From Gordonia paraffinivorans NBRC 108238 (GTDB lineage: Bacteria; Actinomycetota; Actinomycetes; Mycobacteriales; Mycobacteriaceae), in the NCBI RefSeq assembly GCF_000344155.1, contig NZ_BAOQ01000026.1, forward strand, positions 1 through 64,000: a stretch of 64,000 nucleotides of DNA, written 5' to 3'. Below, in pieces: positions 1 to 64,000 of this stretch. Numbering within the stretch: the stretch's first letter is position 1; the number at the start of each line of letters is the position of its first letter. A program made the position numbers and the translations under genes. The notes beneath the pieces were generated by a model. It saw nothing but the letters and a program-made list of their open reading frames with translations. It was not told the origin of the DNA and searched no databases.

Positions 1-362
1 GCCGCTGAGGCCTTCAACGAGCAGCTATTGTTGCTCCAACAAGCCGGTGTTGCATCGACTGGTTGAGCCCGGTCAATTCCGATCCCGCAGATTTGTGTCG
101 GCGCTCGACCGGCACGGCCTGGTCGGGTCGATGGGGGCGGGTCGGAGCCGCGGGTGACAACGCCGCGATGGAATCATTCTTCGCTGTGCTGCAGCGCAAC
201 GTCCTCGACCGGCAACGCTGGACCACCCGTGAGCGGCTGCGGATCGCGATCGTCACCTGGATCGAACGCACGTATCACTGTCGGCGCCGGCAAGCCCGCC
301 TCGGCCGGTTGACCCCGATCGAATACGAGACCATCATCAACACAGCCGCCTCCGCGGCATGA
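1..362 (+). pseudogene. IS3-type transposase (OrfB) 3' remnant, frameshifted
   Basis: C-terminal part of a DDE transposase of the IS3 type. Bases 74-135 read FVSALDRHGLVGSM in one frame. The continuation with GDNAAMESFF (the E is the likely third catalytic acidic residue) and the WIERTYH tail is in another frame and stops at 362. Removing one G from the run at 133-137 restores a continuous reading, so a single-base insertion broke the gene. The region before base 74 no longer matches the usual HHSD block, which suggests older decay, and the 5' part lies outside the window. The right inverted repeat should fall within about 40 bases after the stop but I could not define it. Inactive relic; family assignment is from remembered motif similarity. 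Confidence 0.75.
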
Positions 363-429
363 CACCGAAACTGTCACCTGATGGTGCAGCAGTCCCGGGT
401 TACACCACTACTTGGGGCTTGACCTATAA

Positions 430-715
430 GGGCTCTTCGAGCTTGCACGGGCAATGTCTGGTCAGGGGTTGTCGGCCGGGACGTCGGCGATGCGACCCGG
501 TCGGTGGTCGAGGTCGCCGCCGGTTCCGGCGTGTCGTGGACGACCGCACGCGCCGCGTTCATCGAGCACCCCCGACCTGGTGCTGGGCACCCTGCAACCG
601 GTAGAGGTCCTCGGGGTCGACGAAACTCGCCGCGGCAACCCCCGCTGAGTCCGTGGCAGCGGCGGACGGCGCTGGGTACGCACGGATCATCCAAGGACTG
701 GTGCTCGTTGTCGGA
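430..715 (+). pseudogene. ISL3-type transposase fragment, multiply broken
   Basis: Internal fragment resembling ISL3-family transposases. A helix-turn-helix-like stretch (VVEVAAGSGVSW, from about 504) runs to about 569. A shift within the C run at about 569-574 moves reading to the frame carrying VEVLGVDETRRGNPR. The tryptophan expected after NPR is replaced by TGA at 646-648. In-frame resemblance (a degraded RWVRTD block) fades by about 715. Neither end of the element is visible. Sitting directly beside an IS3 remnant, it marks this edge as an old insertion hot spot. Bases 716-881 hold no gene I can support; an imperfect dyad (805-816 with 849-859) precedes the next gene. Confidence 0.6.
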
Positions 716-881
716 CATGGTTGCCGAGTACCCAGCGCGTCGGCGCCCTACACAGGTGGCCGTCCTCGGCACTCGGCAACCCGATCCGGAGCCGGGGAGA
801 AGTCGGGTGTTTGGGGTGCCGGTAACCGGGGAAACCGGACGTGACCGTCCCCGACACCCGATGGGTGGTGTGTGAGAGTCC

Positions 882-1103
882 ATGTCACAGGAACAACCGT
901 CCGGATCGACGCCGATCGAGCCCGCGGAGACCGGCTCGTCGGTCTCGTCTCCCGACGACGCGCGGCGCACGGTCGACGAGCTGGAGGAAGAGCTCGTGGA
1001 CGAACCCTCCGAGCGCGACAGAGAAGCGGAACCGGCCGCGACCGAGGACGACAAGAGTGACCTGGCGACCCCGGCCGTCGGTGAACCCGAGCCACCGGAC
1101 TGA
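882..1103 (+). CDS. Small acidic hypothetical protein
   Basis: A 73-residue protein rich in Glu, Asp, Ser and Pro, with no membrane segment, no cysteine and no recognised domain; it looks disordered. The stop overlaps the start of the next gene (TGATG at 1101-1105), so the two are probably translationally coupled and functionally linked. There is only a weak purine stretch (GAGAG) before the ATG. I do not recognise the family. It may serve as a cytosolic partner or regulator of the downstream membrane protein, which is inference from position only. Confidence 0.6.
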   Translation: MSQEQPSGSTPIEPAETGSSVSSPDDARRTVDELEEELVDEPSERDREAEPAATEDDKSDLATPAVGEPEPPD

Positions 1104-2227
1104 TGCGTGACCCGACCGCCGTGCCGGAACGGGAGCGAACCCGTGAACGCGAAGGGGGAACGACGATCGCAGGACTGCGCATCGTGGCCGAACACGGCCT
1201 GCCCGAGGATCTCATCGGCCGAGCCGAGGACCGGATCCGGCAGATCGCCGACGCTTACGACCTCGAGTTCCGGGGTGTCACCGTCACCCGTGAGGTGACC
1301 CTGCAGGCGACGCCGCGGGGTGACCTCGAGACCGTCTGGGGCGCTGCTGATGCCGGCGACGAGGTCATCGTGTTCGTCACCGAGATGCCGCGTCTGTACG
1401 CGTCGGGTCCGGAGGCGCCGCTCCTCGGCAAGCGGTCGCGCAACAGCGTGGTGATGGCAGAGCTCGACACCGGCGGCAGCGCGGCCGTGGTGTCGCTGCC
1501 CGCCTTCGGCGCGTTGCCGAGGCGTCGCTTCCTGTCGGCCCTCGAGGCCGTCATCGAATCCCTGAAGGGCGGTACGCCAGACCCCTTCACCGGCCGCCGG
1601 GGTCTGGCCGTCGTCCACGAGGACGAGACCGATCACGTTCTGGCCGTGGGGTTTCGCAACCGGCTGCGCCTGACGGTCGGGATGGTGCGGGGCAACCGGC
1701 CGTGGCGCCTGATACCCACCTTGACGGGCATGACGGCCGCGGCCGCCGCCGCGGCCTCGTTCGGTGTCTTCTTCTCGACGATCTGGTCGATGGCCAACGC
1801 CCTGAGCAGCTGGCGCCTCGCCGCGATCTCCGTGCTCGCCCTTGTCCTCGCGTCGGTCTGGCTGATCGTGAACAACCGGCTGTGGGAACGGACTTCGGTG
1901 ACGTCGACGCCGCGGGCACGGCTCTACAACACGGCGACGGTCTGCACTGTCGCATTCAGTTGGATCGTTCTGTACGCATTCCTGTTCGGCGCGACCCTGG
2001 TCGCCGCGATGATCGTCATCGACGAGTCGTTCCTGAGCTCTCAGTTGGGATTTCCCGCGGAGTTCCGCAGTTATGTCCACCTCGCCTGGCTGGCGACGTC
2101 GATGGGTGTCTTCGCGGGCGCGCTGGGCTCCAGCGTGGACAGCCACGACGACGTGCTGCGCGCCACCTATGGTTACCGCGAGCGGTTGCGCCGCCAGAAG
2201 TCCGAGGGACCCGAGAACTCGGGATGA
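1103..2227 (+). CDS. Four-helix membrane protein with cytosolic N-terminal domain, unknown function
   Basis: A 374-residue protein. Residues 1-200 are soluble and mixed alpha/beta, with no catalytic motif I recognise. Hydrophobic segments lie at about 203-225, 238-256, 279-305 and 325-342, followed by a basic tail (YRERLRRQK). The start overlaps the stop of the small acidic gene before it by one base. The 22-base gap to the convergent SRPBCC gene leaves no room for a clear terminator. No function is assigned. Confidence 0.75.
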   Translation: MRDPTAVPERERTREREGGTTIAGLRIVAEHGLPEDLIGRAEDRIRQIADAYDLEFRGVTVTREVTLQATPRGDLETVWGAADAGDEVIVFVTEMPRLYASGPEAPLLGKRSRNSVVMAELDTGGSAAVVSLPAFGALPRRRFLSALEAVIESLKGGTPDPFTGRRGLAVVHEDETDHVLAVGFRNRLRLTVGMVRGNRPWRLIPTLTGMTAAAAAAASFGVFFSTIWSMANALSSWRLAAISVLALVLASVWLIVNNRLWERTSVTSTPRARLYNTATVCTVAFSWIVLYAFLFGATLVAAMIVIDESFLSSQLGFPAEFRSYVHLAWLATSMGVFAGALGSSVDSHDDVLRATYGYRERLRRQKSEGPENSG

Positions 2228-2249
2228 CCGGGTCCACCCGGTGAGGACG

Positions 2250-2684
2250 TCAGCCGGCCTTGCGCTCGGCGAGCATCGCGAGGCGCCGTAGGCACTCGTT
2301 CAGCCGCGGCGACATCGCGGTCTGCTGGATCACCGGGGGAATCCACTTCAGCGGGGCGGTCTCGACGAACTCCTCCATGCCGATGAGCGAGCCGTCGCCG
2401 TCCTTCTCGATCGTCATGCGAATCCGGGCCCGGCCGAAAGGCCATGCGGCGGCGGACAGTTCGAGCAGTCCGGCCTTCGATTCGATGGACTCGGTCTCGT
2501 CGTTCAGCAGGGCGGGCCACAGACCGACCGAGTGGTGGATCCGGGCGCCGGCCTGGGGCCAGTGATCGTCGACGTCGCGGATGCGGGAGGCTCCCACGAC
2601 CCAGGAGGCGTAGAGCCATCCGTTCGAGAGGATCGACCACACCTGGGCCGGGGTCGCTGACGTGTGTCGTTCGACGCGGTTCAT
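2250..2684 (-). CDS. SRPBCC-family (START/Bet v1-like) protein
   Basis: A 144-residue protein starting MNRVERHTSA, with the pattern typical of polyketide-cyclase/SRPBCC folds: an early TPAQVWSIL helix, a central beta region and a long C-terminal helix (RLNECLRRLAMLAE). Such proteins bind hydrophobic ligands in a deep cavity. Its ATG overlaps the TGA of the CrtI-like gene upstream (ATGA, 2681-2684), so the two are co-translated. It may bind or deliver the lipid or isoprenoid-like substrate of that enzyme (inference). Length is normal for the family. Confidence 0.85.
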   Translation of the reverse strand: MNRVERHTSATPAQVWSILSNGWLYASWVVGASRIRDVDDHWPQAGARIHHSVGLWPALLNDETESIESKAGLLELSAAAWPFGRARIRMTIEKDGDGSLIGMEEFVETAPLKWIPPVIQQTAMSPRLNECLRRLAMLAERKAG

Positions 2685-4306
2685 CGTCGTGCTCCGTTCG
2701 ATTGTGGGGTATCGGGTCGCGGGGGCTTGGTGAGGAGCTCGGTCACCCGTCTGCTCAACGCCCGCCGGGGTAGTCCGCGCAGTCCGTCGTGTGCGAGTGC
2801 CGCACGTGCGGCGTTGTTCCCGCACGCGCCGTGGACGCCGCCGCCCGGGTGGGCACTCGAGCCCGCGAGATAGAGGCGTCCGACCGGGGTGATCGCACCG
2901 CCCAGGCCGGGCGTCGGGCGAAAGACCAACTGCTGGAACAACTGCGAGGTCCCTCCGTTCACGGCGCCGCCGACGAGGTTGGCGTCGGCCGCCTGGAGGT
3001 CGCGCGGCGTCTGCACGTGGCGCTCGACGATCAGGTCCGACACGCCCGGGGCATGGGCCTCGAGGACCGCGTCCATCCGCGCCGCCAGGTATCGGGCGGC
3101 CTCGTCGTCGGTGACACCCCGCGGCAGGTGACTGTACGACCACGCGCTCTCGGTGCCGGCCGGCGACCTGGTGGGATCGGCGGCCGTCATCTGTCCGAAC
3201 AGCAGGAACGGCTGTTCGGGGATGTTGCCGGTCTCGATGTCGGTGGTCGAGGAGGCGATGGTGTGGGAGTCGGCGCCGAGGTGAACCGTGCCCGCGCCAC
3301 TCAGGTTCTCGCTGCGCCACGGGATCGCGCCGCCGATCGCGTAGTTGATCTTCACCACCGGGGTGTCCCAGGTGAAGGTCTCCAGATCGGCGAGGACACG
3401 GGCGGGCACGTCGTCGGCCGACAGGAGTCGGGTGTACAGATCGGGCGCGGAGACGTCGGCGAGCACGGCCCGTCGGGCGGGCCACAGGCGGCCCCCGCCG
3501 TCGACGACGCCGACCGCCCGGCCGCCCCGTGTCTCGATCCGCGTGACCGGGGTGTCGCAGTGCACCTGCACGCCGGCCTTCTCGGCCCTGCGCCGGAGCG
3601 CCTGTGCCAACTGCTCGGCTCCTCCCACGGGAACCGGGTAACCGGTGTCCTGGCCCAGCATCGTGAGCAGGTAACCCATCACCCCGCTGCCGGGGGCGTC
3701 GAGGGGGATGTCGGCGTGCAGGGCGTTGCCGAGGATGAGCAGGCGTGCCTTCTCGCCGTGGAACAGTTCGCGGACCATCTGGTTCGCCGGCAACAGCAGG
3801 AACCGGGCCAGGCGCAGCGCATCGGCGGTGCCCGACGACCGCAGTGCGCGCAGCAGCGCGCGGACCGGTGGAAACGGGCCGAAGAGCGAGTTCAGGAGGA
3901 TCGGCCGGACGGTGGTCTGCCACTGGGCGACGAGGTCGAGCCACCTCGTGCCGTCGCGGGGGGCGAACCGCGCGAGGTGCGCCGCGGTGTCGGCGGGGTC
4001 GGGGTGGACCACCGGGGCGTCGTCGTCGGAGGGGCCGGCCGGGTGTCCGAAGGCGAACGGCGCCCGACTCCATGTCAGACCGTGCGACCCCAGGTCGAGA
4101 TCGGCGAAGACCGGAGAGGCCACCGCGAGGGGGAAGAAGGCGCTGAACAGGTCGGTCACGTATCCCGGTGTCAGTTCGGCGCTCTTGATCGCCCCGCCGA
4201 CCTGCGGCGCGGCTTCGAGGACGGTCACGTCCCAGCCGGCGTCGGCGAGACGGATGGCCGCGATCAGCCCGTTGTGCCCGGCGCCGACGACGACTGCATC
4301 AGACAC
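2681..4306 (-). CDS. Phytoene desaturase-like FAD oxidoreductase (NAD(P)/FAD family)
   Basis: A 541-residue protein with an N-terminal dinucleotide-binding fold (VVVGAGHNGLIAA, then VLEAAPQVGG) and a C-terminal FAD block (GRLYLAGSSAHPGGGVHGACG), the plan of CrtI-like amine-oxidase-superfamily enzymes. The GTG start at 4306 is chosen because a GGGGG ribosome site lies five bases upstream; the reading frame stays open further upstream but with no better start. It is separate from the true carotenoid locus at 35-43 kb and has an SRPBCC partner overlapping its stop. Substrate unknown: a lipid, retinoid or isoprenoid redox reaction is plausible, but carotenoid desaturation is not proven. Confidence 0.8.
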   Translation of the reverse strand: MSDAVVVGAGHNGLIAAIRLADAGWDVTVLEAAPQVGGAIKSAELTPGYVTDLFSAFFPLAVASPVFADLDLGSHGLTWSRAPFAFGHPAGPSDDDAPVVHPDPADTAAHLARFAPRDGTRWLDLVAQWQTTVRPILLNSLFGPFPPVRALLRALRSSGTADALRLARFLLLPANQMVRELFHGEKARLLILGNALHADIPLDAPGSGVMGYLLTMLGQDTGYPVPVGGAEQLAQALRRRAEKAGVQVHCDTPVTRIETRGGRAVGVVDGGGRLWPARRAVLADVSAPDLYTRLLSADDVPARVLADLETFTWDTPVVKINYAIGGAIPWRSENLSGAGTVHLGADSHTIASSTTDIETGNIPEQPFLLFGQMTAADPTRSPAGTESAWSYSHLPRGVTDDEAARYLAARMDAVLEAHAPGVSDLIVERHVQTPRDLQAADANLVGGAVNGGTSQLFQQLVFRPTPGLGGAITPVGRLYLAGSSAHPGGGVHGACGNNAARAALAHDGLRGLPRRALSRRVTELLTKPPRPDTPQSNGARR

Positions 4307-4361
4307 GTGACCCCCTGTTCCGGTGCTGGAGACGGCCCGCTCGGTCACGGGCGTGTTCGGC

Positions 4362-4386
4362 TCACGGTAGTCACGTCTACCCGTGA
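4362..4386. promoter_or_regulatory. Operator-like palindrome in divergent promoter region
   Basis: TCACGGTAG (4362-4370) and CTACCCGTGA (4377-4386) form an almost perfect dyad (one extra C) around a 6-base centre. It lies between the divergent CrtI-like gene and the SDR gene, so it could be one operator controlling both. No regulator gene is adjacent. Confidence 0.5.
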
Positions 4387-4457
4387 CGAGGGGTGATAAA
4401 CGCGCGGCCGGTCGTCGCGGGAGGTGTGGGCGTCTGCCGCACGGGTAGTCCGACGGC

Positions 4458-5354
4458 GTGACGTTCCCCCGAGATCCCACCATGCCCTGGTACCCGCGAG
4501 TGACCGATGAGAGGCTGCGCCGCCTGTGCGGGGGCCGGCCCGCGGTGGTCACCGGGGCCGGGTCGGGCATGGGGAGGGAACTGGCGCACCGACTGTCGGC
4601 GGCCGGGGTCCGGGTACTGGTCAGCGACATCGACGACGCGGCGCTCGGTGAGACGGTGACGAGCTCGCCTGGCGGGGGCGCACCGCTCGTCGCGGCCGGA
4701 CTCGATGTCGCGGACGCCGACGCGGTGGCGGCCTATGTTCACGACGTGGTCGGCCGCGAGGGGCCGCCCGCGCTGGTCCTGAACAACGCCGGGATCACCA
4801 TGGTCGCGGGCGTGCACGAAGAGGACGATCGACACGCCCGCCGGATCATGGCGGTCAACTTCGGCGGCGTGGTGAACGGGACGACCGCGTTCCTGCCGCA
4901 CCTCGAGGCCGCGGGAGGCGGGCACATCGTGAACACCTCCAGCGCGTTCGGACTGCTCGGCGCCCCGGCGCAATCGGCCTACTCGGCGTCGAAGTTCGCG
5001 GTTCGCGGCTTCTCGGAGTCGGTTCAGAAACAGTTGCGGGACAACGGTTCACCGGTACGCATCCAAATCGTGTGTCCGGGCGCGGTGCACACCGCGATAG
5101 CGCGGCGCGCCCGGTATGTCGATCCTGCGGTCCGCGACTTCGTGACCCGCGGCTTCGACCATCGGCTGCCCGGCACCCGCCCGAGGGCCGCTGCGGCGGC
5201 GATCCTCTCGGGCGTCGTCGCCGGACGCGACCGGATTCTCGTGGGGCCGGACGCCCGCGCCCTCGACATCGGTGTGCGAGTGTTCGCGGGGGCACTCCAG
5301 CGGCCACTCGCCACGATCACCGGACCGGTGTTCCGGCGGATGATCGTGGCGTGA
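4458..5354 (+). CDS. SDR-family NAD(P)-dependent oxidoreductase
   Basis: A 298-residue classical short-chain dehydrogenase. It has the cofactor glycine motif TGAGSGMG (residues 32-39), NNAG at 109-112, a catalytic Ser at 161/162 and YSASK with Tyr175 and Lys179. After the catalytic core comes the PGAVHT cofactor loop. A GTG start is used; a TAGTCC box lies six bases before it, so a leaderless transcript is possible. The gene diverges from the CrtI-like/SRPBCC pair across a palindrome and converges on the Rieske-flavoprotein gene with six bases between stops. Reduction or oxidation of an alcohol/ketone is secure; the substrate is unknown. Confidence 0.88.
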   Translation: MTFPRDPTMPWYPRVTDERLRRLCGGRPAVVTGAGSGMGRELAHRLSAAGVRVLVSDIDDAALGETVTSSPGGGAPLVAAGLDVADADAVAAYVHDVVGREGPPALVLNNAGITMVAGVHEEDDRHARRIMAVNFGGVVNGTTAFLPHLEAAGGGHIVNTSSAFGLLGAPAQSAYSASKFAVRGFSESVQKQLRDNGSPVRIQIVCPGAVHTAIARRARYVDPAVRDFVTRGFDHRLPGTRPRAAAAAILSGVVAGRDRILVGPDARALDIGVRVFAGALQRPLATITGPVFRRMIVA

Positions 5355-5360
5355 CGTCGC

Positions 5361-6902
5361 TCATCGATCGTGCGACGGCGACGGGGCGGTGGGCAACGGC
5401 CGGGTGGCCGGCCCCTCCAGTACCTCGCCGGTGTGGCTGAATCGCGAGCCGTGAAGAGGGCAGTCCCAGGACTGTTCGGCGTCGTTCCAACGCAGCACGC
5501 CGTAGAGGTGGGTGCACAGGGGTGCGACCGAGCGGGTCTGGCCGGCCACCGTGCACACGCCCTTGGGTGCCACGCCCGAGTGCCCGACACTGCCCTCGCC
5601 CTCCGGCGGAGAGGACTCGGTGGGCTTGAGCAGGCTCAGGTAGCCGCCGGCCATGTACGCGGCGACCTGGGCGTTCGCGGATGCCGCCGAGCGGAGCGAG
5701 CCCGGCCTCGTCACCTCGGTGGAGCGCCAGGGACGAAGACTCTTCGACCAGGGTGGCTCCTTCCCGAGGATGCGGCCGGTCATCGACAGCGCCGCGGCCA
5801 CCCCGTTGGTGAGACCCCATTTCGCGAATCCTGTTGCGACCTGGACGCTTTCCATCTTCGGCAGCAACTCGCCGACGTACGGCAGTTCGTCGATGGTCGT
5901 GTAGTCCTGCGCCGACCACCGCGCGACCATCCGGGCGGTGGGGAAGTGCTCCTGTGTCCACTCGATCATGTCCAGCGCATGTCGGCGCTCGGACTTCGTG
6001 CGCCCGACCTCGTGTCCGAAGCCGCCGACCATCAGCAGCTCCCCGTCGTGGCCGGGCCGGGTGGCGGTCCGCAACGAGACGGACGGGTTGTCCGCGCCCA
6101 GGTACATCTGACGGGGGATCTCCTCGTCGACGGTGAACGCCGCCGCGTAGGACCGCTGGGGGTGGAGGCGCGCGAAGAAGGCGGCGCGGTCGAGGAACGG
6201 GACGCCGGTGGCGAGGACGACAGAGTCCGCCTGCACCTCACCGGCATCGGTGGTGAGGGTGTGGGGTGTCCCATGGCGCAGCCCCTGCACGCGGACCCCC
6301 TCGTACAGGTGCCCGCCGTGGGCCCGGAGATCGTCGGCGAGAGCTCTCAGCACCACCATGGGGTCGATCTGGGCCTGTCCGTCGAGCCGGATCGCGGACC
6401 GGACGTCGAACGGCAGCTCCGGGGCGTCGACGTGCTCGACCGGGATGCCGAAGTCGCGACAGGCCCGGTATTCCTGCTCCACCTTCTTCGCTCCCGACGA
6501 GGTGGCGGCGAAGGTGAGTGCCGCCCGCTCGTCGACCTGCAGGCCGCGGTGGGTGAGGTAGTGGCGCAGCCACGCCTGGCCCTCCCTGTTCGCCTGGATG
6601 TAGTCCTCGACCGCGCCCTTGCCGTGGCGACTCGCGATGGACGAGAGTCTTGTGCCCTGCAGCAGCGAGAGCTTGCCGGTGGTGTGACCGGTCGCCGCGG
6701 CGCCGATGTGGCGGGCCTCGAGGACCGCGACCCGCCGGCCGGCACGGGCGAGCAGGAGACCGGTGGTCAGTCCGGTGATCCCGGCGCCGACGACGACCTG
6801 ATCGTAGGTCTCGACGGTGCCGAACGGCGTCGTCTCGGGGCGGACGTCGGGCAGGCCGCCGAGATCGGTGTCGGTGGCCGGGTCGAACCAGAGGGTCTTC
6901 AT
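5361..6902 (-). CDS. FAD-dependent oxidoreductase with C-terminal Rieske domain
   Basis: A 513-residue two-domain protein. Residues about 33-390 are a DAO/glycine-oxidase-like FAD domain (VVVGAGITGLTTG, then VLEARHIGAAATG). The C-terminal 80 residues are a Rieske [2Fe-2S] domain with ligands Cys463, His465, Cys481 and His484. This architecture is widespread in actinobacteria, where electrons are assumed to pass between flavin and cluster; the physiological substrate is not known. Single gene, convergent with the SDR gene. A TTGACA lies upstream (complement of 6931-6936) but I see no matching -10. Confidence 0.88.
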   Translation of the reverse strand: MKTLWFDPATDTDLGGLPDVRPETTPFGTVETYDQVVVGAGITGLTTGLLLARAGRRVAVLEARHIGAAATGHTTGKLSLLQGTRLSSIASRHGKGAVEDYIQANREGQAWLRHYLTHRGLQVDERAALTFAATSSGAKKVEQEYRACRDFGIPVEHVDAPELPFDVRSAIRLDGQAQIDPMVVLRALADDLRAHGGHLYEGVRVQGLRHGTPHTLTTDAGEVQADSVVLATGVPFLDRAAFFARLHPQRSYAAAFTVDEEIPRQMYLGADNPSVSLRTATRPGHDGELLMVGGFGHEVGRTKSERRHALDMIEWTQEHFPTARMVARWSAQDYTTIDELPYVGELLPKMESVQVATGFAKWGLTNGVAAALSMTGRILGKEPPWSKSLRPWRSTEVTRPGSLRSAASANAQVAAYMAGGYLSLLKPTESSPPEGEGSVGHSGVAPKGVCTVAGQTRSVAPLCTHLYGVLRWNDAEQSWDCPLHGSRFSHTGEVLEGPATRPLPTAPSPSHDR

Positions 6903-7003
6903 GTCCGTGGGGGTTGCCCCGGCCGGCGCTTGTCAAACATGTCGGCCGGTCGCGTACCTGCCGGGAACCTGCCGACTGTCGGCGCGTGCGAGCTGCGGGT
7001 AAG

Positions 7004-7026
7004 GTTTTCGACTGGGAATCGAAAAC
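7004..7026 (+). promoter_or_regulatory. Operator-like palindrome upstream of nadB
   Basis: GTTTTCGA (7004-7011) and TCGAAAAC (7019-7026) are perfect 8-base arms around 7 bases. They sit just after a possible -10 (TAAGGT, 7000-7005) and before the leader ORF of nadB. A repressor site or an RNA hairpin is possible. The regulator is unknown; no local candidate. Confidence 0.5.
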
Positions 7027-7041
7027 GGTTGCGGAGGGTTG

Positions 7042-7077
7042 ATGACGACGCATCCGACGAGAGGCGGACGACCATGA
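7042..7077 (+). CDS. Putative 11-residue leader peptide coupled to nadB
   Basis: ATG at 7042 opens an 11-codon frame (MTTHPTRGGRP) ending in a TGA at 7075-7077 that overlaps the nadB ATG (ATGA). It has a better ribosome site (GGAGGG at 7033-7038) than nadB itself, so nadB may be translated partly by re-initiation. The short frame could be chance; the exact 4-base overlap is what makes it notable. Confidence 0.4.
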   Translation: MTTHPTRGGRP

Positions 7078-8735
7078 ACATGCCCGGGCACCCCGCGCCG
7101 CAGGCCGAGTTCCTGCGCGGCGCCCTCCGCCGTGCCGATCTGGTCGTCGTCGGCGCGGGCGTCGCCGGGCTCACCGCCGCGTTGAGCGCCGCCGAGAGCG
7201 GCCTGTCGGTGGTCGTCGTCAACAAGGGCCCGCAGTGGAGCCCCGACCGCGGCGAACAGCCGACCTCCACCTTCTACGCGCAGGGCGGGGTCGCGGTGGT
7301 CATGCCCGGGCGGCGGGTGGCCGTCGCCGACGACGCCGATTCGGTCGAACTGCACCTCGAGGACACCCTCGCCGCCGGTGCCGGGCTCACCGACCCCGCC
7401 GCCTCGCGTCCGATCCTTGCCGACGGGTGGGCTGCCGTGTCGGCCCTGATCGACTGGGGCGCGGACTTCGACCGCGACGGGTCTGGCGAGCTGCTGCGCA
7501 CCCGCGAGGGCGGACATTCGGTCCGCCGCATCATCCACGCCGGCGGCGACGCCACCGGGGCGGCCATCCAACGGGCCCTGCACGACGCGGTCGCGCGGTT
7601 CACGCGCGGCGGTTCGATCGAGTTCCTCGACGAGGCGATCGTGACCCGCGTCCTGCTCGACGAGGGGCGGGCGACGGGCGTGGAATACCTGTCGGCGGGA
7701 CGGCGCGGCGTGGTCGCGGCCCCGACGGTGCTCCTCGCGACCGGCGGAGCGGGGCACCTCTATGTCGCGACGACCAACCCGGCCGGCGCCACCGGCGACG
7801 GGATCGCGCTGGCCCTGCGCGCCGGCGCGCTCGTCGCCGACCTGGAGTTCATCCAGTTCCACCCGACCATGCTCCACACCCCCGGAGCCCGTGGTCGCCG
7901 CACGCTCGTCAGCGAGGCGGTGCGCGGCGAGGGCGGCCGCCTCGTCGACGTCCTCGGTCGCCCGGTCACCGCGGGCGTGCACCCGATGGGCGACCTCGCC
8001 CCGCGCGACGTCGTCGCCAACGCGGTGGAGGCCGCGATCGAGGCGAGCGGCCACCCCTGCGTCTACCTGGACACCTCTGCGGTCGCCGACTTCGAACGGC
8101 GGTTCCCGACGGTGAGCGCGGGAATCCGCGCCGCGGGCCTCGACCCCGCGGACCACCGGATTCCCGTCGTACCGGGTGCGCACTACCTCTGCGGCGGCGT
8201 CGTGACCGACGACGAGGGGCGCACCGCTGTCGATGGTCTGCTCGCGGCCGGCGAGGTGGCCCGCACCGGACTCCACGGGGCCAACCGCCTGGCGTCGAAC
8301 AGTCTCCTCGAAGGGCTGGTGATGGGGCGTCGCGCCGCCCGGGTCGCCGTGGGACGGCGAGACCTGCCGATCGCAGATCTCGCGTCGCCGGACGGACCGT
8401 CGAGCGGGGGCGCGGTCCCGGTCCTCGACCGGGATCTCCTGCAGGACACCATGACACGACGCGTCGCACTGAGACGGTCGGCCGACGGTCTCGCCGAGGC
8501 GTCCGCGCTGCTCCGCTCGGCACCGAGGCGGGTCCCGACGACGGTGCGCGAGATCGAGGATGCGGCACTGACCTTGACCGCCGCGGCGGTGGTCGCCGCG
8601 GCCGAGGCCAGGACCGAGTCACGGGGCTCGCACGTGCGCATCGACTTCCCGGAGACGTCCGGGGCCGGTTGCTCACATGCATTCCGCCTCGTCGACGGCG
8701 AGGTGCGCGCCGCGGTTCTCGCCGCCGCGGTCTGA
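7074..8735 (+). CDS. nadB: L-aspartate oxidase
   Basis: A 553-residue flavoenzyme that oxidises L-aspartate to iminoaspartate, the first step of de novo NAD synthesis. Seen: GAGVAG at residues 27-32, the TREGGHS and HAGGDATG blocks, FIQFHPT, SEAVRGEGG, HPMGDLAPRDVV, VPGAHYLCGG and the FAD-binding GLHGANRLASNSLLEGL. These match the NadB/succinate-dehydrogenase flavoprotein family along the full length. Unlike the usual nadABC arrangement, no nadA or nadC is adjacent; the next gene is a hydrolase. ATG 7074 (RBS GAGGCGGA) is taken as the start. A palindrome and an 11-codon leader frame precede it, suggesting regulation at transcription or translation. Whether a second nadB exists elsewhere cannot be judged here. 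Confidence 0.92.
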   Translation: MNMPGHPAPQAEFLRGALRRADLVVVGAGVAGLTAALSAAESGLSVVVVNKGPQWSPDRGEQPTSTFYAQGGVAVVMPGRRVAVADDADSVELHLEDTLAAGAGLTDPAASRPILADGWAAVSALIDWGADFDRDGSGELLRTREGGHSVRRIIHAGGDATGAAIQRALHDAVARFTRGGSIEFLDEAIVTRVLLDEGRATGVEYLSAGRRGVVAAPTVLLATGGAGHLYVATTNPAGATGDGIALALRAGALVADLEFIQFHPTMLHTPGARGRRTLVSEAVRGEGGRLVDVLGRPVTAGVHPMGDLAPRDVVANAVEAAIEASGHPCVYLDTSAVADFERRFPTVSAGIRAAGLDPADHRIPVVPGAHYLCGGVVTDDEGRTAVDGLLAAGEVARTGLHGANRLASNSLLEGLVMGRRAARVAVGRRDLPIADLASPDGPSSGGAVPVLDRDLLQDTMTRRVALRRSADGLAEASALLRSAPRRVPTTVREIEDAALTLTAAAVVAAAEARTESRGSHVRIDFPETSGAGCSHAFRLVDGEVRAAVLAAAV

Positions 8736-8850
8736 GGGCCGCGGCCCGGCCCAGGCGGCCCGAGAGCCGGGCTCGAGCGGGCTGTCCGAGCGGGGGGGAG
8801 TCGGGCGAAGCCGATGCGCCGCCGGGGTCCGGCCACTAGATTTGGCCGGT

Positions 8851-9897
8851 ATGTCGTCATCCCCTGATCCCGACACTCCCCACGACCGCGCGATGACCGG
8901 GAACGGCGCGACCCTTCCCGCTGCGGACCGTTCCGCCGACCCCGCGACACCGGGACGCGAGGTCATCGATCTCGGGTACATCACCCTGCACGCCCTCACG
9001 TGGGGGCCGGCCGACGGCCCTCTCGCGGTGTGTCTGCACGGCTTTCCGGATTCCGCATGGACCTGGCGATTCCTCGGGCCGGAGCTCGCCGCCGCGGGCC
9101 ACCGCGTCGTCGCCCCCTTCACGCGGGGCTATGCCCCGTCGGACATCCCGGCCGACAAGGATTTTCACGTCGCGGCGCTCGCGCACGACGCGCGCGAGAT
9201 CCACCGCGCCCTCGGCGGCGGCCCCGACGCCGTCCTGATCGGACACGACTGGGGAGCGCTCACCGCCAACGCCCTCGCGCATCGGGAGGACAACCCGTAC
9301 GCGGTGGTGGTCTCGATGGCCGTGCCGCCGATACCCGCGATCCGGCGTGCCGCGACCGACGGCCTCGGCGCCGTAGGACTCCTCGCCCGTCAGGCCGCGA
9401 TGAGCTGGTACATCGGATTCAACCAGTTGCCCTGGCTGCCCGAGCGGAGCCTGGGGTGGCTCGTCCCGCTGCTGTGGCGACGGTGGCGGTTGCGGCATCG
9501 CGGACAGCCGCGTCCCGACTACCGACCCGACATCGATCACGCCCTCTCGGCGATGTCCACGCGCGCCCACCGCAGCGCAGCGCTCGGCTACTACCGCGCG
9601 CTGCGCCGGCGTCGCACCGATCCCCGGTATGCGCCCCTGCGCGACGACTGGCTGGGCGAACCGCGTTGCCCCACTCTCTATCTGCACGGAGCCGATGACG
9701 GATGCATGCAGTCGAGGCTCACCGATCACGTTCACGACGTGCTGCCGCACGGCAGCGCGGCCGCAGTCATCGCGAACGCCGGACACTTCCTGCACCTCGA
9801 TCGCCCGGCTGAGGTGAACAAGATCATCGTGACGTTTGTCGCCCGGACGCGCGGGGGTCAGGGGGGTGGCACCGGAACCTACTCCTTCGTAGACTGA
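8851..9897 (+). CDS. Alpha/beta hydrolase (epoxide-hydrolase-like)
   Basis: A 348-residue alpha/beta hydrolase. The oxyanion loop HGFPDSAW is near residue 63; the nucleophile elbow GHDWGA places Asp133 as nucleophile, as in epoxide hydrolases and haloalkane dehalogenases; a late GHFLHLDRP supplies the catalytic His. The first 38 residues are poorly conserved and may be disordered. A TAGATT box at 8837-8842 ends eight bases before the ATG, which fits leaderless transcription. Epoxide hydrolysis is the best guess but other C-X hydrolyses are possible. It appears monocistronic. Confidence 0.85.
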   Translation: MSSSPDPDTPHDRAMTGNGATLPAADRSADPATPGREVIDLGYITLHALTWGPADGPLAVCLHGFPDSAWTWRFLGPELAAAGHRVVAPFTRGYAPSDIPADKDFHVAALAHDAREIHRALGGGPDAVLIGHDWGALTANALAHREDNPYAVVVSMAVPPIPAIRRAATDGLGAVGLLARQAAMSWYIGFNQLPWLPERSLGWLVPLLWRRWRLRHRGQPRPDYRPDIDHALSAMSTRAHRSAALGYYRALRRRRTDPRYAPLRDDWLGEPRCPTLYLHGADDGCMQSRLTDHVHDVLPHGSAAAVIANAGHFLHLDRPAEVNKIIVTFVARTRGGQGGGTGTYSFVD

Positions 9898-10055
9898 CGC
9901 CCGAGATCTTCAGCGCCGCGATCGGAGGGGGAACGAGGCGACGCGTGCCGGGGCTGCGTGGGAACCGCACGGGAGCTTCAGACACACAGAAGCCAGGGCG
10001 GGCCGGCCGGCGCGCGTAGACAGTGGGATCACTGCAGGTACGAAGGGGAGTCCGT

Positions 10056-11006
10056 ATGCACGGCGAAGGCTGTTGGTCGACAGTGGTGTGCCGACCGACC
10101 GAACGCGCGGCGCTCGGACTGTCCGGGGATTCCGACTGGCTGCTGCAGTGCCGACTCCCGATCGGGCACCGCGGGAACCACGCCACCGATGCGAGCACGC
10201 ATCCGCGCCACGATCGCCGTCTCTGGCTCGAGTGGAACGACTTCGACAACCGCGCCCAGTCCCTGATCGAGCGCAACCCCTGCCCGGTCCCGTCTGCGGA
10301 CGGCGCCGGGGGATGCGTGTACTTCGCAGGTCACGGAGGCGCGCACTTCTTCGCGCCGTCGAACGGGCATGCGCCGTCGGTGATGACCGGCGCCGGCAAC
10401 CGACGCAGCCCGGCCTCGGCCTCCCCGACGCCCCCGGGCGTCGCCGCGCCGACACCTCCGCCGGCCGAGCCCGCAGGCCCGCCGCACCCGCGGGCGGGCT
10501 CGCACCGGCTTCCCGACTCCCATCAGCCGGCCCCACCTGATGTTCCGGCCGCCGAGCGATGGCCGAATCCCGCGGGCGCCGAACCGCAGTCGACCTATCA
10601 GGGCGGGCGCCGATCCACCGGTGCCGAGGCCCCGGTCGCACAGGACCGTCACGGTCGCCGTCACCGTCCCGACGCGGCGGGCGCCGAACCGGCCCCGCTG
10701 GCGGAGGGGCCCGGCCGGCACGGCGGCGGTCATGCGGCGCCAGAGCCGGCCGAGTCCGTCGTGCCGCCTCAGCACGCCGCTCCCGAGCCGTCGCCGGTCG
10801 TCGCCTCGCGCGTCGAGGCCCCGGTGGGTTCCGCGCCTGTGGTCTCCGGGGTTCCCGCCCTCGAGAACGCCGGCGAGGCCGCGACGCCGGCCCCGGCGTC
10901 GACGGACGGAGTGCTGTTCGATCCCGCCCGTCGCGCGGCCGTCAGCGAGGCCCTCGACGAGGTCGCCGCCGCGCTCGCGAAGCTCGCGGCTGCTCTGCGC
11001 GACTAG
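10056..11006 (+). CDS. Proline/alanine-rich hypothetical protein
   Basis: A 316-residue protein of unknown function. Residues 1-115 form a compact, Cys- and His-containing region (GEGCWSTVVCRP, QCRLPIGHRGNH, CVYFAGHGGAHFF) that could bind a metal. Residues about 120-285 are low-complexity Pro/Ala/Glu/Gly sequence, and the last 30 residues form an alanine-rich amphipathic helix. No signal peptide is visible. ATG 10056 is chosen for the AAGGGGAG ribosome site at 10043-10050. It is followed by the copper-responsive promoter, so it is not part of that operon. Confidence 0.6.
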   Translation: MHGEGCWSTVVCRPTERAALGLSGDSDWLLQCRLPIGHRGNHATDASTHPRHDRRLWLEWNDFDNRAQSLIERNPCPVPSADGAGGCVYFAGHGGAHFFAPSNGHAPSVMTGAGNRRSPASASPTPPGVAAPTPPPAEPAGPPHPRAGSHRLPDSHQPAPPDVPAAERWPNPAGAEPQSTYQGGRRSTGAEAPVAQDRHGRRHRPDAAGAEPAPLAEGPGRHGGGHAAPEPAESVVPPQHAAPEPSPVVASRVEAPVGSAPVVSGVPALENAGEAATPAPASTDGVLFDPARRAAVSEALDEVAAALAKLAAALRD

Positions 11007-11091
11007 CTCGACCAGGTCTTCTCCCACCCCGCGTCCGTCCGCGCGGCACCCGCCGGACGGCGCTCCGTCATGCCCTTCCCGGTCCCGGAGG

Positions 11092-11167
11092 CATACCCTA
11101 GGGGGGTATGGTTGTGCAGTCTCGCCCGTGGTGGTATACCGAAGGTCAGATACCCCTAGGGGGTACC
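11092..11167 (+). promoter_or_regulatory. Copper-responsive promoter flanked by two CsoR-type operators
   Basis: Two GC-rich pseudo-palindromes, CATACCCTAGGGGGGTATG (11092-11110) and GATACCCCTAGGGGGTACC (11149-11167), bracket a promoter with -35 TTGTGC (11112-11117), a 17-base spacer and -10 TATACC (11135-11140; extended TGG before it). The TACCC-n-GGGTA form fits known CsoR boxes. The downstream gene is csoR, so autoregulation is expected. Confidence 0.8.
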
Positions 11168-11184
11168 TGAACGGCAGGAGTCGC

Positions 11185-11478
11185 ATGGACCAGCATCAGC
11201 ACGGCTACATCGGCCGCAAGGACGACTACCTGAAGCGGTTGCGTCGGATCGAAGGCCAGGCGCGCGGACTGCAGCGGATGGTCGAGGAGGATTCGTACTG
11301 CATCGACATCCTCACCCAGGTGTCGGCGATGACGAAGGCGCTCGAGGCCGTCGGCCTCGGCCTGCTCGAGGAACACCTCGCGCACTGCGTCGTGCACGCC
11401 GCACAGGAAAGCGACGAGGCCGGCCGGGAGAAGGTCGAGGAGGCGATGGCGGCCATCGCCCGCCTCGTGAAGTCCTGA
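11185..11478 (+). CDS. csoR: Copper-sensing transcriptional repressor, CsoR family
   Basis: A 97-residue helical DUF156 protein. The Cu(I) ligands of CsoR are all present: Cys39 (DSYCIDIL), His64 and Cys68 (EEHLAHC). It represses the copper operon and releases DNA when Cu(I) binds. RBS CAGGAG at 11175-11180. It is first in a csoR-copZ-(His-rich protein)-copA operon behind a promoter with two CsoR-like operators. Length is normal; a short His/Gln-rich N-terminus (MDQHQHG) precedes the conserved region. Confidence 0.95.
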   Translation: MDQHQHGYIGRKDDYLKRLRRIEGQARGLQRMVEEDSYCIDILTQVSAMTKALEAVGLGLLEEHLAHCVVHAAQESDEAGREKVEEAMAAIARLVKS

Positions 11479-11517
11479 CGAGCCGACCCGCACCGAACCC
11501 AGAGAGAAGGAGACACC

Positions 11518-11724
11518 ATGAGCACCACCAGCAGCTACACCGTCACCGGCATGACCTGCGGTCACTGCGCCGCCTCGGTCCGCGAGGAGATCGAGGAGAT
11601 CGCCGGCGTGACGAGCGTCGACGTGTCCGTGGACACCGGTGCCGTCCGCGTCGTCTCCGAGCACGAGATCCCGCGCGAGGAGATCGAGAAGGCGGTCACC
11701 GAAGCGGGATATGCGCTGGCGTGA
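11518..11724 (+). CDS. copZ: Copper chaperone, heavy-metal-associated (CopZ-like) protein
   Basis: A 68-residue HMA fold (beta-alpha-beta-beta-alpha-beta) with the Cu(I)-binding motif GMTCGHC (Cys14, Cys17). It should carry cytosolic Cu(I) to CopA two genes downstream and can also load CsoR. An AGAGAGAAGGAGA stretch before the ATG is a strong ribosome site. It is 39 bases after csoR and overlaps or abuts the next gene, in one operon. Confidence 0.93.
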   Translation: MSTTSSYTVTGMTCGHCAASVREEIEEIAGVTSVDVSVDTGAVRVVSEHEIPREEIEKAVTEAGYALA

Positions 11725-11980
11725 CATGCCCGCCTTCGCCAAGGGACCCCTGCTGTACGTGATCGCCCTGGCCGCGATCTTCGTGATCGCCTTCGGCGTC
11801 GGCAGGGCGTGGGGCCCCGACCCGCAGCCGGCGACACACGAGTCGCCGACGCACGGTGTCGTCGAGACGACCACCGTCGAGACGGGCGGGTCGGCGCCGC
11901 CGCCCGCTCACGATGACGCCCACCACGACGCCGGCCGCCACGGTCAGGGCGGTCACGACCAGGACGGGGGTGAGCACTGA
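11711..11980 (+). CDS. Single-pass membrane protein with His-rich tail in copper operon
   Basis: A protein of 89 residues (84 if the ATG at 11726, one base after the copZ stop, is used; neither start has a clear ribosome site). It has one transmembrane helix near the N-terminus ([18 protein letters not shown]) and an outer tail dense in His and Asp ([17 protein letters not shown]). Its stop overlaps the copA start (TGATG). It is likely a metal-binding accessory of CopA: a periplasm-side acceptor, a buffer, or a small regulatory subunit. I know no named family for it. Membership of the operon is secure; function is inference. Confidence 0.8.
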
Positions 11981-14298
11981 TGTCCGCAGGCCCCGAACTG
12001 ACCTCGGCCGCCGACCTCCGGCTCGTCGACCTCGACATCTCCGGGATGACCTGCGCATCCTGTGCCAACCGCATCGAGCGCAAGCTCAACAAACTCGACG
12101 GCGTGACCGCGACGGTGAACTATGCGACCGAACGCGCGCACGTCGAGGCCCCGGCAGGGGTGTCCGCCGAGGAACTGATCGAGGTCGTGCGGGCCGCGGG
12201 ATACGACGCCGCGCCGGTGCGGACCGAGCCGGAGACGCCGGCCGAAGACGCCTCCGACGGTCCGGACGGTGCCGCCGATCCCGAGCTCGACGCGCTGCGG
12301 CAGCGGCTGATCGTGTCGGCGGTGCTCACCGCCCCGGTGATCGTCCTCGCGATGGTCCCGGCCTGGCAGTTCACCTACTGGCAGTGGCTGTCGCTGACGC
12401 TCGCCGCGCCGGTCGTCGTCTGGGGCGCCTACCCCTTCCATCGGGCCGCGTGGATCAACCTGCGCCACGGCGCGACGACGATGGACACCCTCGTGTCGGT
12501 CGGAACGCTGGCCGCATTCGGGTGGTCGTTGTACGCGCTGTTCCTCGGCACCGCCGGAACACCCGGTCTCACACACGGTTTCGACCTGTTGCCACAACGG
12601 ACCGACGGCGCCTCGCACATCTACCTCGAGGCCGCGGCGGGCGTGACGACCTTCCTGCTCGCCGGGCGCTACTTCGAGAAGCGCGCGAAGCGTCGAGCCG
12701 GTGACGCGCTGCGCGCGCTGATGGGCCTGGGCGCCAAGGACGTCGTGGTCCGGCGCGGCGGTGTGGAGACGCGAATCCCGATCGGGCAGTTGGCCGTCGG
12801 GGACGAGTTCGTCGTCCGCCCGGGTGAGAAGATCGCCACCGACGGCGTGGTGGTCGAGGGGTCGTCGGCCGTCGACGCATCGATGGTCTCGGGCGAGTCC
12901 GTCCCGGTCGAGGTGACCGTGGGCGACTCCGTCATCGGGGCCACGGTGAACACCAGCGGACTGCTCGTGGTCCGCGCCACCGCTGTCGGCGCGGACACCG
13001 CACTCGCCCAGATGGCGCGCATGGTCGCCGCCGCGCAGGAGGGCAAGGCCGACGCGCAGCGTCTCGCCGACCGCATCTCCGCGGTGTTCGTGCCCGCGGT
13101 GATCGCGATCGCCGTTGCCACGCTGGGATTCTGGCTCGGGTCGGGATCGTCCGGCGGACTCACCGGAGGCGACGTGACCTTCGCGTTCACCGCCGCCGTC
13201 GCGGTGCTGATCATCGCGTGCCCCTGCGCGCTGGGGCTGGCGACGCCGACGGCGCTCATGGTCGGCACCGGGCGCGGTGCGCAACTCGGCATCCTGTTGA
13301 AGGGGCCCGAGGTCCTGGAGTCGACCCGTCGCGTGGACACGATCGTGCTCGACAAGACCGGAACCGTCACCACCGGAGAGATGACGTTGTCATCGGTGAC
13401 GGCGGCGCCCGGGTACGACGAGCAGCAGGTCCTCGCGGCCGCGGCCGCGGTCGAGGCCGGTTCTGAGCACCCGATCGGTGCCGCGATCGTCGCCGGAGCA
13501 CCGAATCCGTTGCCCGAGAAAGCAACTGATTTCGTCGCCGAACAGGGTGTCGGGATGTCGGGAACGGTCGGCGGCCGCCGGGTCTCGGTCGTGTCACCGT
13601 CGAAGGTCGAGGCCGATCTCCCCGATGTGCTCGCCGACGCGGTCGCCGCCGCGGAGTCGGGCGGGGCCACTGCGGTCGTCGTCCTGGCGGACGAGACCGG
13701 CGCACCTGACGGGAAGGCGCTCCCGGCGCCGGTCGGCGTGATCGTGGTCGCCGACCGGATCAAGGAGACGTCGGCGGCGGCGATCGCCGAGTTCCGGCGC
13801 CTCGGCCTCACCCCGATGTTGCTGACCGGAGACAACGAGGGCGCGGCCCGGGCGGTGGCGGCCGAGGTCGGCATCGACGACGTGACCGCCGGTGTCAGTC
13901 CGCAGCGCAAGCTCGAGGTGATCGCCGAGCTGCAGTCGCGCGGTCACGTCGTGGCGATGGTCGGTGACGGCATCAACGACGCCGCGGCGCTGGCGCAGGC
14001 CGATCTCGGTCTCGCGATGGGCACCGGAACCGACGTGGCGATGGCGGCCGGTGACCTGACCGTGGTGAGCGGCGACCTTCGCGTCGTCGCGGACGCGATC
14101 CGCCTGGCACGCCGGACGCTCGGGACGATCAAGGGAAATCTGTTCTGGGCCTTCGGGTACAACGTCGCGGCGATCCCGCTGGCCGCTGCGGGCATGCTGA
14201 ACCCGATGATCGCCGGTGCCGCGATGGCGCTGTCGTCGGTGTTCGTCGTCGGCAACAGCCTGCGGCTGCGGCGATTTGCTCCTCGGCGTCAGAACTGA
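11980..14298 (+). CDS. copA: Copper-exporting P1B-type ATPase
   Basis: A 772-residue P-type ATPase. An N-terminal HMA domain has GMTCASC (Cys25, Cys28). The transmembrane ion-binding CPC motif is at Cys414-Pro-Cys416. Also present are the phosphorylation site DKTGT (Asp458), a SEHP nucleotide-binding motif, the TGD block and the GDGINDA hinge. These identify the Cu(I) exporter subgroup. Co-transcribed with csoR and copZ with one-base overlap to the His-rich protein. A long inverted repeat after the stop probably ends the transcript. Length and motif set are complete. Confidence 0.96.
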
Positions 14299-14315
14299 CG
14301 CGTCGTCCGACGCGA

Positions 14316-14406
14316 GAAGCCGCCCCTGAGAACGACCCTCCGTGGGAAAGCGGATGACGATATGTCACCCGCTTCGCTCCGCGGGGCTGATCTCAGGGGC
14401 GGCTTC
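14316..14406. terminator. Long nested inverted repeat between convergent genes (likely bidirectional terminator)
   Basis: GAAGCCGCCCCTGAGA (14316-14331) pairs perfectly with 14391-14406 around a 59-base loop. The loop holds a second dyad, GCGG-A-TGAC with GTCA-C-CCGC. It lies between copA and the convergent flavoprotein gene. No U-tract follows, so it may be a terminator or a REP-like repeat element. Confidence 0.6.
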
Positions 14407-14426
14407 CGGTCGGTGGGTGCGAGAAC

Positions 14427-15899
14427 TCAGGCGTCGGCCTTCACCCGCGCCGCCGCGTGCCGGCCGGCGCGCCGGCCGAAATACGAACCCTCGCCGAGCT
14501 GCGTGCCGCTGCAGTAGCCCTTGCAGTCCTGGGCGATGTTGGAGGCGCTGGCGCCGGCCGCGTACAGGCCCTTGATGACCTTGCCCGACTCGTCGATGAC
14601 CTCGCCGTCGAGCGAGGTGGCCATGCCGCCCATCGTGAAGCCGGCGTACATGGCCTTGCCGAGCGAGAGGTTGTAGGCGGCCCACGGGCCGGTGTCCTGG
14701 GGTTCGAGGAACTCCGCCGCCTTGTGGAAGTCCGGGTCCTCCTTCTTGGCGGCGTTCTCGTTGTAGCGGGCCATCGTCCGCTGCAGGTTGCCCTCCGGGA
14801 TGCCCAGGTCCTTCTCCATCTCCTCGATGGTCTCCCAGCCGTCGATCAGCGGGATGAGGTAGTTCTGGTTTGGATTCATGTGCGCCTCGTCGACGATGAG
14901 GTAGGCCACCGAATCCGGTTGCTCGAGAATGAATCCCGACGTCCGGGCGTGGTAGGAGTCCTCGGTGACGAAGCGCTCGCCGAACTTGTTGACGATGACG
15001 CCCATGACCATGCTGGCGGGCGGGTAGATCGGGGCGGTGATGAACGCCTTGTCCATGTACTTCAGCTCGGCGCCGACCGACCGTCCGAGTCGCAGGCCGA
15101 GACCGTCGTCGTAGGTGTTGCCGAGGACGAACGGCTTCTCGGCGAGGTACGGCGTGTGCTCGGCGACCATGTCCGGGTTCATCACGAAGCCGCCCGCGGC
15201 GATGATGACCGAACCGGCCCGGATCACGCCCTGGCCGTCGGAGGACTTCCAGGTGACACCGGCGACCGAGCCGTCGGAATCGACGACGAGCTGACGCGCG
15301 CCGGTCTCGTACCGGACCTCGACGCCGAGCTCGTCGAGGCGCTTGACGAGCAGGTCGATGACCAGGGAGGCGCCGCCGGTCTCGCCGGGCACCGGCACCT
15401 TGTGGCCGCGCGGGGCCGGCTTGGCCATCGTGTTGAACGGCCACACCTTCTCGTTGCCGGTGTACATCAGGCCCTCGGTGCCGGGCTGGATGACGGCCTT
15501 CTCGGGGTAGAAGCTGCGCTCGAATTCGAAACCGAGTCCTTCGAGCCAGTGGAAGTGGTCGACGCTGTCGACGCAGTAGGCGTGGATCTTGTCGACCTCG
15601 GGATCGATCGACACCGCGGTGAGGTACTTCTCCATCTCCTCGGGGGTGTCGTGCTGGCCGGTCGCCTCCTGCACGGGGGTGCCGCCGCCGAGATAGAAGA
15701 AGCCGCCGGACAGCGAGGTGGTCCCGCCCGGTGCGGCGGCACGCTCGAGCAGGAGGACGCGCGCCCCGTGGGCCGCGGCCTCCGCGGCGGCGCATCCGCC
15801 GGCGATGCCGAATCCGATCACGACGACGTCGACCTCGTCGGAGAAGTCGGTCACCGAATCGAGGGCGACGGTCTCCGGGATCTCGGTACTGGTAGCCAT
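14427..15899 (-). CDS. KstD/fumarate-reductase-type FAD-binding dehydrogenase, KstR-box controlled
   Basis: A 490-residue flavoprotein with an N-terminal FAD motif (VVVIGFGIAGGCAAAEAA, then LLERAAAPGGTTSLSGG) and a C-terminal FAD-binding tail (GLYAAGASASN). The family includes 3-ketosteroid delta1-dehydrogenases and fumarate reductase flavoproteins. A perfect KstR consensus palindrome sits 23 bases upstream and overlaps the promoter, so steroid catabolism is the likely context. A TAATCT -10 (complement of 15906-15911) six bases from the ATG implies a leaderless mRNA. No other steroid gene is adjacent; delta1-dehydrogenation or reduction of a steroid intermediate is inference. Confidence 0.85.
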   Translation of the reverse strand: MATSTEIPETVALDSVTDFSDEVDVVVIGFGIAGGCAAAEAAAHGARVLLLERAAAPGGTTSLSGGFFYLGGGTPVQEATGQHDTPEEMEKYLTAVSIDPEVDKIHAYCVDSVDHFHWLEGLGFEFERSFYPEKAVIQPGTEGLMYTGNEKVWPFNTMAKPAPRGHKVPVPGETGGASLVIDLLVKRLDELGVEVRYETGARQLVVDSDGSVAGVTWKSSDGQGVIRAGSVIIAAGGFVMNPDMVAEHTPYLAEKPFVLGNTYDDGLGLRLGRSVGAELKYMDKAFITAPIYPPASMVMGVIVNKFGERFVTEDSYHARTSGFILEQPDSVAYLIVDEAHMNPNQNYLIPLIDGWETIEEMEKDLGIPEGNLQRTMARYNENAAKKEDPDFHKAAEFLEPQDTGPWAAYNLSLGKAMYAGFTMGGMATSLDGEVIDESGKVIKGLYAAGASASNIAQDCKGYCSGTQLGEGSYFGRRAGRHAAARVKADA

Positions 15900-15921
15900 G
15901 CGGCCAGATTAGCCGACAAAA

Positions 15922-15935
15922 TAGAACCTGTTCTA
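15922..15935. promoter_or_regulatory. KstR-type operator
   Basis: TAGAACCTGTTCTA is a perfect palindrome apart from its central two bases and fits the KstR consensus TNNAACNNGTTNNA. It overlaps the -35 region of the flavoprotein gene whose start is at 15899, a position suited to repression. A further dyad, TGTTC-TCCC-GAACA (15937-15950), abuts it. Confidence 0.8.
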
Positions 15936-16068
15936 GTGTTCTCCCGAACAGCGGGAGGACCGGTTTCGCCGCCCTCTGCGCCGTGCGTCGGCCGAACGGT
16001 CGTCGGACGATCGACGGGGTCCGGGGGGCGCCGCCGCCGTGGCCGTCGGAACTCCGGTATCAAGAAGT

Positions 16069-17631
16069 GTGACCTCCTCGACGTCCCCGCACGCGAATCC
16101 GCTCGGCCCCTGGATCTCGGGCGTCGTCGCCGCGGGGGCCGGTCTGGCGGCTGGGGAGATCGCCGCGATCCCGGTGTCGCCGGACGCCTCTCCGTACTTC
16201 GCGGTGGGCTCGTCGGTGGTCGACCACTCGCCGGAGGCGGTCCGCGAATGGGCGATCGAGACCTTCGGCGCCGCGGACAAGGTCGCGCTGTTCCTCGGGA
16301 TGGGACTCCTCATCGCGATCATCGCGGCCGTCGCCGGGTCGCTGGAGCACCGTCGGCCGCCGGTGGGTTCGCTGCTCATCGCGGTCTTCGGCGGTGTGGG
16401 AGTGGTCGCCGCCCTCGACCGGCCCGGCGCGGTGTGGACACACGCGCTGCCGTCGGTGATCGCCGCGGCGGTGGGGGTGGTCGTCCTGCGAATCCTTGTG
16501 GCGCAGTGTAGATCCGGGCAGTACGAGGAGCAGTCGGAGCTGCGCGTGGGCGTCAACGGGAACGCACCGCTGACTCGGCGGTTCATCCTGACCGCCGGCG
16601 GTGTCTCCGTCGCGGCCGTCGCGTTGGGCGTCATCGGCCGGCGCATGCTCGCCGACACCGCGGAGACCCTCGCGGACCGCGCGCGGCTGATGCTCCCGCG
16701 CCCCGTCCGGCCCGCGCCGCCCGTACCCGAGGGAACGCGGCTCGACGTCGACGGGGTGACCCCGTTCGTCACCGACAACGACGCCTTCTATCGCATCGAC
16801 ACGGCGCTGCAGGTGCCCACGCTGACCACCGCCGGATGGCGGCTGCGCATACACGGTGACGTCGAGAGGGCGGTCGTCCTGAGCTGGGACGACCTTCTCG
16901 CGATGCCGATGGTCGAGCGATACGTGACGCTCGCGTGTGTCTCCAACGACGTCGGCGGCGACCTGATCGGCAACGCCCGCTGGCTCGGCGTCCCCATGCG
17001 CGACGTGCTCGACCTCGCCGGCGTCCGGCCTGGCGCCGACCTGTTGCTGTCGACGAGCGCTGACGGATGGACCTGTGGCACACCGATTTCCGCGATCGCC
17101 GACGGTCGCGACGCGCTCCTTGCGGTGGGGATGAACGGCGATCCGCTCCCCGTCGAGCACGGGTACCCGGTGCGGCAGGTGGTGCCGGGACTGTACGGAT
17201 ACGTCTCGGCCACCAAGTGGGTCGTCGACTGGGAGGTCACCCGTTTCTCCGAGGCCGAGGCGTACTGGACGAGTCGCGGATGGTCGGCGCTCGGCCCGAT
17301 CAAGCTGTCGTCGCGCATCGACCGACCCGATCCCGGGAGGTATCCCGCGGGCGAGGTCGTGATCGCGGGAACCGCCTGGGCGCAGCACACGGGGGTCGAC
17401 CGCGTCGAGGTCCGCATCGACGGCGGCGAGTGGCGGCCCGCCGACCTGGCGGCCGAGTACAGCGTCGACACCTGGCGGCAGTGGAGGTACGTCTGGCAGG
17501 CGGCCCCTGGCGATCACGTCGTCGAGGTCCGCGCGATCGACAGGCTGGGGCGGCCCCAGGTCGAGCGTTACCGACCACCGGCGCCGGACGGCGCGACCGG
17601 ACTCGACGAACGCCGGTACACCATCACCTGA
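16069..17631 (+). CDS. Membrane-anchored sulfite-oxidase-type molybdopterin oxidoreductase
   Basis: About 520 residues. The N-terminal ~190 residues contain four or so hydrophobic segments. A basic/hydrophobic stretch (TRRFILTAGGVSVAAVAL) then leads to the catalytic part, placed outside the membrane by analogy. The molybdopterin domain contains YVTLACVSNDVGG, whose Cys is the expected Mo ligand, followed by RWLGVPMRDVL. A C-terminal Ig-like dimerisation domain carries RVEVRIDGGEW. Family members oxidise sulfite or reduce S- and N-oxides; the substrate is unknown. GTG 16069 is preferred over GTG 16039. It diverges from the KstR-box gene. The mod operon at 57-60 kb could supply its molybdate. 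Confidence 0.85.
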   Translation: MTSSTSPHANPLGPWISGVVAAGAGLAAGEIAAIPVSPDASPYFAVGSSVVDHSPEAVREWAIETFGAADKVALFLGMGLLIAIIAAVAGSLEHRRPPVGSLLIAVFGGVGVVAALDRPGAVWTHALPSVIAAAVGVVVLRILVAQCRSGQYEEQSELRVGVNGNAPLTRRFILTAGGVSVAAVALGVIGRRMLADTAETLADRARLMLPRPVRPAPPVPEGTRLDVDGVTPFVTDNDAFYRIDTALQVPTLTTAGWRLRIHGDVERAVVLSWDDLLAMPMVERYVTLACVSNDVGGDLIGNARWLGVPMRDVLDLAGVRPGADLLLSTSADGWTCGTPISAIADGRDALLAVGMNGDPLPVEHGYPVRQVVPGLYGYVSATKWVVDWEVTRFSEAEAYWTSRGWSALGPIKLSSRIDRPDPGRYPAGEVVIAGTAWAQHTGVDRVEVRIDGGEWRPADLAAEYSVDTWRQWRYVWQAAPGDHVVEVRAIDRLGRPQVERYRPPAPDGATGLDERRYTIT

Positions 17632-17977
17632 GTGGGCCGCCGGAAACCCGGTCTCGGTCGGTGGCTTTCGCGGCTACCGGCGAGTACGCACAAAGATCAT
17701 GAGCATTCAGATGTCAAGGTCGGAGTGAGGTTTCCGACTCCGGTTCATTTCGGGCTTTCACCACGTGTTATGTTCTTCGGACCCATATGTGAGCAGGGTG
17801 ACAGTCATCACTGTCGGACCCAGCATTCGTGACCTGCGTCAGGTCGTCCGCACCGCCGATACATGGCGGAGCTGCACGATTTGCACGCAGGTCACGCCGT
17901 TGTACAACGCGTGCGCCGACCATCGGCGCCGAACGACGCGACGCTGTCCGCAGCGTCGCCCAGACAAGGTGAGATAG
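17632..17977 (+). promoter_or_regulatory. 346-base structured leader of the pnt operon
   Basis: No gene is visible here. There is a possible -10 (TATGTT, 17769-17774), and four dyads: CGGAGT/ACTCCG (17721-17742), GACAGT-CATC-ACTGTC (17800-17815), the perfect palindrome CGTTGTACAACG (17898-17909), and a 9-base-pair hairpin with a UCCG loop (17938-17959) just before the ribosome site AAGGTGAG of pntA. This suggests a repressor site plus an RNA element controlling the operon. I do not recognise a known riboswitch. Confidence 0.5.
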
Positions 17978-19099
17978 ATGACAGTGGGAGTCGTGCGCGA
18001 GACGGCCCCGGGAGAGCGCCGAGTGGCGCTCGTCCCGAAGGTGGTCGCCTCGCTCGTGGGCAAGGGCGTGCCCGTCGTCGTGGAGTCGGGGGCCGGACTC
18101 GGCGCCCTGATCCCCGACGAGGCATACACCGAGGTCGGAGCGACGATCGGAGATCCGTACTCCGCGGACGTGGTGCTGCGCGTGTCGCCGCCCTCCGACG
18201 AGGAGATCGCGAAGCTGCGCAGCGGGCAGAAGCTCATCGGCTTTCTGGCCCCGCGCAATGCCGACAACAAGATCGGTGCCCTGAAGAAGGCGGGTGTCGA
18301 GGCGTACGCGGTCGAGGCGATTCCGCGTATCTCTCGCGCCCAGGTGATGGATGCGCTGAGTTCGCAGGCCAACGTCGCGGGCTACAAGGCCGTGATCGTC
18401 GCCGCAGACCTGTCGACGCGTTTCTTCCCGATGCTGACCACCGCCGCCGGCACCGTGAAGCCGGCCACCGTGCTCGTGCTCGGTGTCGGTGTCGCCGGCC
18501 TGCAGGCGCTGGCGACGGCGAAGCGTCTCGGCGGCCGGACCACCGGTTACGACGTGCGGCCGGAGGTCGCCGAGCAGGTGCGATCGGTCGGTGCGCAGTG
18601 GCTCGACCTCGGCATCGACGCCGCCGGCGAGGGCGGTTACGCCCGTGAGCTGACCGACGAGGAGCGCGCCAAGCAGCAGCAGGCGCTCGAGGACGCCATC
18701 AAGGGCTTCGACGTGGTGATCACCACCGCGCTGGTGCCGGGCCGTCCCGCTCCCCGCCTCGTGACCGCCGCCGCGGTCGAGGGGATGAAGCCGGGCAGCG
18801 TCGTGGTCGACCTGGCCGGCGAGACCGGCGGCAACTGCGAGCTGACCGAGCCGGGCCAGACCGTCGTCCGCCACGACGTGACGATCACCGCGCCGCTGAA
18901 CCTGCCGGCGACCATGCCCGAGCACGCCAGCGAGCTGTACTCGAAGAACCTGCAGGCGCTGCTGGAACTGATGCTCGACGAGAACGGTGCCCTCACACCG
19001 AATTTCGACGACGAGGTGCTGGCCGCTGCGTGCGTCACGCGTGAGTCCGGTGCCGGGAACGGAGTGAGCGGGCCGAATTCGAAGGAGGCGACTGCCTGA
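17978..19099 (+). CDS. pntAA: NAD(P) transhydrogenase subunit alpha part 1 (NAD-binding domain I)
   Basis: A 373-residue cytosolic subunit that binds NAD(H). Proton-translocating transhydrogenase moves hydride between NADH and NADP+ at the membrane. Seen: the alanine-dehydrogenase/PNT N-domain (ETAPGERRVALVPK, ESGAGLGALIPDEAY) and the Rossmann motif VLGVGVAGLQALATAKRLG, then VDLAGETGGNCE. In this three-gene layout the alpha subunit is split from its membrane part, as in many actinobacteria. The stop overlaps the next start by one base. An AAGGTGAG ribosome site follows a stable hairpin. Length is normal for the split form. Confidence 0.94.
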   Translation: MTVGVVRETAPGERRVALVPKVVASLVGKGVPVVVESGAGLGALIPDEAYTEVGATIGDPYSADVVLRVSPPSDEEIAKLRSGQKLIGFLAPRNADNKIGALKKAGVEAYAVEAIPRISRAQVMDALSSQANVAGYKAVIVAADLSTRFFPMLTTAAGTVKPATVLVLGVGVAGLQALATAKRLGGRTTGYDVRPEVAEQVRSVGAQWLDLGIDAAGEGGYARELTDEERAKQQQALEDAIKGFDVVITTALVPGRPAPRLVTAAAVEGMKPGSVVVDLAGETGGNCELTEPGQTVVRHDVTITAPLNLPATMPEHASELYSKNLQALLELMLDENGALTPNFDDEVLAAACVTRESGAGNGVSGPNSKEATA

Positions 19100-19404
19100 T
19101 GTACTCCGGACTTCTCGCGAATCTCGCGATCCTGGTGCTCGCCGGGTTCGTCGGCTTCGCCGTCATCTCGAAGGTCCCCAACACCCTGCACACCCCGCTG
19201 ATGTCGGGCACCAACGCCATCCACGGCATCGTCGTGCTCGGCGCGCTGGTGGTCCTGGGCAAGTTGCCCGCCGACGCCGGCTGGGGCGTGCGCATCATCG
19301 CCTTCGTCGCGCTGGTGTTCGGCACGCTCAACGTGATCGGTGGCTTCGCGGTCACCGACCGCATGCTGGGCATGTTCAAGGGTAAGAAGGAGGCCGCCAA
19401 GTGA
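19099..19404 (+). CDS. pntAB: NAD(P) transhydrogenase subunit alpha part 2 (membrane domain)
   Basis: A 101-residue membrane protein with three helices (NLAILVLAGFVGFAVI; GIVVLGALVVLG; IIAFVALVFGTLNVIGGFAV) and the conserved stretch THLHTPLMSGTNAIHGIV-like sequence (here NTLHTPLMSGTNAIHG). It forms part of the proton channel with PntB. It overlaps pntAA by one base and pntB by four. Confidence 0.94.
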   Translation: MYSGLLANLAILVLAGFVGFAVISKVPNTLHTPLMSGTNAIHGIVVLGALVVLGKLPADAGWGVRIIAFVALVFGTLNVIGGFAVTDRMLGMFKGKKEAAK

Positions 19405-20933
19405 TCGGCTCGCAACTGCTGTTGGCGGCAGACGCACACACCCCCAGCGAAGGCGTCGGGTATGTGGTCACCGCGCTCTACATCATCTCGTTCTCGCTGT
19501 TCATCTACGGCCTGATGGGCCTGACCGGCCCGAAGACCGCGGTGCGCGGCAACTGGATCGCCGCGACTGGCATGGGCCTGGCGGTGGCGGCGACGCTGCT
19601 CTACATCTGGAACTCCGGCGCGGTCGGCGATGACGGCCATTCGACCGTCGGTGTCCCGACGATCAACTGGATCCTCATCGTCGTCGGCCTGGCGCTCGGT
19701 GTGGTGCTGGGTATCCCGCCGGCCCTGAAGACCAAGATGACGGCGATGCCGCAGCTGGTCGCGCTGTTCAACGGCGTGGGCGGCGGCACCGTCGCGCTGA
19801 TCGCGTGGGCGGAGTTCATCGAGACCTCCGGGTACTCGGTCTTCCACAACACCGAGCCCGCGTCGCCGCTGGTGATCGGCTCGCTGATCGCCGCGATCAT
19901 CGGTTCGATCTCGTTCTGGGGCTCGCTGGTGGCGTTCGCCAAGCTGCAGGAGATCATGCCGAAGGGCCTGGAGAAGGCCTTCGTGTCGAACGCGAAGCTG
20001 TTCCAGTTCGCCAACATCGTGCTGCTGGCCGTGGCCCTGGGCCTGGCGATCTACCTCGGTGTCCAGGCCACCGACGGCGGCGGCGCCAGCGTGTGGTGGA
20101 TGGTCGGCGTCCTCGTCGCAGCGGGCGTGATGGGTCTGTTCGTCGTGTTCCCGATCGGCGGCGCCGACATGCCCGTCGTCATCTCGCTGCTCAACGCCAT
20201 GACCGGCCTGTCCGCGGCGGCCGCCGGTATCGCGCTGGACAACACCGCGCTCATCGTGGCCGGCATGATCGTCGGCGCGTCGGGCTCGATCCTGACCAAC
20301 CTGATGGCCAAGGCCATGAACCGCTCGATCCCGGCGATCGTGTTCGGCTCCTTCGGCGGCGGCGACGCCGCTGCCGCGGGTGGCCCGGGCGGCACCGGGG
20401 GCACGGTCAAGGCGACCTCGGCCGCCGACGCCGCCATCCAGATGGCCTACGCGAATCAGGTCATCGTGGTGCCCGGTTACGGTCTGGCCGTCGCACAGGC
20501 CCAGCATGCGGTCAAGGAGATGGCGAGCCTGCTCGAGGCCAAGGGCGTCGAGGTCAAGTACGCGATCCACCCGGTGGCCGGCCGTATGCCCGGTCACATG
20601 AACGTGCTGCTGGCCGAGGCCGACGTCGCCTACGACGCCATGAAGGAGATGGACGACATCAACGGCGAGTTCGCCCGCACCGATGTCGCGATCGTCATCG
20701 GCGCCAACGACGTCACCAACCCGGCGGCGCGCAACGATCCGAGCAGCCCCATCCACGGCATGCCGATCCTCAACGTCGACGAGGCCCGCTCGGTGATCGT
20801 GCTCAAGCGGTCGATGAGCTCCGGCTACGCCGGCATCGAGAACCCGCTGTTCTACGCGGAGGGCACGTCGATGCTGTTCGGTGACGCCAAGCAGAGCGTC
20901 GACAGCGTCATCGAGGAGCTCAAGGCGCTGTAA
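19401..20933 (+). CDS. pntB: NAD(P) transhydrogenase subunit beta
   Basis: A 510-residue subunit: about eight to nine transmembrane helices over residues 20-310, an alanine/glycine linker, then a C-terminal NADP(H)-binding domain with VPGYGLAVAQAQHAVKEM, the HPVAGRMPGHMNVLLAEA block and GANDVTNPAA. The GTG start overlaps the pntAB stop (GTGA). The complex uses the proton gradient to make NADPH, which would serve redox-demanding lipid and carotenoid synthesis. A strong terminator follows. Confidence 0.95.
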   Translation: MIGSQLLLAADAHTPSEGVGYVVTALYIISFSLFIYGLMGLTGPKTAVRGNWIAATGMGLAVAATLLYIWNSGAVGDDGHSTVGVPTINWILIVVGLALGVVLGIPPALKTKMTAMPQLVALFNGVGGGTVALIAWAEFIETSGYSVFHNTEPASPLVIGSLIAAIIGSISFWGSLVAFAKLQEIMPKGLEKAFVSNAKLFQFANIVLLAVALGLAIYLGVQATDGGGASVWWMVGVLVAAGVMGLFVVFPIGGADMPVVISLLNAMTGLSAAAAGIALDNTALIVAGMIVGASGSILTNLMAKAMNRSIPAIVFGSFGGGDAAAAGGPGGTGGTVKATSAADAAIQMAYANQVIVVPGYGLAVAQAQHAVKEMASLLEAKGVEVKYAIHPVAGRMPGHMNVLLAEADVAYDAMKEMDDINGEFARTDVAIVIGANDVTNPAARNDPSSPIHGMPILNVDEARSVIVLKRSMSSGYAGIENPLFYAEGTSMLFGDAKQSVDSVIEELKAL

Positions 20934-20953
20934 CGGCACACCAGGCCGACGAG

Positions 20954-20996
20954 AAGACCCCGGTGGTCCCGCGAATCGCGGGGGCGCCGGGGTCTT
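20954..20996 (+). terminator. Rho-independent-like terminator of the pnt operon
   Basis: AAGACCCCGG (20954-20963) pairs with CCGGGGTCTT (20987-20996), enclosing a second stem CCCGCG-AAT-CGCGGG, and is followed by TCGTTCTTG. Confidence 0.85.
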
Positions 20997-21096
20997 TCGT
21001 TCTTGCCGGGTTCTCTCCCCGCCGATGACTTCCGGGCACGAGTGGGGTCTACCCCTGCACGACACACTCGCCACTCGTGACAGGAGGACAACGATC

Positions 21097-21564
21097 ATGA
21101 CCCTGGAGAACCGCACCGAATCCGGCGCCACCGAACCCGACGCCACCGCACCCACGGCCGGCGGGGACTCGCCCGCGACCGGCGGACGGAACCTGCGCCG
21201 TATCGCGGGCATCGTCATCAGCGTCCTCGTCGGCGCCTTTCTCGCCTTCGACGTGGTCGGGAAGCTGACGCGTCCGCAGGCGGTCGTCGACGGCACCGCG
21301 GAACTGGGCTTTCCCGGTTACCAGGCCGTCGTCATGGGGGTCGTGCTGCTGACCTGTCTGGTCGTCTACGCGATCCCGCGGACCGCGGTGCTCGGGGCGC
21401 TCGGGATCACCGCATATCTGGGCGGCGCCGTCACCGCGAACATGCGCATCGAGGCGCCGTTGTTCAGCTCCATCCTGTTCGCCGTCTACCTCGGCGTGTT
21501 GATGTGGATCGGCCTGGTGCTCCGGCGGCCGGAGTTGCTGAAGGTCGCGGGGCTGAGCCGCTGA
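21097..21564 (+). CDS. DoxX-like small membrane protein
   Basis: A 155-residue protein with a disordered Thr/Gly/Ala-rich N-terminus (residues 1-30) and four hydrophobic helices, in the DoxX/SURF4-like pattern (FDVVGKL after helix 1, ELGFPGYQA, then AYLGGAVTANMRI). AGGAGG at 21082-21087 is a strong ribosome site for ATG 21097. Proteins of this family are linked to oxidative or thiol stress, but the role of this one is unknown. Monocistronic between the pnt terminator and the next gene. Confidence 0.8.
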   Translation: MTLENRTESGATEPDATAPTAGGDSPATGGRNLRRIAGIVISVLVGAFLAFDVVGKLTRPQAVVDGTAELGFPGYQAVVMGVVLLTCLVVYAIPRTAVLGALGITAYLGGAVTANMRIEAPLFSSILFAVYLGVLMWIGLVLRRPELLKVAGLSR

Positions 21565-21662
21565 CCTGCGGCGACGTCTTCCTGCTCGACGCCCCGCGCC
21601 CGTTACCGACTTGGGATCGGACGGGTGCGGGGTCGTTGCGTGAGAATCCTAGTGTTTCCTGA

Positions 21663-22695
21663 GTGTCTGATGTTGCCAGAGTGAAACGGAGGATGGTGGC
21701 CGTCGCGACGATCGGGGCGGCAGCTCTCGGTGGTGTGGCCGTCGGTTGCCTTCCCGCGGAGAGCTCGCGTGTGGTGACGACGGCGAGTGCGGTCGACCCG
21801 GCGGGGCTGTACAACGAAGCCCAGTCGAGATTCGCCGCCGGCGACGTCGCCGGCGGACTCGCCGCCCTGCGACAGGCGCTGACGCTGGCGCCGACGGACA
21901 CCGACGCCCTCGCGCTGCAGGCGATCTGGGCCGACCAGGCGGAGGACGCGGCGGCGCGCAGCGCGGCTCTAGGACGCCTCGGTGTGCTCGACCCGCGGCT
22001 CGCGACCACCGCCCGCAACGTGATCGCCGGCGTCGCGACCGCCGCCGGGCTCGTTCCCGACACGAACCCGAAGCCGGTCACGGGGCGTTCTGCGATCGTC
22101 ATCCTCGGACATGGGCTCAACGCCGACGGGAGGATGCCTCCCGAGCTGGTGAACCGGGTCTCTGCCGGCCGGGCGCAGGCAGAGTTCACCCCGACGGCAC
22201 CGGTCGTCGTGACCGGGGGCGTTCCCAAGAACGGGGTCACCGAGGCGGCCGCGATGCGAACGTGGTTGGTCGACAACGGCATCGACGCCTCCCGCATCAT
22301 CACCGAGGACAAGTCGACCTCCACCGTCGCCAACGCGCAGAACACCTCGGAGATCCTGCGTGCGAGAGGGATCGATCCGCGACATCGTCCTGGTGACCTC
22401 GCCGAGTCACCTCCGGCGCGGCGCCGCCGATTTCGGGGCAACCGGCCTGCGCGTCGTCGGGGCCGTCACCACCGCCACCGAACTCGACGAGTACCTCGCC
22501 CCGCTGAGCAAGGACCGGCAGACCGGGATCCGGCTCGAGGCGACGCGTGCGGCGCGTATCCCCGCGACGCGCGAACCCGGCCTGCCGGGGAATCTGCCCG
22601 ACGCGGGCACCGGATTGCTCGGCGAGATCGGCGGGGAGGTGCTGCGGAAGCTGCTCGACGCAGGGTCGTCGGCGATCGGATCGGGCGCGGGCTGA
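21663..22695 (+). pseudogene. DUF218/SanA-YdcF-like envelope protein with TPR-like N-terminus, frameshifted
   Basis: The N-terminal half (from GTG 21663; TAGTGT box seven bases before it) has a signal-like segment ending in AVGC, a possible lipobox, then helical repeat-like sequence, then the DUF218 start AIVILGHGLNADGRMP and STSTVANAQNTSEILRARGI. The reading then leaves the family and runs to 22751. The true continuation (RDIVLVTSPSHLRRG to SGAG, stop 22695) is in the +1 frame. GATCGATC at 22370-22377 is a 4-base duplication; with a single GATC the two halves join exactly. DUF218 proteins act in envelope maintenance. Either a recent inactivating duplication or a sequence error. Confidence 0.75.
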
Positions 22696-22722
22696 CGCGC
22701 GACGCGAGGCGAAGGCCTTCGG

Positions 22723-23460
22723 CTAGAACATCACCGAGCGGAAGTGGGTGACGAGGCGTCCCTGGTCGTAGACATGGAAGGCGATGCCCGGCGGCTGCCC
22801 GCGGTTGATCACGTCGCGGCCCTCGAAGGGCAGGTTCAGCGTCGACGCCACACCCGGTGCGACGCAGAGGGGGCGGTCGGCGAACTGGGTCACCGCCGGG
22901 GTGTGCGCATGCCCGCACAAGAACGCGACGATGTTCGGATGCGTCTCGACCAGGGGGACGAGGCGTTCCTCGCCCGTCTGCCGGATCGAGTCCATGAACG
23001 GCATGTGCAGATCCACCGGCGGGTGATGGAACGCGACGAAGACGGGGGTCTGCGGATCCTCCGCGGCGAGGCGTTCCGACATCCAGGCGAGTGTCTCGTC
23101 GTCGATGTGGCCGTCGTTGCGGCCGGGGATCGAACTGTCGACCACCAGGAACAGGACGTCGCCGACCTTGCGGGCCTGGTTGATCGGTCCGGAGGTCTCG
23201 GCACCCAGCAGGGTCGAACTCAACGGCTCGCGGACGTCGTGGTTGCCGGCGGTGATGAGCATCGGCAACGGACTCTCGAGGACGCCGTAGGCCTCCTGGT
23301 ACTCGCTCGGAGTGCCCTCGTCGGCGAGGTCGCCGGTGATCAGGAGGACGTCGATGCCGGCCGCGCGCGCGTTGACATAACTCAACGTCGACTGGATGCG
23401 GTTCCGGTTGAACCGCGTCCCGTTGAAATGCAGGTCGCTGATGTGGGCGACGACGAACAC
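22723..23460 (-). CDS. Metallophosphoesterase (calcineurin-like, CpdA type)
   Basis: A 245-residue enzyme with all binuclear metal motifs: DLHFNG (D-x-H), GDLADEG, GNHD, an FHHPP histidine block and GHAHTP. The order and length resemble cAMP phosphodiesterase CpdA/Rv0805-type class III phosphodiesterases, so cyclic nucleotide hydrolysis is plausible. GTG 23460 is chosen for AGGAG seven bases upstream. A class III cyclase is encoded at 60.8-61.8 kb in the same window, which could be its partner in cAMP turnover (inference). The 203 bases upstream to the next gene hold nothing I can name. Confidence 0.88.
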   Translation of the reverse strand: MFVVAHISDLHFNGTRFNRNRIQSTLSYVNARAAGIDVLLITGDLADEGTPSEYQEAYGVLESPLPMLITAGNHDVREPLSSTLLGAETSGPINQARKVGDVLFLVVDSSIPGRNDGHIDDETLAWMSERLAAEDPQTPVFVAFHHPPVDLHMPFMDSIRQTGEERLVPLVETHPNIVAFLCGHAHTPAVTQFADRPLCVAPGVASTLNLPFEGRDVINRGQPPGIAFHVYDQGRLVTHFRSVMF

Positions 23461-23663
23461 GAAAAGGCTCCTGTCACGGTCACTGACTCTCACGAGGCTA
23501 GTCCTCGGGCCCGGTGAAAACGTGCATTGCCGGGCCGCGGGGAGTCGTAACACACGTCGGTCCCGACATTGTGTTTCAGCCCGCCTGCCGCTTCCGATCC
23601 GGGGCGGCATCCAGGGTGTCGCGGCCTGGTCGAGGCGCGGGTCCCCGACGCCTCCGGCCCCTG

Positions 23664-24428
23664 TCAGGGATGCAGCGTGCGGCGGAACAGGGACTCGAGC
23701 TCGGCGAAGTGATGCTCGCACGCCTCGTGGTGATAGGCGGGGATGTCGGACATCGTGTAGCCGTGCGCGGCGCCCGGATGGACCGTCGTCGAGTGCGTGA
23801 CGCCCGTCGAGGTCAGGGCGTGCTCGAACTTTGCGATCGCCTCGGGCGGTAGCGAGCGGTCGTTGTCGGCGTGGATGGCCAGCACGAAGGCGTCGATCCC
23901 GACGAGGTGCAGGTGCGGGCTGTCCGGCGAGTCGGTGACCAGACCGCCGGTGTGGAACATGCCCACCGCCGCGACGTCGTGGGGGCGGGCCGCGGCGACG
24001 TCGAGCGCGAACCGGCCGCCCATGCAGTAGCCCGTCACCCCGATCGGCCCGCCCGCGACGCCCGGAAGTGCGCGCAGCGCGTCGACGTAGGACTCGAGGT
24101 CGGCGCGGGCGCGCTCGCGCGTCAGCGATCGCGCCTTCGGCAGCGCCGAGGCGAAGAACGCCCCGAGCGAGTCCGGGTCGGCCAGATCCTCGGCCGGCGG
24201 GACCCACTCGTCGGCGGTGCCGTGGCGATAGAACAGGTGCGGCACCGCGACGACGTACCCCCACGACGCGATGCGATCGGCCATCGCGCGGGTCCGGGGC
24301 CGCAGGCCGATCAGGTCGGTGAGGAACAGGACCCCGGGCAGCGGCGTGCCGTCGGAAGGGTCGGGGCGGGCGACGTACATCTCGGTGTCGCCGTCGGGGG
24401 CGGTGATGGTGAGGGTCTCGCCGGTCAT
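23664..24428 (-). CDS. Dienelactone hydrolase family protein
   Basis: A 254-residue alpha/beta hydrolase with a cysteine nucleophile in GYCMGG (Cys135), as in dienelactone hydrolase, a later acid within ADNDRSL and the terminal His in GAAHGYT. The FLTDLIGLRPRTRAMADRIA stretch is typical of the family. It acts on dienelactones or similar esters; the true substrate is unknown and many actinobacterial members are generic. It lies 55 bases downstream of ligD on the same strand and may be read through from it. Confidence 0.88.
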   Translation of the reverse strand: MTGETLTITAPDGDTEMYVARPDPSDGTPLPGVLFLTDLIGLRPRTRAMADRIASWGYVVAVPHLFYRHGTADEWVPPAEDLADPDSLGAFFASALPKARSLTRERARADLESYVDALRALPGVAGGPIGVTGYCMGGRFALDVAAARPHDVAAVGMFHTGGLVTDSPDSPHLHLVGIDAFVLAIHADNDRSLPPEAIAKFEHALTSTGVTHSTTVHPGAAHGYTMSDIPAYHHEACEHHFAELESLFRRTLHP

Positions 24429-24483
24429 CTCATGCCTCTCGGGGGATTGCGTATCGTCCTGGGCCTGGGGTCGTCGTCGCCGT

Positions 24484-26982
24484 TCAGAGGTCGCCGGGCA
24501 GCTTGTCGCGGCGGATTCCGCGCCAGCTGGGGTGCCGGAGGTGACCGTCCATCGTCCAGTCCATGAATCGGACCTCGCCGACGATCTTCGGCAGCACCCA
24601 CACCGCGTTCGACGCGATGGGGCGGTCGAGCTTGTCGAGGAACGGCGACCGCGAGATCTTCAACGGTTCGAGTTCCTCGGCGAGCGCGCGGAGCTGGGCC
24701 TCGGTGAAACCGGTGCCGACGCGGCCCACATATCGCAGCCCGGTCTCCTCCGGCAGGCCGAGCAGCAGGGAGCCGATGGTGTTCGCGCGGTTGCCGCGCC
24801 CGGGCCGGTATCCGCCGACGACGACCTCGATGTCGCTCCAGTTCTTGTGTTTGAGCCACTTCGTGGAGCGGCGCCCCTGCTGGTAGATCGAGTCGCGGCG
24901 CTTGGCCACGACGCCTTCGAGGTTGTGCTCGCGGCTGTACTCGATCGCCGCGCTCGCCGGTGTCGGCAGCAATGGCGGGACGTCGACATGGGCGGTGTGG
25001 CGGAACGCGGGTGCGAGCTCCTCGAGCAGCTTGCGTCTCACCGACCACGGCTTGCGCAGCAGCGACGTCCCGTTGAGGTAGAGGATGTCGAACAGGTGGA
25101 GTCGGAGGCTGTACGGCTCGGTGGTGTGCTTGCGCGAGGTGAAGAGCGTGAAGTTGGTGCGGCCCGACGAGTCGATCGCGACCGCCTCGCCGTCGAGCAC
25201 CACATCCATGAGGCCGAGCGCGTCGACGATCTCGGCGAACTCGGGGAAGTCTGCGGTCATGTCGACACCCGAGCGCGACGTGAGCCGGAACTCCTCGCCG
25301 ACCTTGCGGACGAGGAGGCGGTAGCCGTCCCACTTGCCCTCGAAGGCCCAGTCCTTGTCGTCGAGTTCGTCGATCGGCTCGTCGGTGGCCAACATCGGGC
25401 GCGGGCTGGTGAGACTGTCGGGCAGGATCGGGCGCGGCTCGTCGGTCATGAGGTGGGCCAGCCAGTTCTTCTCGCCCGTGCGGATCAGCGCGTACCGGCC
25501 CTGCACGCGTTCGCCGTGCAGTCGGACGATGACCTCCTTCTCGCGCCACTTCTCGAGCTCGTAGGTGCCCTTGTCCCAGATGTACACGTGCCCGCCGCCG
25601 TACTCGCCCGCCGGGATGTCGCCCTCGAAGTCGGCGTAGTCCATCGGGTGGTCCTCGGTCTGGACGGCCAGGCGGTTCTGGTCCGGGTCGGTGGGCAGGT
25701 TCTTGGGGATCGCCCACGAGACCAGCACGCCGTCGTGCTCGAGCCGGAAGTCGTAGTGCAGCCGACGCGCGTGGTGCTCCTGGATCACGAAGATCGGTGC
25801 GTGGGGGCCCGTTTCGCCGCCGGCGTCGTCGGGTTCGGCGACCTCCCGCCGGCGCGCGCGGTGGTTTTCGTCGCCGAACGGTTCCGGCGTCTTCGCACGG
25901 TTGCGCTTGCGGACGTACTCGCTCAGGTCGATGACCTGGCCGGTCCCCCCGTCGGAGTCCTGGGCGCCCTTCGGCGACGAATCCGATGTGTCGTCGGTGA
26001 TGGTCTCCCGCAACGCCTCCGCCACCTCGCCGACGGTGTCGTCGTCGAGCGCGGCGTCGGTGACCTCCGTCTCGCGTGAGTCGGCCGCGTCGTGCTCGAC
26101 TGCGTCCTCGTCGTACGGGTCGTCGAGTCCTTCCAGGAGATCGCCGATCTCGTCGATCCGCTCGAGCACCTCGGTGAACAACAGTTGGGACAGTTCGGGA
26201 TCCGCGATCTCCTCCCACGTGCGGGGCGCGGCGACCCAGGGCTTCTCGCGGCCGCGCAGGGAGTAGGGGGAGAGCGTGGTCTTCGACGCGTTGTTCTGAC
26301 TCCAGTCGATGAAGACCTTGTCGTCCCGGATCTTCTTCGACATGTTGGCGGTGATGAAATCGCTGTGCTGGCGGGCGAATTCGTTGGCCACCTCCCGGGC
26401 GACCTTGCGGGCGGCCTCGGAACTCACCGGCTTGGGCAGGCGCGCGTAGATGTGGATGCCCTTGCCGCCGCTGGTGACGGGATAAGTGGTGGTGCCGGCC
26501 AGCCAGTCGCGGATCTGGAGTGCGACCTGGGCGGTCTCGTGGAGGGGGACGCGGGGACCCGGGTCGAGGTCGAAGACGATGCGGTTGGCCATCCGCTGCC
26601 CGCCGGGGCCGAGCGGGAGTCGCCACTGGGGAACGTGGATCTCCAGCGCCGCCATCTGGGCCAGCCACACGAGCGTCGCCCGGTCCTCGGCGAGGACGTA
26701 CTCGATGACGCGCTCGCTGTGCTGGATCCCGAAGCGCTTCACCCACTCGGGTGCGCTGTCGGGCAGGTCCTTCTCGAAGAACGGGGTGGATTCGACGCCG
26801 TTCGGCCACCGCTTCCGGGTCACGATCCGGTCGCGCAGGTGCGGCAACATGACATCGGCGATACGCGAGTAGTAGTCGATGACCTCGAATTTGCGGGTCC
26901 CGGTCGCCGGATAGAGCACCTTGGAGAGATTGGTGATCGAGATCCGGCGGCCGTCGACCTCCAGGATCTCGCCGCCTGCCAT
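24484..26982 (-). CDS. ligD: Multifunctional ATP-dependent DNA ligase D (NHEJ)
   Basis: An 832-residue protein in mycobacterial order. The polymerase/primase domain (residues ~10-290) has the metal motif D138-L-D140 and the HIYARLP block. An acidic linker (~300-385) leads to a 3'-phosphoesterase domain (HHARRLHYDFRLEHDG, ~400). The adenylating ligase domain has catalytic Lys550 in EGKWDGYR, then LDGEAVA, EGVVAKRRDS and KWLKHK. It fills, trims and seals double-strand breaks recruited by Ku, encoded divergently 96 bases away. ATG 26982 has GGAGGG directly before it and a GACAAT box six bases before it, so initiation could be leaderless. No domain is missing. Confidence 0.95.
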   Translation of the reverse strand: MAGGEILEVDGRRISITNLSKVLYPATGTRKFEVIDYYSRIADVMLPHLRDRIVTRKRWPNGVESTPFFEKDLPDSAPEWVKRFGIQHSERVIEYVLAEDRATLVWLAQMAALEIHVPQWRLPLGPGGQRMANRIVFDLDPGPRVPLHETAQVALQIRDWLAGTTTYPVTSGGKGIHIYARLPKPVSSEAARKVAREVANEFARQHSDFITANMSKKIRDDKVFIDWSQNNASKTTLSPYSLRGREKPWVAAPRTWEEIADPELSQLLFTEVLERIDEIGDLLEGLDDPYDEDAVEHDAADSRETEVTDAALDDDTVGEVAEALRETITDDTSDSSPKGAQDSDGGTGQVIDLSEYVRKRNRAKTPEPFGDENHRARRREVAEPDDAGGETGPHAPIFVIQEHHARRLHYDFRLEHDGVLVSWAIPKNLPTDPDQNRLAVQTEDHPMDYADFEGDIPAGEYGGGHVYIWDKGTYELEKWREKEVIVRLHGERVQGRYALIRTGEKNWLAHLMTDEPRPILPDSLTSPRPMLATDEPIDELDDKDWAFEGKWDGYRLLVRKVGEEFRLTSRSGVDMTADFPEFAEIVDALGLMDVVLDGEAVAIDSSGRTNFTLFTSRKHTTEPYSLRLHLFDILYLNGTSLLRKPWSVRRKLLEELAPAFRHTAHVDVPPLLPTPASAAIEYSREHNLEGVVAKRRDSIYQQGRRSTKWLKHKNWSDIEVVVGGYRPGRGNRANTIGSLLLGLPEETGLRYVGRVGTGFTEAQLRALAEELEPLKISRSPFLDKLDRPIASNAVWVLPKIVGEVRFMDWTMDGHLRHPSWRGIRRDKLPGDL

Positions 26983-27078
26983 CCCTCCATTGTCCACATC
27001 GTCGGTCCGTACCGGCGGGTCATGGCGATCGTGCGCAGACGACGACACCGCCGCGTGACACCTGGCACAATGGCGGAC

Positions 27079-28095
27079 ATGCGCTCGATATGGAAGGGCG
27101 ACCTGAGCTTTGGCCTGGTCAACGTGCCGGTCAAGGTCTACTCCGCGACGGAGAGCCACGATCGCAAGTCGTATCAGGTGGACTCCTCCGACGGGACCCG
27201 CATCCGATATCGGCGCGTGCGTGAGGGTACCGACAAGGAGGTCGACTACTCCGACATCGCCAATGCCTACGAGACGGATTCGGGCGAGACGGTGATCCTC
27301 ACCAAGGACGATCTCGCAACCCTGCCGTCGCAGAAGAGCCCGGAGATCTCGATCCTGGAGTTCGTCCCGGCCGAACAGGTCGACCCGATCTACTTCGACA
27401 AGCCCTACTACCTCGAACCGTCGTCGAAGTCGCCGAAGGCCTATGCCCTCCTCGCCCGGGCGCTGGAGGAGACCGACCGCCTGGCCATCGCTCTGTTCAC
27501 CCTGCGCAACCGCACGCGTATCGCGGCCCTGCGGGTGGTCGACGGAGTGATCACGCTGCAAACCCTGTTGTGGCCGGACGAAATCCGCAAACCCGACTTC
27601 GGCTTCCTCGATGACGACGTCGAGATCCGCGACCAGGAACTGAAGATGGCGGCGTCTCTCATCGAGTCGATGGCCGCCGACTTCGATCCGTCGGAATTCG
27701 AGGACACCTACCAGAACGAACTGGCCAAGCTCATCGAGGCGAAGGCCGAGGGCGGCGAGGCATTCCCCGAGTCCGACGAGGAGAAGTCGGAGGACGAGGA
27801 TTCCGAGGTCGCGGATCTGCTTGCCGCGCTGCGCGCTTCGGTGAAGGATCGCGGAACGGCGTCCTCCGACGACGAGTCCGGGGACGAGGACTCGGAGAAG
27901 AAGGCGCCCGCCAAGAAGGCGGAGAAGAAGGCTCCCGCCAAGAAGGCCGCCACCAAGACAGCCGCCAAGAAGACGACGGCCAAGAAGACCGCGACCACGA
28001 AGTCGACCGCGAAGAAGACCGGGTCGAGTTCGTCGGGATCGAAGTCGACGGCGAAGAATGCCCCCGCGAAGAAGTCCTCGCGCAAGGCGAGCTGA
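27079..28095 (+). CDS. ku: Non-homologous end-joining protein Ku
   Basis: A 338-residue Ku core homolog: MRSIWKGDLSFGLVNVPVKV start, LEFVPAEQVDPIYFDKPYYLEP, LHTLLWPDE-like block (here QTLLWPDEIR) and the ELKMA helix. Ku homodimers ring broken DNA ends and recruit LigD, encoded divergently. From about residue 275 a long Lys/Ala tail made of PAKK, AEKK and TAKKT repeats resembles histone H1-like tails, which extend DNA binding in some actinobacterial Ku proteins. ATG 27079 is preferred over ATG 27070 because family members begin MR.IW and a CACAAT box ends seven bases before it (leaderless). Confidence 0.95.
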   Translation: MRSIWKGDLSFGLVNVPVKVYSATESHDRKSYQVDSSDGTRIRYRRVREGTDKEVDYSDIANAYETDSGETVILTKDDLATLPSQKSPEISILEFVPAEQVDPIYFDKPYYLEPSSKSPKAYALLARALEETDRLAIALFTLRNRTRIAALRVVDGVITLQTLLWPDEIRKPDFGFLDDDVEIRDQELKMAASLIESMAADFDPSEFEDTYQNELAKLIEAKAEGGEAFPESDEEKSEDEDSEVADLLAALRASVKDRGTASSDDESGDEDSEKKAPAKKAEKKAPAKKAATKTAAKKTTAKKTATTKSTAKKTGSSSSGSKSTAKNAPAKKSSRKAS

Positions 28096-28162
28096 TCTCC
28101 CCCGGGGCCCGGCCGCGGATATTCGCTGGCCCGGCATCGCGCGGATCGGGCAAGCTCGAAGG

Positions 28163-29497
28163 GTGAACACCAGCGTCGACACCCGGTTGCCGCGCGCCCT
28201 CATGCCCTTGGCGCGACGGCAGTATCGGCTGTTGGCATCCGGGTTGATCCTGGCGATGTTCGGCGACGGGATATGGACGGTCGCAGTGATCTGGCAGGTC
28301 ATCGCCCTCGGCGGCGGACCGGGACAGGTCTCGCTCGCCACCGGCGTCGCGGCGGTCGGCATGCTCGTGTCGACCCTCGCCGGCGGCGTTCTGGCCGACC
28401 GGATCTCGCAACGCCACATCATGATCGGGCTCGAGGTCACCAAGATGGCGGCCTTCGGCGCGGTGGGACTTGCGTCGGTGTTCGGCGTGGTCGACCTCTG
28501 GATGGTCGTGGTGGCCTCGTTGCTCGCCGGCGTCACCATGGGCATGTACTACCCGGCCTACTCGGCCCTGCTGCCGGGTGTCGTCTCGGCATCGGAACTG
28601 CAGGCCGCCAACGGGATCGAGGGATTCTTCCGTCCTGTCGTCTTCCAGGCTGTGGGACCGATGATCGCCGGCGCGGTCATCGCCGCCAGCGCCCCGGGCC
28701 AGGCGGTGGTGCTGGCCGCGGTCGCGTCCATCGCGTCAGGCGTCTGCTACCTGGCGATGGCCCCGGTGACCTCACGCCGGCTGGGGGAGTCCGACCACCC
28801 GGAATCGGAGGAGGTGCGCGTCGGGCGCGGAGGCGTCGGGGGCGTCGTCGTCGACCTCGCGGAGGGCTTCGTCTACATGATCCGCACCCCGTGGCTGTGG
28901 GGGACGCTGTTCTTCGCCTGCGTCCTGGTGCTGGCGACGATGGGTCCCATCGAGGTGCTCGTGCCGTTCGCCCTGCGGGAGCGCGTCGACGGCGGCGCCT
29001 CCCAGCACGCGTGGGTGCTCGCCGGGTTCGGCGCGGGGGCGGCCACCGCGTCGCTGGTCTTCGCCTCGCTGCCGATGCCGCGGCGATACCTGACGGTCAT
29101 GTTCGGGCTGTGGGGGTTCTCCAGCGTGCCGCTGGTGCTGATGGGCGTCGCCGACTCGACGTGGATGTTCGTCGCCGCCGGCTTCGCCATGGGCGTCCTG
29201 TTCGACGGTCCGATGGTCCTGTGGGGGACGCTCCTGCAGCGTCGCGTGCCGCCGGCGCTGCTCGGCCGGATCGCGAGCCTGGACTTCTTCGTGTCGATCG
29301 CGCTGATGCCGGTGTCGATGGCCATCGCGGCGCCGGTCTCGTCGGCGATCGGCCTGACCGCGACCTTCGTCCTGGCCGGGCTGCTGCCGGTGCCGATCGC
29401 GTGGGCGTTCTACGCCGCGGCCCGCATGTGGCGCGACGAGATCGACCACCCGCTCGCCGACGACGCCGCGCCGGCGCTTCAGCCCGTGGGCGACTGA
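28163..29497 (+). CDS. MFS transporter
   Basis: A 444-residue membrane protein with about ten to twelve hydrophobic helices and the MFS loop motif GGVLADRISQR between helices 2 and 3, plus a related ADGxxxR-like arrangement in the second half. It looks like the enterobactin/macrolide-type exporter group (MFS_3), which export drugs or siderophores; cargo is unknown. GTG 28163 is used; a longer reading frame upstream lacks family similarity. It follows ku by 67 bases on the same strand, and converges on the lysG gene. Confidence 0.85.
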   Translation: MNTSVDTRLPRALMPLARRQYRLLASGLILAMFGDGIWTVAVIWQVIALGGGPGQVSLATGVAAVGMLVSTLAGGVLADRISQRHIMIGLEVTKMAAFGAVGLASVFGVVDLWMVVVASLLAGVTMGMYYPAYSALLPGVVSASELQAANGIEGFFRPVVFQAVGPMIAGAVIAASAPGQAVVLAAVASIASGVCYLAMAPVTSRRLGESDHPESEEVRVGRGGVGGVVVDLAEGFVYMIRTPWLWGTLFFACVLVLATMGPIEVLVPFALRERVDGGASQHAWVLAGFGAGAATASLVFASLPMPRRYLTVMFGLWGFSSVPLVLMGVADSTWMFVAAGFAMGVLFDGPMVLWGTLLQRRVPPALLGRIASLDFFVSIALMPVSMAIAAPVSSAIGLTATFVLAGLLPVPIAWAFYAAARMWRDEIDHPLADDAAPALQPVGD

Positions 29498-29528
29498 GTC
29501 CGCTCGACCGCGATCCCACGGGTGCGGG

Positions 29529-30437
29529 TCATCGGAGCACTGCGGCGGCACCGGCGATCACCAGCTCGGTGAGGTGCTGCAGCAGAGGGGAACTCAGCTT
29601 CCAGTACTGCCAGTAGAGCGGCACGTCCAGGTGGTGATCGGCGATCATCCGGACGCGACCGTCGTCGAGCGCCTTCTGGATCTGCACGTCGGGGACGGCG
29701 CCCCAGCCGATCCCGAGGGTCACCGCGCGGTGGTACTCGGTCGACGCGGGGATGTATGCGGCGGGCGGGTCGACGGCCCGGCCGGCCAGTGCCGCGACCA
29801 TGTCGCGCTGGAGGTGGTCGTTGCGATCGAACTGGACCATCGGAGCCCGTGCCAGGACGTCGGCGTCCGGGCCGTCGCGCAACCAGGTGTCGATGAACTC
29901 CGGGGTCGCCACGGGCAGGTAGCGCATGCTGCCCAGCGAGTGCAACGCACACCCGCGCACCGCGAGCGGCTCGGAGGTGACCGCGGCGAGTGCATCGCCC
30001 GAACGCAGCAGGGCGCTGCTGCGCGTCTCGTCGTCGCGGAGAACTTCGACGGCCACCGGATGCTCCCGGTGGAAACGGGCGAGCACAGGCAGCAGCCAGG
30101 TGGCGAGAGAATCCGCGTTCGATGCGATCGGCAGGTGGACCCGCGGCTGCGCGGTGACCGGGACGGCGGCGTCGGCGGGCTCGCCGACCAGGGCCGCGCG
30201 TGTCTCGGCGAGCAGGAGTTCCCACTGGCGCGCCAGCCGGACGAGCACCTCGCCGTCGGGCGTCGCGGAGACCGGCTTGGTCCGGCGCAGCACCACCCGG
30301 CCCACCGCGGCCTCGAGCGCCTTGATCCGCTGGCTCACCGCGGACGGCGTGATGTGCAGGGAGGCCGCCGCGGCGTCGAACGTCCCCTCTCTGAGCACTG
30401 CTGCCAGCGTGCGCAATCCCTCCTGGGTGATGTCCAC
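29529..30437 (-). CDS. lysG: LysR-type regulator of the LysG/ArgP family
   Basis: A 302-residue LysR-type regulator: N-terminal winged HTH (LRTLAAVLREGTFDAAAASL; ITPSAVSQRIKALE) and a substrate-binding domain with the ATEEF-like sequence ATPEFID. It is divergent from a lysE/argO exporter, the classic arrangement in which LysG with lysine, arginine or histidine activates the exporter. A double inverted repeat sits between the two genes. Complete length. Basic amino acids as coinducers are from family knowledge. Confidence 0.92.
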   Translation of the reverse strand: MDITQEGLRTLAAVLREGTFDAAAASLHITPSAVSQRIKALEAAVGRVVLRRTKPVSATPDGEVLVRLARQWELLLAETRAALVGEPADAAVPVTAQPRVHLPIASNADSLATWLLPVLARFHREHPVAVEVLRDDETRSSALLRSGDALAAVTSEPLAVRGCALHSLGSMRYLPVATPEFIDTWLRDGPDADVLARAPMVQFDRNDHLQRDMVAALAGRAVDPPAAYIPASTEYHRAVTLGIGWGAVPDVQIQKALDDGRVRMIADHHLDVPLYWQYWKLSSPLLQHLTELVIAGAAAVLR

Positions 30438-30449
30438 GCCACCAGGCTA

Positions 30450-30498
30450 GATGAAGTACAGCTAATGATTCATCAGAAACATTCGCTGTACTGATGAA
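30450..30498. promoter_or_regulatory. LysG-type double inverted repeat between lysG and lysE
   Basis: Nested dyads: GTACAGC (30456-30462) with GCTGTAC (30485-30491), and TTCATCAG (30469-30476) with CTGATGAA (30491-30498); GATGAA (30450-30455) is a third half-site. The layout fits a LysR regulator with recognition and activation sites. The lysE -10 (TAGCGT, 30510-30515) follows. Confidence 0.7.
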
Positions 30499-30522
30499 CG
30501 GGCGATCCCTAGCGTCGTCCGG

Positions 30523-31143
30523 GTGACCAGTTACCTCGTCCCCGCGCTCGCCGGCCTCCTCACCGGTGCCGGCCTGATCGTCGCCATCGGCCCCCAGAAC
30601 GTCTTCGTCCTGCGGCAGGGCGTTGCGCGACGGCACACCGGGACGATCGTGGCCGTCTGCGCGATCTCCGACATCGTCCTGATCATCGCCGGGGTCGCCG
30701 GGCTCGGTGCGATCGTCGCCGCCCTCCCTCAGGTGATCACCGTCGTGAAGATCGCCGGCGGTCTGTACGTCCTGGTCCTCGGGCTCCTCGCGGCCAGACG
30801 CTGCCTGCGCAGCGACGAGGCCATCGCCGCCAACGCCGACGAGGCGACCTCGGTCGGGCGCTGGGTGGCGGTCGGCACCGCGCTCGCCCTCACCTGGCTG
30901 AATCCGCACGTCTATCTCGACACCGTCCTGACCCTCGGGGCCATCGCGAACGGACACGGAAACGGCAAGTGGGCCTTTGCGATCGGGGCCTGCACGGCCA
31001 GTGTGCTGTGGTTCGGCGCCCTCGGCGGAGGGGCCCGGCGGCTCTCACGGTTCTTCGCCAGTCCGCGCGCCTGGAAGGTTCTCGACGCCGTGGTCGCGGC
31101 GATCATGATCGGGATGGCCATCGCGCTGTTCGCCTCGGTGTGA
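30523..31143 (+). CDS. lysE: LysE/ArgO-family basic amino acid exporter
   Basis: A 206-residue membrane protein with about six helices and the LysE signature GPQNVFVLRQG in the first third, plus LTWLNPHVYLD. It exports lysine or arginine to avoid accumulation from peptides. GTG 30523 lies seven bases after a TAGCGT box, suggesting a leaderless mRNA. Divergent from its likely regulator lysG. Confidence 0.93.
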   Translation: MTSYLVPALAGLLTGAGLIVAIGPQNVFVLRQGVARRHTGTIVAVCAISDIVLIIAGVAGLGAIVAALPQVITVVKIAGGLYVLVLGLLAARRCLRSDEAIAANADEATSVGRWVAVGTALALTWLNPHVYLDTVLTLGAIANGHGNGKWAFAIGACTASVLWFGALGGGARRLSRFFASPRAWKVLDAVVAAIMIGMAIALFASV

Positions 31144-31223
31144 ATCGTCGCCGGGGCACGTCGTCGGCGCGCCTGGTCCCATAAACGACGACTGGACCAG
31201 CCTGTTTCGGGTACTCAGGCGGC

Positions 31224-32122
31224 GTGACCACCGATTCCGCCGCTTCCGTGTCGCCCGCAGTGACGGGGACGGCCCCCGCGACAGGGCGGGCCCTACACGC
31301 CGCGCGCCGACTCCTGACCGACACCCGGGAGACCCTGGCGCGCGGCGACCTCGCCGCGGCGGCGGCCACCCTGACCTACTACGCGGCGATCGCCGTCGTC
31401 CCGTGGGTGCTCCTCGCGATCTGGTCGACGACCTGGCTGCGGGGACGGGCCGCGGCCGAGAGCGAGTGGAACGACCTGGCGGTGCTGATCCCGCCCGACA
31501 TGGGCGGGCGGGACGCCTTCTCCGAGGCGGTGTCGATCGGCGTCGGGCTCAGCGTCGTCGGCGCGCTGGTGCTGCTCTTCCCGGCGTCGTTCTACGGCGA
31601 GGGACTTCGTCGCGCCTGCCTGGGCATGCACCCCGGCAAAGACCGGTTCACCGGCTGGCGGTCGCGCTTGTCGGTCCTGGTGCTGGTCCTGTTCGTGCCG
31701 CCGCTGGCCGCGGTGGCGGTGATTGTCGGATCGTCGATGACCACTCTCGCTCCCGACGGGGGCGGCGACGGCGGCCTCGCCGACCTGGCCGCCCGCGTGG
31801 TGATCGGCTTCGTGACGGTCTGGCTCACCGTCACCGTCCCGCTGACCTGGGTCTACCGGAAGGTGACCCCGGCCGGGCCGTCGTGGCCGATCGCGGCCGT
31901 CACCGCGCTGGGCACGGCGTCGTTCATCGCCGGGTTCGCGCAGGGATTCCTGTTGTTCTGTCGCTGCCGATCGACGTCGGCATCCCGTACGGGGGTCTCC
32001 GCGTCATCGGCGGGGTGGTGGCGGCCGGACTCTGGCTGTACGTTCTGCACGTGCTGGTCATCGTCGGGTGGGCCGTCGGACAGGCTCTCGCGCGGTCCGC
32101 CGGAGGTGATCGTGTCGGGTGA
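31224..32122 (+). pseudogene. YihY/UPF0761-family membrane protein, frameshifted near the 3' end
   Basis: The first ~245 residues are a YihY-type membrane protein (LTYYAAIAVVPWVLLAIW, FPASFYGEGLRRAC). At about 31959 the sequence leaves the family, while LSLPIDVGIPYGGLRVIGG and the last helix (GLWLYVLHVLVIVGWAVGQA) continue in the -1 frame and stop at 32122. One missing base in TTGTTCTGTCG would explain it. No slippery site typical of programmed shifting is visible. As written, the frame runs on into the downstream phosphotransferase, giving a 526-residue apparent fusion ending at 32804. True mutation or sequence error. Confidence 0.75.
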
Positions 32123-32804
32123 GGCCCGTCGCGAGGAGGTGCTCGACGCCTGGTCGCGGTTGCACGGCGGCATAGATCCCCGGCAGTCGTTCTGGGTCCG
32201 GAACTGGGTCCTCGCCAGTCACGCCTGTGCGCGACCCCTCGTCCGACTCGGTGTCACCGCGAACACGATCACCGTCGTCGGGGCCGTGGTCACCGCGGTC
32301 GCCTTCGCCGTGACCTTCGCCGGCCGGGGCTGGTTCCCGGTGGCCGCGCTCATCGTCCTGATCGCCGCGTTGCTCGACGGGGTCGACGGCGCCCTCGCCG
32401 CGCAGACCGGTTCGGCGACCCAGTGGGGCCGGGTCCTCGACACGATGGCCGACCGATGCTCGGACCTGTTCCTCGCCGGGATCGTCGTCATGGCCGGTGC
32501 GCCGACGTGGCTCGGCGTCGGACTGGCCGTGCTCACCCTCCTCCTCGAGGGCACCCGGTCCACCGCGCAGGCCGCGGGCATGACCGGGCCGGGAACCGTC
32601 ACCGTCTGGGAACGTCCGTCCCGGGTGATCCTCGCGGTCATCGCGTCGGTGTGGGCCGCCGCCGCGTGGTGGTGGGGCCTGTCCGACGACGCGACGCGGA
32701 CCTGGCTCACGGTGATCGCCGGGATCGGGGTGCTTCTGGCGGCGACGGGGCTGATCCAGCTGCTGGTCGCGGTCGCCCGTCAGACGCGGGACCGTCCGGC
32801 ATGA
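32112..32804 (+). CDS. CDP-alcohol phosphatidyltransferase family protein (variant motif)
   Basis: A 230-residue membrane protein with about six helices. The CDP-alcohol phosphotransferase motif is present as DGVDGALAAQ...G...D...D: all four Asp and both Gly are kept, but the Arg of the usual DG-xx-AR is Ala. The enzyme would transfer a phospho-alcohol from a CDP-linked donor; substrates are unknown and the altered motif adds doubt. GTG 32112 has CGGAGG five bases upstream and overlaps the end of the YihY gene by 11 bases, so the two were an operon. Confidence 0.85.
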   Translation: MSGEARREEVLDAWSRLHGGIDPRQSFWVRNWVLASHACARPLVRLGVTANTITVVGAVVTAVAFAVTFAGRGWFPVAALIVLIAALLDGVDGALAAQTGSATQWGRVLDTMADRCSDLFLAGIVVMAGAPTWLGVGLAVLTLLLEGTRSTAQAAGMTGPGTVTVWERPSRVILAVIASVWAAAAWWWGLSDDATRTWLTVIAGIGVLLAATGLIQLLVAVARQTRDRPA

Positions 32805-32852
32805 ACCGGCCGGCCCGCAGTCCGACGACGGACCTGCTCGTCGGGCGGCGGG

Positions 32853-33893
32853 TCAGGCCGGGGCCGTCGCCGGCGCCCGGCGCGGTCGTAGCGCGGCGAG
32901 ACCGAGGAGCAGGGCGCCGACGGCGACCCAGCCCAGGAGAATCCAGACCGCGCCCGCGACCGGGGCATCGGGGAAGAACGCGACCGTCCGGGTAAGGGTG
33001 CCGCCCGCACCCGGGGGCAGCCACTGGCCGATCGCGCCCCACGGGGACGGCAGCAGATACGGCGAGGACGCCAGACCCGAGAGCGGGTTGGAGATCAGGA
33101 CCATCAGGACCGCCCCGATCCCGACGCCCGGGGCGCCCAACAGGGCCCCGGCGCCGGCGATGAACCAGGAGATGGCCCCGATCATCAGCGAGAGGGCGAG
33201 GGCCACCGGCACGAAGCGTTCGTCGACGACGCCGAGCCACGACCACACGCCCGCGAACCCGAGGCCCGCGACGATCGGACCCAGCAGCACCACGGCGGCC
33301 TGCATCCGGATTCGGCCGGCCAGCGCGAGCGCGGCCGCCGCGCCCAGGGCCATCCCGGCGATGAGCAACGGCAACAGACCCGCGGCGAAGCCGGTGCCGC
33401 GGGCATCGCTCTCCGGCGGTGCGACGACCGACTCGGTGGCCACGGGAATGTTCTGGGCCGATCCGATCCCGGCGCCGACGCCGGCGATGACCTGCGCCAG
33501 AACCGGCGAGGCGGCCTCGGCCGTCAGCACGGTGACCCCGCCGGGATCGACAGCGAGCGCTCCGAGCACCTCGCGGCGCTCGATCGCGGATCGCGCCGCG
33601 GCGGCGTCGGGGTAGGCGCGCAGGTCGAAGGCGTCGTCACCGGCGCGCGCAGACAACGCGGCCTCGATGTTCTGGGCCGCGGGCGGCGGCGCGACGAGTC
33701 CGAGCGGCACCTCGCGGGGTTCGGGATCGACGGCGAGCGAGACGAACATCGCGGCGAGGGCGGTGACCACGAGGGGAATCGCGACGATCATCCCGATCGC
33801 ATCCCGCCAGGAGGGGCGTCGGGACGTCTCGCTCGGCCCGGGAGGCTCCGTCCGGCGTTGCGTGCGGGCGGTGTTCTCGGTGTAGGTACCCAT
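32853..33893 (-). CDS. ABC-2/YhgE-like membrane protein with large extracytoplasmic loop
   Basis: A 346-residue protein: a cytosolic N-terminus, one helix (IGMIVAIPLVVTALAAMFVSLAV), an extracytoplasmic loop of about 130 residues, then five helices in the C-terminal half. This is the layout of DUF3533/YhgE and ABC-2 permease-like proteins found beside TetR regulators. No ATPase is nearby, so transport is unproven. Start ATG 33893 with AGGGGT upstream. It diverges from a TetR gene, with two operator copies between; it is probably the repressor's target. Confidence 0.72.
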   Translation of the reverse strand: MGTYTENTARTQRRTEPPGPSETSRRPSWRDAIGMIVAIPLVVTALAAMFVSLAVDPEPREVPLGLVAPPPAAQNIEAALSARAGDDAFDLRAYPDAAAARSAIERREVLGALAVDPGGVTVLTAEAASPVLAQVIAGVGAGIGSAQNIPVATESVVAPPESDARGTGFAAGLLPLLIAGMALGAAAALALAGRIRMQAAVVLLGPIVAGLGFAGVWSWLGVVDERFVPVALALSLMIGAISWFIAGAGALLGAPGVGIGAVLMVLISNPLSGLASSPYLLPSPWGAIGQWLPPGAGGTLTRTVAFFPDAPVAGAVWILLGWVAVGALLLGLAALRPRRAPATAPA

Positions 33894-33910
33894 GATGACA
33901 CCCCTAAAAG

Positions 33911-33974
33911 AACGAACTCTCGTTTTTCTGAGTGTGCGCCGGGCGGGAAGAGAAATCAAGAACGAATCTTCGTT
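33911..33974. promoter_or_regulatory. Two TetR-type operators
   Basis: AACGAACTCTCGTT (33911-33924, one mismatch between arms) and AACGAATCTTCGTT (33961-33974, perfect arms) lie 50 bases apart between the divergent membrane-protein and TetR genes. The second abuts the TATACT -10 of the TetR gene, so autorepression is expected. Confidence 0.75.
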
Positions 33975-33987
33975 TTATACTGCTCGG

Positions 33988-34602
33988 GTGCCGAAGATCA
34001 GCGAGGAACGCAAGCTCGAGCGAAGCCTGCAGATACTCGACGCGGCGCGCCGGTGCTTCGCCGAGAAGGGTTTCCACCGGGCGTCGATGGCCGATGTCAT
34101 CCGCGAATCCGGGTTGAGCGCCGGCGCGGTGTACTCGTACTACTCGTCGAAGGAGGAGTTGGTCGCCGCCGTCGCGAAGTCGGTGTTCAGCGCCTACGAA
34201 GCGGGTTTCGAGGAGTTCGCCGACCAGCAGCACGGACCCCTGTCGCCGCAGCAGGTGGTCCGCCTCCTCGCCTCGCGGGCCATGACCGAGATCGCGCCGC
34301 TGACCGACGGCTTCCGGATGGTGATGACCATCTGGGGCGAGGCCGCCAACAACCCGGACCTGCGCGAGATCGTCCAGGAGATCATCCGCGGGCTCCGCTC
34401 GGTGTTCGCGGGCGTCCTGGCGCGTTGGCGCGACGCCGGTCACGAGTTGCCGGGGGACCCGGCGTCGCTCGCCGTCCTCATGGTGTCGGTGATGCAGGGC
34501 TTCGTCGTGCAGCAGTCCCTCGTCGGAGACGTCGACGTCGACGCCTACCTGGGGGTCTGGTGCCGGTTGCTGCAGGCTGCGGGTCTGGGCGACGAGGGCT
34601 GA
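33988..34602 (+). CDS. TetR/AcrR-family transcriptional repressor
   Basis: A 204-residue TetR protein: N-terminal HTH (ILDAARRCFAEKGFHRASMADVIRESG, AGAVYSYYSSKEELV) and a helical ligand domain. GTG 33988 is the start: TATACT (33976-33981) ends six bases before it, a leaderless arrangement, and the longer frame upstream would run through the operators. It likely represses itself and the divergent membrane protein, with an unknown ligand. Confidence 0.9.
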   Translation: MPKISEERKLERSLQILDAARRCFAEKGFHRASMADVIRESGLSAGAVYSYYSSKEELVAAVAKSVFSAYEAGFEEFADQQHGPLSPQQVVRLLASRAMTEIAPLTDGFRMVMTIWGEAANNPDLREIVQEIIRGLRSVFAGVLARWRDAGHELPGDPASLAVLMVSVMQGFVVQQSLVGDVDVDAYLGVWCRLLQAAGLGDEG

Positions 34603-34750
34603 TTCGCCCCGACACGCCTACCATCGAGTCGAGCCCCGTCGAACCAGGACCTCCTGCCCTGCCCGGTCGCCCCGGCCGTCCCATCCGGTCGCGGTGCCGG
34701 TGACGAACAATGGGAGACACCTGCTCGACCTCGACCGTGATGAGGAACGA

Positions 34751-35335
34751 ATGACCAACGACTCGGTGGTTCTCGCCGACGCCGACGGGCGCCCCTGTGG
34801 CACCGCCGACCGCGAGGGCGTACATGGGGTCGACACCCCGCTGCACTTCGCCTTCTCCTGTCACCTCGTCGACGACGACCGCATCCTGATGACCCGTCGC
34901 GCGCTGTCCAAGCGCAGTTGGCCGGGCGTGTGGACCAACTCCTTCTGCGGGCATCCGCGTCCGGGAGAGTCCGTCGTCGACGCCGTGCACCGCTATGCCC
35001 GTCGCGAACTGGGGATCGACGTGGCCGACGTCCGCTGCGTGCTGCCCGACTTCCGGTATCGCGCGGTCGACGCGAGCGGGATCGTGGAGAACGAGATCTG
35101 CCCGGTCTTCGTCGCGCGGCCCGTCGGCGAGCTCGAACCGAACCCGGACGAGGTCGCCGAGTACGCGTGGGCGCCGGTTGCCGACGTGTGGTCGCTGGTC
35201 GAGCGCACTCCGTGGGCCGTGAGCCCGTGGTTCGCCGATCAGGTCCGGCGGCTCCCTGGACCCCAGCCGCACGGCGCCGCGGCGGTGGCGGCCGGCGGGA
35301 CCCATCCGGGAACCGCCCGGGCGTCGAATACATGA
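34751..35335 (+). CDS. idi: Isopentenyl-diphosphate delta-isomerase, type I
   Basis: A 194-residue Nudix-fold enzyme interconverting IPP and DMAPP, the precursors of carotenoids. Catalytic Cys66 (TNSFCGHP) and Glu115 (ENEICPV) are present, with the metal-site histidines in GVHGVDTPLHFAF and the Nudix-like PGESVVDAVHRYARRELG. ATG 34751 with a GAGGA ribosome site is preferred over GTG 34694, which has none. First gene of the rightward idi-crtB-crtI operon. Length fits the family. Confidence 0.93.
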   Translation: MTNDSVVLADADGRPCGTADREGVHGVDTPLHFAFSCHLVDDDRILMTRRALSKRSWPGVWTNSFCGHPRPGESVVDAVHRYARRELGIDVADVRCVLPDFRYRAVDASGIVENEICPVFVARPVGELEPNPDEVAEYAWAPVADVWSLVERTPWAVSPWFADQVRRLPGPQPHGAAAVAAGGTHPGTARASNT

Positions 35336-35412
35336 CATCCAGGCCGGCGCCCTCATCGACGAGGTGGCCATCGCCGAGGTCCTCTCATCCATCGAAGTTC
35401 AGGAGCATTCGG

Positions 35413-36324
35413 ATGATGCATCTCCCAGGTCATACCGAAGTGGTCCCGCCACACCGCCGCTACGACGAGGTCGCCGAGGCGAGCGCCGCACTCGTGATCC
35501 GCTCCTACTCGACCTCGTTCGGGCTCGCCTCCCGTCTTCTCGCCCCGTCGCTGCGACGCGACGTGCGCAACATCTACGCGCTGGTGCGGGTCGCCGACGA
35601 GATCGTCGACGCACCCCGCCCCGACCAGGGTTCGGTCGACCGCCGCAACGAACTCGACCAGCTCGAGGAACAGACCTATGCCGCCATGGCCTCCGGGTCG
35701 AGCAGCAACCTGGTGGTGCACGCCTTCGCCCGCACCGCCAGGCGGGTCGGCATCGACCTGGACCTGGTCACCCCGTTCTTCGACTCGATGCGGTCCGACC
35801 TCACCCAGGTCCGGCACGACTTCGAGTCGCTCGCGGCCTACATCTACGGCTCAGCTGAGGTGGTCGGCCTGATGTGCCTGCGCGCGTTCCTCGCCGGCGA
35901 ACCCAAGGCCGACGCCCGGTACGAACACCTGGCCCCGGGGGCCCGTCGCCTCGGAGCGGCCTTCCAGAAGATCAACTTCCTGCGCGACTTCGGCGACGAC
36001 AGCGACGGACTGGGCCGGCGATACCTCGTCGGCCTCGACCCCGACGATCCGGACGAGGCGGCCTGGTCGTTGTGGCTCGACGACATCGACCTGGACCTCA
36101 CCGCCGCCGCGGCCGTGATCCCGGAACTGCCGATGAGCTGTCGTGTCGCGGTGTGCGCGGCCCACGACCTGTTCGCCGAGCTGACCGAACGCCTGCGGCA
36201 GTCGTCGGCCGCCGAGGCGCGAATCCGCCGCGTGCGGGTTCCCAACGCGGGCAAGGCGAGAATCGCGGCCGCCGCCGTCGCCCGGCGGGGCATCCCCCGC
36301 ACGGCACGAGGAGTGAACGCATGA
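35413..36324 (+). CDS. crtB: Phytoene synthase
   Basis: A 303-residue squalene/phytoene synthase that joins two GGPP into phytoene. Asp-rich motifs: D62-E-I-V-D66 and the second within NFLRDFGDDSDGLGRRYL; also YSTSFGLASRLL and YIYGSAEVVGLM. ATG 35413 has AGGAG seven bases upstream; an ATG at 35332 would add a non-conserved leader. It overlaps crtI by four bases (ATGA), so the products are co-translated. Confidence 0.94.
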   Translation: MMHLPGHTEVVPPHRRYDEVAEASAALVIRSYSTSFGLASRLLAPSLRRDVRNIYALVRVADEIVDAPRPDQGSVDRRNELDQLEEQTYAAMASGSSSNLVVHAFARTARRVGIDLDLVTPFFDSMRSDLTQVRHDFESLAAYIYGSAEVVGLMCLRAFLAGEPKADARYEHLAPGARRLGAAFQKINFLRDFGDDSDGLGRRYLVGLDPDDPDEAAWSLWLDDIDLDLTAAAAVIPELPMSCRVAVCAAHDLFAELTERLRQSSAAEARIRRVRVPNAGKARIAAAAVARRGIPRTARGVNA

Positions 36325-37910
36325 CCGGCCGCAAACACGTCGTCGTCATCGGCGGCGGCGTCGCCGGACTGGCCACCGCGGCGCTGCTCGCACACGACGG
36401 CCACGACGTCGAGATCGTCGAGAAGAACGACGAACTCGGCGGTCGCGCGGGGCTGTGGACGAACGAGGGCTTCCGCTTCGACACCGGGCCGTCGTGGTGG
36501 CTGATGCCCGAGGTCTTCGACCACTACTTCGAGATGCTCGGCACCTCCACCGCGGAACAACTCGACCTCGTCCGGTTGGACCCCGGGTATCGGGTCTTCT
36601 TCGGCGAGAAGGGCTCCGACGAGGAGCCGATCGACGTCCACAGCGACCAGAAGCGCAACCACGACCTGTTCGAGTCGATCGAGCCGGGCGCCGGGGCGGC
36701 ACTCGACGAGTACCTGGAGACCGGCAAGAAGGCCTACGACCTGGCGGTGGATCGCTTCCTGTACACGAGTTTCGAGACGCCGCGGGCCTTCCTCAGCCCG
36801 ACGGTGCTACGCAACTCGGGCACCCTGGTGTCGTTGTTGGTGCGGACGCTCGAGTCCTACATCGACGACCGGTTCCGAGACCGGCGACTGCAGCAGGTCC
36901 TCGGCTACCCGGCGGTGTTCCTGGGATCGTCGCCGGAACGGACCCCGGCCATGTACCACCTCATGAGCTGGATGGACCTCGCCGACGGGGTGAAATACCC
37001 CAACGGCGGCTTCACGACCCTCGTCGACGCGCTCGAACGCGTCGCCCGCGAACGAGGCGTGCGCATCCACACCTCCACCGCCGCGAGCGCCGTCCTCACC
37101 CGCCCGTCGGCGGGCAGGTTCCGCCGGCGCCGGGCCGAGGTCGTCGGAGTGCGGGTGCAGACCGCCGACGGTTCGACCCGCGACCTGCCGGCCGACGTCG
37201 TCGTCGGCGCGGCCGACCTCCATCACCTCGAGACGAAGCTCCTCCCGGAGGGCCTGCAGACCTTCCCGCAGCGCTACTGGGAGCGCGCGACCTCCGGGCC
37301 CGGTGCCGTGCTGGCCTACCTCGGCGTGCAAGGGGAACTCCCGGAGCTCACCCACCACTCGCTGTTCTTCACCGAGGACTGGAAGACCAACTTCGACGCG
37401 ATCTTCGAAAGTCCCACGCGGATACCAGATCCCGCGTCGCTGTACGTCTGCAAGCCGTCGGCCACCGATGACTCGGTGGCGCCTGCCGGCCACGAGAACA
37501 TCTTCATCCTGGTGCCGGTGCCCGCGGACCCGGGCCTCGGACACGGTGGCGTCGACGGAGCCGGGGACCCGGACGTCGAGAAGATCGCCGACCGTGCCAT
37601 CGCGATGATCGCCGGCTGGGCCGGCGTGCCCGATCTCGCCGAGCGCATCGTCGTGCGACGGACCGTCGGCCCGGCGGACTTCGTCGACACCGTGAACTCG
37701 TGGTGCGGCGGAGCGCTCGGTCCCGCACACACGTTGCGGCAGAGCGCCTTCTTCCGCCCGACCAACCGGTCGCGCAAGGTCGAGGGCCTGTACTATGCGG
37801 GGTCGAGCACACGGCCGGGCATCGGCCTGCCGATGTGTCTGATCAGTGCGGAGTTGATCCGCAAGCGGCTCAAGGGAGATCACTCGGTGGGACCGACGCC
37901 GACGCGGTGA
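36321..37910 (+). CDS. crtI: Phytoene desaturase
   Basis: A 529-residue CrtI-type FAD desaturase converting phytoene towards lycopene. N-terminal VVVIGGGVAGLATAALLA and EKNDELGGRAG; C-terminal GLYYAGSSTRPGIGLPMCLISAEL. Its ATG overlaps the crtB stop. Length is typical. It is the canonical desaturase of the locus; the second CrtI-type protein at 38-39.5 kb probably acts later. A strong terminator follows, shared with the opposing operon. Confidence 0.93.
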   Translation: MTGRKHVVVIGGGVAGLATAALLAHDGHDVEIVEKNDELGGRAGLWTNEGFRFDTGPSWWLMPEVFDHYFEMLGTSTAEQLDLVRLDPGYRVFFGEKGSDEEPIDVHSDQKRNHDLFESIEPGAGAALDEYLETGKKAYDLAVDRFLYTSFETPRAFLSPTVLRNSGTLVSLLVRTLESYIDDRFRDRRLQQVLGYPAVFLGSSPERTPAMYHLMSWMDLADGVKYPNGGFTTLVDALERVARERGVRIHTSTAASAVLTRPSAGRFRRRRAEVVGVRVQTADGSTRDLPADVVVGAADLHHLETKLLPEGLQTFPQRYWERATSGPGAVLAYLGVQGELPELTHHSLFFTEDWKTNFDAIFESPTRIPDPASLYVCKPSATDDSVAPAGHENIFILVPVPADPGLGHGGVDGAGDPDVEKIADRAIAMIAGWAGVPDLAERIVVRRTVGPADFVDTVNSWCGGALGPAHTLRQSAFFRPTNRSRKVEGLYYAGSSTRPGIGLPMCLISAELIRKRLKGDHSVGPTPTR

Positions 37911-37932
37911 CGACGCCCTCCGGAGGGACATG

Positions 37933-37971
37933 TGACGAAGGCCCGGCGATGATCTCGCCGGGCCTTCGTCA
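37933..37971. terminator. Bidirectional terminator between convergent carotenoid operons
   Basis: A perfect 17-base stem (TGACGAAGGCCCGGCGA, 37933-37949, with 37955-37971) and 5-base loop between crtI and the opposing crtI-like gene. Confidence 0.88.
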
Positions 37972-38044
37972 TGTGCGTTGTCCGTCATGGCAATCGGCGC
38001 GCGTCCGTGCGCGTCCTGGGTCGAGGGGATCGCTGGGGGTGCCC

Positions 38045-39535
38045 TCAGCGCTCGCCGATGAGCCCCGCCACGATCTTCGCCGACAGCATCACCAACGGCA
38101 GGCCGCCGCCCGGATGCGACGATCCGCCCACCAGGTACAGGCCGGGCACCGGCGAGGTGTTCTTCGGCCGCAGGAACGCGGCGCGCGGACCGTTCGACGA
38201 CGATCCGTAGATCGATCCGCCGGGCGTCATGGTCCGGCGTTCGAGGTCGGCCGGACTCACGAAGATCCGGTGCCGGACCCGATCGCGCACGTCGAGACCG
38301 CGGTCGGCCATCACCCGCATGATCTGATCGGCGTAGCCCTCCGCCAAACCCTCGGCGTCCCAGTCGACTCCGTGCCCGGGGTCGTGCCGGGGAGCGTTGA
38401 CGAGGACGAACCAGGAGCCGGTGCCCGGACCGGAGACGATCTCCGGGTCGTCGGGCGCCGAGATGTAGACGGTCGGACGCGCGACCGGTCGCGGCGGCCC
38501 GTTGAATCCGAAGACGGCGTCGAACTCCTCGTCGTAGTCCTCGGCGAAGAGCACGTGGTGGTGAGGCTGGTCCGCGGGCGGATCGTCGAGTGCGAGCAGC
38601 AGGACGAATCCGGACAACGACGGCGTCGACCGGCGCAGCAGGACGCGCGGCAGGCGCGCGGCGCGACGGGGGAGGAGCCGGTCGTACACCTGGCGCGCAT
38701 CGGCATTCGCGACGACGACATCCGCCGGTCGGGTGCTCCCGTCGGCCGTGACGACGCCGTCGACGCGACCGGTGCGATCGGTCGACACCCGTGCCACCTC
38801 GACCCCGAGCTCGACCGTGCCGCCGAGTTCGACGAACCGGTCGTGCATCGCGGTGGCGATCCGGCCGAGGCCGCCCCGGACATACCAGGAGCCCCAGGCC
38901 TGTTCGGCCCACGGCACCGAGGCGAGGGCGGCCGGGGCGCGGCGGGGGTCCGACCCGGTGTAGGTGGCGTAGCGGTCGAGCAACATCGCCAGGCGGGAGT
39001 CGCGCAGATGGTCCGAACCGAGCCCGCGCAGCGAACGCCACGGGGCGACGGCCCGCACGGCGCGGGGTGTGGCGATGCCGCCGATCATGGTCCGCACGCT
39101 CATCGGTGACTCGAGGAACGGGCCGTGGGTGACATCCCAGATCTGTTCCGCGCGCCGGAGAAAGGACGTCCACTGTGCGCCGCTGCCCGGCCCGAGCGCG
39201 CGGTCCAGCTCGGCGGGGATCGCGTCGATGGTGTCGGGCAGGTCGAGCACCGTGCCGTCGGGGAACCGGTAGCGCGCGGCGACGGGCAGTCGCTCCAGGT
39301 GCACCCGCTCATGGACCGGGGCACCGGTCTCGTCGAACAGCTCGGTGAGGACGTGCGGCATGGTGACCAGCGAGGGCCCGGTGTCGAAGACGAACCCGTC
39401 GTGCTCGATGACGCCGAGTTTGCCTCCGACGCGGTCGAATTGCTCGAGCACGGTCACGTCGTATCCGGCGTGCTGCAGACGCATGGCGGCGGCGAGTCCG
39501 CCGACGCCCGCCCCGATCACGATGATCCGGCTCAT
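38045..39535 (-). CDS. Second CrtI-type carotenoid oxidoreductase (CrtD-like)
   Basis: A 496-residue CrtI-family flavoprotein (IIVIGAGVGGLAAAMRL, EQFDRVGGKLG; C-terminal GLYLVGGSSHPGGGLPLVMLSAK). Its partners are a CruF-like hydratase, a glycosyltransferase and CrtA, so C-3,4 desaturation of a hydroxylated acyclic carotenoid (CrtD role) is most likely; a ketolase/oxidase role is an alternative. It is last in the leftward crtE operon and its ATG overlaps the glycosyltransferase stop (ATGA). It is clearly diverged from the crtI on the other strand, so it is not a recent duplicate. Confidence 0.85.
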   Translation of the reverse strand: MSRIIVIGAGVGGLAAAMRLQHAGYDVTVLEQFDRVGGKLGVIEHDGFVFDTGPSLVTMPHVLTELFDETGAPVHERVHLERLPVAARYRFPDGTVLDLPDTIDAIPAELDRALGPGSGAQWTSFLRRAEQIWDVTHGPFLESPMSVRTMIGGIATPRAVRAVAPWRSLRGLGSDHLRDSRLAMLLDRYATYTGSDPRRAPAALASVPWAEQAWGSWYVRGGLGRIATAMHDRFVELGGTVELGVEVARVSTDRTGRVDGVVTADGSTRPADVVVANADARQVYDRLLPRRAARLPRVLLRRSTPSLSGFVLLLALDDPPADQPHHHVLFAEDYDEEFDAVFGFNGPPRPVARPTVYISAPDDPEIVSGPGTGSWFVLVNAPRHDPGHGVDWDAEGLAEGYADQIMRVMADRGLDVRDRVRHRIFVSPADLERRTMTPGGSIYGSSSNGPRAAFLRPKNTSPVPGLYLVGGSSHPGGGLPLVMLSAKIVAGLIGER

Positions 39536-40665
39536 CGCACGCCCTCCAGGACGCGCCCCTTCCATCGAAGCTCGCCCTTGCGTCGGGCCAGCGAGGAATC
39601 CGCGGCGAGGGCGGCGAACAGCAGGACCGAGATCGGGTGGGCCAGCGCGTCGGGCCACGCCCGGCCGCCGGTGCACCCGGCGGAGACCGCGCGCGAGGCG
39701 ACCCCGGCGAGGTATCCCACCGCCCCGACGCGTGATCCGGCGAGTGCGGCCAGCGCAGGCAGCACGTACGTCAGGCACAGGCCGGCGGTGACGGCCCCGG
39801 TGCCCGCGGGCGACCCGAAGGCGGACCACAAGGACTTCCGGTATCCGGCGCGGACCTCGCGCCAGCCGTCGTACATCCGGCAGGTGGCGACCTCGCTGCC
39901 CTCGGCGACGATCCCTCGGCCGCCTGCGGCCTTGACCGCGCGCAGAAGCGCGATGTCCTCCAGGACGACGTCGCGGACGGCTTCGTGGCCACCGGCCTGC
40001 CGATACGTCACCGCGTCGACGAGCAGGAACTGCCCGTTCGCGGCGGACAGCGATGTCCGTGAGGAGTTCTCGGCGACACCGAGGGGGAGCGTGCTCAGCC
40101 ACGACCACTGCAGCAGGGGCTGGAGGAGCCGCTCGGCGGCGCCGTTCGCGATCTGGCGCGGGTAGGGGCTGAGGAGGTCGAGGCCGAGCGAGCGGAGCAG
40201 TGCCGCTGAGGAGGTGAACGCGTGCGGTTCGAGGACGACGTCTGCGTCGAGGAAGGCCAGGACCCCGTAGGGGAAAGCCGCGTCGGCCAGCTGCCGGCAC
40301 GCCCAACTTTTGCCGAGCCACCCGGGTGGCGGGGGCGACCCCGCGATCACCTCGATACGCCGGTCGCGCCCGGCCATCTCCGCGACCAGTGCGCCGGTGC
40401 CGTCGTCGGACTCGTCGTCGAGCACGAGTACGCGCACCGGCCCCGGCCACCGGTCGGCGGCCTCCAGCACCGCGGTCAGGCAGCGGCTCGCGGTGGAAGC
40501 CTCGTTGCGCATCGGGATCAGCACCGACAGCGGTTCGGCCTCGGCGACCGTCCCGCGGGAGGGCCGCCGGACCCGGAGCACGTTGTCGATGGTCAGGCCG
40601 AGTGAGGCGAACGAGAGCGCCGTGCCCAGCGCGGTCGCGCGTCGGCCGAGGTCAGCGAGGCGCAC
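39532..40665 (-). CDS. Family 2 glycosyltransferase, carotenoid-linked (CruG/CrtQ-like)
   Basis: A 377-residue GT2 enzyme: an N-terminal hydrophobic segment, then PLSVLIPMRNE, DDESDD (83-88), the metal/nucleotide-sugar DAD (140-142), PPGWLGKSWAC typical of carotenoid GT2s, a VLED acidic motif, and C-terminal membrane helices. It probably transfers a sugar to the hydroxyl made by the CruF-like hydratase, whose gene overlaps it by 14 bases. The GTG start keeps the conserved N-terminus. Sugar identity unknown. Confidence 0.85.
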   Translation of the reverse strand: MRLADLGRRATALGTALSFASLGLTIDNVLRVRRPSRGTVAEAEPLSVLIPMRNEASTASRCLTAVLEAADRWPGPVRVLVLDDESDDGTGALVAEMAGRDRRIEVIAGSPPPPGWLGKSWACRQLADAAFPYGVLAFLDADVVLEPHAFTSSAALLRSLGLDLLSPYPRQIANGAAERLLQPLLQWSWLSTLPLGVAENSSRTSLSAANGQFLLVDAVTYRQAGGHEAVRDVVLEDIALLRAVKAAGGRGIVAEGSEVATCRMYDGWREVRAGYRKSLWSAFGSPAGTGAVTAGLCLTYVLPALAALAGSRVGAVGYLAGVASRAVSAGCTGGRAWPDALAHPISVLLFAALAADSSLARRKGELRWKGRVLEGVR

Positions 40666-41614
40666 GGTGCCTCCCGGGTACCGTGCCGGATTCGATTCTG
40701 TGAGAACGGTTGTGCCGCAGGACCGAGGCCAGCAGCGGCAGTGCGACCACCCCCATGAGCAGCGCGCCCACGACGGCGACCGTCGGGCGACCGAAGAAGA
40801 CGGCGTGCGCCAGCACCGACGAGAAGTAGGTCCACAGGTAGGTCGCGATCGGGACTCCGTCGTCGGCCTGTGCGTCGGCCCGGACGAGGCGGTCGAGAAC
40901 GCCGATCATGAGGAACGAGACGAGCAGCCACCCGGCGAAGTTGGTCAGCGGGATGTCGGCGACGCCGGGCAGGGACGGTGTGGGATGGCGCCAGGCCCAG
41001 TGACCCTGGTCGACCATCTGCGGGTCGAGGAAGACATCCCACGCGGTCAGGGCGTACGCGCCCACGAACGGTGTGACGACGCGGGCGCGCGCCGCGGACA
41101 ATCGCGTCACCCGGAGGAGACGGCGCGTCACCGCCAGGGCGGGCCAGGCCATCATGATCCACGCCAACGGGACGAGAACCGGCACTCCGAGGATCTTCCA
41201 GCCGAGCGAGTCGGTGTAGAGATATGCGCCGAAGGGGAACCCGGTGCCGACGCCGATCGCCTCGGCAACGAGTCCGCCGCCGCCGGCGACCACGACCAGT
41301 GCTGCCGCCGAGGCGATTCCGCGGGTCGCGGCGAGATGGATGACCGATGCCGAGGCGAGGAGGGTGACGCTCGCGACGGTCAGGGGCAGGGTGCCGCCAC
41401 CGGTGAGGGGGAACGCTATCTGGACACCGACCGTCGCGACGAGCAGCGCCCAGGTCAGGGTGAGGAGGTGTCGCCGCCAGGGTGCGCGGGCGGCCCGGTC
41501 CTGCGCCGCCGCGGACCCGGTCCGTCGCCGGACGGGTCCGCGCGCGGAGGTCGTCGACGGATCGCGCGGCGTCTGATCGGCTGTCGTGATCGGACTCGAT
41601 GTGGCCGTGCTCAT
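40652..41614 (-). CDS. cruF: Carotenoid biosynthesis membrane protein (CruF-like C-1',2'-hydratase)
   Basis: A 320-residue membrane protein with about seven helices after a disordered 45-residue N-terminus. It carries the DUF422/CruF pattern: GTGFPFGAYLYTDSLGWKI, PLAWIMMAWP, ALTAWDVFLDPQMV, and HWAWRHPTPSLPGVADIPLTNF. CruF and its archaeal relatives add water to the end of acyclic carotenoids to give a tertiary alcohol. ATG 41614 overlaps the crtA stop (ATGA). The symbol is given by similarity; regiospecificity is inferred. Confidence 0.85.
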   Translation of the reverse strand: MSTATSSPITTADQTPRDPSTTSARGPVRRRTGSAAAQDRAARAPWRRHLLTLTWALLVATVGVQIAFPLTGGGTLPLTVASVTLLASASVIHLAATRGIASAAALVVVAGGGGLVAEAIGVGTGFPFGAYLYTDSLGWKILGVPVLVPLAWIMMAWPALAVTRRLLRVTRLSAARARVVTPFVGAYALTAWDVFLDPQMVDQGHWAWRHPTPSLPGVADIPLTNFAGWLLVSFLMIGVLDRLVRADAQADDGVPIATYLWTYFSSVLAHAVFFGRPTVAVVGALLMGVVALPLLASVLRHNRSHRIESGTVPGRHRAPR

Positions 41615-42345
41615 GCGGTCTTCCCCTGATAGGTGCCGGAGATGTCGGTGACCGCGAACCGGGTGAACAGTTCCTCGGCGTACCACCGTGCGGGTTTGGT
41701 CCTCCGTACCGCGGACAGATGCGCGGGGGAGCGGTAGGCGAAGTCGGTGAGGTGCTGTGCGGAGTCCCAGACCGAGAAGGTCCCCTGCACCCCGACCGGT
41801 AGCTCGCCCACCCCGAGCGCCAGTCGGTTGCCCGGGGAGCGGCCGAGTTCGGCGGCGACGGGCGGCACGGCACGCCAGAACGACGCCATCGTCGTCGGGC
41901 GCAGCCGTGCACGGGTCAGCGCGGCCACCGGGCCGGACCACGACGCCGGTCGTCCCGCGTTCGAGGACGCATCGGCGGGCCCGTCCGGCCCTGCGGAGGC
42001 GCCGAACGGATCGACCTTCGACCACCTGCCCTTCGACCGGATCGGCCGCATCACGACCCGCAGTTCCTCGGTCGCCGAGTCCTGCCACCGGCGCAGGACC
42101 GGCGAGTCCGCTCCTGCGAGTGCGGATCCCTCGTCATCCCAGACGGTGAGCGCCGCCCAGTGGCGCAGGTCCGCGCCGGACAGCGTGAACGTGTCCGCCG
42201 TGCCCGTGCCGAGCAGTTTGGCGAAGCGCAATCCGGGTGCGGCACGCAGGGATCGCCGCCCGGATGCCATCCGGCGCAGCGCCGGGAGGGCCCGATCGAC
42301 TCCCCAGACGCGCAGTTCGACGGTCGGTGCCGCTCCGGCGGTCAT
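41611..42345 (-). CDS. crtA: Spheroidene monooxygenase-like carotenoid ketolase
   Basis: A 244-residue protein of the CrtA type: VDRALPALRRMASGRRSLRA, FAKLLGTGTADTFTLSGADLRHWAALTVWDDE, and VQGTFSVWDSAQHLTDFAYRSPAHLSAVRRTKPARWYAEELFTRFAV at the end, all conserved blocks. In purple bacteria CrtA introduces a keto group at C-2 of acyclic carotenoids; it is also known from a few non-phototrophs. ATG 42345 overlaps the crtE stop and its own stop overlaps the cruF-like start. This implies an acyclic keto product. Confidence 0.88.
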   Translation of the reverse strand: MTAGAAPTVELRVWGVDRALPALRRMASGRRSLRAAPGLRFAKLLGTGTADTFTLSGADLRHWAALTVWDDEGSALAGADSPVLRRWQDSATEELRVVMRPIRSKGRWSKVDPFGASAGPDGPADASSNAGRPASWSGPVAALTRARLRPTTMASFWRAVPPVAAELGRSPGNRLALGVGELPVGVQGTFSVWDSAQHLTDFAYRSPAHLSAVRRTKPARWYAEELFTRFAVTDISGTYQGKTA

Positions 42346-43493
42346 GCGCGTCGCCACACGCAGCGTTCGACCAGTCCGGAGAGCGCCTGCCGGGTCTCGT
42401 CGTCCACGGCGGCACCGGCAATGATCCCGAAGGCGTCCTCGGCGAGTTCGACGATGCGCTGATCGACCCGTTCGAGCGCCCCGGTCGACTCGAACACCGC
42501 TCGGACACGCGCGAGTCCGGTGACGTCGAGATCCGGGTTCCCGAGGCAGTCGTCGAGGACCCTCCGTTCCCGCAGCGTCGCCGACTCCTGGGCGAGCGCG
42601 ACGAGCATGGTGCGTTTGCCCTCGCGGATGTCGTCGATCGCCGGTTTGCCGGTCACCGCCTCGTCGCCGAAGACGCCGAGGACGTCGTCACGCAACTGGA
42701 AGGCCTCGCCGGCGGTCAGCCCGATGCGGTCGTAGTCGGAGAGCAACGACTCGTCGGCGCCGGCCAGCGTGCCGCCGAGTCGCAGCGGCTGGCCGATGGT
42801 GTACCGCGCGCTCTTGTAGCGCAGCACCCGTTCGGTGCGATCGGCGTCTGCCTGCTCCTCGGTCTGGCTCAGCATGTCGAGGTACTGGCCCGCATACGCC
42901 TCGTCGCGCATCTGGGTCCAGGTGCGGCGGACCGCGGCGCGGACACTGCGACCCGCGTCGTCGACGGCGGCGGCCGCGAGATCGTCCGACCACGACAGGC
43001 ACATGTCGCCGACGAGGATCGCGACCGCCGTCCCCCAGGTCTCCGGATCTCCCTGACGGTTCTCCTCCAGGTGCGCGTCGGCGAAGAGCCGGTGCACGGT
43101 GGGCAGGCCTCGGCGGGTGTCCGAGTCGTCCATGACGTCGTCGTGGACGAGTGCCGCGAGGTGGAACAGCTCGATCGCCGACGCGAGCTCGACGACGCCG
43201 GGCACCGGGCGGCCCCGGGCCGCGCCGCGCGCGCCCCACAGGCAGAACGCGGCGCGCAGACGCTTGCCGCCGGTCAGCCGTGCCGCCACCGCCTCGGCGG
43301 CGGGGGCGAGCTCGGAACCCACCTCCAGCAGCGTGGCGGCGTGCCCGCGGAAGTGCGCGGACAGCATCTCGTCGACGAGGCGCAGGTCGGTGGGCACATC
43401 CGTGATCTCGTCGGTGATCGCGCGCAGGTGCGCGGCGTCGGACGCGGGGCGACGCGGCGCGGGCGAGGTGGTGATCGCGGCGATCTGAGTCAT
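42342..43493 (-). CDS. crtE: Geranylgeranyl diphosphate synthase (polyprenyl synthetase)
   Basis: A 383-residue trans-prenyltransferase. The first Asp-rich motif is D118-D-V-M-D122 followed by DTRRG; the second is at Asp269/270 and Asp277 (QLRDDVLGVFGD). It builds GGPP from IPP and DMAPP for CrtB. First gene of the leftward operon crtE-crtA-cruF-GT2-crtI-like, all with overlapping ends. ATG 43493 has a GGG-rich ribosome site. Product chain length (C20) is inferred from context. Confidence 0.93.
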   Translation of the reverse strand: MTQIAAITTSPAPRRPASDAAHLRAITDEITDVPTDLRLVDEMLSAHFRGHAATLLEVGSELAPAAEAVAARLTGGKRLRAAFCLWGARGAARGRPVPGVVELASAIELFHLAALVHDDVMDDSDTRRGLPTVHRLFADAHLEENRQGDPETWGTAVAILVGDMCLSWSDDLAAAAVDDAGRSVRAAVRRTWTQMRDEAYAGQYLDMLSQTEEQADADRTERVLRYKSARYTIGQPLRLGGTLAGADESLLSDYDRIGLTAGEAFQLRDDVLGVFGDEAVTGKPAIDDIREGKRTMLVALAQESATLRERRVLDDCLGNPDLDVTGLARVRAVFESTGALERVDQRIVELAEDAFGIIAGAAVDDETRQALSGLVERCVWRRA

Positions 43494-43640
43494 GTCGGGG
43501 CCCTTCGTGCGGGGATACGGCCGTGCGGGGGTCGGCCTGACAGTTACCCGGTCTTCGGAGTCACGACACCAGCGGATGGGTATGTCCCGGCGGCGCGAGT
43601 CGACGCCGGGTCGGGCCGGGCCGGCGGTAGGTTGGACACC

Positions 43641-43934
43641 ATGGCAGTGGATGCAACGGTGCCCGTGGTGGCGCTCGGTCTGGTGGGTGGATTCGCCGCG
43701 GCCCGCTACAGCGGCCGACGTGAACTCGGCGGGGTGGTCCTCGCGGCGGCAGGGGCCTGGAGCACTCGCCGATGGGTGCAGACGAAGGGCCCGGCGGTGG
43801 CCGGCGGGTTGCTCGGCACCTACCTCGCGGCCTTCGGCGGATCGCATCCGCTGGCCAAGAAGATCGGCGCGTGGCCCTCGGTCGCGGTGGTGACGGCGGT
43901 CGCCGCCGGCGCGACCGCCGCGGCCACCCGCTGA
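43641..43934 (+). CDS. Small hydrophobic protein of unknown function
   Basis: A 97-residue protein rich in Gly, Ala and Val with two or three short hydrophobic stretches, resembling conserved actinobacterial proteins without known function. It is preceded by TAGGTT (43628-43633) seven bases before the ATG, a leaderless pattern. It diverges from the crtE operon by 147 bases, but nothing ties it to carotenoids. Confidence 0.65.
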   Translation: MAVDATVPVVALGLVGGFAAARYSGRRELGGVVLAAAGAWSTRRWVQTKGPAVAGGLLGTYLAAFGGSHPLAKKIGAWPSVAVVTAVAAGATAAATR

Positions 43935-43987
43935 TCCCACGGCGAACCGGCTCAGGCGCCGCCGGGGCCGACGTACCATCGGCTCCC

Positions 43988-45352
43988 ATGACGGTGGGAA
44001 ACGAGGTACCAGGGGAGAACGGATCTGCGGGGGCACCGGTCGTCCCGGGGGCTGACGGGTCCGCGCAGGTAGGGCCAGGAGGCTACGGGCGCGCGCGGCA
44101 GAACGACATCTACACCGCCGGCGTTCATCGCCGGAAGCCGCGTGTGCCAACCGATTTCGCTGAACTGGAGCGACGTGCGCGGCGTGCGATGTCGGCGCGG
44201 GCGTGGGCCTACATCGCCGGGGGCGCCGGCGAGGGGCGCACGATGACCGGCAACCGCGCCGCACTCGACCGCTGGGCTATTGTGCCGCGCGTCCTGCGCG
44301 ACGTCTCGCGGCGCAACCTCGAGGTCGAGTTGTTCGGCCGCCGCATCCCGGCTCCGGTGCTGTTCGCCCCGGTCGGCGCCGGGTCGCTCGCGGCGCCCGA
44401 GGCCGACCGTCTGATCGGGCACGCGGCCGCGGAACTCGGTCTGCCCTACATCTTCTCGAACCAGGCGAGCGTCCCGATGGAGACCGTCGCCGCCGAGATG
44501 GACGCGGTTCGCCCGGGTGCGCCGCGCTGGTTCCAGCTCTACTGGTCCACCGACGACGACCTCGTCGACAGTCTCCTCTCCCGGGCGGAGGCGGTCGACG
44601 CCGACGCCGTCGTCGTCACCCTCGACACCACGATGCTCGGCTGGCGTCCCCAGGACCTCAACATCGGGTCGCTGCCGTTCGCGCGCGGAGAGGGGATCGC
44701 CCAGTACACCTCAGACCGCCGGTTCGTCGAGATCGTCGCCGAGCGACTCCGCACCGCGGTCGGCGAGCGGCCGGAGATCTCGCTCGGGGCCGTCGCGACG
44801 CTGATCTCGATCACCCGGAACGCGCCGGGGCGCTTCTGGAAGAACCTCACCTCGCCGCAACCGCGCGCGGCGGTGCAGACGTTTCTCGACATCTACTCGC
44901 GACCATCCCTCAGCTGGGACGACCTCGCCGGGCTTCGCGACCGGACGAGACTTCCGATCGTGCTCAAGGGCGTGCTGCATCCCGACGACGCGCGCCGCGC
45001 CGTCGACGCCGGGGTCGACGGGATCATCGTGTCGAACCACGGCGGGCGGCAGGTCGACGGCGCGATCAGCACCATCGACGCCCTCGCCGACATTGCGCCG
45101 GTGGTCGACGGGCGGATCAAGATTCTCATCGACTCGGGCATCTACACCGGCTCGGACGTCTTCAAGGCACTCGCCCTCGGTGCCGACGCCGCCTGCATCG
45201 GGCGCCCGCACATGTACGGGCTGGCCATCGCCGGTGCCGAGGGGGCGCGCGACGTGGTCGCCGACATCATCGCCGAACTCGATCTGACGCTGGGACTCTC
45301 GGGCCACACCGACGTCGCCGACCTCGACCGGGACGCCCTGCGGCGGATCTGA
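43988..45352 (+). CDS. FMN-dependent alpha-hydroxy acid oxidase (lactate 2-monooxygenase-like)
   Basis: A 454-residue TIM-barrel flavoenzyme: AWAYIAGGAGEGRTMTGN, PVLFAPVGAGSLAAPEAD, WFQLYWSTDDDL, VLKGVLHPDDA and the active-site loop IIVSNHGGRQVDGA with the catalytic His and FMN-binding Arg. The family oxidises L-lactate, glycolate or mandelate. The ~40-residue Gly/Pro-rich N-terminal extension is unusual. A TACCAT box lies eight bases before ATG 43988. The exact acid is unknown. Confidence 0.88.
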   Translation: MTVGNEVPGENGSAGAPVVPGADGSAQVGPGGYGRARQNDIYTAGVHRRKPRVPTDFAELERRARRAMSARAWAYIAGGAGEGRTMTGNRAALDRWAIVPRVLRDVSRRNLEVELFGRRIPAPVLFAPVGAGSLAAPEADRLIGHAAAELGLPYIFSNQASVPMETVAAEMDAVRPGAPRWFQLYWSTDDDLVDSLLSRAEAVDADAVVVTLDTTMLGWRPQDLNIGSLPFARGEGIAQYTSDRRFVEIVAERLRTAVGERPEISLGAVATLISITRNAPGRFWKNLTSPQPRAAVQTFLDIYSRPSLSWDDLAGLRDRTRLPIVLKGVLHPDDARRAVDAGVDGIIVSNHGGRQVDGAISTIDALADIAPVVDGRIKILIDSGIYTGSDVFKALALGADAACIGRPHMYGLAIAGAEGARDVVADIIAELDLTLGLSGHTDVADLDRDALRRI

Positions 45353-45410
45353 GCCGCCGGCGCGCCGGCCCCGCAGCAACCCGTCGAGAAGGGTTGTCAG
45401 ACAAATGAAA

Positions 45411-45490
45411 TCGCGGCTCGCCGCGGCAACTCACCTGCCCCCGAGGGAACCCCCGCTCCCAAGAGGTGAGTGCGCGGCGGCGAGCCGCGA
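45411..45490. terminator. Long imperfect inverted repeat between convergent genes
   Basis: TCGCGGCTCGCCGC...CTCACCT (45411-45436) pairs with AGGTGAGT...CGGCGAGCCGCGA (45464-45490) with a small internal mismatch and a 27-base loop. It separates the FMN oxidase from the convergent MpaB-family gene and probably terminates both. Confidence 0.65.
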
Positions 45491-45529
45491 GTACGTCGGC
45501 GACTGCGGGAGTCCCGCGGCCGCCCGGTC

Positions 45530-46486
45530 TCAGACCAGCGGGCGCCCGGTCCGCATGCGCCACCGGACGTCGGCGAGCAGCACATTGAACGGGAACTGCT
45601 GGATCCACTTCGGCGAGCGCCGGATGATCGCACCCAGCACCGCGTTGTGCTTGGCGAAGAAGAGTTCCTGCCACGGTGACAGGCGCACGTCCATCTTCCG
45701 GCGGAAGTCCTCCGGCAGGAAGCCGACGGCGAGGATGTAGAAGTACCAGCCGAGAAGCCTGGTGACCACCGGGCCGAGGAACTCCGCCCGCGCGATCCTC
45801 AGCAGGTACTCGCGGATGGTCGGGTCGATCTCCAGCACCTCGACCGTGTCGTTCCAGTACTGTTCGAACGCCGCGCGGTCGGCGGGCCAGGCCTCGCGCG
45901 GCACCTGCAGCGTGGTTCCGAACACCGCGCCGGCCTGATAGACCTCGTCGGTCACCTCGGTCATGCCGCCGAAGATGCGGTGCACGTCCTCGGTTCCGCG
46001 GTACAGGCAGGCGGCGACCCACAACTGCAGCTCCGGGTCGAAGGCGTTGTACTTCACCGGGCTGTCGGCGGTCGAGCGGACCTTGGCGTGCGCCTTGCCC
46101 ACCGCCTTGCGGTAGGCCTTGCGGTCCTTGGCGCTTCCGAGCCCGGCGACGGCGAGGTAGCTCAAGGTGGTGCGGCCGCGCTTGAGCGGGTGCTTGAACA
46201 GGTTGCCCGAGTCGACGCGGCTCTCGTACACGCCGTAGCCGACGGCCGGATGGCTGAGCTGCATGATCACGTTCGCGGCACCGGCGATGACGCCGATGCC
46301 CAGCGGGTTCAGGTTCTCGGCGGAGGGAAGGGCGTCGAGTTCGGCGCGCGACATCCGGGCCGACGACGGCAGGAACTCGGTGTCGGGCTTCTCGGCGGCG
46401 AGGAACTCCTCGACCTCCGGCGTGACGCTCGCCGATTCCTGCGGCGACAGGGCAGAACTTCCGCTGGTGATAGGCTCCGTTGCCAT
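45530..46486 (-). CDS. Oxygenase MpaB family protein (DUF2236)
   Basis: A 318-residue protein with the DUF2236/MpaB pattern: NLNPLGIGVIAGAANVIMQLSHPAVGYGVYES and HPLKRGRTTLSYL near the N-terminus, then WVAACLYRGTEDVHRIFGGMT with the conserved His. The family includes the fungal MpaB oxygenase and is related to latex-clearing proteins; members may bind heme. Reaction unknown, probably oxidative cleavage of a lipid or isoprenoid. It diverges from a TetR gene over a palindromic operator and is the likely target of that repressor. Confidence 0.85.
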   Translation of the reverse strand: MATEPITSGSSALSPQESASVTPEVEEFLAAEKPDTEFLPSSARMSRAELDALPSAENLNPLGIGVIAGAANVIMQLSHPAVGYGVYESRVDSGNLFKHPLKRGRTTLSYLAVAGLGSAKDRKAYRKAVGKAHAKVRSTADSPVKYNAFDPELQLWVAACLYRGTEDVHRIFGGMTEVTDEVYQAGAVFGTTLQVPREAWPADRAAFEQYWNDTVEVLEIDPTIREYLLRIARAEFLGPVVTRLLGWYFYILAVGFLPEDFRRKMDVRLSPWQELFFAKHNAVLGAIIRRSPKWIQQFPFNVLLADVRWRMRTGRPLV

Positions 46487-46511
46487 CGAACACCCCTCCT
46501 GCTCGAATTCA

Positions 46512-46527
46512 GGAAACGTATGTTTCC
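46512..46527. promoter_or_regulatory. TetR-type operator in the MpaB/TetR divergent promoter
   Basis: GGAAAC-GTAT-GTTTCC, perfect 6-base arms, 26 bases from the MpaB-family start and 46 bases from the TetR start. It probably controls both. Confidence 0.65.
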
Positions 46528-46572
46528 CGTTTTATGACACACCCAACCGACCGGGGTGTCAAGATTGGAACC

Positions 46573-47277
46573 ATGGGACGAGGACCTTCGACCCCGCAGG
46601 GCCAGGCCGATGCTGCCGCGTCCGAGGCGTCGGGATCGCTGCGTGCGTACGGCGGCGAGGGCGGGGACACCCGGGTCGCCCGCCGCCGCGCGGCCTTGCT
46701 CGACGCGGCACTGGATCTGCTCGGCGCCGACGACGCCGAGGCCGTCACCGTTCGCGGTGTCTGCCGGCGCGCGGGCCTGACCGCCCGCTACTTCTACGAG
46801 AGCTTCGAGTCGGTGGACCAGCTCGTGGAGACCGTCTACGACCAGGTCATCGAGGAGATCGCCGCATCCGGACTCGCCGCCTTCTCCGAGGGGGCGACGA
46901 TGCGCCAGAAGGTTGCCGGCGCGGTCGCGGTGATCGTCGACCTCATCGACGAGGATCGTCGAAAGGGTCGGCTCCTGTTCTCCCAGGCGCTGCTCAGCCC
47001 GGTGATCGCCGCCAAGCGCATGGAGTCGACCGCGCTGTTCGCCGGCCTCACGCGGCAGAGTGCGTCGAGCCTCGTCGACGTCAACGTCGGCCCCGGACGC
47101 GCCGCCGCTGTGGCCCATTACCAGGTCGGCGGGCTCAGCCGGTTGCTGGCGGCGTGGCTCGAAGGCGACGTCGACCTCGCCAAGCCGGAAGTCGTCGATC
47201 TGGCCGTCGCGCTTCTCGTGTCGCCGGCCGACATCTTGGAGTCGGCTCCAGTCGACGGCACCGCCGATGCCGGATAG
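46573..47277 (+). CDS. TetR-family transcriptional regulator (first of two)
   Basis: A 234-residue TetR protein: about 40 disordered residues, then the HTH (RRRAALLDAALDLLGADDAEAVTVRGVC, GLTARYFYESFESVDQLV). ATG 46573 is chosen because AAGATT ends six bases before it; ATG 46534 is an alternative. It probably represses itself and the divergent MpaB-family gene through the palindrome at 46512. It is followed 28 bases later by a second, unrelated TetR gene with its own promoter. Confidence 0.85.
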   Translation: MGRGPSTPQGQADAAASEASGSLRAYGGEGGDTRVARRRAALLDAALDLLGADDAEAVTVRGVCRRAGLTARYFYESFESVDQLVETVYDQVIEEIAASGLAAFSEGATMRQKVAGAVAVIVDLIDEDRRKGRLLFSQALLSPVIAAKRMESTALFAGLTRQSASSLVDVNVGPGRAAAVAHYQVGGLSRLLAAWLEGDVDLAKPEVVDLAVALLVSPADILESAPVDGTADAG

Positions 47278-47305
47278 GTCTGCGGCAAGAGGATATGTTT
47301 GTCCC

Positions 47306-47953
47306 ATGAGCAGCGGAACCGGCGAAACAGACGTCCGACCCGCGAAGCAGCCTCTTGGATCCTGGCGTGACTACGGTGAGCCCGAGCTCCCGGTCCCGCT
47401 CGCCGCGGCCCTCGAGGCCTTCGCTGAACAGGGCTACCACGGCACGTCGGTCAGGGAGATCGCCGCGCGGGCCAACCTGTCCGTGCCCGGTCTGTACCAC
47501 CACTACCCGTCGAAGCAGTCCTTGTTGCAGGGTCTGCTGGAGCGGACGATGACCGATCTCCTCGCCCGTTCGGAGGCGGCCATCCGCGAGGCCGGCCCGG
47601 AGCCGGTCAAGCAGTTCGACGCGGTGGTCGAGTCCTTGCTTCGATTCCACATGTACCGCCGTGAGCAGGCGTTCGTGGGTTCCACCGAGATCCGCAGTCT
47701 CGACGACGATTACCGTCCGAAGTACATCGGGCATCGCGATCGCCAGCAGCGGATGGTCGACGAGATCGTGTTCGCCGGCGTCGAGGCGGGCGACTTCACC
47801 ACGCCGTATCCGAAGGACGCCGCGCGTGCGGTGGCCACGATGTGCGTGGGGGTCTCGACGTGGTTCAAGCTCGACGGTCTCCTCGGCCCTGACGAGTTGA
47901 TCCAGCGGAATCTCCAGCTCGCCCGGGCCCTGGTCGGGTACCGACCCAGATAG
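47306..47953 (+). CDS. TetR-family transcriptional regulator (second)
   Basis: A 215-residue TetR protein: HTH LAAALEAFAEQGYHGTSVREIAARAN with LSVPGLYHHYPSKQSLLQGLL, then a TetR_C-type ligand domain. TATGTT (47294-47299) six bases before the ATG points to a leaderless transcript. Its last codons (VGYRPR, stop) are the first unit of a 25-bp tandem repeat that follows. It is upstream of the acyl-CoA dehydrogenase/kinase/SDR operon and is the obvious candidate regulator; the ligand may be an acyl-CoA as for KstR2- and FadR-type proteins. Confidence 0.9.
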   Translation: MSSGTGETDVRPAKQPLGSWRDYGEPELPVPLAAALEAFAEQGYHGTSVREIAARANLSVPGLYHHYPSKQSLLQGLLERTMTDLLARSEAAIREAGPEPVKQFDAVVESLLRFHMYRREQAFVGSTEIRSLDDDYRPKYIGHRDRQQRMVDEIVFAGVEAGDFTTPYPKDAARAVATMCVGVSTWFKLDGLLGPDELIQRNLQLARALVGYRPR

Positions 47954-48020
47954 TGCGGTCGGGTACCGACCCAGATAGTGCGGTCGGGTACCGACCCAGA
48001 TAGTGCGGTCGGGTACCGAC
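47933..48020. repeat. Tandem 25-bp repeat, 3.5 copies, each with an operator-like palindrome
   Basis: Identical 25-base units at 47933-47957, 47958-47982 and 47983-48007, plus 13 bases at 48008-48020. Each begins with the dyad GTCGG-GTA-CCGAC and continues CCAGATAGTGCG. The first unit is the 3' end of the TetR gene. Four dyads on a 25-base period lie about 130 bases before the acyl-CoA dehydrogenase gene. No variable spacers, so not CRISPR. Confidence 0.9.
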
Positions 48021-48049
48021 GGGACAGCACGGAATTGCGCTTCCCGGTC

Positions 48050-48102
48050 TTGACCGGGGTGGCATCGCCTGGCAATGTATGGCATGCCGAACGATCGCTC
48101 GG
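48050..48102 (+). promoter_or_regulatory. Promoter and TetR-like operator of the acyl-CoA dehydrogenase operon
   Basis: -35 TTGACC (48050-48055), 17-base spacer, -10 CAATGT (48073-48078), then the dyad CCGAACGATCGCTCGG (48087-48102) over the expected start of transcription. The -10 is weak; the dyad is the firmer element. Confidence 0.55.
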
Positions 48103-48147
48103 TCGGCGACGGGGGACTTCCCCGCCGGTTCAGTCAGAGGAGTCACG

Positions 48148-49358
<1,211 letters not shown>

Positions 49359-49362
<4 letters not shown>

Positions 49363-50375
49363 CCTCCATCGAGAACGCGCTCGACGCAGCGCGCCTGGAA
49401 GAACTGTTGCGCCGCAACGGGGTCGAGCCCGCCGGTGAACTCGACATCAACCTCATCAGCGGCGGAAAGTCCAACCTGACCTACACCGTCACCGACGGCG
49501 TGAACAGGTGGGTGGCCCGTCGGCCCCCGACCGGCGGCCTCACCCCGTCGGCGCACGACATGGGCCGGGAGTGGGCGGTCACCAGCGCTCTGCAGTCCAC
49601 GTCGGTGCCGGTGGCCACGACAGTGGCCTTCGACGAGGACGGCTCGATCATCGGGGCTCCCTGTACCGTGGTGGAATTCGTCGACGGACGGGTGGTGCGG
49701 ACCGAAGAGGATCTCGCCGCCTACTCCGACGCGGAGGTCGCGGCGAACATCGACGGCCTGGTCCGGACGCTCGCCGATCTCCACGCCGTGGACTACAAGG
49801 CCGTCGGCCTCGGCGAGTTCGGCCGTCCCGCCGGGTTCGCCGCCCGCCAGGTGAAACTGTGGGCGCGGCAGTGGGGTCATGTGAAGACGCGCGACCTCCC
49901 CGACGTCGAGCGTCTCGTCGAGAAGCTGTCCGAGCGCGTGCCGCAGGAAGCGCGGGAATCGGTGGTGCACGGCGACTTCCGCATCGACAACACCATCGTC
50001 GACGCGAACGACCCGGGCCGGATCGCCGCGGTCGTCGACTGGGAGATGTCGACGCTGGGCGATCCGATCACGGATGTCGCGCTGATGTGCGTGTACCGAA
50101 CCGGCGCGTTCGACCGAGTCCTGGGTTTCTCGGCGGCCTGGACCAGCGACCGCTATCCGTCCGTGGACGAGATCGCCCAGAAGTACGCGACCGCAACGGG
50201 TTCCGATCTCGGCGACTGGGACTTCTACCTGGGGTTGGCCAACCTCAAGCTCGGTGTGATCGCCGAGGGGATCACCTATCGCGCGCTCTCCGGCGCGTCC
50301 TCGGGCGACGGGGCCGAGAACGCGGCGGAAGCGACCGCGGTCTTCATCGCCGAAGGCCTGCGGCTCGTCGGCTGA
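49359..50375 (+). CDS. APH-family kinase, probable 4-hydroxyacyl-CoA kinase
   Basis: A 338-residue aminoglycoside-phosphotransferase-fold protein: GGKSNLTYTV glycine-rich loop, VHGDFRIDN with His204 and catalytic Asp206, and VVDWEMSTLGDPITDVA with metal-binding Asp227. The WE-STLGDP block is that of the ACAD10/11 kinase domain rather than of antibiotic kinases. GTG 49359 overlaps the dehydrogenase stop (GTGA). Predicted role: phosphorylate the 4-hydroxyl of 4-hydroxyacyl-CoA. Drug resistance is unlikely. Confidence 0.88.
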
Positions 50376-50429
50376 GACCCGGTCGTCGCCGGGTTCAGGG
50401 ATCACGTACAACCCACGGGGGACACACGA

Positions 50430-51173
50430 ATGAGTGAACAGACCAACCGGTCCGCGCTGGTGACCGGGGCCTCGCGCGGCATCGGCGCGGCGATCGCCGA
50501 ACGCCTCGCCGCCGACGGCTGGGACCTGACCATCAGCGCGCGCGGTCGGGAAGCCTTGGAGGCCAAGGCTGCCGAACTCCGTGAGCTGGGCGCGGGCCGA
50601 GTCGAGGTGGTGCCGGCGGACATGACCGACACCGACGCCGTCACCGCCCTCGGCGCCGCGCACGGCGAGGCCTTCGGTAGGTGCGATGCGCTGGTCATCA
50701 ACGCCGGCATGGGGTCCAAGGGCGCGGTCGCCGAGATGCCGGTCAAGCGCTTCGACCGGCTCTACCAGGTCAACGTGCGTGCGCCGTACATTCTGTTGCA
50801 GTCGGTGCTGCCGACGCTGCGGTCCACGGCCGCGGGGCACGGTGCCGCGAAAGTCATTGCGGTGGCGTCGATCACGGGCGTGTACCCGGAGCCGGAGCTG
50901 TCCGCGTACGGTGCGACGAAGGCTGCGCTGATCTCCCTCTGCGAGACGTTCAACCTCGAGGAGTCGGAGGACGGCGTGAGTGCGACGACGATCGCGCCGG
51001 GATACGTGGCCACCGACATGACCGACTGGCTCAAGGACCGCATCCCGAAGGAGGAGATGATCACCGCCGCCGTCGTCGCCGTCGTCGCGCACTCGGTCAC
51101 CCAGTTGTCGCGGTATGCGGTGCTGCCGAACGTCGTCCTGACCCGTCCGGGCACGAATCTGCATCGGGCGTAG
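50430..51173 (+). CDS. SDR-family oxidoreductase in the ACAD/kinase operon
   Basis: A 247-residue classical SDR: TGASRGIG near residue 13, NAGMG, a catalytic Ser in VASITG and YGATK (Tyr/Lys). It is 54 bases after the kinase gene and ends at a strong terminator, so it closes the operon. It could oxidise the 3-hydroxyacyl-CoA formed later, or interconvert a 4-keto/4-hydroxy acid. RBS GGGGG precedes ATG 50430. Confidence 0.9.
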   Translation: MSEQTNRSALVTGASRGIGAAIAERLAADGWDLTISARGREALEAKAAELRELGAGRVEVVPADMTDTDAVTALGAAHGEAFGRCDALVINAGMGSKGAVAEMPVKRFDRLYQVNVRAPYILLQSVLPTLRSTAAGHGAAKVIAVASITGVYPEPELSAYGATKAALISLCETFNLEESEDGVSATTIAPGYVATDMTDWLKDRIPKEEMITAAVVAVVAHSVTQLSRYAVLPNVVLTRPGTNLHRA

Positions 51174-51195
51174 CCGAACCCGCGTCTGAACGGAG

Positions 51196-51228
51196 AAGGT
51201 CCACTGCCCTCGGCGGGCAGTGGACCTT
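51196..51228. terminator. Strong hairpin terminator
   Basis: A perfect 14-base stem (AAGGTCCACTGCCC, 51196-51209, with 51215-51228) and 5-base loop, followed by TCGTCGTCT. It lies between the SDR and the convergent phosphatase gene and may serve both. Confidence 0.88.
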
Positions 51229-51256
51229 CGTCGTCTCGGTCGGAGTTCCGGTTCGG

Positions 51257-51964
51257 TCAGCGGAAGGTGGCGACGCCGCCGGAGCGGTCGGAGAGGTGAC
51301 CGTGCTCGTTGAACGACACCACCGACACCCCCTGGCGGCCCACGATGAGTTTGGTGATCGACGCGTTGACCATCGTGCGGGCCATCGCCGGCCACTGCTC
51401 GTCGGGGATGCCCCACAATTGGGCGATCCACTGGGTGATGGTCCCCGCCGACGACACGATGAGCACGGTCTGGCCCGATCCGGCACGCTCGACGGCGCGC
51501 TTGGCCGCGTCGTGGACACGTGCCTGGAACTGCGGATAGCTCTCCGCGGGGCCGCCGTCGGGCCCGGGTTCGGGCTCGTGGTCACCGGCGGCGATCCACG
51601 CCGCCAGTCCCTTGTCCAGTTGCTGCTGGTAGTTGCGTCCGTCCCGGAACATCTCGGGGGACGCATGACCGACCAGCGCGGGCAGCGAGTACTCGTTCCA
51701 TCCGGTGTCGATGCGGGCCTCCGGCCGCGCGTCGAAGGCCCCCAGGACCCCGCGCAGGGTCTGGCTCTGACGGGCGAGGTCGCCGCTGACGGCGTCGGTG
51801 AAACCGTCGATCTGGCCGGCGAGGAACGACCCGGAGATCGCGGCCTGCGTGTCGCCTGTCGCGGTGAGCCCGCCGGGGCCGTTGCGGAGGTCCGCAGAGT
51901 CGTCGGAAACCCCATACGCCAACGCATTTGCCTGACCGTGCCGCACTAGATAGATGACGCCCAT
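51257..51964 (-). CDS. Histidine phosphatase family protein
   Basis: A 235-residue phosphoglycerate-mutase-like phosphatase. The catalytic RHG is at the N-terminus (VIYLVRHGQAN), a second Arg in LARQSQT, and the late SSAGTITQW occupies the place of the usual SHG-His motif: the second catalytic His is not obvious (SSAG instead of SHGG), so activity is uncertain. A TACTGT box six bases before ATG 51964 suggests a leaderless mRNA. Convergent with the ACAD operon. Confidence 0.85.
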   Translation of the reverse strand: MGVIYLVRHGQANALAYGVSDDSADLRNGPGGLTATGDTQAAISGSFLAGQIDGFTDAVSGDLARQSQTLRGVLGAFDARPEARIDTGWNEYSLPALVGHASPEMFRDGRNYQQQLDKGLAAWIAAGDHEPEPGPDGGPAESYPQFQARVHDAAKRAVERAGSGQTVLIVSSAGTITQWIAQLWGIPDEQWPAMARTMVNASITKLIVGRQGVSVVSFNEHGHLSDRSGGVATFR

Positions 51965-52102
51965 ACCTGCACAGTATTCGACGCCGATGAGTTCGTCCGA
52001 CCGGGATGGTCTGTATGGGGGAGACCGCGTTCCACCGGACGGAGTCGCCGCGTGATGCGTCCGGCGGTCCGGGGAGGCAGCCCGAGGAGATGGAGACCGC
52101 CA

Positions 52103-52516
52103 GTGGCATCGATGATGTTCGTCAATCTGCCCGTTGCCGACGTCCGACGATCCCGAGACTTCTTCCGCAGGCTCGGCTTCCGGTTCGACGAGATGTTCTG
52201 CGACCACTCGACCGCGTGCATGGTGGTCAACGATCGCGCGATGGTGGTCCTGATGGATCGACGGCGGTTCGCGGGTCTGGCGGTGGCGGGTCCGCTGGAG
52301 GGGCCGGGGCTGCGGGAGTCGGTCGTGACGTTCGCCGTGGACGAGCGGGCGCAGGTCGACCGCATCGCGGACGCCGCGATGGCGGACGGCACGCCGCTAC
52401 GGGAGACCGAGGACCTCGGCTTTCTGTACGCACGCAGCTTCTGCGATCCCGACGGTCACGCGTGGGAGGTCGTCTGGATGGACCCCGCCCAGATCCCCCG
52501 GACCACCGATCGCTGA
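52103..52516 (+). CDS. VOC-family (glyoxalase/dioxygenase-like) protein
   Basis: A 137-residue vicinal-oxygen-chelate fold protein: MMFVNLPVADVRRSRDFFRRLGFRFDEMF and the C-terminal SFCDPDGHAWEVVWMDP with the metal-ligand Glu. GTG 52103 has GGAGA about six bases upstream; ATGs at 52112 and 52115 are alternatives. Possible roles are lyase, dioxygenase or drug/metal binding. It ends 19 bases before the convergent sigma-factor gene, which often has VOC neighbours in actinobacteria. Confidence 0.82.
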   Translation: MASMMFVNLPVADVRRSRDFFRRLGFRFDEMFCDHSTACMVVNDRAMVVLMDRRRFAGLAVAGPLEGPGLRESVVTFAVDERAQVDRIADAAMADGTPLRETEDLGFLYARSFCDPDGHAWEVVWMDPAQIPRTTDR

Positions 52517-52535
52517 CCGGTGGCGGAGGCGGGCG

Positions 52536-53597
52536 TCAGTGCCAGGGTGCGGGTGTGGTGCGCGCCGGGGCGTCGTACGGGGTCGCGGGCAGACCGAACC
52601 GGGCGAAGTCCTCCTCCATCGTCCGGCTGAAGAACGCGACCGTGTGCCGTACCTTCCGCGCCGCCGGATCGATGTCGAGGACCTGGAGCTGGAACGGGCG
52701 GTGGACGCCATCGGGCTCGCGCATGTAGAGACCGAAGGCGGGCTGCCCGTTGGCGACGGTCGGCAGCATGATCTGGTCGCCGGCCTTCTCGGCCGGGCAG
52801 TTGCGCTTGATGAGGGTGCCGATGGCGTCGGGACCCTGGTACCAACCGGTGAACGGTGGCATCTCCCAGATCGCCTTGTCGGTGAACATCGCGGCGATCG
52901 CGTCGACGTCGTAGCGTTCGAACGCCGACACGTAGCGCGCGAGCAGCTCGCGCTTGGCGTCGTCGTCGAGGACGGATGGGTCGGAGCGCGCCGCGTCGGC
53001 CTGCGGACGCGCGCGCTCGAGCTGCGCACGGGCCCGCTGGAGGAGGCTGTTGACGGTCGCGGTGGTGACCCCGATCGTCTCGGCGACCTCGGCGGCGCGC
53101 CACTGCAGGACGTCGCGGAGGATCAGGACCGCGCGCTGACGCTCGGGCAGATGCTGCAACGCCGCGATGAAGGCGAGGCGGATCGATTCGCGGGCGCCGA
53201 CCACGAAGGCGGGATCGGCATCGGGGGCAGGTGCGATCTCGTCGACGGTCCCGGCGAAGGGTTCCAGCCACGGCACCTCGTGGTTCTGCAGGAGGTCGTC
53301 GGTGGGATCGAAGGCGTCGCCGCCGAGCCCCGAGGGCAGCGGCCGGCGCTGCGAGCTCTGCAACGCGGTCAGGCAGGTGTTGGTCGCGATCTTGTGCAGC
53401 CAGGTGCGGACCGATGCCCGGTGGTCGAACTTGTCGTAGGCCTTCCACGCCCGCAGGAACGTCTCCTGGGTCAGGTCCTCGGCGTCGTGATGCGAGCCGG
53501 TCATCCGGTAGCAGTGCGCCACGATCTCGCGGCGGTAGGGCTCGGCGGCGGCAAGGAAGTCGGAGTCGGAGATCGGCCCGTCCGCTGTTGTGGTCAT
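52536..53597 (-). CDS. sigG: ECF RNA polymerase sigma factor with SnoaL-like C-terminal domain (SigG-like)
   Basis: A 353-residue ECF sigma factor. Region 2 (AAAEPYRREIVAHCYRMTGSHHDAEDLTQETFLRAWKAYDKF) and region 4 (QHLPERQRAVLILRDVLQWRAAEVAETIGVTTATVNSLLQRA) are followed from about residue 225 by an NTF2/SnoaL-like domain, which in such ECFs regulates activity without an anti-sigma factor. ATG 53597 is chosen: TAGATT (complement of 53604-53609) ends six bases before it. GTG 53603 is an alternative. The architecture matches mycobacterial SigG. Confidence 0.88.
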   Translation of the reverse strand: MTTTADGPISDSDFLAAAEPYRREIVAHCYRMTGSHHDAEDLTQETFLRAWKAYDKFDHRASVRTWLHKIATNTCLTALQSSQRRPLPSGLGGDAFDPTDDLLQNHEVPWLEPFAGTVDEIAPAPDADPAFVVGARESIRLAFIAALQHLPERQRAVLILRDVLQWRAAEVAETIGVTTATVNSLLQRARAQLERARPQADAARSDPSVLDDDAKRELLARYVSAFERYDVDAIAAMFTDKAIWEMPPFTGWYQGPDAIGTLIKRNCPAEKAGDQIMLPTVANGQPAFGLYMREPDGVHRPFQLQVLDIDPAARKVRHTVAFFSRTMEEDFARFGLPATPYDAPARTTPAPWH

Positions 53598-53851
53598 GGT
53601 CACAATCTACCGCCGCCCACTGACACAATCGACCGCGAAGGAGCAATGCGCCCTTGGTCCGTTTTCGGCGTCGCCGCAGGTCGGATAGACGCTGGACGGG
53701 ATGTTGAAATCAGGCTGAGCGCAAATGGTGCGAACTGCCTGATCCCGCCCTAGATTCGCCGGTGCACGCGTGTGCCCGCGCCGCCCCGGTCCTGTATGAC
53801 CTGGGGGAACGGGCTTGCCGCGACGGGGTCGGCGTTGCTAGCTTGATGCGC

Positions 53852-53959
53852 ATGTCGAGCACGGACCGCAAGCTGCCGGAGGTCACCTACGTGACCACCG
53901 CTCTGGGCTGCCGTCTGCCGCTTGCTCGCGTTCTCTGTTGTTGTCGTCGAATGCGCTGA
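53852..53959 (+). CDS. Poly-cysteine leaderless leader peptide (cysteine attenuator)
   Basis: A 35-residue ORF ending VLCCCRRMR and stop. Three consecutive Cys codons near the end, a TAGCTT -10 (53839-53844) seven bases before the ATG and a TTGCCG -35 (53815-53820, 18-base spacing) match the leaderless poly-cysteine ORFs known in mycobacteria, where ribosome stalling at low cysteine frees the downstream gene. An in-frame ATG at 53846 and a GTG at 53762 (TAGATT five bases before it) would lengthen it. The downstream gene is the ROK regulator at 54061. The stretch 53610-53810 shows nothing else I can support. Confidence 0.75.
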   Translation: MSSTDRKLPEVTYVTTALGCRLPLARVLCCCRRMR

Positions 53960-53968
53960 GCCGACGCC

Positions 53969-54058
53969 TCGTCCACGGGGTGTCGCTCCAGATCTGGTGA
54001 TTCGAGCATTCCCACCCCTTCCCGCCGTCTTCCGCGCGGGGCATTTCGACGAGGACGA
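53969..54058 (+). promoter_or_regulatory. Possible ribosome-site sequestering pair downstream of the leader peptide
   Basis: TCGTCC at 53969-53974, ten bases after the leader stop, is complementary to GGACGA (54053-54058) in the ROK ribosome site. A ribosome stalled on the Cys codons would cover or approach the first segment and expose the second. Pairing is short (6 bp) and needs structure analysis. Confidence 0.45.
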
Positions 54059-54060
54059 TC

Positions 54061-55434
54061 ATGACCGCCACGCTTTCCGACATCTCTGCCCGTAACCTGC
54101 GTACTGCACCGACGCCGCTCACGCGTCGGCCGGCGACACGTCCGGTCCGTCGTGGACCGCAGGTGAATCGCCCGAACGCGCCGTTGTCGGCCGTACCCGC
54201 GCCGGTTCCGCCGAGCCGTGTCCCCGGCGCGACGGCCGACCGGCGCGGACTCGGAAAGGGGGACCCGCGGGTGCACGTCGCGACGCCGCACCTGGAGCTG
54301 TCGACCAAGCCGGCGGCGCTCGTCCTGCGCGCCGCCCGCCTGGCCGGCCCCCTGTTCCGCGATGACGCCGCCGAGCGCACGGGACTCTCCATCTCCACGG
54401 TGAACCGCCAGGTCAGCGCCCTGCTGAAGGCCGGTCTCATCCGGGAGCGCGCAGACCTCGCCCCGTCGGGCGCCATCGGCCGGCCGCGCCTGCCGTTCGA
54501 GGTCAACCTCGCCGACTTCCTCACCCTGGGCATCCACATCGGCTACAAGGTCACCTCGATCACCACCCACGACCTGCTGCACCGCGTCGTCGGCGCGATC
54601 CAGATCCCGACCCCGGTCGCCGAGAACCCCGAGCAGACCCTCGCCGCCATCGGCGTCAGCGCCCGCCGCTTCGCCGAGCGTTGGACCGGCAAGCGTGTCC
54701 TCTGGGTCGGCGTCGCGATCGGCGGCCGGGTCGCCGAGGGGGGCCTCGTCGACCATCCGCGGCTCGGCTGGGAGTCCGCACCGGTCGGTCGGGTGATCGC
54801 CGAGGCGGTGGGTCTGCCGGTGTCGGTGGCGTCGCACGTCGAGGCGATGGCCGCCGCCGAGCTGGTCCTCAACCCCGACGACGAGCAGTCGAGCTTCTTG
54901 TACTTCTACGCCCGCGAGATGCTGGGCATCGCCTTCAGCGTCGGCGGCACCGTCCACACCCCGACCGCGGGCCCGCCCGTGATCGGGCACTTCCCGACCG
55001 GCCCGACCACCCTGCTCGACCCCGAGAAGACGGGGCGTCTCGAGCCTGCGGTGAGCGACACCGGGGTCGTCGAAGCGGCTCGCGCACTGGGACTCTCGGT
55101 CGAGGACGTGGAGGGCATCCACGCTCTGGCCCGCTCCGGGGACGCGACCGCCCGCGCCCTCCTCGAGGAGCGCGCCCAGGTGCTCGGCCGTACCGTCGGA
55201 CTCATCGCCGACATCTTCAACCCCGACCACATCATCCTCGGCGGCCAGGCGTTCACCGACTACCCGGCGACCCTGCCGACCGTGGCGCGTGCAGTGCGCG
55301 AGACCTCGATCGCGACGAAGCGCGATGTGCGCGTGTCACATTCGGGTGCCACCGTGCAGCAGCAGGCGGCCGGCGCTGTCTCCCTCGACGCAATCTACAG
55401 CGACCCGCTGCAGGCGATCACGCTGACCGCCTGA
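54061..55434 (+). CDS. ROK-family transcriptional regulator (Rv0485-like)
   Basis: A 457-residue protein: a disordered Arg/Pro-rich N-terminus (1-75), a winged HTH (LRAARLAGPLFRDDAAERTGLSISTVNRQVSALLKAGLI, ~88-130) and a ROK domain (GVAIGGRV, DHPRLGW, NPDHIILGGQAF). The usual ROK zinc-binding CxCGxxGC is absent, as in the mycobacterial Rv0485 protein it resembles by memory, so sugar-kinase activity is unlikely. It lies behind a poly-cysteine leader, so its expression may follow cysteine supply. Appears monocistronic, ending before the convergent ABC exporter. Confidence 0.87.
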   Translation: MTATLSDISARNLRTAPTPLTRRPATRPVRRGPQVNRPNAPLSAVPAPVPPSRVPGATADRRGLGKGDPRVHVATPHLELSTKPAALVLRAARLAGPLFRDDAAERTGLSISTVNRQVSALLKAGLIRERADLAPSGAIGRPRLPFEVNLADFLTLGIHIGYKVTSITTHDLLHRVVGAIQIPTPVAENPEQTLAAIGVSARRFAERWTGKRVLWVGVAIGGRVAEGGLVDHPRLGWESAPVGRVIAEAVGLPVSVASHVEAMAAAELVLNPDDEQSSFLYFYAREMLGIAFSVGGTVHTPTAGPPVIGHFPTGPTTLLDPEKTGRLEPAVSDTGVVEAARALGLSVEDVEGIHALARSGDATARALLEERAQVLGRTVGLIADIFNPDHIILGGQAFTDYPATLPTVARAVRETSIATKRDVRVSHSGATVQQQAAGAVSLDAIYSDPLQAITLTA

Positions 55435-55484
55435 GCGGGCCGCCGCCCCTCGCACACAACCGCCGGCGAGCGCGCGGCGAGACC

Positions 55485-55523
55485 CACCCGCGCGCCCGGC
55501 GGGTGGCCCCGGACGCGCGGGTG
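55485..55523. terminator. GC-rich hairpin between convergent ROK and ABC permease genes
   Basis: CACCCGCGCG (55485-55494) pairs perfectly with CGCGCGGGTG (55514-55523) around 19 bases. Probable shared terminator without U-tract. Confidence 0.6.
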
Positions 55524-55525
55524 CC

Positions 55526-56371
55526 TCAGTCCACGGTGCGCTTGTTGTAGGCGCGAATCGCGAACGGCGCGAAGATCAGCGTCAGGGCGACCGCCCAGAT
55601 GAGGGTCGAGATCACCGGATGCTGAAGCGGCAGTGCGACATCGGAGCCGAATGCGGGGCCGTTGCCCCACAGCACGCGCATCGCCTGCACGAGTGAGGAC
55701 ATCGGGTTCCACTCGGCGATGGTCCGCAGCCACGTCGGCATCGGCGCGGTCGGGACGAAGGCGTTCGACAGGAACGTGATCGGGAACAGCGTCGAGAACA
55801 TGAAGCCGTTCACGGCCTCGACGGTGCGCAACCAGGACCCGACGAGGATGCCGAACCAGATCATCGCGAACCCGAACAGCAACAGCAGGGCGAAGGCGAG
55901 CACCGCCTCGGCGAACGACCCGCGGATGCGCCAGCCGATCGCGAGACCGGTCACCGCCATCACCACGATGCCGATGCTGCTGTGCAGCAGGCTCGCGATG
56001 CTGCGTCCGATCAGCACCGACGACCGCTGGATGGGCAACGCGCGGAAGCGGTCGATGATCCCCTTCTCCAGGTCGGCGGTGATGCCCGAGGCGACGATGA
56101 ACGCGGTGAAGACGATCGTCTGTCCCATGATGCCGGGGAGCAGGAACTCCTTGTAGGACCCGCTGTCGGTCTGGATCGACGCACCGAAGACGTACGCGAA
56201 CAGCAGCACGAACATGATCGGCTGGATCGTGACGTCGGAGAGCATCTCCGGCATCCGCTTGGTGTGGATCATGTTGCGCTTCACCATGATCCACGACTGC
56301 TGCCAGAGCGTCGTGGGATGGGTGCGCGGGGTGTCGTCGACCACCGCGTCGGTCTGGGCAGTGGCGGTCAT
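55526..56371 (-). CDS. ABC-2 type transporter permease (DrrB-like)
   Basis: A 281-residue membrane protein with six helices and the ABC-2/DrrB pattern: QPIMFVLLFAYVFGASI, LLPGIMGQTIVFTAFIVASGITADLEKGIIDRFRALPI, and FLSNAFVPTAPMPTWLRTIAEWNPMS. It pairs with the ATPase encoded immediately upstream (TGATG overlap at 56369-56373). Together they form a two-gene exporter like daunorubicin DrrAB; cargo is unknown (drug, lipid or glycolipid). No regulator gene adjoins it. Confidence 0.9.
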   Translation of the reverse strand: MTATAQTDAVVDDTPRTHPTTLWQQSWIMVKRNMIHTKRMPEMLSDVTIQPIMFVLLFAYVFGASIQTDSGSYKEFLLPGIMGQTIVFTAFIVASGITADLEKGIIDRFRALPIQRSSVLIGRSIASLLHSSIGIVVMAVTGLAIGWRIRGSFAEAVLAFALLLLFGFAMIWFGILVGSWLRTVEAVNGFMFSTLFPITFLSNAFVPTAPMPTWLRTIAEWNPMSSLVQAMRVLWGNGPAFGSDVALPLQHPVISTLIWAVALTLIFAPFAIRAYNKRTVD

Positions 56372-57393
56372 CAGGACTTCTCCTCGTCGGTGTCGTCGGT
56401 GGTGGTGTCGTCGGTGGCGCGGTGTCCGGTCAGGGACAGGAACACGTCGTCGAGGCTCGGGCGGGCGAGGCCGAAGTCGTCGACCGAGATCCCGCTCTCC
56501 TCGAACCAGGCGGCCACGCGGGGGAGGTCGCCCAGGCCGCCGGTCGCGGCGGTGAGGCGTCGTGCGGGGACGTCGACGAACACCTCGGTGCCGTTCTTGC
56601 GTAGCAGCGCCTCGGCCGCCGGGAGGTCCTCGGCGTGCGAGACGGTCAGCACGAGGCTGGCCGCGCCCGCCTGCTCCTTGAGTTGTAGCGGGGTGCCGTG
56701 GGCGATGATCCTGCCCTTGTCGATGACGACGATGTCGTCGGCGAGCTGATCTGCCTCTTCCAGGTACTGCGTGGTCAGCAGCAGTGTGGTGCCGCCGGCG
56801 ACGAGGTCGCGCAGGACATCCCACAGTTCGGTGCGGCTGCGCGGGTCGAGGCCGGTGGTCGGCTCGTCGAGGAACAGCACCGGCGGGGCCGCGATCAGGC
56901 TGACGGCGAGGTCGAGGCGTCGGCGCATGCCGCCGGAGTAGGACTTGACCTGCTTGTCTCCCGCGTCGGTGAGCGAGAACTGTTCGAGCAGCTGCTCGGA
57001 ACGCCTCGCGAGCGCCTTGCGGCCGATGCCGTACAACCCGCCGATCATCCGGAGGTTCTCGCGACCGGTGAGGATCTCGTCGACCGTGGCGGCCTGGCCC
57101 GTGAGGCCCATGTTCTGCCGGACCAGCCCGGGCTGCTCGCGGACGTCGTATCCGGCGATGCGGGCGGTGCCGCTGGTCGGCGGGGACAGCGTCGTCATCA
57201 TGCGGACGGTGGTCGTCTTACCGGCACCGTTGGGTCCGAGCAGGCCGAGCACAGTGCCCCGCGGCACGGTGAAGCTGACACCGTCGACGGCGGTGAAATC
57301 GCCGAAGCGCTTGACCAGGTCGATGGCCTCGATCGCGACATCGGTGGTCGCGACATCGCCGGGTACGGCGGTGGGGGCTGTGACTGAGTTCAT
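56371..57393 (-). CDS. ABC transporter ATP-binding protein (DrrA-like)
   Basis: A 340-residue ATPase: Walker A GPNGAGKTT, Q-loop NMGLTGQAATVDEILTGRENL, signature SGGMRRRLDLA, Walker B VLFLDEPTTGLD and the H-loop region; a C-terminal DUF4162-type extension (LVLTVSHAEDLPAAEALL) is characteristic of the daunorubicin-resistance ATPases. Co-translated with the permease. The 258 bases upstream to the mod regulator contain the twin operators of that operon but no clear promoter for this one. Confidence 0.92.
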   Translation of the reverse strand: MNSVTAPTAVPGDVATTDVAIEAIDLVKRFGDFTAVDGVSFTVPRGTVLGLLGPNGAGKTTTVRMMTTLSPPTSGTARIAGYDVREQPGLVRQNMGLTGQAATVDEILTGRENLRMIGGLYGIGRKALARRSEQLLEQFSLTDAGDKQVKSYSGGMRRRLDLAVSLIAAPPVLFLDEPTTGLDPRSRTELWDVLRDLVAGGTTLLLTTQYLEEADQLADDIVVIDKGRIIAHGTPLQLKEQAGAASLVLTVSHAEDLPAAEALLRKNGTEVFVDVPARRLTAATGGLGDLPRVAAWFEESGISVDDFGLARPSLDDVFLSLTGHRATDDTTTDDTDEEKS

Positions 57394-57592
57394 AACTCTC
57401 CACGGTATCGATGGGTTCTGACAGGGGCGAACGATTTTCGGTGGTCAGGGCGGTGTCGGCGGTCGCGTGCCCACGGGAAGGCAGACTGTCTTTCCTACCG
57501 GAACTCATCGCTCCCGCGAGGGGAATTCCGGCGGCCGGTGTCCACGTCACGCCAGAACGTCGAGTCCGCTCGAAGTCGACCGCGTGGGTGAG

Positions 57593-57639
57593 ATCCGCAG
57601 TTGCGGGTTCACAATGCGCGACAATCCGCAGATGCGGAT
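57593..57639 (+). promoter_or_regulatory. Twin palindromic operators upstream of the mod operon
   Basis: ATCCGCAGTTGCGGGT (57593-57608) and ATCCGCAGATGCGGAT (57624-57639) are two copies of one dyad, 31 bases apart, i.e. about three helical turns. The second has perfect arms and ends 12 bases before the regulator's ATG. It is likely bound by that regulator. Confidence 0.75.
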
Positions 57640-57651
57640 ATGATTCCGCGA

Positions 57652-58053
57652 ATGAGTGCGATACGCATCAGGGACGCGGCGACGCTGCTCGGCGTCAGCG
57701 ACGACACCGTCCGACGCTGGATCGCCTCCGGCGTCCTCGAGCAGTCCGACGAGGGTCCGGTGGCGACCGTGGACGGTGCCCGGCTCGCCGAGCTGGCGCG
57801 CGAGCGCGCGGCCGCCCCCGACGACGGCGCGCCGGTCGCGCGGTCGGCCCGCAACCGTTTCACCGGTCTGGTCACCGAGGTGATCGTCGACGGCGTCATG
57901 GCGCAGGTGACGCTGCAATGCGGCCCGTTCGAGGTGACGTCCCTGATGAGTGCGCAGTCGGCCCGGGAGCTCGAGCTCGAGCCCGGATCGGTGGCGACGG
58001 CCATCGTGAAGTCGACCAACGTCATCGTCGAGACGACGCGGGAGAAGCGGTGA
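57652..58053 (+). CDS. DNA-binding TOBE-domain molybdate regulator
   Basis: A 133-residue protein: N-terminal MerR/excisionase-like HTH (IRDAATLLGVSDDTVRRWIASGVL, residues 5-28), then a Mop/TOBE molybdate-binding domain (RNRFTGLVTEVIVDGVMAQVTLQCG ... ELELEPGSVATAIVKSTNVIVE). It is first in the operon and its stop overlaps modA (GTGA). Predicted to sense molybdate and control modABC through the twin operators just upstream, a small alternative to ModE. ATG 57640 is an alternative start that would lie next to the operator. Confidence 0.88.
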   Translation: MSAIRIRDAATLLGVSDDTVRRWIASGVLEQSDEGPVATVDGARLAELARERAAAPDDGAPVARSARNRFTGLVTEVIVDGVMAQVTLQCGPFEVTSLMSAQSARELELEPGSVATAIVKSTNVIVETTREKR

Positions 58054-58790
58054 GGCGGCTCGCGTTTGCAGCGGTTGCCGCCCTGGTGTTCGGCGCGGGG
58101 TGCGCGGCCGGCTCGACGGACTCCGGCCCGGTCCTCGACGTCTCGGCAGCGGCGTCGTTGAAAGGGGCCTTCACCGCGATCGCCGAGGAGTTCGAGAAGC
58201 GGCACGAGGGAGTCGCCGTCCGCCTCTCGTTCGACGGCTCGTCGACCCTGGCCAACCAGATCGAGCAGGGAGCGCCCGCCGACGTCTTCGCCAGTGCAGA
58301 CGAGAAGAACATGGCGAAACTCGGCGGGCTGGCGGTCGACCCGAGGACCTTCGCCACCAACACGCTCGTGATCGTGACGGCGCCGGGGAATCCGAAGGGC
58401 ATCGATTCATTCGCCGATCTGAACAAGCCGGGCGTCACGACGGTGGTCTGCCAGTCCGCGCAGCCCTGCGGGGCGGCGACGGACGCGGTCGAGAAGAACG
58501 CCGGCATCACCGTCGCCGCGGCGTCGGAGGAGCAGTCGGTGGGAGCGGTGTTGACCAAGGTGACCACCGGGCAGGCCGATGCCGGGGTCGTGTACGTGAC
58601 CGACGCGGCGGCAGCAGGGGACACGGTGTCGACGGTGACCGATCCCGTCTTCGCCGGGGTCGTCAACGCCTATCCCATCGCGACGCTGAAGGACGCGCCG
58701 GATGCGGGGCTGGGCAGCGAATTCGTCGCCCTGGTCCTCGGGCCGGACGGGCAGCGCATTCTCCGGGACGCCGGGTTCGGGTCGCCGTGA
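58050..58790 (+). CDS. modA: Molybdate ABC transporter substrate-binding lipoprotein
   Basis: A 246-residue periplasm-side binding protein. The signal peptide LAFAAVAALVFGAGC ends in a lipobox (GAGC), so it is lipid-anchored. Typical ModA blocks follow: VSAAASLKGAF, FDGSSTLANQIEQGAPADVFASAD, NTLVIV and VVYVTDA. It captures molybdate or tungstate for ModBC. The GTG start overlaps the regulator stop and its own stop overlaps modB. Confidence 0.94.
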   Translation: MRRLAFAAVAALVFGAGCAAGSTDSGPVLDVSAAASLKGAFTAIAEEFEKRHEGVAVRLSFDGSSTLANQIEQGAPADVFASADEKNMAKLGGLAVDPRTFATNTLVIVTAPGNPKGIDSFADLNKPGVTTVVCQSAQPCGAATDAVEKNAGITVAAASEEQSVGAVLTKVTTGQADAGVVYVTDAAAAGDTVSTVTDPVFAGVVNAYPIATLKDAPDAGLGSEFVALVLGPDGQRILRDAGFGSP

Positions 58791-59611
58791 CCGCCCTCGG
58801 AACGGGTCTCGACCGTCGTGGTGCGACGGGGCTGCCGGCCTGGGCATATGCGATCGCGGCCGTCGGGGTGGCGTTGATCGTGGTCCCGCCGCTGGCGCTG
58901 CTGTTCCGGACGCCGTGGGGGACGTTCGTCGACCAGGTCACCTCGTCGTCTTCCCTTGACGCGCTGCGACTCTCGCTGACGACGGCGGCGATGAGCACGG
59001 TGCTGTGCCTGGTGCTCGGTGTGCCGATGGCGGTCATCTTCGCGCGGCACGACGGCGTGGTCGTGCGGGTGCTGCGGGCACTGGTGTTGCTCCCGCTGGT
59101 GCTGCCGCCGGTGGTCGGCGGCCTGGCACTGCTCTACACGTTCGGGCGCCTGGGCATCATCGGCGGACGCCTGCACGACGCGGGCATCGACGTCGCCTTC
59201 ACGACCACCGCCGTCGTTCTCGCACAGACCTTCGTGGCGCTGCCCTTCCTGGTGATCAGCGTCGAAGGGGCGGTGCGCGTGATCGGCACGCGCTATGAGG
59301 AGGTGGCGGCCACACTCGGCGCAGGGCCGAGCAGGACGCTGTGGAAGGTGACGCTGCCGCTGGTCGCCCCGTCACTTGTCGCCGGACTGGTGCTCTCCTT
59401 CGCCCGTGCGCTCGGAGAGTTCGGTGCGACGATCACCTTCGCCGGCAACGCCCCGGGCGTCACCCAGACCGCGCCGCTCGCGATCTATGTGGCGGCCGTC
59501 GACGATCCGCAGGCCGCGGTTCCGTTGTCGCTCATCCTCGTCGTCATCTCGCTCGTCGTCGTGGTGGGCGTGCACAGTCGCCGGCGCCGCGGTGAGGCGG
59601 GTGCGATGTGA
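58787..59611 (+). CDS. modB: Molybdate ABC transporter permease
   Basis: A 274-residue permease with about six helices and the EAA coupling loop EEVAATLGAGPSRTLWKVTLPLVAP, followed by FARALGEFGATITFAGN, both typical of ModB. It overlaps modA (GTGA at 58787) and modC by four bases. Complete. Confidence 0.95.
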   Translation: MTALGTGLDRRGATGLPAWAYAIAAVGVALIVVPPLALLFRTPWGTFVDQVTSSSSLDALRLSLTTAAMSTVLCLVLGVPMAVIFARHDGVVVRVLRALVLLPLVLPPVVGGLALLYTFGRLGIIGGRLHDAGIDVAFTTTAVVLAQTFVALPFLVISVEGAVRVIGTRYEEVAATLGAGPSRTLWKVTLPLVAPSLVAGLVLSFARALGEFGATITFAGNAPGVTQTAPLAIYVAAVDDPQAAVPLSLILVVISLVVVVGVHSRRRRGEAGAM

Positions 59612-60699
59612 GTGCAGACCTCGACGTCGTCATCGAACAGGCGGTGCCGCCGTTGCGCATCGAGCACCGATTCGGCGCAGGGCGGACGACGGCCGTCGTC
59701 GGACCGAACGGCGCCGGGAAGTCGACGATGCTGCGCGTCATCGCGGGGCTCGTCCGCGGGGACGAGCCGACCCGGATCACGTTGGGTGACCAGGTGTTCC
59801 GCGACCGCGGCGTATTCGTTCCGCCGCACCGGCGGGGCGTCGTCCAGCTGCTGCAGGACGCGCGGCTGTTCCCGCACCTCACCGTCGCCGACAACGTGGC
59901 CTTCGCGCCGGCCGCACAGGGGCTGTCCCGGGCGCAGGTGCGCGAACGGGTGTCACGTTGGCTGGAGGCCGCCGAGGTCGCGGACCTCGCCGACCGACGG
60001 CCGGGCGAGCTGTCCGGTGGCCAGGCGCAGCGCGTGGCGATCGCGCGGGCGATGGCCGCCCAGCCGCGGATTCTGCTGTTGGACGAGCCGTTTCGGGCAC
60101 TCGATGTCGACGTCGCCAGTCGCCTGCGGGCGTTGATGAGGGAGCTGCTGGCCGACCACGGTCGCACGACGATCATGGTGACGCACGATCCGGTGGACGC
60201 ACTCGGCCTCGCCGAGGACATCGTCGTGCTGGATCGGGGGCGAATCGTCGAATCGGGGTCCACACGTGAGGTGTTGACCAACCCGGGGTCGCGGTTCACG
60301 GCGTCGCTCGCGGGCCTCAACCTCTTCGTCGGGACCCTCGTGGACGCGAATTGCGTCGTCGACGATCGCGGGAATCGGGTCGTCGGAACCGTGGCCGATG
60401 ACGCACCCGGCGGCGGAATCCCCGACGGGGAGCCGGCGGCCGCGACGTTCTCGCCCCGCGCGGTCGCCGTGTACCTCCACGAGCCGCACGGAAGTCCGCG
60501 GACGATGCTGCGGGCGACGGTGCGCGACGTGGTACCGCGCGGCGATCACGCGGTGGTGCACACCGACGTGGGTGGACAGACGGTCGCCGCCGAGGTGACC
60601 TGGGCGGCGGTGGCCGACCTCGCGCTCGTGCCGGGCCTCGGGGTGGTGCTCGTCATCAAGGCGAGCGAGGTGCGGGTGAGTGCGGTGGCCCGGCGGTGA
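59608..60699 (+). CDS. modC: Molybdate ABC transporter ATP-binding protein
   Basis: A 363-residue ATPase: Walker A GPNGAGKST, signature LSGGQAQR, Walker B ILLLDEPF, switch His in MVTHDP, and a C-terminal Mop/TOBE domain (residues ~290-360) that can bind molybdate and inhibit transport. It closes the regulator-modA-modB-modC operon, which ends in a long hairpin. It would supply molybdenum cofactor enzymes such as the oxidoreductase at 16-17.6 kb. Confidence 0.94.
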   Translation: MSADLDVVIEQAVPPLRIEHRFGAGRTTAVVGPNGAGKSTMLRVIAGLVRGDEPTRITLGDQVFRDRGVFVPPHRRGVVQLLQDARLFPHLTVADNVAFAPAAQGLSRAQVRERVSRWLEAAEVADLADRRPGELSGGQAQRVAIARAMAAQPRILLLDEPFRALDVDVASRLRALMRELLADHGRTTIMVTHDPVDALGLAEDIVVLDRGRIVESGSTREVLTNPGSRFTASLAGLNLFVGTLVDANCVVDDRGNRVVGTVADDAPGGGIPDGEPAAATFSPRAVAVYLHEPHGSPRTMLRATVRDVVPRGDHAVVHTDVGGQTVAAEVTWAAVADLALVPGLGVVLVIKASEVRVSAVARR

Positions 60700-60751
60700 C
60701 CGGTCAGCAGCCGGCGACGAAGACCCGGGGTCGGACCCACGAGTGAACTCC

Positions 60752-60809
60752 CAGACGTCGTTTCATGACTGCGACCTCGATCGAGATCGCGGCACCGAAA
60801 CGACGTCTG
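60752..60809. terminator. Nested inverted repeat between modC and convergent cyclase gene
   Basis: CAGACGTCGTTTC (60752-60764) pairs perfectly with GAAACGACGTCTG (60797-60809). The loop contains a second dyad centred on CTCGATCGAG. Probable bidirectional terminator; the third such structure in this window. Confidence 0.68.
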
Positions 60810-60813
60810 CCGG

Positions 60814-61770
60814 TCACTCGGCCAGCGGACCTCGCTTGTGTGGTTCGAGGACCCGCGCCTTCAGGTACTTGTACCCCCGAACTCGAAGTGTGGGAATCGA
60901 TTTGAGGTAGAAGCGGTCGTCGGCCCCGATCTGCTCGGCGATCGAGTCGTCGACCAGGGTGGAGCCGGGGCGCGCGGAGCTGGTGAGCCGGGAGGCGATG
61001 TTGACCGGTTCGCCGAAGACGTCGCCGAACCGTTGGAGGACCGGCCCCCGGGCGAGCCCGACCCGGAGCGGGGGCAACCTGTCGCCGTCGGACAGTTCGT
61101 GGATCCGGATGGCGGCCTCCGCGGCGGCGTGCGCGTCCTCGAAGGTGAACATCACCGCGTCGCCCAGCGTCTTGATGACCCGGCCGCCGTGGTCGACGAC
61201 GACGCCGAACGTCTCGTCCTCGAAGGACCCGAGGAGCTCTTCGAGGTCGTGCAGGTCGATGCGCCGCGACAGGCTCGTGTATCCGACGATGTCGGCGAAA
61301 CCGACGACCAGGTCGACCTCCTCCTCGGCCGCGTGCTCCCGGTGGCGTTCGAGCGCGATCGCGATGTGGCGACGCCAGATCAACTGCTGGACCTGGCCGA
61401 GCGCGGCGCACATCTGCTCGACGGTCCACGGGAACTCGGGATCGGCGGTGATGTCACGGAGTTGGTCGGCCTCCCAGTCGGCCAGATGCGACATCGTCTG
61501 GCCGATCGCCCGGGCCATCGCGATCTTGGTGGACTCGGGCATCGACTCCGACGACGCGGCGAACATCCGCAGGGCGGCCAGGTCGTTCTCGGAGGCGACC
61601 TTGTCGTCGGTCGATCGCCGGGCGAAACCGAACGCATTCCAGGCCTTCTCGGCGAACTTGGGGTCGATCTCGAGCCGGGCGATCAGTTCGTCGCGAGTGT
61701 AGCGGGGTGCGTTCGCGTCCTGAGTGGGCCGCCGGTCGTCCTCGGCGGACGACTGTGGGTCTTCCGACAT
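60814..61770 (-). CDS. Class III adenylate/guanylate cyclase with N-terminal regulatory domain
   Basis: A 318-residue protein. Residues ~20-150 form an all-helical N-terminal domain like the autoinhibitory, pH-sensing region of mycobacterial Rv1264. The cyclase domain has metal Asp in FADIVGYT, the substrate Lys and second metal Asp in VIKTLGDAVMF, and the transition-state Asn/Arg in VNIASRL, so it looks active. It makes cAMP in the cytosol; the metallophosphoesterase at 22.7 kb could degrade it. ATG 61770; monocistronic. Confidence 0.88.
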   Translation of the reverse strand: MSEDPQSSAEDDRRPTQDANAPRYTRDELIARLEIDPKFAEKAWNAFGFARRSTDDKVASENDLAALRMFAASSESMPESTKIAMARAIGQTMSHLADWEADQLRDITADPEFPWTVEQMCAALGQVQQLIWRRHIAIALERHREHAAEEEVDLVVGFADIVGYTSLSRRIDLHDLEELLGSFEDETFGVVVDHGGRVIKTLGDAVMFTFEDAHAAAEAAIRIHELSDGDRLPPLRVGLARGPVLQRFGDVFGEPVNIASRLTSSARPGSTLVDDSIAEQIGADDRFYLKSIPTLRVRGYKYLKARVLEPHKRGPLAE

Positions 61771-61868
61771 GTGGTCCAGTCTCCTGCACACCCGTGGTGG
61801 ATGTGGTGGTTCGGGGGTCGTGGGCGGTGTTGCGCCGATGCGCGGTGCCGATCCGGCGCCCGCTGTTG

Positions 61869-61913
61869 TTGACATCACAACCCGGGGCGCATAATCATAA
61901 ACTGATATCAGTT
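61869..61913 (+). promoter_or_regulatory. Promoter with perfect 14-bp palindromic operator
   Basis: -35 TTGACA (61869-61874), 17-base spacer, -10 TAATCA (61892-61897), then AACTGATATCAGTT (61900-61913), a perfect palindrome at the expected transcription start. The gene at 61937 is therefore probably under a dedicated repressor, not encoded nearby. Confidence 0.7.
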
Positions 61914-61936
61914 CAGGAAATGGGATGGAGGTTGGC

Positions 61937-63271
61937 GTGACCGACAATCGATACGACCTGCTCATCATCGGAGCCGGCATGGCAGGTTGCACCGTCGGTG
62001 TGCGCGCGGCCGAGGCCGGACTCCGGGTCTGCACGGTCGAGGTCTCTGCCGACATCGGCGGATCGGCGCGTCACGCCGGATACGTGTGGTCGATGCCGAG
62101 CCACGAGGCCATGGACAAGCACAATCCGGGCGGCGACGACGACTTGCGGCGTCACCTCGTGGACAACTTCCCCGGCGCCGTCGAGTGGCTGCGAGAGTTC
62201 GGTGCGGACGTCGGCGAGCGTCAACCGATCCTGCCCTACGGCGCGGGATACCGTTTCGACACCAACCACTACCTCGAACTGTGCCGGAAGAAGCTGAGCG
62301 AGAACGACAACGAACTCCTGCTCAATACCGAGACGCAGCATCTCGTCGTGGAGGACGGCGAGGTCGTCGGTGCCGTGGTGTCCTCGGCGGACGGCGCGAC
62401 CCGCGAGATCCGTGCGGCGTTCACCGTCATCGCCACCGGCGGCTTCCAGGCCGACCCGGAGCTGCGCGCGCGTCATCTGCATCCCGCCGCCCGGGACATC
62501 GAACTGCGGTCGAATCCCAACAGCGCAGGCGGCGGGCACCGGCTCGCGCGCGAGGTGGGTGCGGCCTTCGGCAAGGAGAACGCGGGCTTCTACGGACACC
62601 TCATCCCCAGCGGGATCACCCTGGGTGAGGACGACTTCGTCGAGTTGGCCCTCTACTACAGCGAGCACTGCCTGCTGTTCAACCTGGAGAACAAGCGCTT
62701 CGTCGACGAGACCCTCGGCGATCACCTGAACACCATCGAGCTCCTCGAACAGCCGGAGGCACGCGGGCTGTTGGTCGCCGATGCCCGGGTGTACCGGGAT
62801 TGGATGACCGCACCGTACGTCGAAGGCGCCGTCGCCCCGGACAAGTTCGGGATCACCGCCAAGCGCGGTGGACGTGTGGGCATGGCGGAATCGCTGGAGG
62901 AGTTCGAGTACCTCCCGGAGGAATGGGGCTACGACGGAAAGGCCATCGCAGCCGCGATCGCCGAGTACAACGAGGCGATCCGCGAGGGCAAGGCCTCGCC
63001 GGGGCACACCCTCGATCCGCTGCCGCTCGACGAACCGCCCTACTACATCATCGAGACGGTCCCCGCGGTCACGTTCCCCTTCTACGGAATCCTCATCGAC
63101 ACGCAGGCACGCGTCCTGGACGAGTCGGGCCGGCCGATCCCGGGCCTGCTCGCGGCGGGGTCGGACACCGGTGGCCTCTGGTACCGCGCCTACGGAGGTG
63201 GCCTGGGCACGGCACTGACCTTCGGGCTCACCGCCGCCGACACCGCGGCCGCAGCACTGTCGGTGCGATGA
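61937..63271 (+). CDS. FAD-binding dehydrogenase of the KstD/fumarate reductase family
   Basis: A 444-residue flavoprotein: N-terminal LLIIGAGMAGCTVGVRAAE and EVSADIGGSARHAGY; C-terminal LLAAGSDTGGLWYRAYGGGLGTALTFG with the Tyr-x-Gly-Gly-Gly tail typical of KstD-like enzymes. GTG 61937 is preferred because GGAGG (61927-61931) lies five bases upstream; ATG 61925 overlaps that site. It differs from the KstR-box flavoprotein at 14-16 kb and has another operator type. Steroid or enoate oxidoreduction is inferred; substrate unknown. Confidence 0.85.
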   Translation: MTDNRYDLLIIGAGMAGCTVGVRAAEAGLRVCTVEVSADIGGSARHAGYVWSMPSHEAMDKHNPGGDDDLRRHLVDNFPGAVEWLREFGADVGERQPILPYGAGYRFDTNHYLELCRKKLSENDNELLLNTETQHLVVEDGEVVGAVVSSADGATREIRAAFTVIATGGFQADPELRARHLHPAARDIELRSNPNSAGGGHRLAREVGAAFGKENAGFYGHLIPSGITLGEDDFVELALYYSEHCLLFNLENKRFVDETLGDHLNTIELLEQPEARGLLVADARVYRDWMTAPYVEGAVAPDKFGITAKRGGRVGMAESLEEFEYLPEEWGYDGKAIAAAIAEYNEAIREGKASPGHTLDPLPLDEPPYYIIETVPAVTFPFYGILIDTQARVLDESGRPIPGLLAAGSDTGGLWYRAYGGGLGTALTFGLTAADTAAAALSVR

Positions 63272-63293
63272 ACCGACAGGCCTGACGACGACA

Positions 63294-63323
63294 AGAGCGC
63301 CCGACCGACCGGTCGGGCGCTCT
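63294..63323. terminator. Hairpin terminator
   Basis: A 13-base perfect stem (AGAGCGCCCGACC, 63294-63306, with 63311-63323) and 4-base loop, then CTTCGTCTGT. It lies between the flavoprotein and the convergent alcohol dehydrogenase gene. Confidence 0.85.
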
Positions 63324-63376
63324 CTTCGTCTGTGCGGAAGCCGTTGGAGCGGTCGCGTGCGCGGCGCGAACGGCGG

Positions 63377-64000
63377 TCAGCGCCTCGGCAGCACGACGGC
63401 CCGGCCCGGCAGCTCGCCGCGACGCAACCGCTCGTAGGCCGAGGGCGCCTCGGACAGGTCGAATGTCACGGTCTCGGCGGTGAGATGGCCGGCCGCGGCC
63501 AGTGCCACGACCTCGGCGAGGTCGGCGCGGGTGCCCCAGAACGGGGCGCGGACCTGCCAACCGGAGGCCAGGCCGAGGTCCTTGCCCACGGTCAGGCGTC
63601 CGCCGGCCGTGCCGACGATCACCAGGCGGCCACCCGGGCCGAGGACGGTGGAGGCAGACTCGACCGTCGCGGGCGCTCCGGCGAAGTCGAGGACGATGTC
63701 GGCGCCGCCGTGGGCCCGGATGTCGGAGGCCGCCTCGTCGACCGACGTGTACGCGGCATCGGCGGACAGCGAGACCGCCAGCGTGCGGGCCTGCTCGCGG
63801 TTGTCGACCGCGAAAACGGTACCCACGCCCATCGCGCGCAGGATCTGGATGGCCATGTGCCCCAGGCCGCCGACGCCGATGACCAGGGCGACCGTCGCGG
63901 AGTCGATCAGGTCGGAGTTCGAGGAGATGGCGTGATAGGCGGTCAGTCCCGCGTCCGCGAGCGGCGCCGCGACCGTCGGGTCGAGACCGGCGGTCGGGAC
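63377..64000 (-). CDS. Zinc-type alcohol dehydrogenase (MDR family), 5' part outside window
   Basis: The C-terminal 207 residues of a medium-chain dehydrogenase. Visible are the end of the catalytic domain (DAGLTAYHAI), the NAD-binding Rossmann motif VIGVGGLGHMAIQILRAM, the cofactor-specific Asp of AVDNREQ, and the closing PFWGTRADLAEVVALAAAGHL ... RLRRGELPGRAVVLP. It resembles the broad-range secondary alcohol dehydrogenase ADH-A of Rhodococcus. The zinc-ligand N-terminal domain lies beyond the window edge. Sub-strate unknown. Confidence 0.87.
   Translation of the reverse strand, partial: VPTAGLDPTVAAPLADAGLTAYHAISSNSDLIDSATVALVIGVGGLGHMAIQILRAMGVGTVFAVDNREQARTLAVSLSADAAYTSVDEAASDIRAHGGADIVLDFAGAPATVESASTVLGPGGRLVIVGTAGGRLTVGKDLGLASGWQVRAPFWGTRADLAEVVALAAAGHLTAETVTFDLSEAPSAYERLRRGELPGRAVVLPRR

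Follow-up and report, generated by a model that had tools for sequence, protein, structure and literature searches.

A short open reading frame (ORF) upstream of a ROK-family regulator gene in Gordonia paraffinivorans NBRC 108238 has a leaderless-type promoter, a run of cysteine codons and a conserved peptide, and we consider it likely that this leader attenuates translation of the ROK gene in response to cysteine. The window, the whole stretch of DNA that was analysed, comprises 64,000 nucleotides (contig NZ_BAOQ01000026.1, positions 1 to 64,000).

Cysteine-attenuator leaders are already a known type. Poly-cysteine leaderless short ORFs are cysteine-responsive attenuators in Mycobacterium smegmatis (Canestrari 2020, as cited in PMC9031893, PMC9094748 and PMC13236596), and a small conserved ORF 5′ of Rv0485/Msmeg_0932 stands among the cysteine-enriched examples of Shell 2015 (PMC4633059), as far as the accessible portions of these sources describe them. 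Beyond the mycobacterial papers, nothing on the ROK leader was found among the matches listed, in a search covering few subscription journals. New, as far as searched, are a peptide family outside mycobacteria, an anti-Shine-Dalgarno sequence written in its codons, a rule for the use of TGT, and a second placement of the leader.

The leader ORF, its promoter and the regulator gene

The leader ORF (53852–53959, forward strand) runs from an ATG at 53852 to a TGA at 53957–53959, 35 codons plus stop, and encodes MSSTDRKLPEVTYVTTALGCRLPLARVLCCCRRMR. Its conserved peptide core, VTYVTTALGCRLPLARVLCCC, occupies 53882–53944. The first-pass annotation had claimed this ORF, which indeed exists and is conserved in 59/59 Gordonia ROK upstream regions, and had it end with three consecutive Cys codons. 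Three TGT codons are present (codons 29–31, 53936–53944), but four codons (Arg, Arg, Met, Arg) follow them, so the run lies near the end. One more Cys codon, TGC, is found at position 20.

Boxes placed for leaderless translation had also been claimed, and by promoter geometry they hold: TTGCCG (53815–53820) and TAGCTT (53839–53844) are separated by 18 nt, and TAGCTT and the ATG by 7 nt. If transcribed from this promoter, the message would start at or adjoining the start codon. A generic sigma-70 scan found no consensus promoter in 53600–54300. All Gordonia upstream regions that were aligned (16 out of 59) share TTGCC and TTGCTA without change. All 119 leaders found by the first motif have a TANNNT hexamer 6–9 nt 5′ of the start, a partly circular count because starts were picked by the same criterion. 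By script, over both strands of the 64 kb, the leader is the sole ORF of 8–59 codons that combines adjacent cysteines (CC) with a TANNNT box placed for leaderless translation. A start at GTG 53762, giving an extended ORF of 65 codons, was rejected: a −10 box with an open frame occurs there only in some loci (5/59 in Gordonia).

Several other elements were seen around the leader. Codon 14 (53891–53893) is Val or Met, GTG or ATG in 114/117 unique leaders; it could fold into a small hairpin with the preceding GTC-ACC, and the window has a GGAGG 5′ of it, which resembles an internal start. Two conserved blocks (53756–53769 and 53708–53724) precede the leader promoter in the 16 aligned Gordonia regions, where TCGCCGGTG is invariant and AATCA-TGAG-GCAA largely so; regulator sites or a second promoter are possible explanations. 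As a regulon tag the conserved upstream block was discarded, since TCGCCGGTGNACGC at up to one mismatch is too common (109 occurrences in the genome; reversed control, 19). A divergent gene on the reverse strand (52539–53603) encodes a SnoaL-domain ECF sigma factor of the TIGR02960 type.

The ROK gene (54061–55434, forward strand) begins 101 nt past the end of the leader ORF, and encodes a winged-helix regulator of the ROK family, 457 residues long (Pfam ROK, E 6e-20). The claim of an Rv0485-like ROK gene 3′ of a leaderless-type Cys leader is supported. The window protein contains no cysteine; counted from the aligned start, 49/59 Gordonia ROK proteins have none and 10/59 have one. A CxCGxxGC motif, absent from the ROK proteins of Gordonia, Williamsia and Tsukamurella loci, is present at 39/40 remaining loci, mostly of the Rhodococcus group, and at 5/5 loci of the group labelled g22. 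The cysteine-free protein may reflect sulfur sparing, but 4/35 long window ORFs likewise lack cysteine. CysR of Corynebacterium glutamicum, an activator of sulfate assimilation, is a ROK protein too, according to the accessible part of its description (PMC2580772).

The same genome has a second ROK-HTH paralogue (G000:C60:6363-7463, 41% identity); by script, no leaderless ORF with CC was found near it in 14 kb around the gene. Two records, titled Kitasatospora arboriphila and Acidobacteriaceae bacterium, are probably mislabelled or contaminated: their ROK genes show 66% and 50% identity, respectively, to the Gordonia one.

Conservation of the leader and its peptide

A ROK orthologue with the leader upstream is found in 59/59 same-genus genomes. 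The first listing found 57 of these 59 leaders; the other two (L050 and L053) have lost the second Cys of the tract. Our family survey started from ROK genes and comprises 139 loci, the 59 same-genus ones and 80 more, the latter drawn from some of the genomes in which ROK matched (246/301 in the search, same-genus included). The core leader is present at 124 of these loci and a different CC leader at nine, and at six no leader was found. Conservation of the ORF and its Cys codons in relatives, proposed earlier as a check, was thus observed in Gordonia, Williamsia, Jongsikchunia, Tsukamurella and genera of the Rhodococcus group. The emphasis on poly-cysteine proved partly right: CC occurs in 116/124 core leaders, but the run is not their most conserved part, and 8/124 lack adjacent cysteines.

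A profile of the leader matched 137/201 genomes in a sample of the family (21/31 genera, E up to 0.01) and 247/400 in an overlapping one (20/31 genera, E up to 1e-5); in a class sample it matched 8/296 genomes, all eight from the same family. Viral contigs gave 17 pattern matches, with no relative among them, and Rfam gave a single sub-threshold match, a chance hit to a microRNA. The NCBIfam models NF042936 (Ms4527A) and NF042934 (putative leader peptide), which likewise describe short actinobacterial leaders, did not match the window leader or three relatives at E up to 10, nor one further relative. Elsewhere in the same genome, a sirA-type, Ms4527A-like leader with a single TGT Cys codon precedes a sulfite reductase-type gene (L290 7392-7472; G000:C99:31391). 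That leader reaches the cut-off of NF042934 and falls below that of NF042936, whereas the ROK leader matches neither.

Across the family the core VTYVTxALGxRLPxxRxLC is conserved with variable codons, and the N terminus varies. In 117 unique core sequences G19, R21, L22, P23 and R26 (window numbering) are invariant and their codons are not; at G19, for example, GGC is used 53 times, GGT 36, GGA 19 and GGG 9. Over ALGCRLPLAR the mean uncorrected pS is 0.56 and pN 0.096 (pN/pS 0.17). Since residues are invariant while codons vary, and pN is far below pS, it is amino acids that are selected, not RNA alone. This, together with the eight leaders that keep the core without adjacent cysteines, suggests that the leader peptide itself matters besides its Cys codons. 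A model of codon starvation alone does not account for the conservation of the peptide.

Codon choice in the cysteine tract is strongly biased. Its first Cys is TGT in 115/116 leaders, whereas the ROK genes of all 139 loci, counted from the aligned start, use TGT 10 times and TGC 179 times; for comparison, 35 long window ORFs chosen by composition have 27 TGT and 84 TGC. Over whole leaders the ratio TGT:TGC is 302:116. The preference may serve pairing, slow decoding or both.

Other cysteine-rich leaders also precede ROK genes. Five loci of the group labelled g29, whose ROK proteins are 47–51% identical to the window protein, each have a CC leader such as MYCSASFHTTTACFYAGACCCRALRRA 5′ of the ROK gene; these peptides are of an ACCCRA type with a GTG start in 4/5, and 14/15 of their tract Cys codons are TGT. 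At the one g29 locus examined, the ROK gene is followed by mshA and a phosphoglycerate mutase gene, the gene order of M. tuberculosis Rv0485–Rv0489; by this analogy g29 is probably Mycobacterium. The leader profile found no match in the 17 g29 genomes listed from the class sample or in those listed from the family samples. Other Cys-rich leaders stand at four further loci, most of them of an MCRMCC type. What the core, g29 and MCRMCC-type leaders have in common is the Cys codons.

A second copy of the leader, with its own −10 box, occurs in three Rhodococcus-group genomes (L242 658-771; L241, reverse strand; L243 663-794). Downstream of it stand two genes, the first encoding a family-5 solute-binding protein and the second an Opp/Dpp/Nik/Gsi-type permease; these families were assigned on the L242 copy. 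The homologue of the binding-protein gene in Rhodococcus tukisamuensis comes immediately after the ROK gene, with an overlap, and two further genomes of the R. tukisamuensis group have both genes side by side. From this arrangement, the leader looks like a regulatory cassette common to two parts of one function. Seven other loci with transporter-gene homologues (L260–L266, four of them from Gordonia) have no core leader before those genes; the short ORF of L263, which has spaced Cys codons, is unrelated.

Pairing of leader codons with the ROK Shine-Dalgarno sequence

In the minimum-energy fold of the free window RNA, the ROK Shine-Dalgarno sequence (SD; GAGGAC, 54051–54056) pairs with the Cys codons and the Arg codons that follow them, and 1/200 shuffles folds equally well. 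This pairing, register A, joins 53937–53951 with 54045–54059. In register B, the Val27-Leu28 codons (GTTCTC, 53930–53935), just 5′ of the Cys codons, can pair with GAGGAC. The earlier attenuator proposal had placed the anti-SD downstream of the leader, in a TCGTCC (53969–53974) complementary to GGACGA (54053–54058). Both motifs are present and complementary, but in the minimum-energy fold the SD has the Cys codons as its partner, and 53963–53973, which holds most of TCGTCC, lies in a local hairpin of its own. As the main helix TCGTCC:GGACGA was abandoned, its exact letters being found in 3/12 closest aligned loci, window included. The attenuator reading itself gains from leader-to-SD pairing that beats synonymous recodings, with the leader codons, not TCGTCC, as the main anti-SD of the free fold.

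Of the 124 core-leader loci, 103 have a clear SD 60–230 nt downstream; the recoding tests used these, thinned to 65 by identity and not corrected by a tree. In 51/65 thinned loci the leader tail pairs with the SD of its own locus better than synonymous recodings do on average (Wilcoxon 6e-7; single-locus p<0.05 in 21/65), and when all tails are ranked the own one comes at 0.29 on average, where about 0.51 would be expected. Taking leader codon usage as the null, 52/65 pair better (2.7e-7), single-locus p<0.05 being reached in only 9/65; when the Cys codons are also fixed, 42/65 do (9e-5). Harder thinning gives 30/40 and 21/24. All three decoy targets move in the other direction, and at n=65 their shifts are significant (p 0.002, 0.001 and 4e-9), which shows specificity, yet also an imperfectly calibrated null.

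Full-length folds leave the SD more than half paired in 97/103 loci, with the leader tail as its main partner in only 29/103; the tail is defined there from one codon before the Cys tract and omits part of register B. Two registers recur, on the Cys codons and on codons 26–28. The latter gives at least six contiguous pairs in 32/48 Gordonia loci, and at the silent third position of Arg26 the base matches the one after the SD in 0.59 of 101 loci versus 0.39 in cross-locus pairs. Run length in register B exceeds permutation in Gordonia (p 0.0015); in the other two sets p is 0.68 and 0.27 (one Williamsia locus, L115, is counted in the third set both here and in the masking below). A single helix common to all genera was sought and none was found, and the register-B excess is lacking outside Gordonia.

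We modelled a ribosome as a mask on the Cys codons. SD accessibility rose in 67/103 loci and fell in 11/103; with a control mask about 15 codons earlier it rose in 7/103 and fell in 9/103 (Wilcoxon 7e-10). The rise was seen in 39/49 Gordonia loci, 15/20 of Williamsia/Tsukamurella and allies, and 13/34 others (Rhodococcus group, g22 and others). Mean accessibility under the mask went only from 0.27 to 0.38. In the window strain the SD is barely freed (unpaired 0.17, and 0.19–0.22 under the mask) because the post-stop segment 53963–53973 takes over the pairing; in this model the segment containing most of TCGTCC is a predicted competitor for the SD. In the window only the ROK start codon opens clearly (0.61 to 0.84–0.87). 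With the ribosome at the leader stop codon, the window model predicts an almost fully closed SD (0.003).

Proposed mechanism, alternatives and meaning

Under the attenuator model, transcription would begin at the ATG, as the promoter geometry suggests, and the leader would be translated without an SD. When cysteine is plentiful, the ribosome would finish and leave, and the codons for R26–L28 and Cys29–Arg33 would fold onto the ROK SD, a pairing with statistical support that would hold the regulator low. When charged Cys-tRNA is short, the ribosome would pause on the TGT codons and cover the anti-SD codons, and ROK would be translated. The conserved nascent peptide probably aids the pause.

Like the M. 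smegmatis attenuators as the citing papers describe them, the leader is a leaderless short ORF (by promoter geometry) with consecutive Cys codons near its 3′ end (three in the window) and a downstream SD sequestered by leader RNA (in the window fold and the recoding tests, the leader tail being the main partner in only 29/103 full-length folds). Unlike those attenuators, on the same descriptions, it has another peptide, strong amino acid conservation beyond the Cys codons and a regulator gene downstream, and some of its relatives have only one Cys at the end. With the Rv0485/Msmeg_0932 leader, as the accessible text presents it, it shares its position before an Rv0485-type ROK gene and its enrichment in cysteine. 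The peptide of the mshA-linked g29 relatives, a stand-in for the published one, differs.

In arrest peptides of the TnaC/ErmCL type, a conserved nascent sequence precedes the stall codon, and the stalled ribosome alters downstream pairing; tryptophan acts on TnaC in the exit tunnel. The leader resembles them in its conserved nascent-chain residues upstream of a candidate stall codon and in a modelled ribosome that changes downstream pairing, and differs in that the conserved end point is Cys codons and arrest is putative. It is possible, though we would not bet on it, that the conserved core, not shortage of Cys-tRNA alone, stalls the ribosome, the trigger perhaps being, by analogy, cysteine or another sulfur metabolite in the exit tunnel. 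The five residues invariant over 117 unique cores despite varying codons and the pN/pS of 0.17 over ALGCRLPLAR argue for this, as do the eight leaders that keep the core without CC and the position of the core, about 18 residues directly before the Cys codons, where the nascent chain would lie in the tunnel. The g29 leaders and four others, which stand before the same gene without the core, yet with CC, argue against it. More tentatively still, VTYVTxALGxRLPxxRxLC(C) might define a new family of cysteine-sensing arrest peptides, in which the nascent chain works together with one to three TGT codons, the anti-SD lies in the same codons, and the whole is a transferable cassette found also before a peptide-type ABC importer.

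Strong purifying selection would equally be expected of a small trans-acting protein whose RNA pairing is incidental, but codon choice fits SD pairing beyond the needs of the peptide, cysteine codons persist where the peptide is replaced, and the three extra copies examined precede a gene too (a transporter), though the survey itself started from ROK genes; we judge this very unlikely. The approximately 100 nt of untranslated RNA between leader and ROK in the window would leave room for transcriptional attenuation by intrinsic or Rho-dependent termination. However, 53600–54300 contains no intrinsic terminator-like site and the pairing signal is at the SD, not at decoys, which makes termination unlikely. 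That the leader only brings in ribosomes, or persists as a relic with no regulatory function, is hardly credible given its presence in 21/31 and 20/31 sampled family genera and a pN/pS far below 1.

A part of the ROK protein in the cysteine/sulfur response, as the first-pass annotation had it, is putative. The attenuator reading, which remains our preferred one, would place a transcription regulator, not just enzymes, under likely cysteine attenuation in a large actinobacterial group, giving a two-step cascade. The strong peptide conservation combined with few cysteines means that some 'poly-Cys' leaders might sense via the nascent chain, not tRNA charging alone. The leader also hints at the signal sensed by Rv0485-type ROK regulators.
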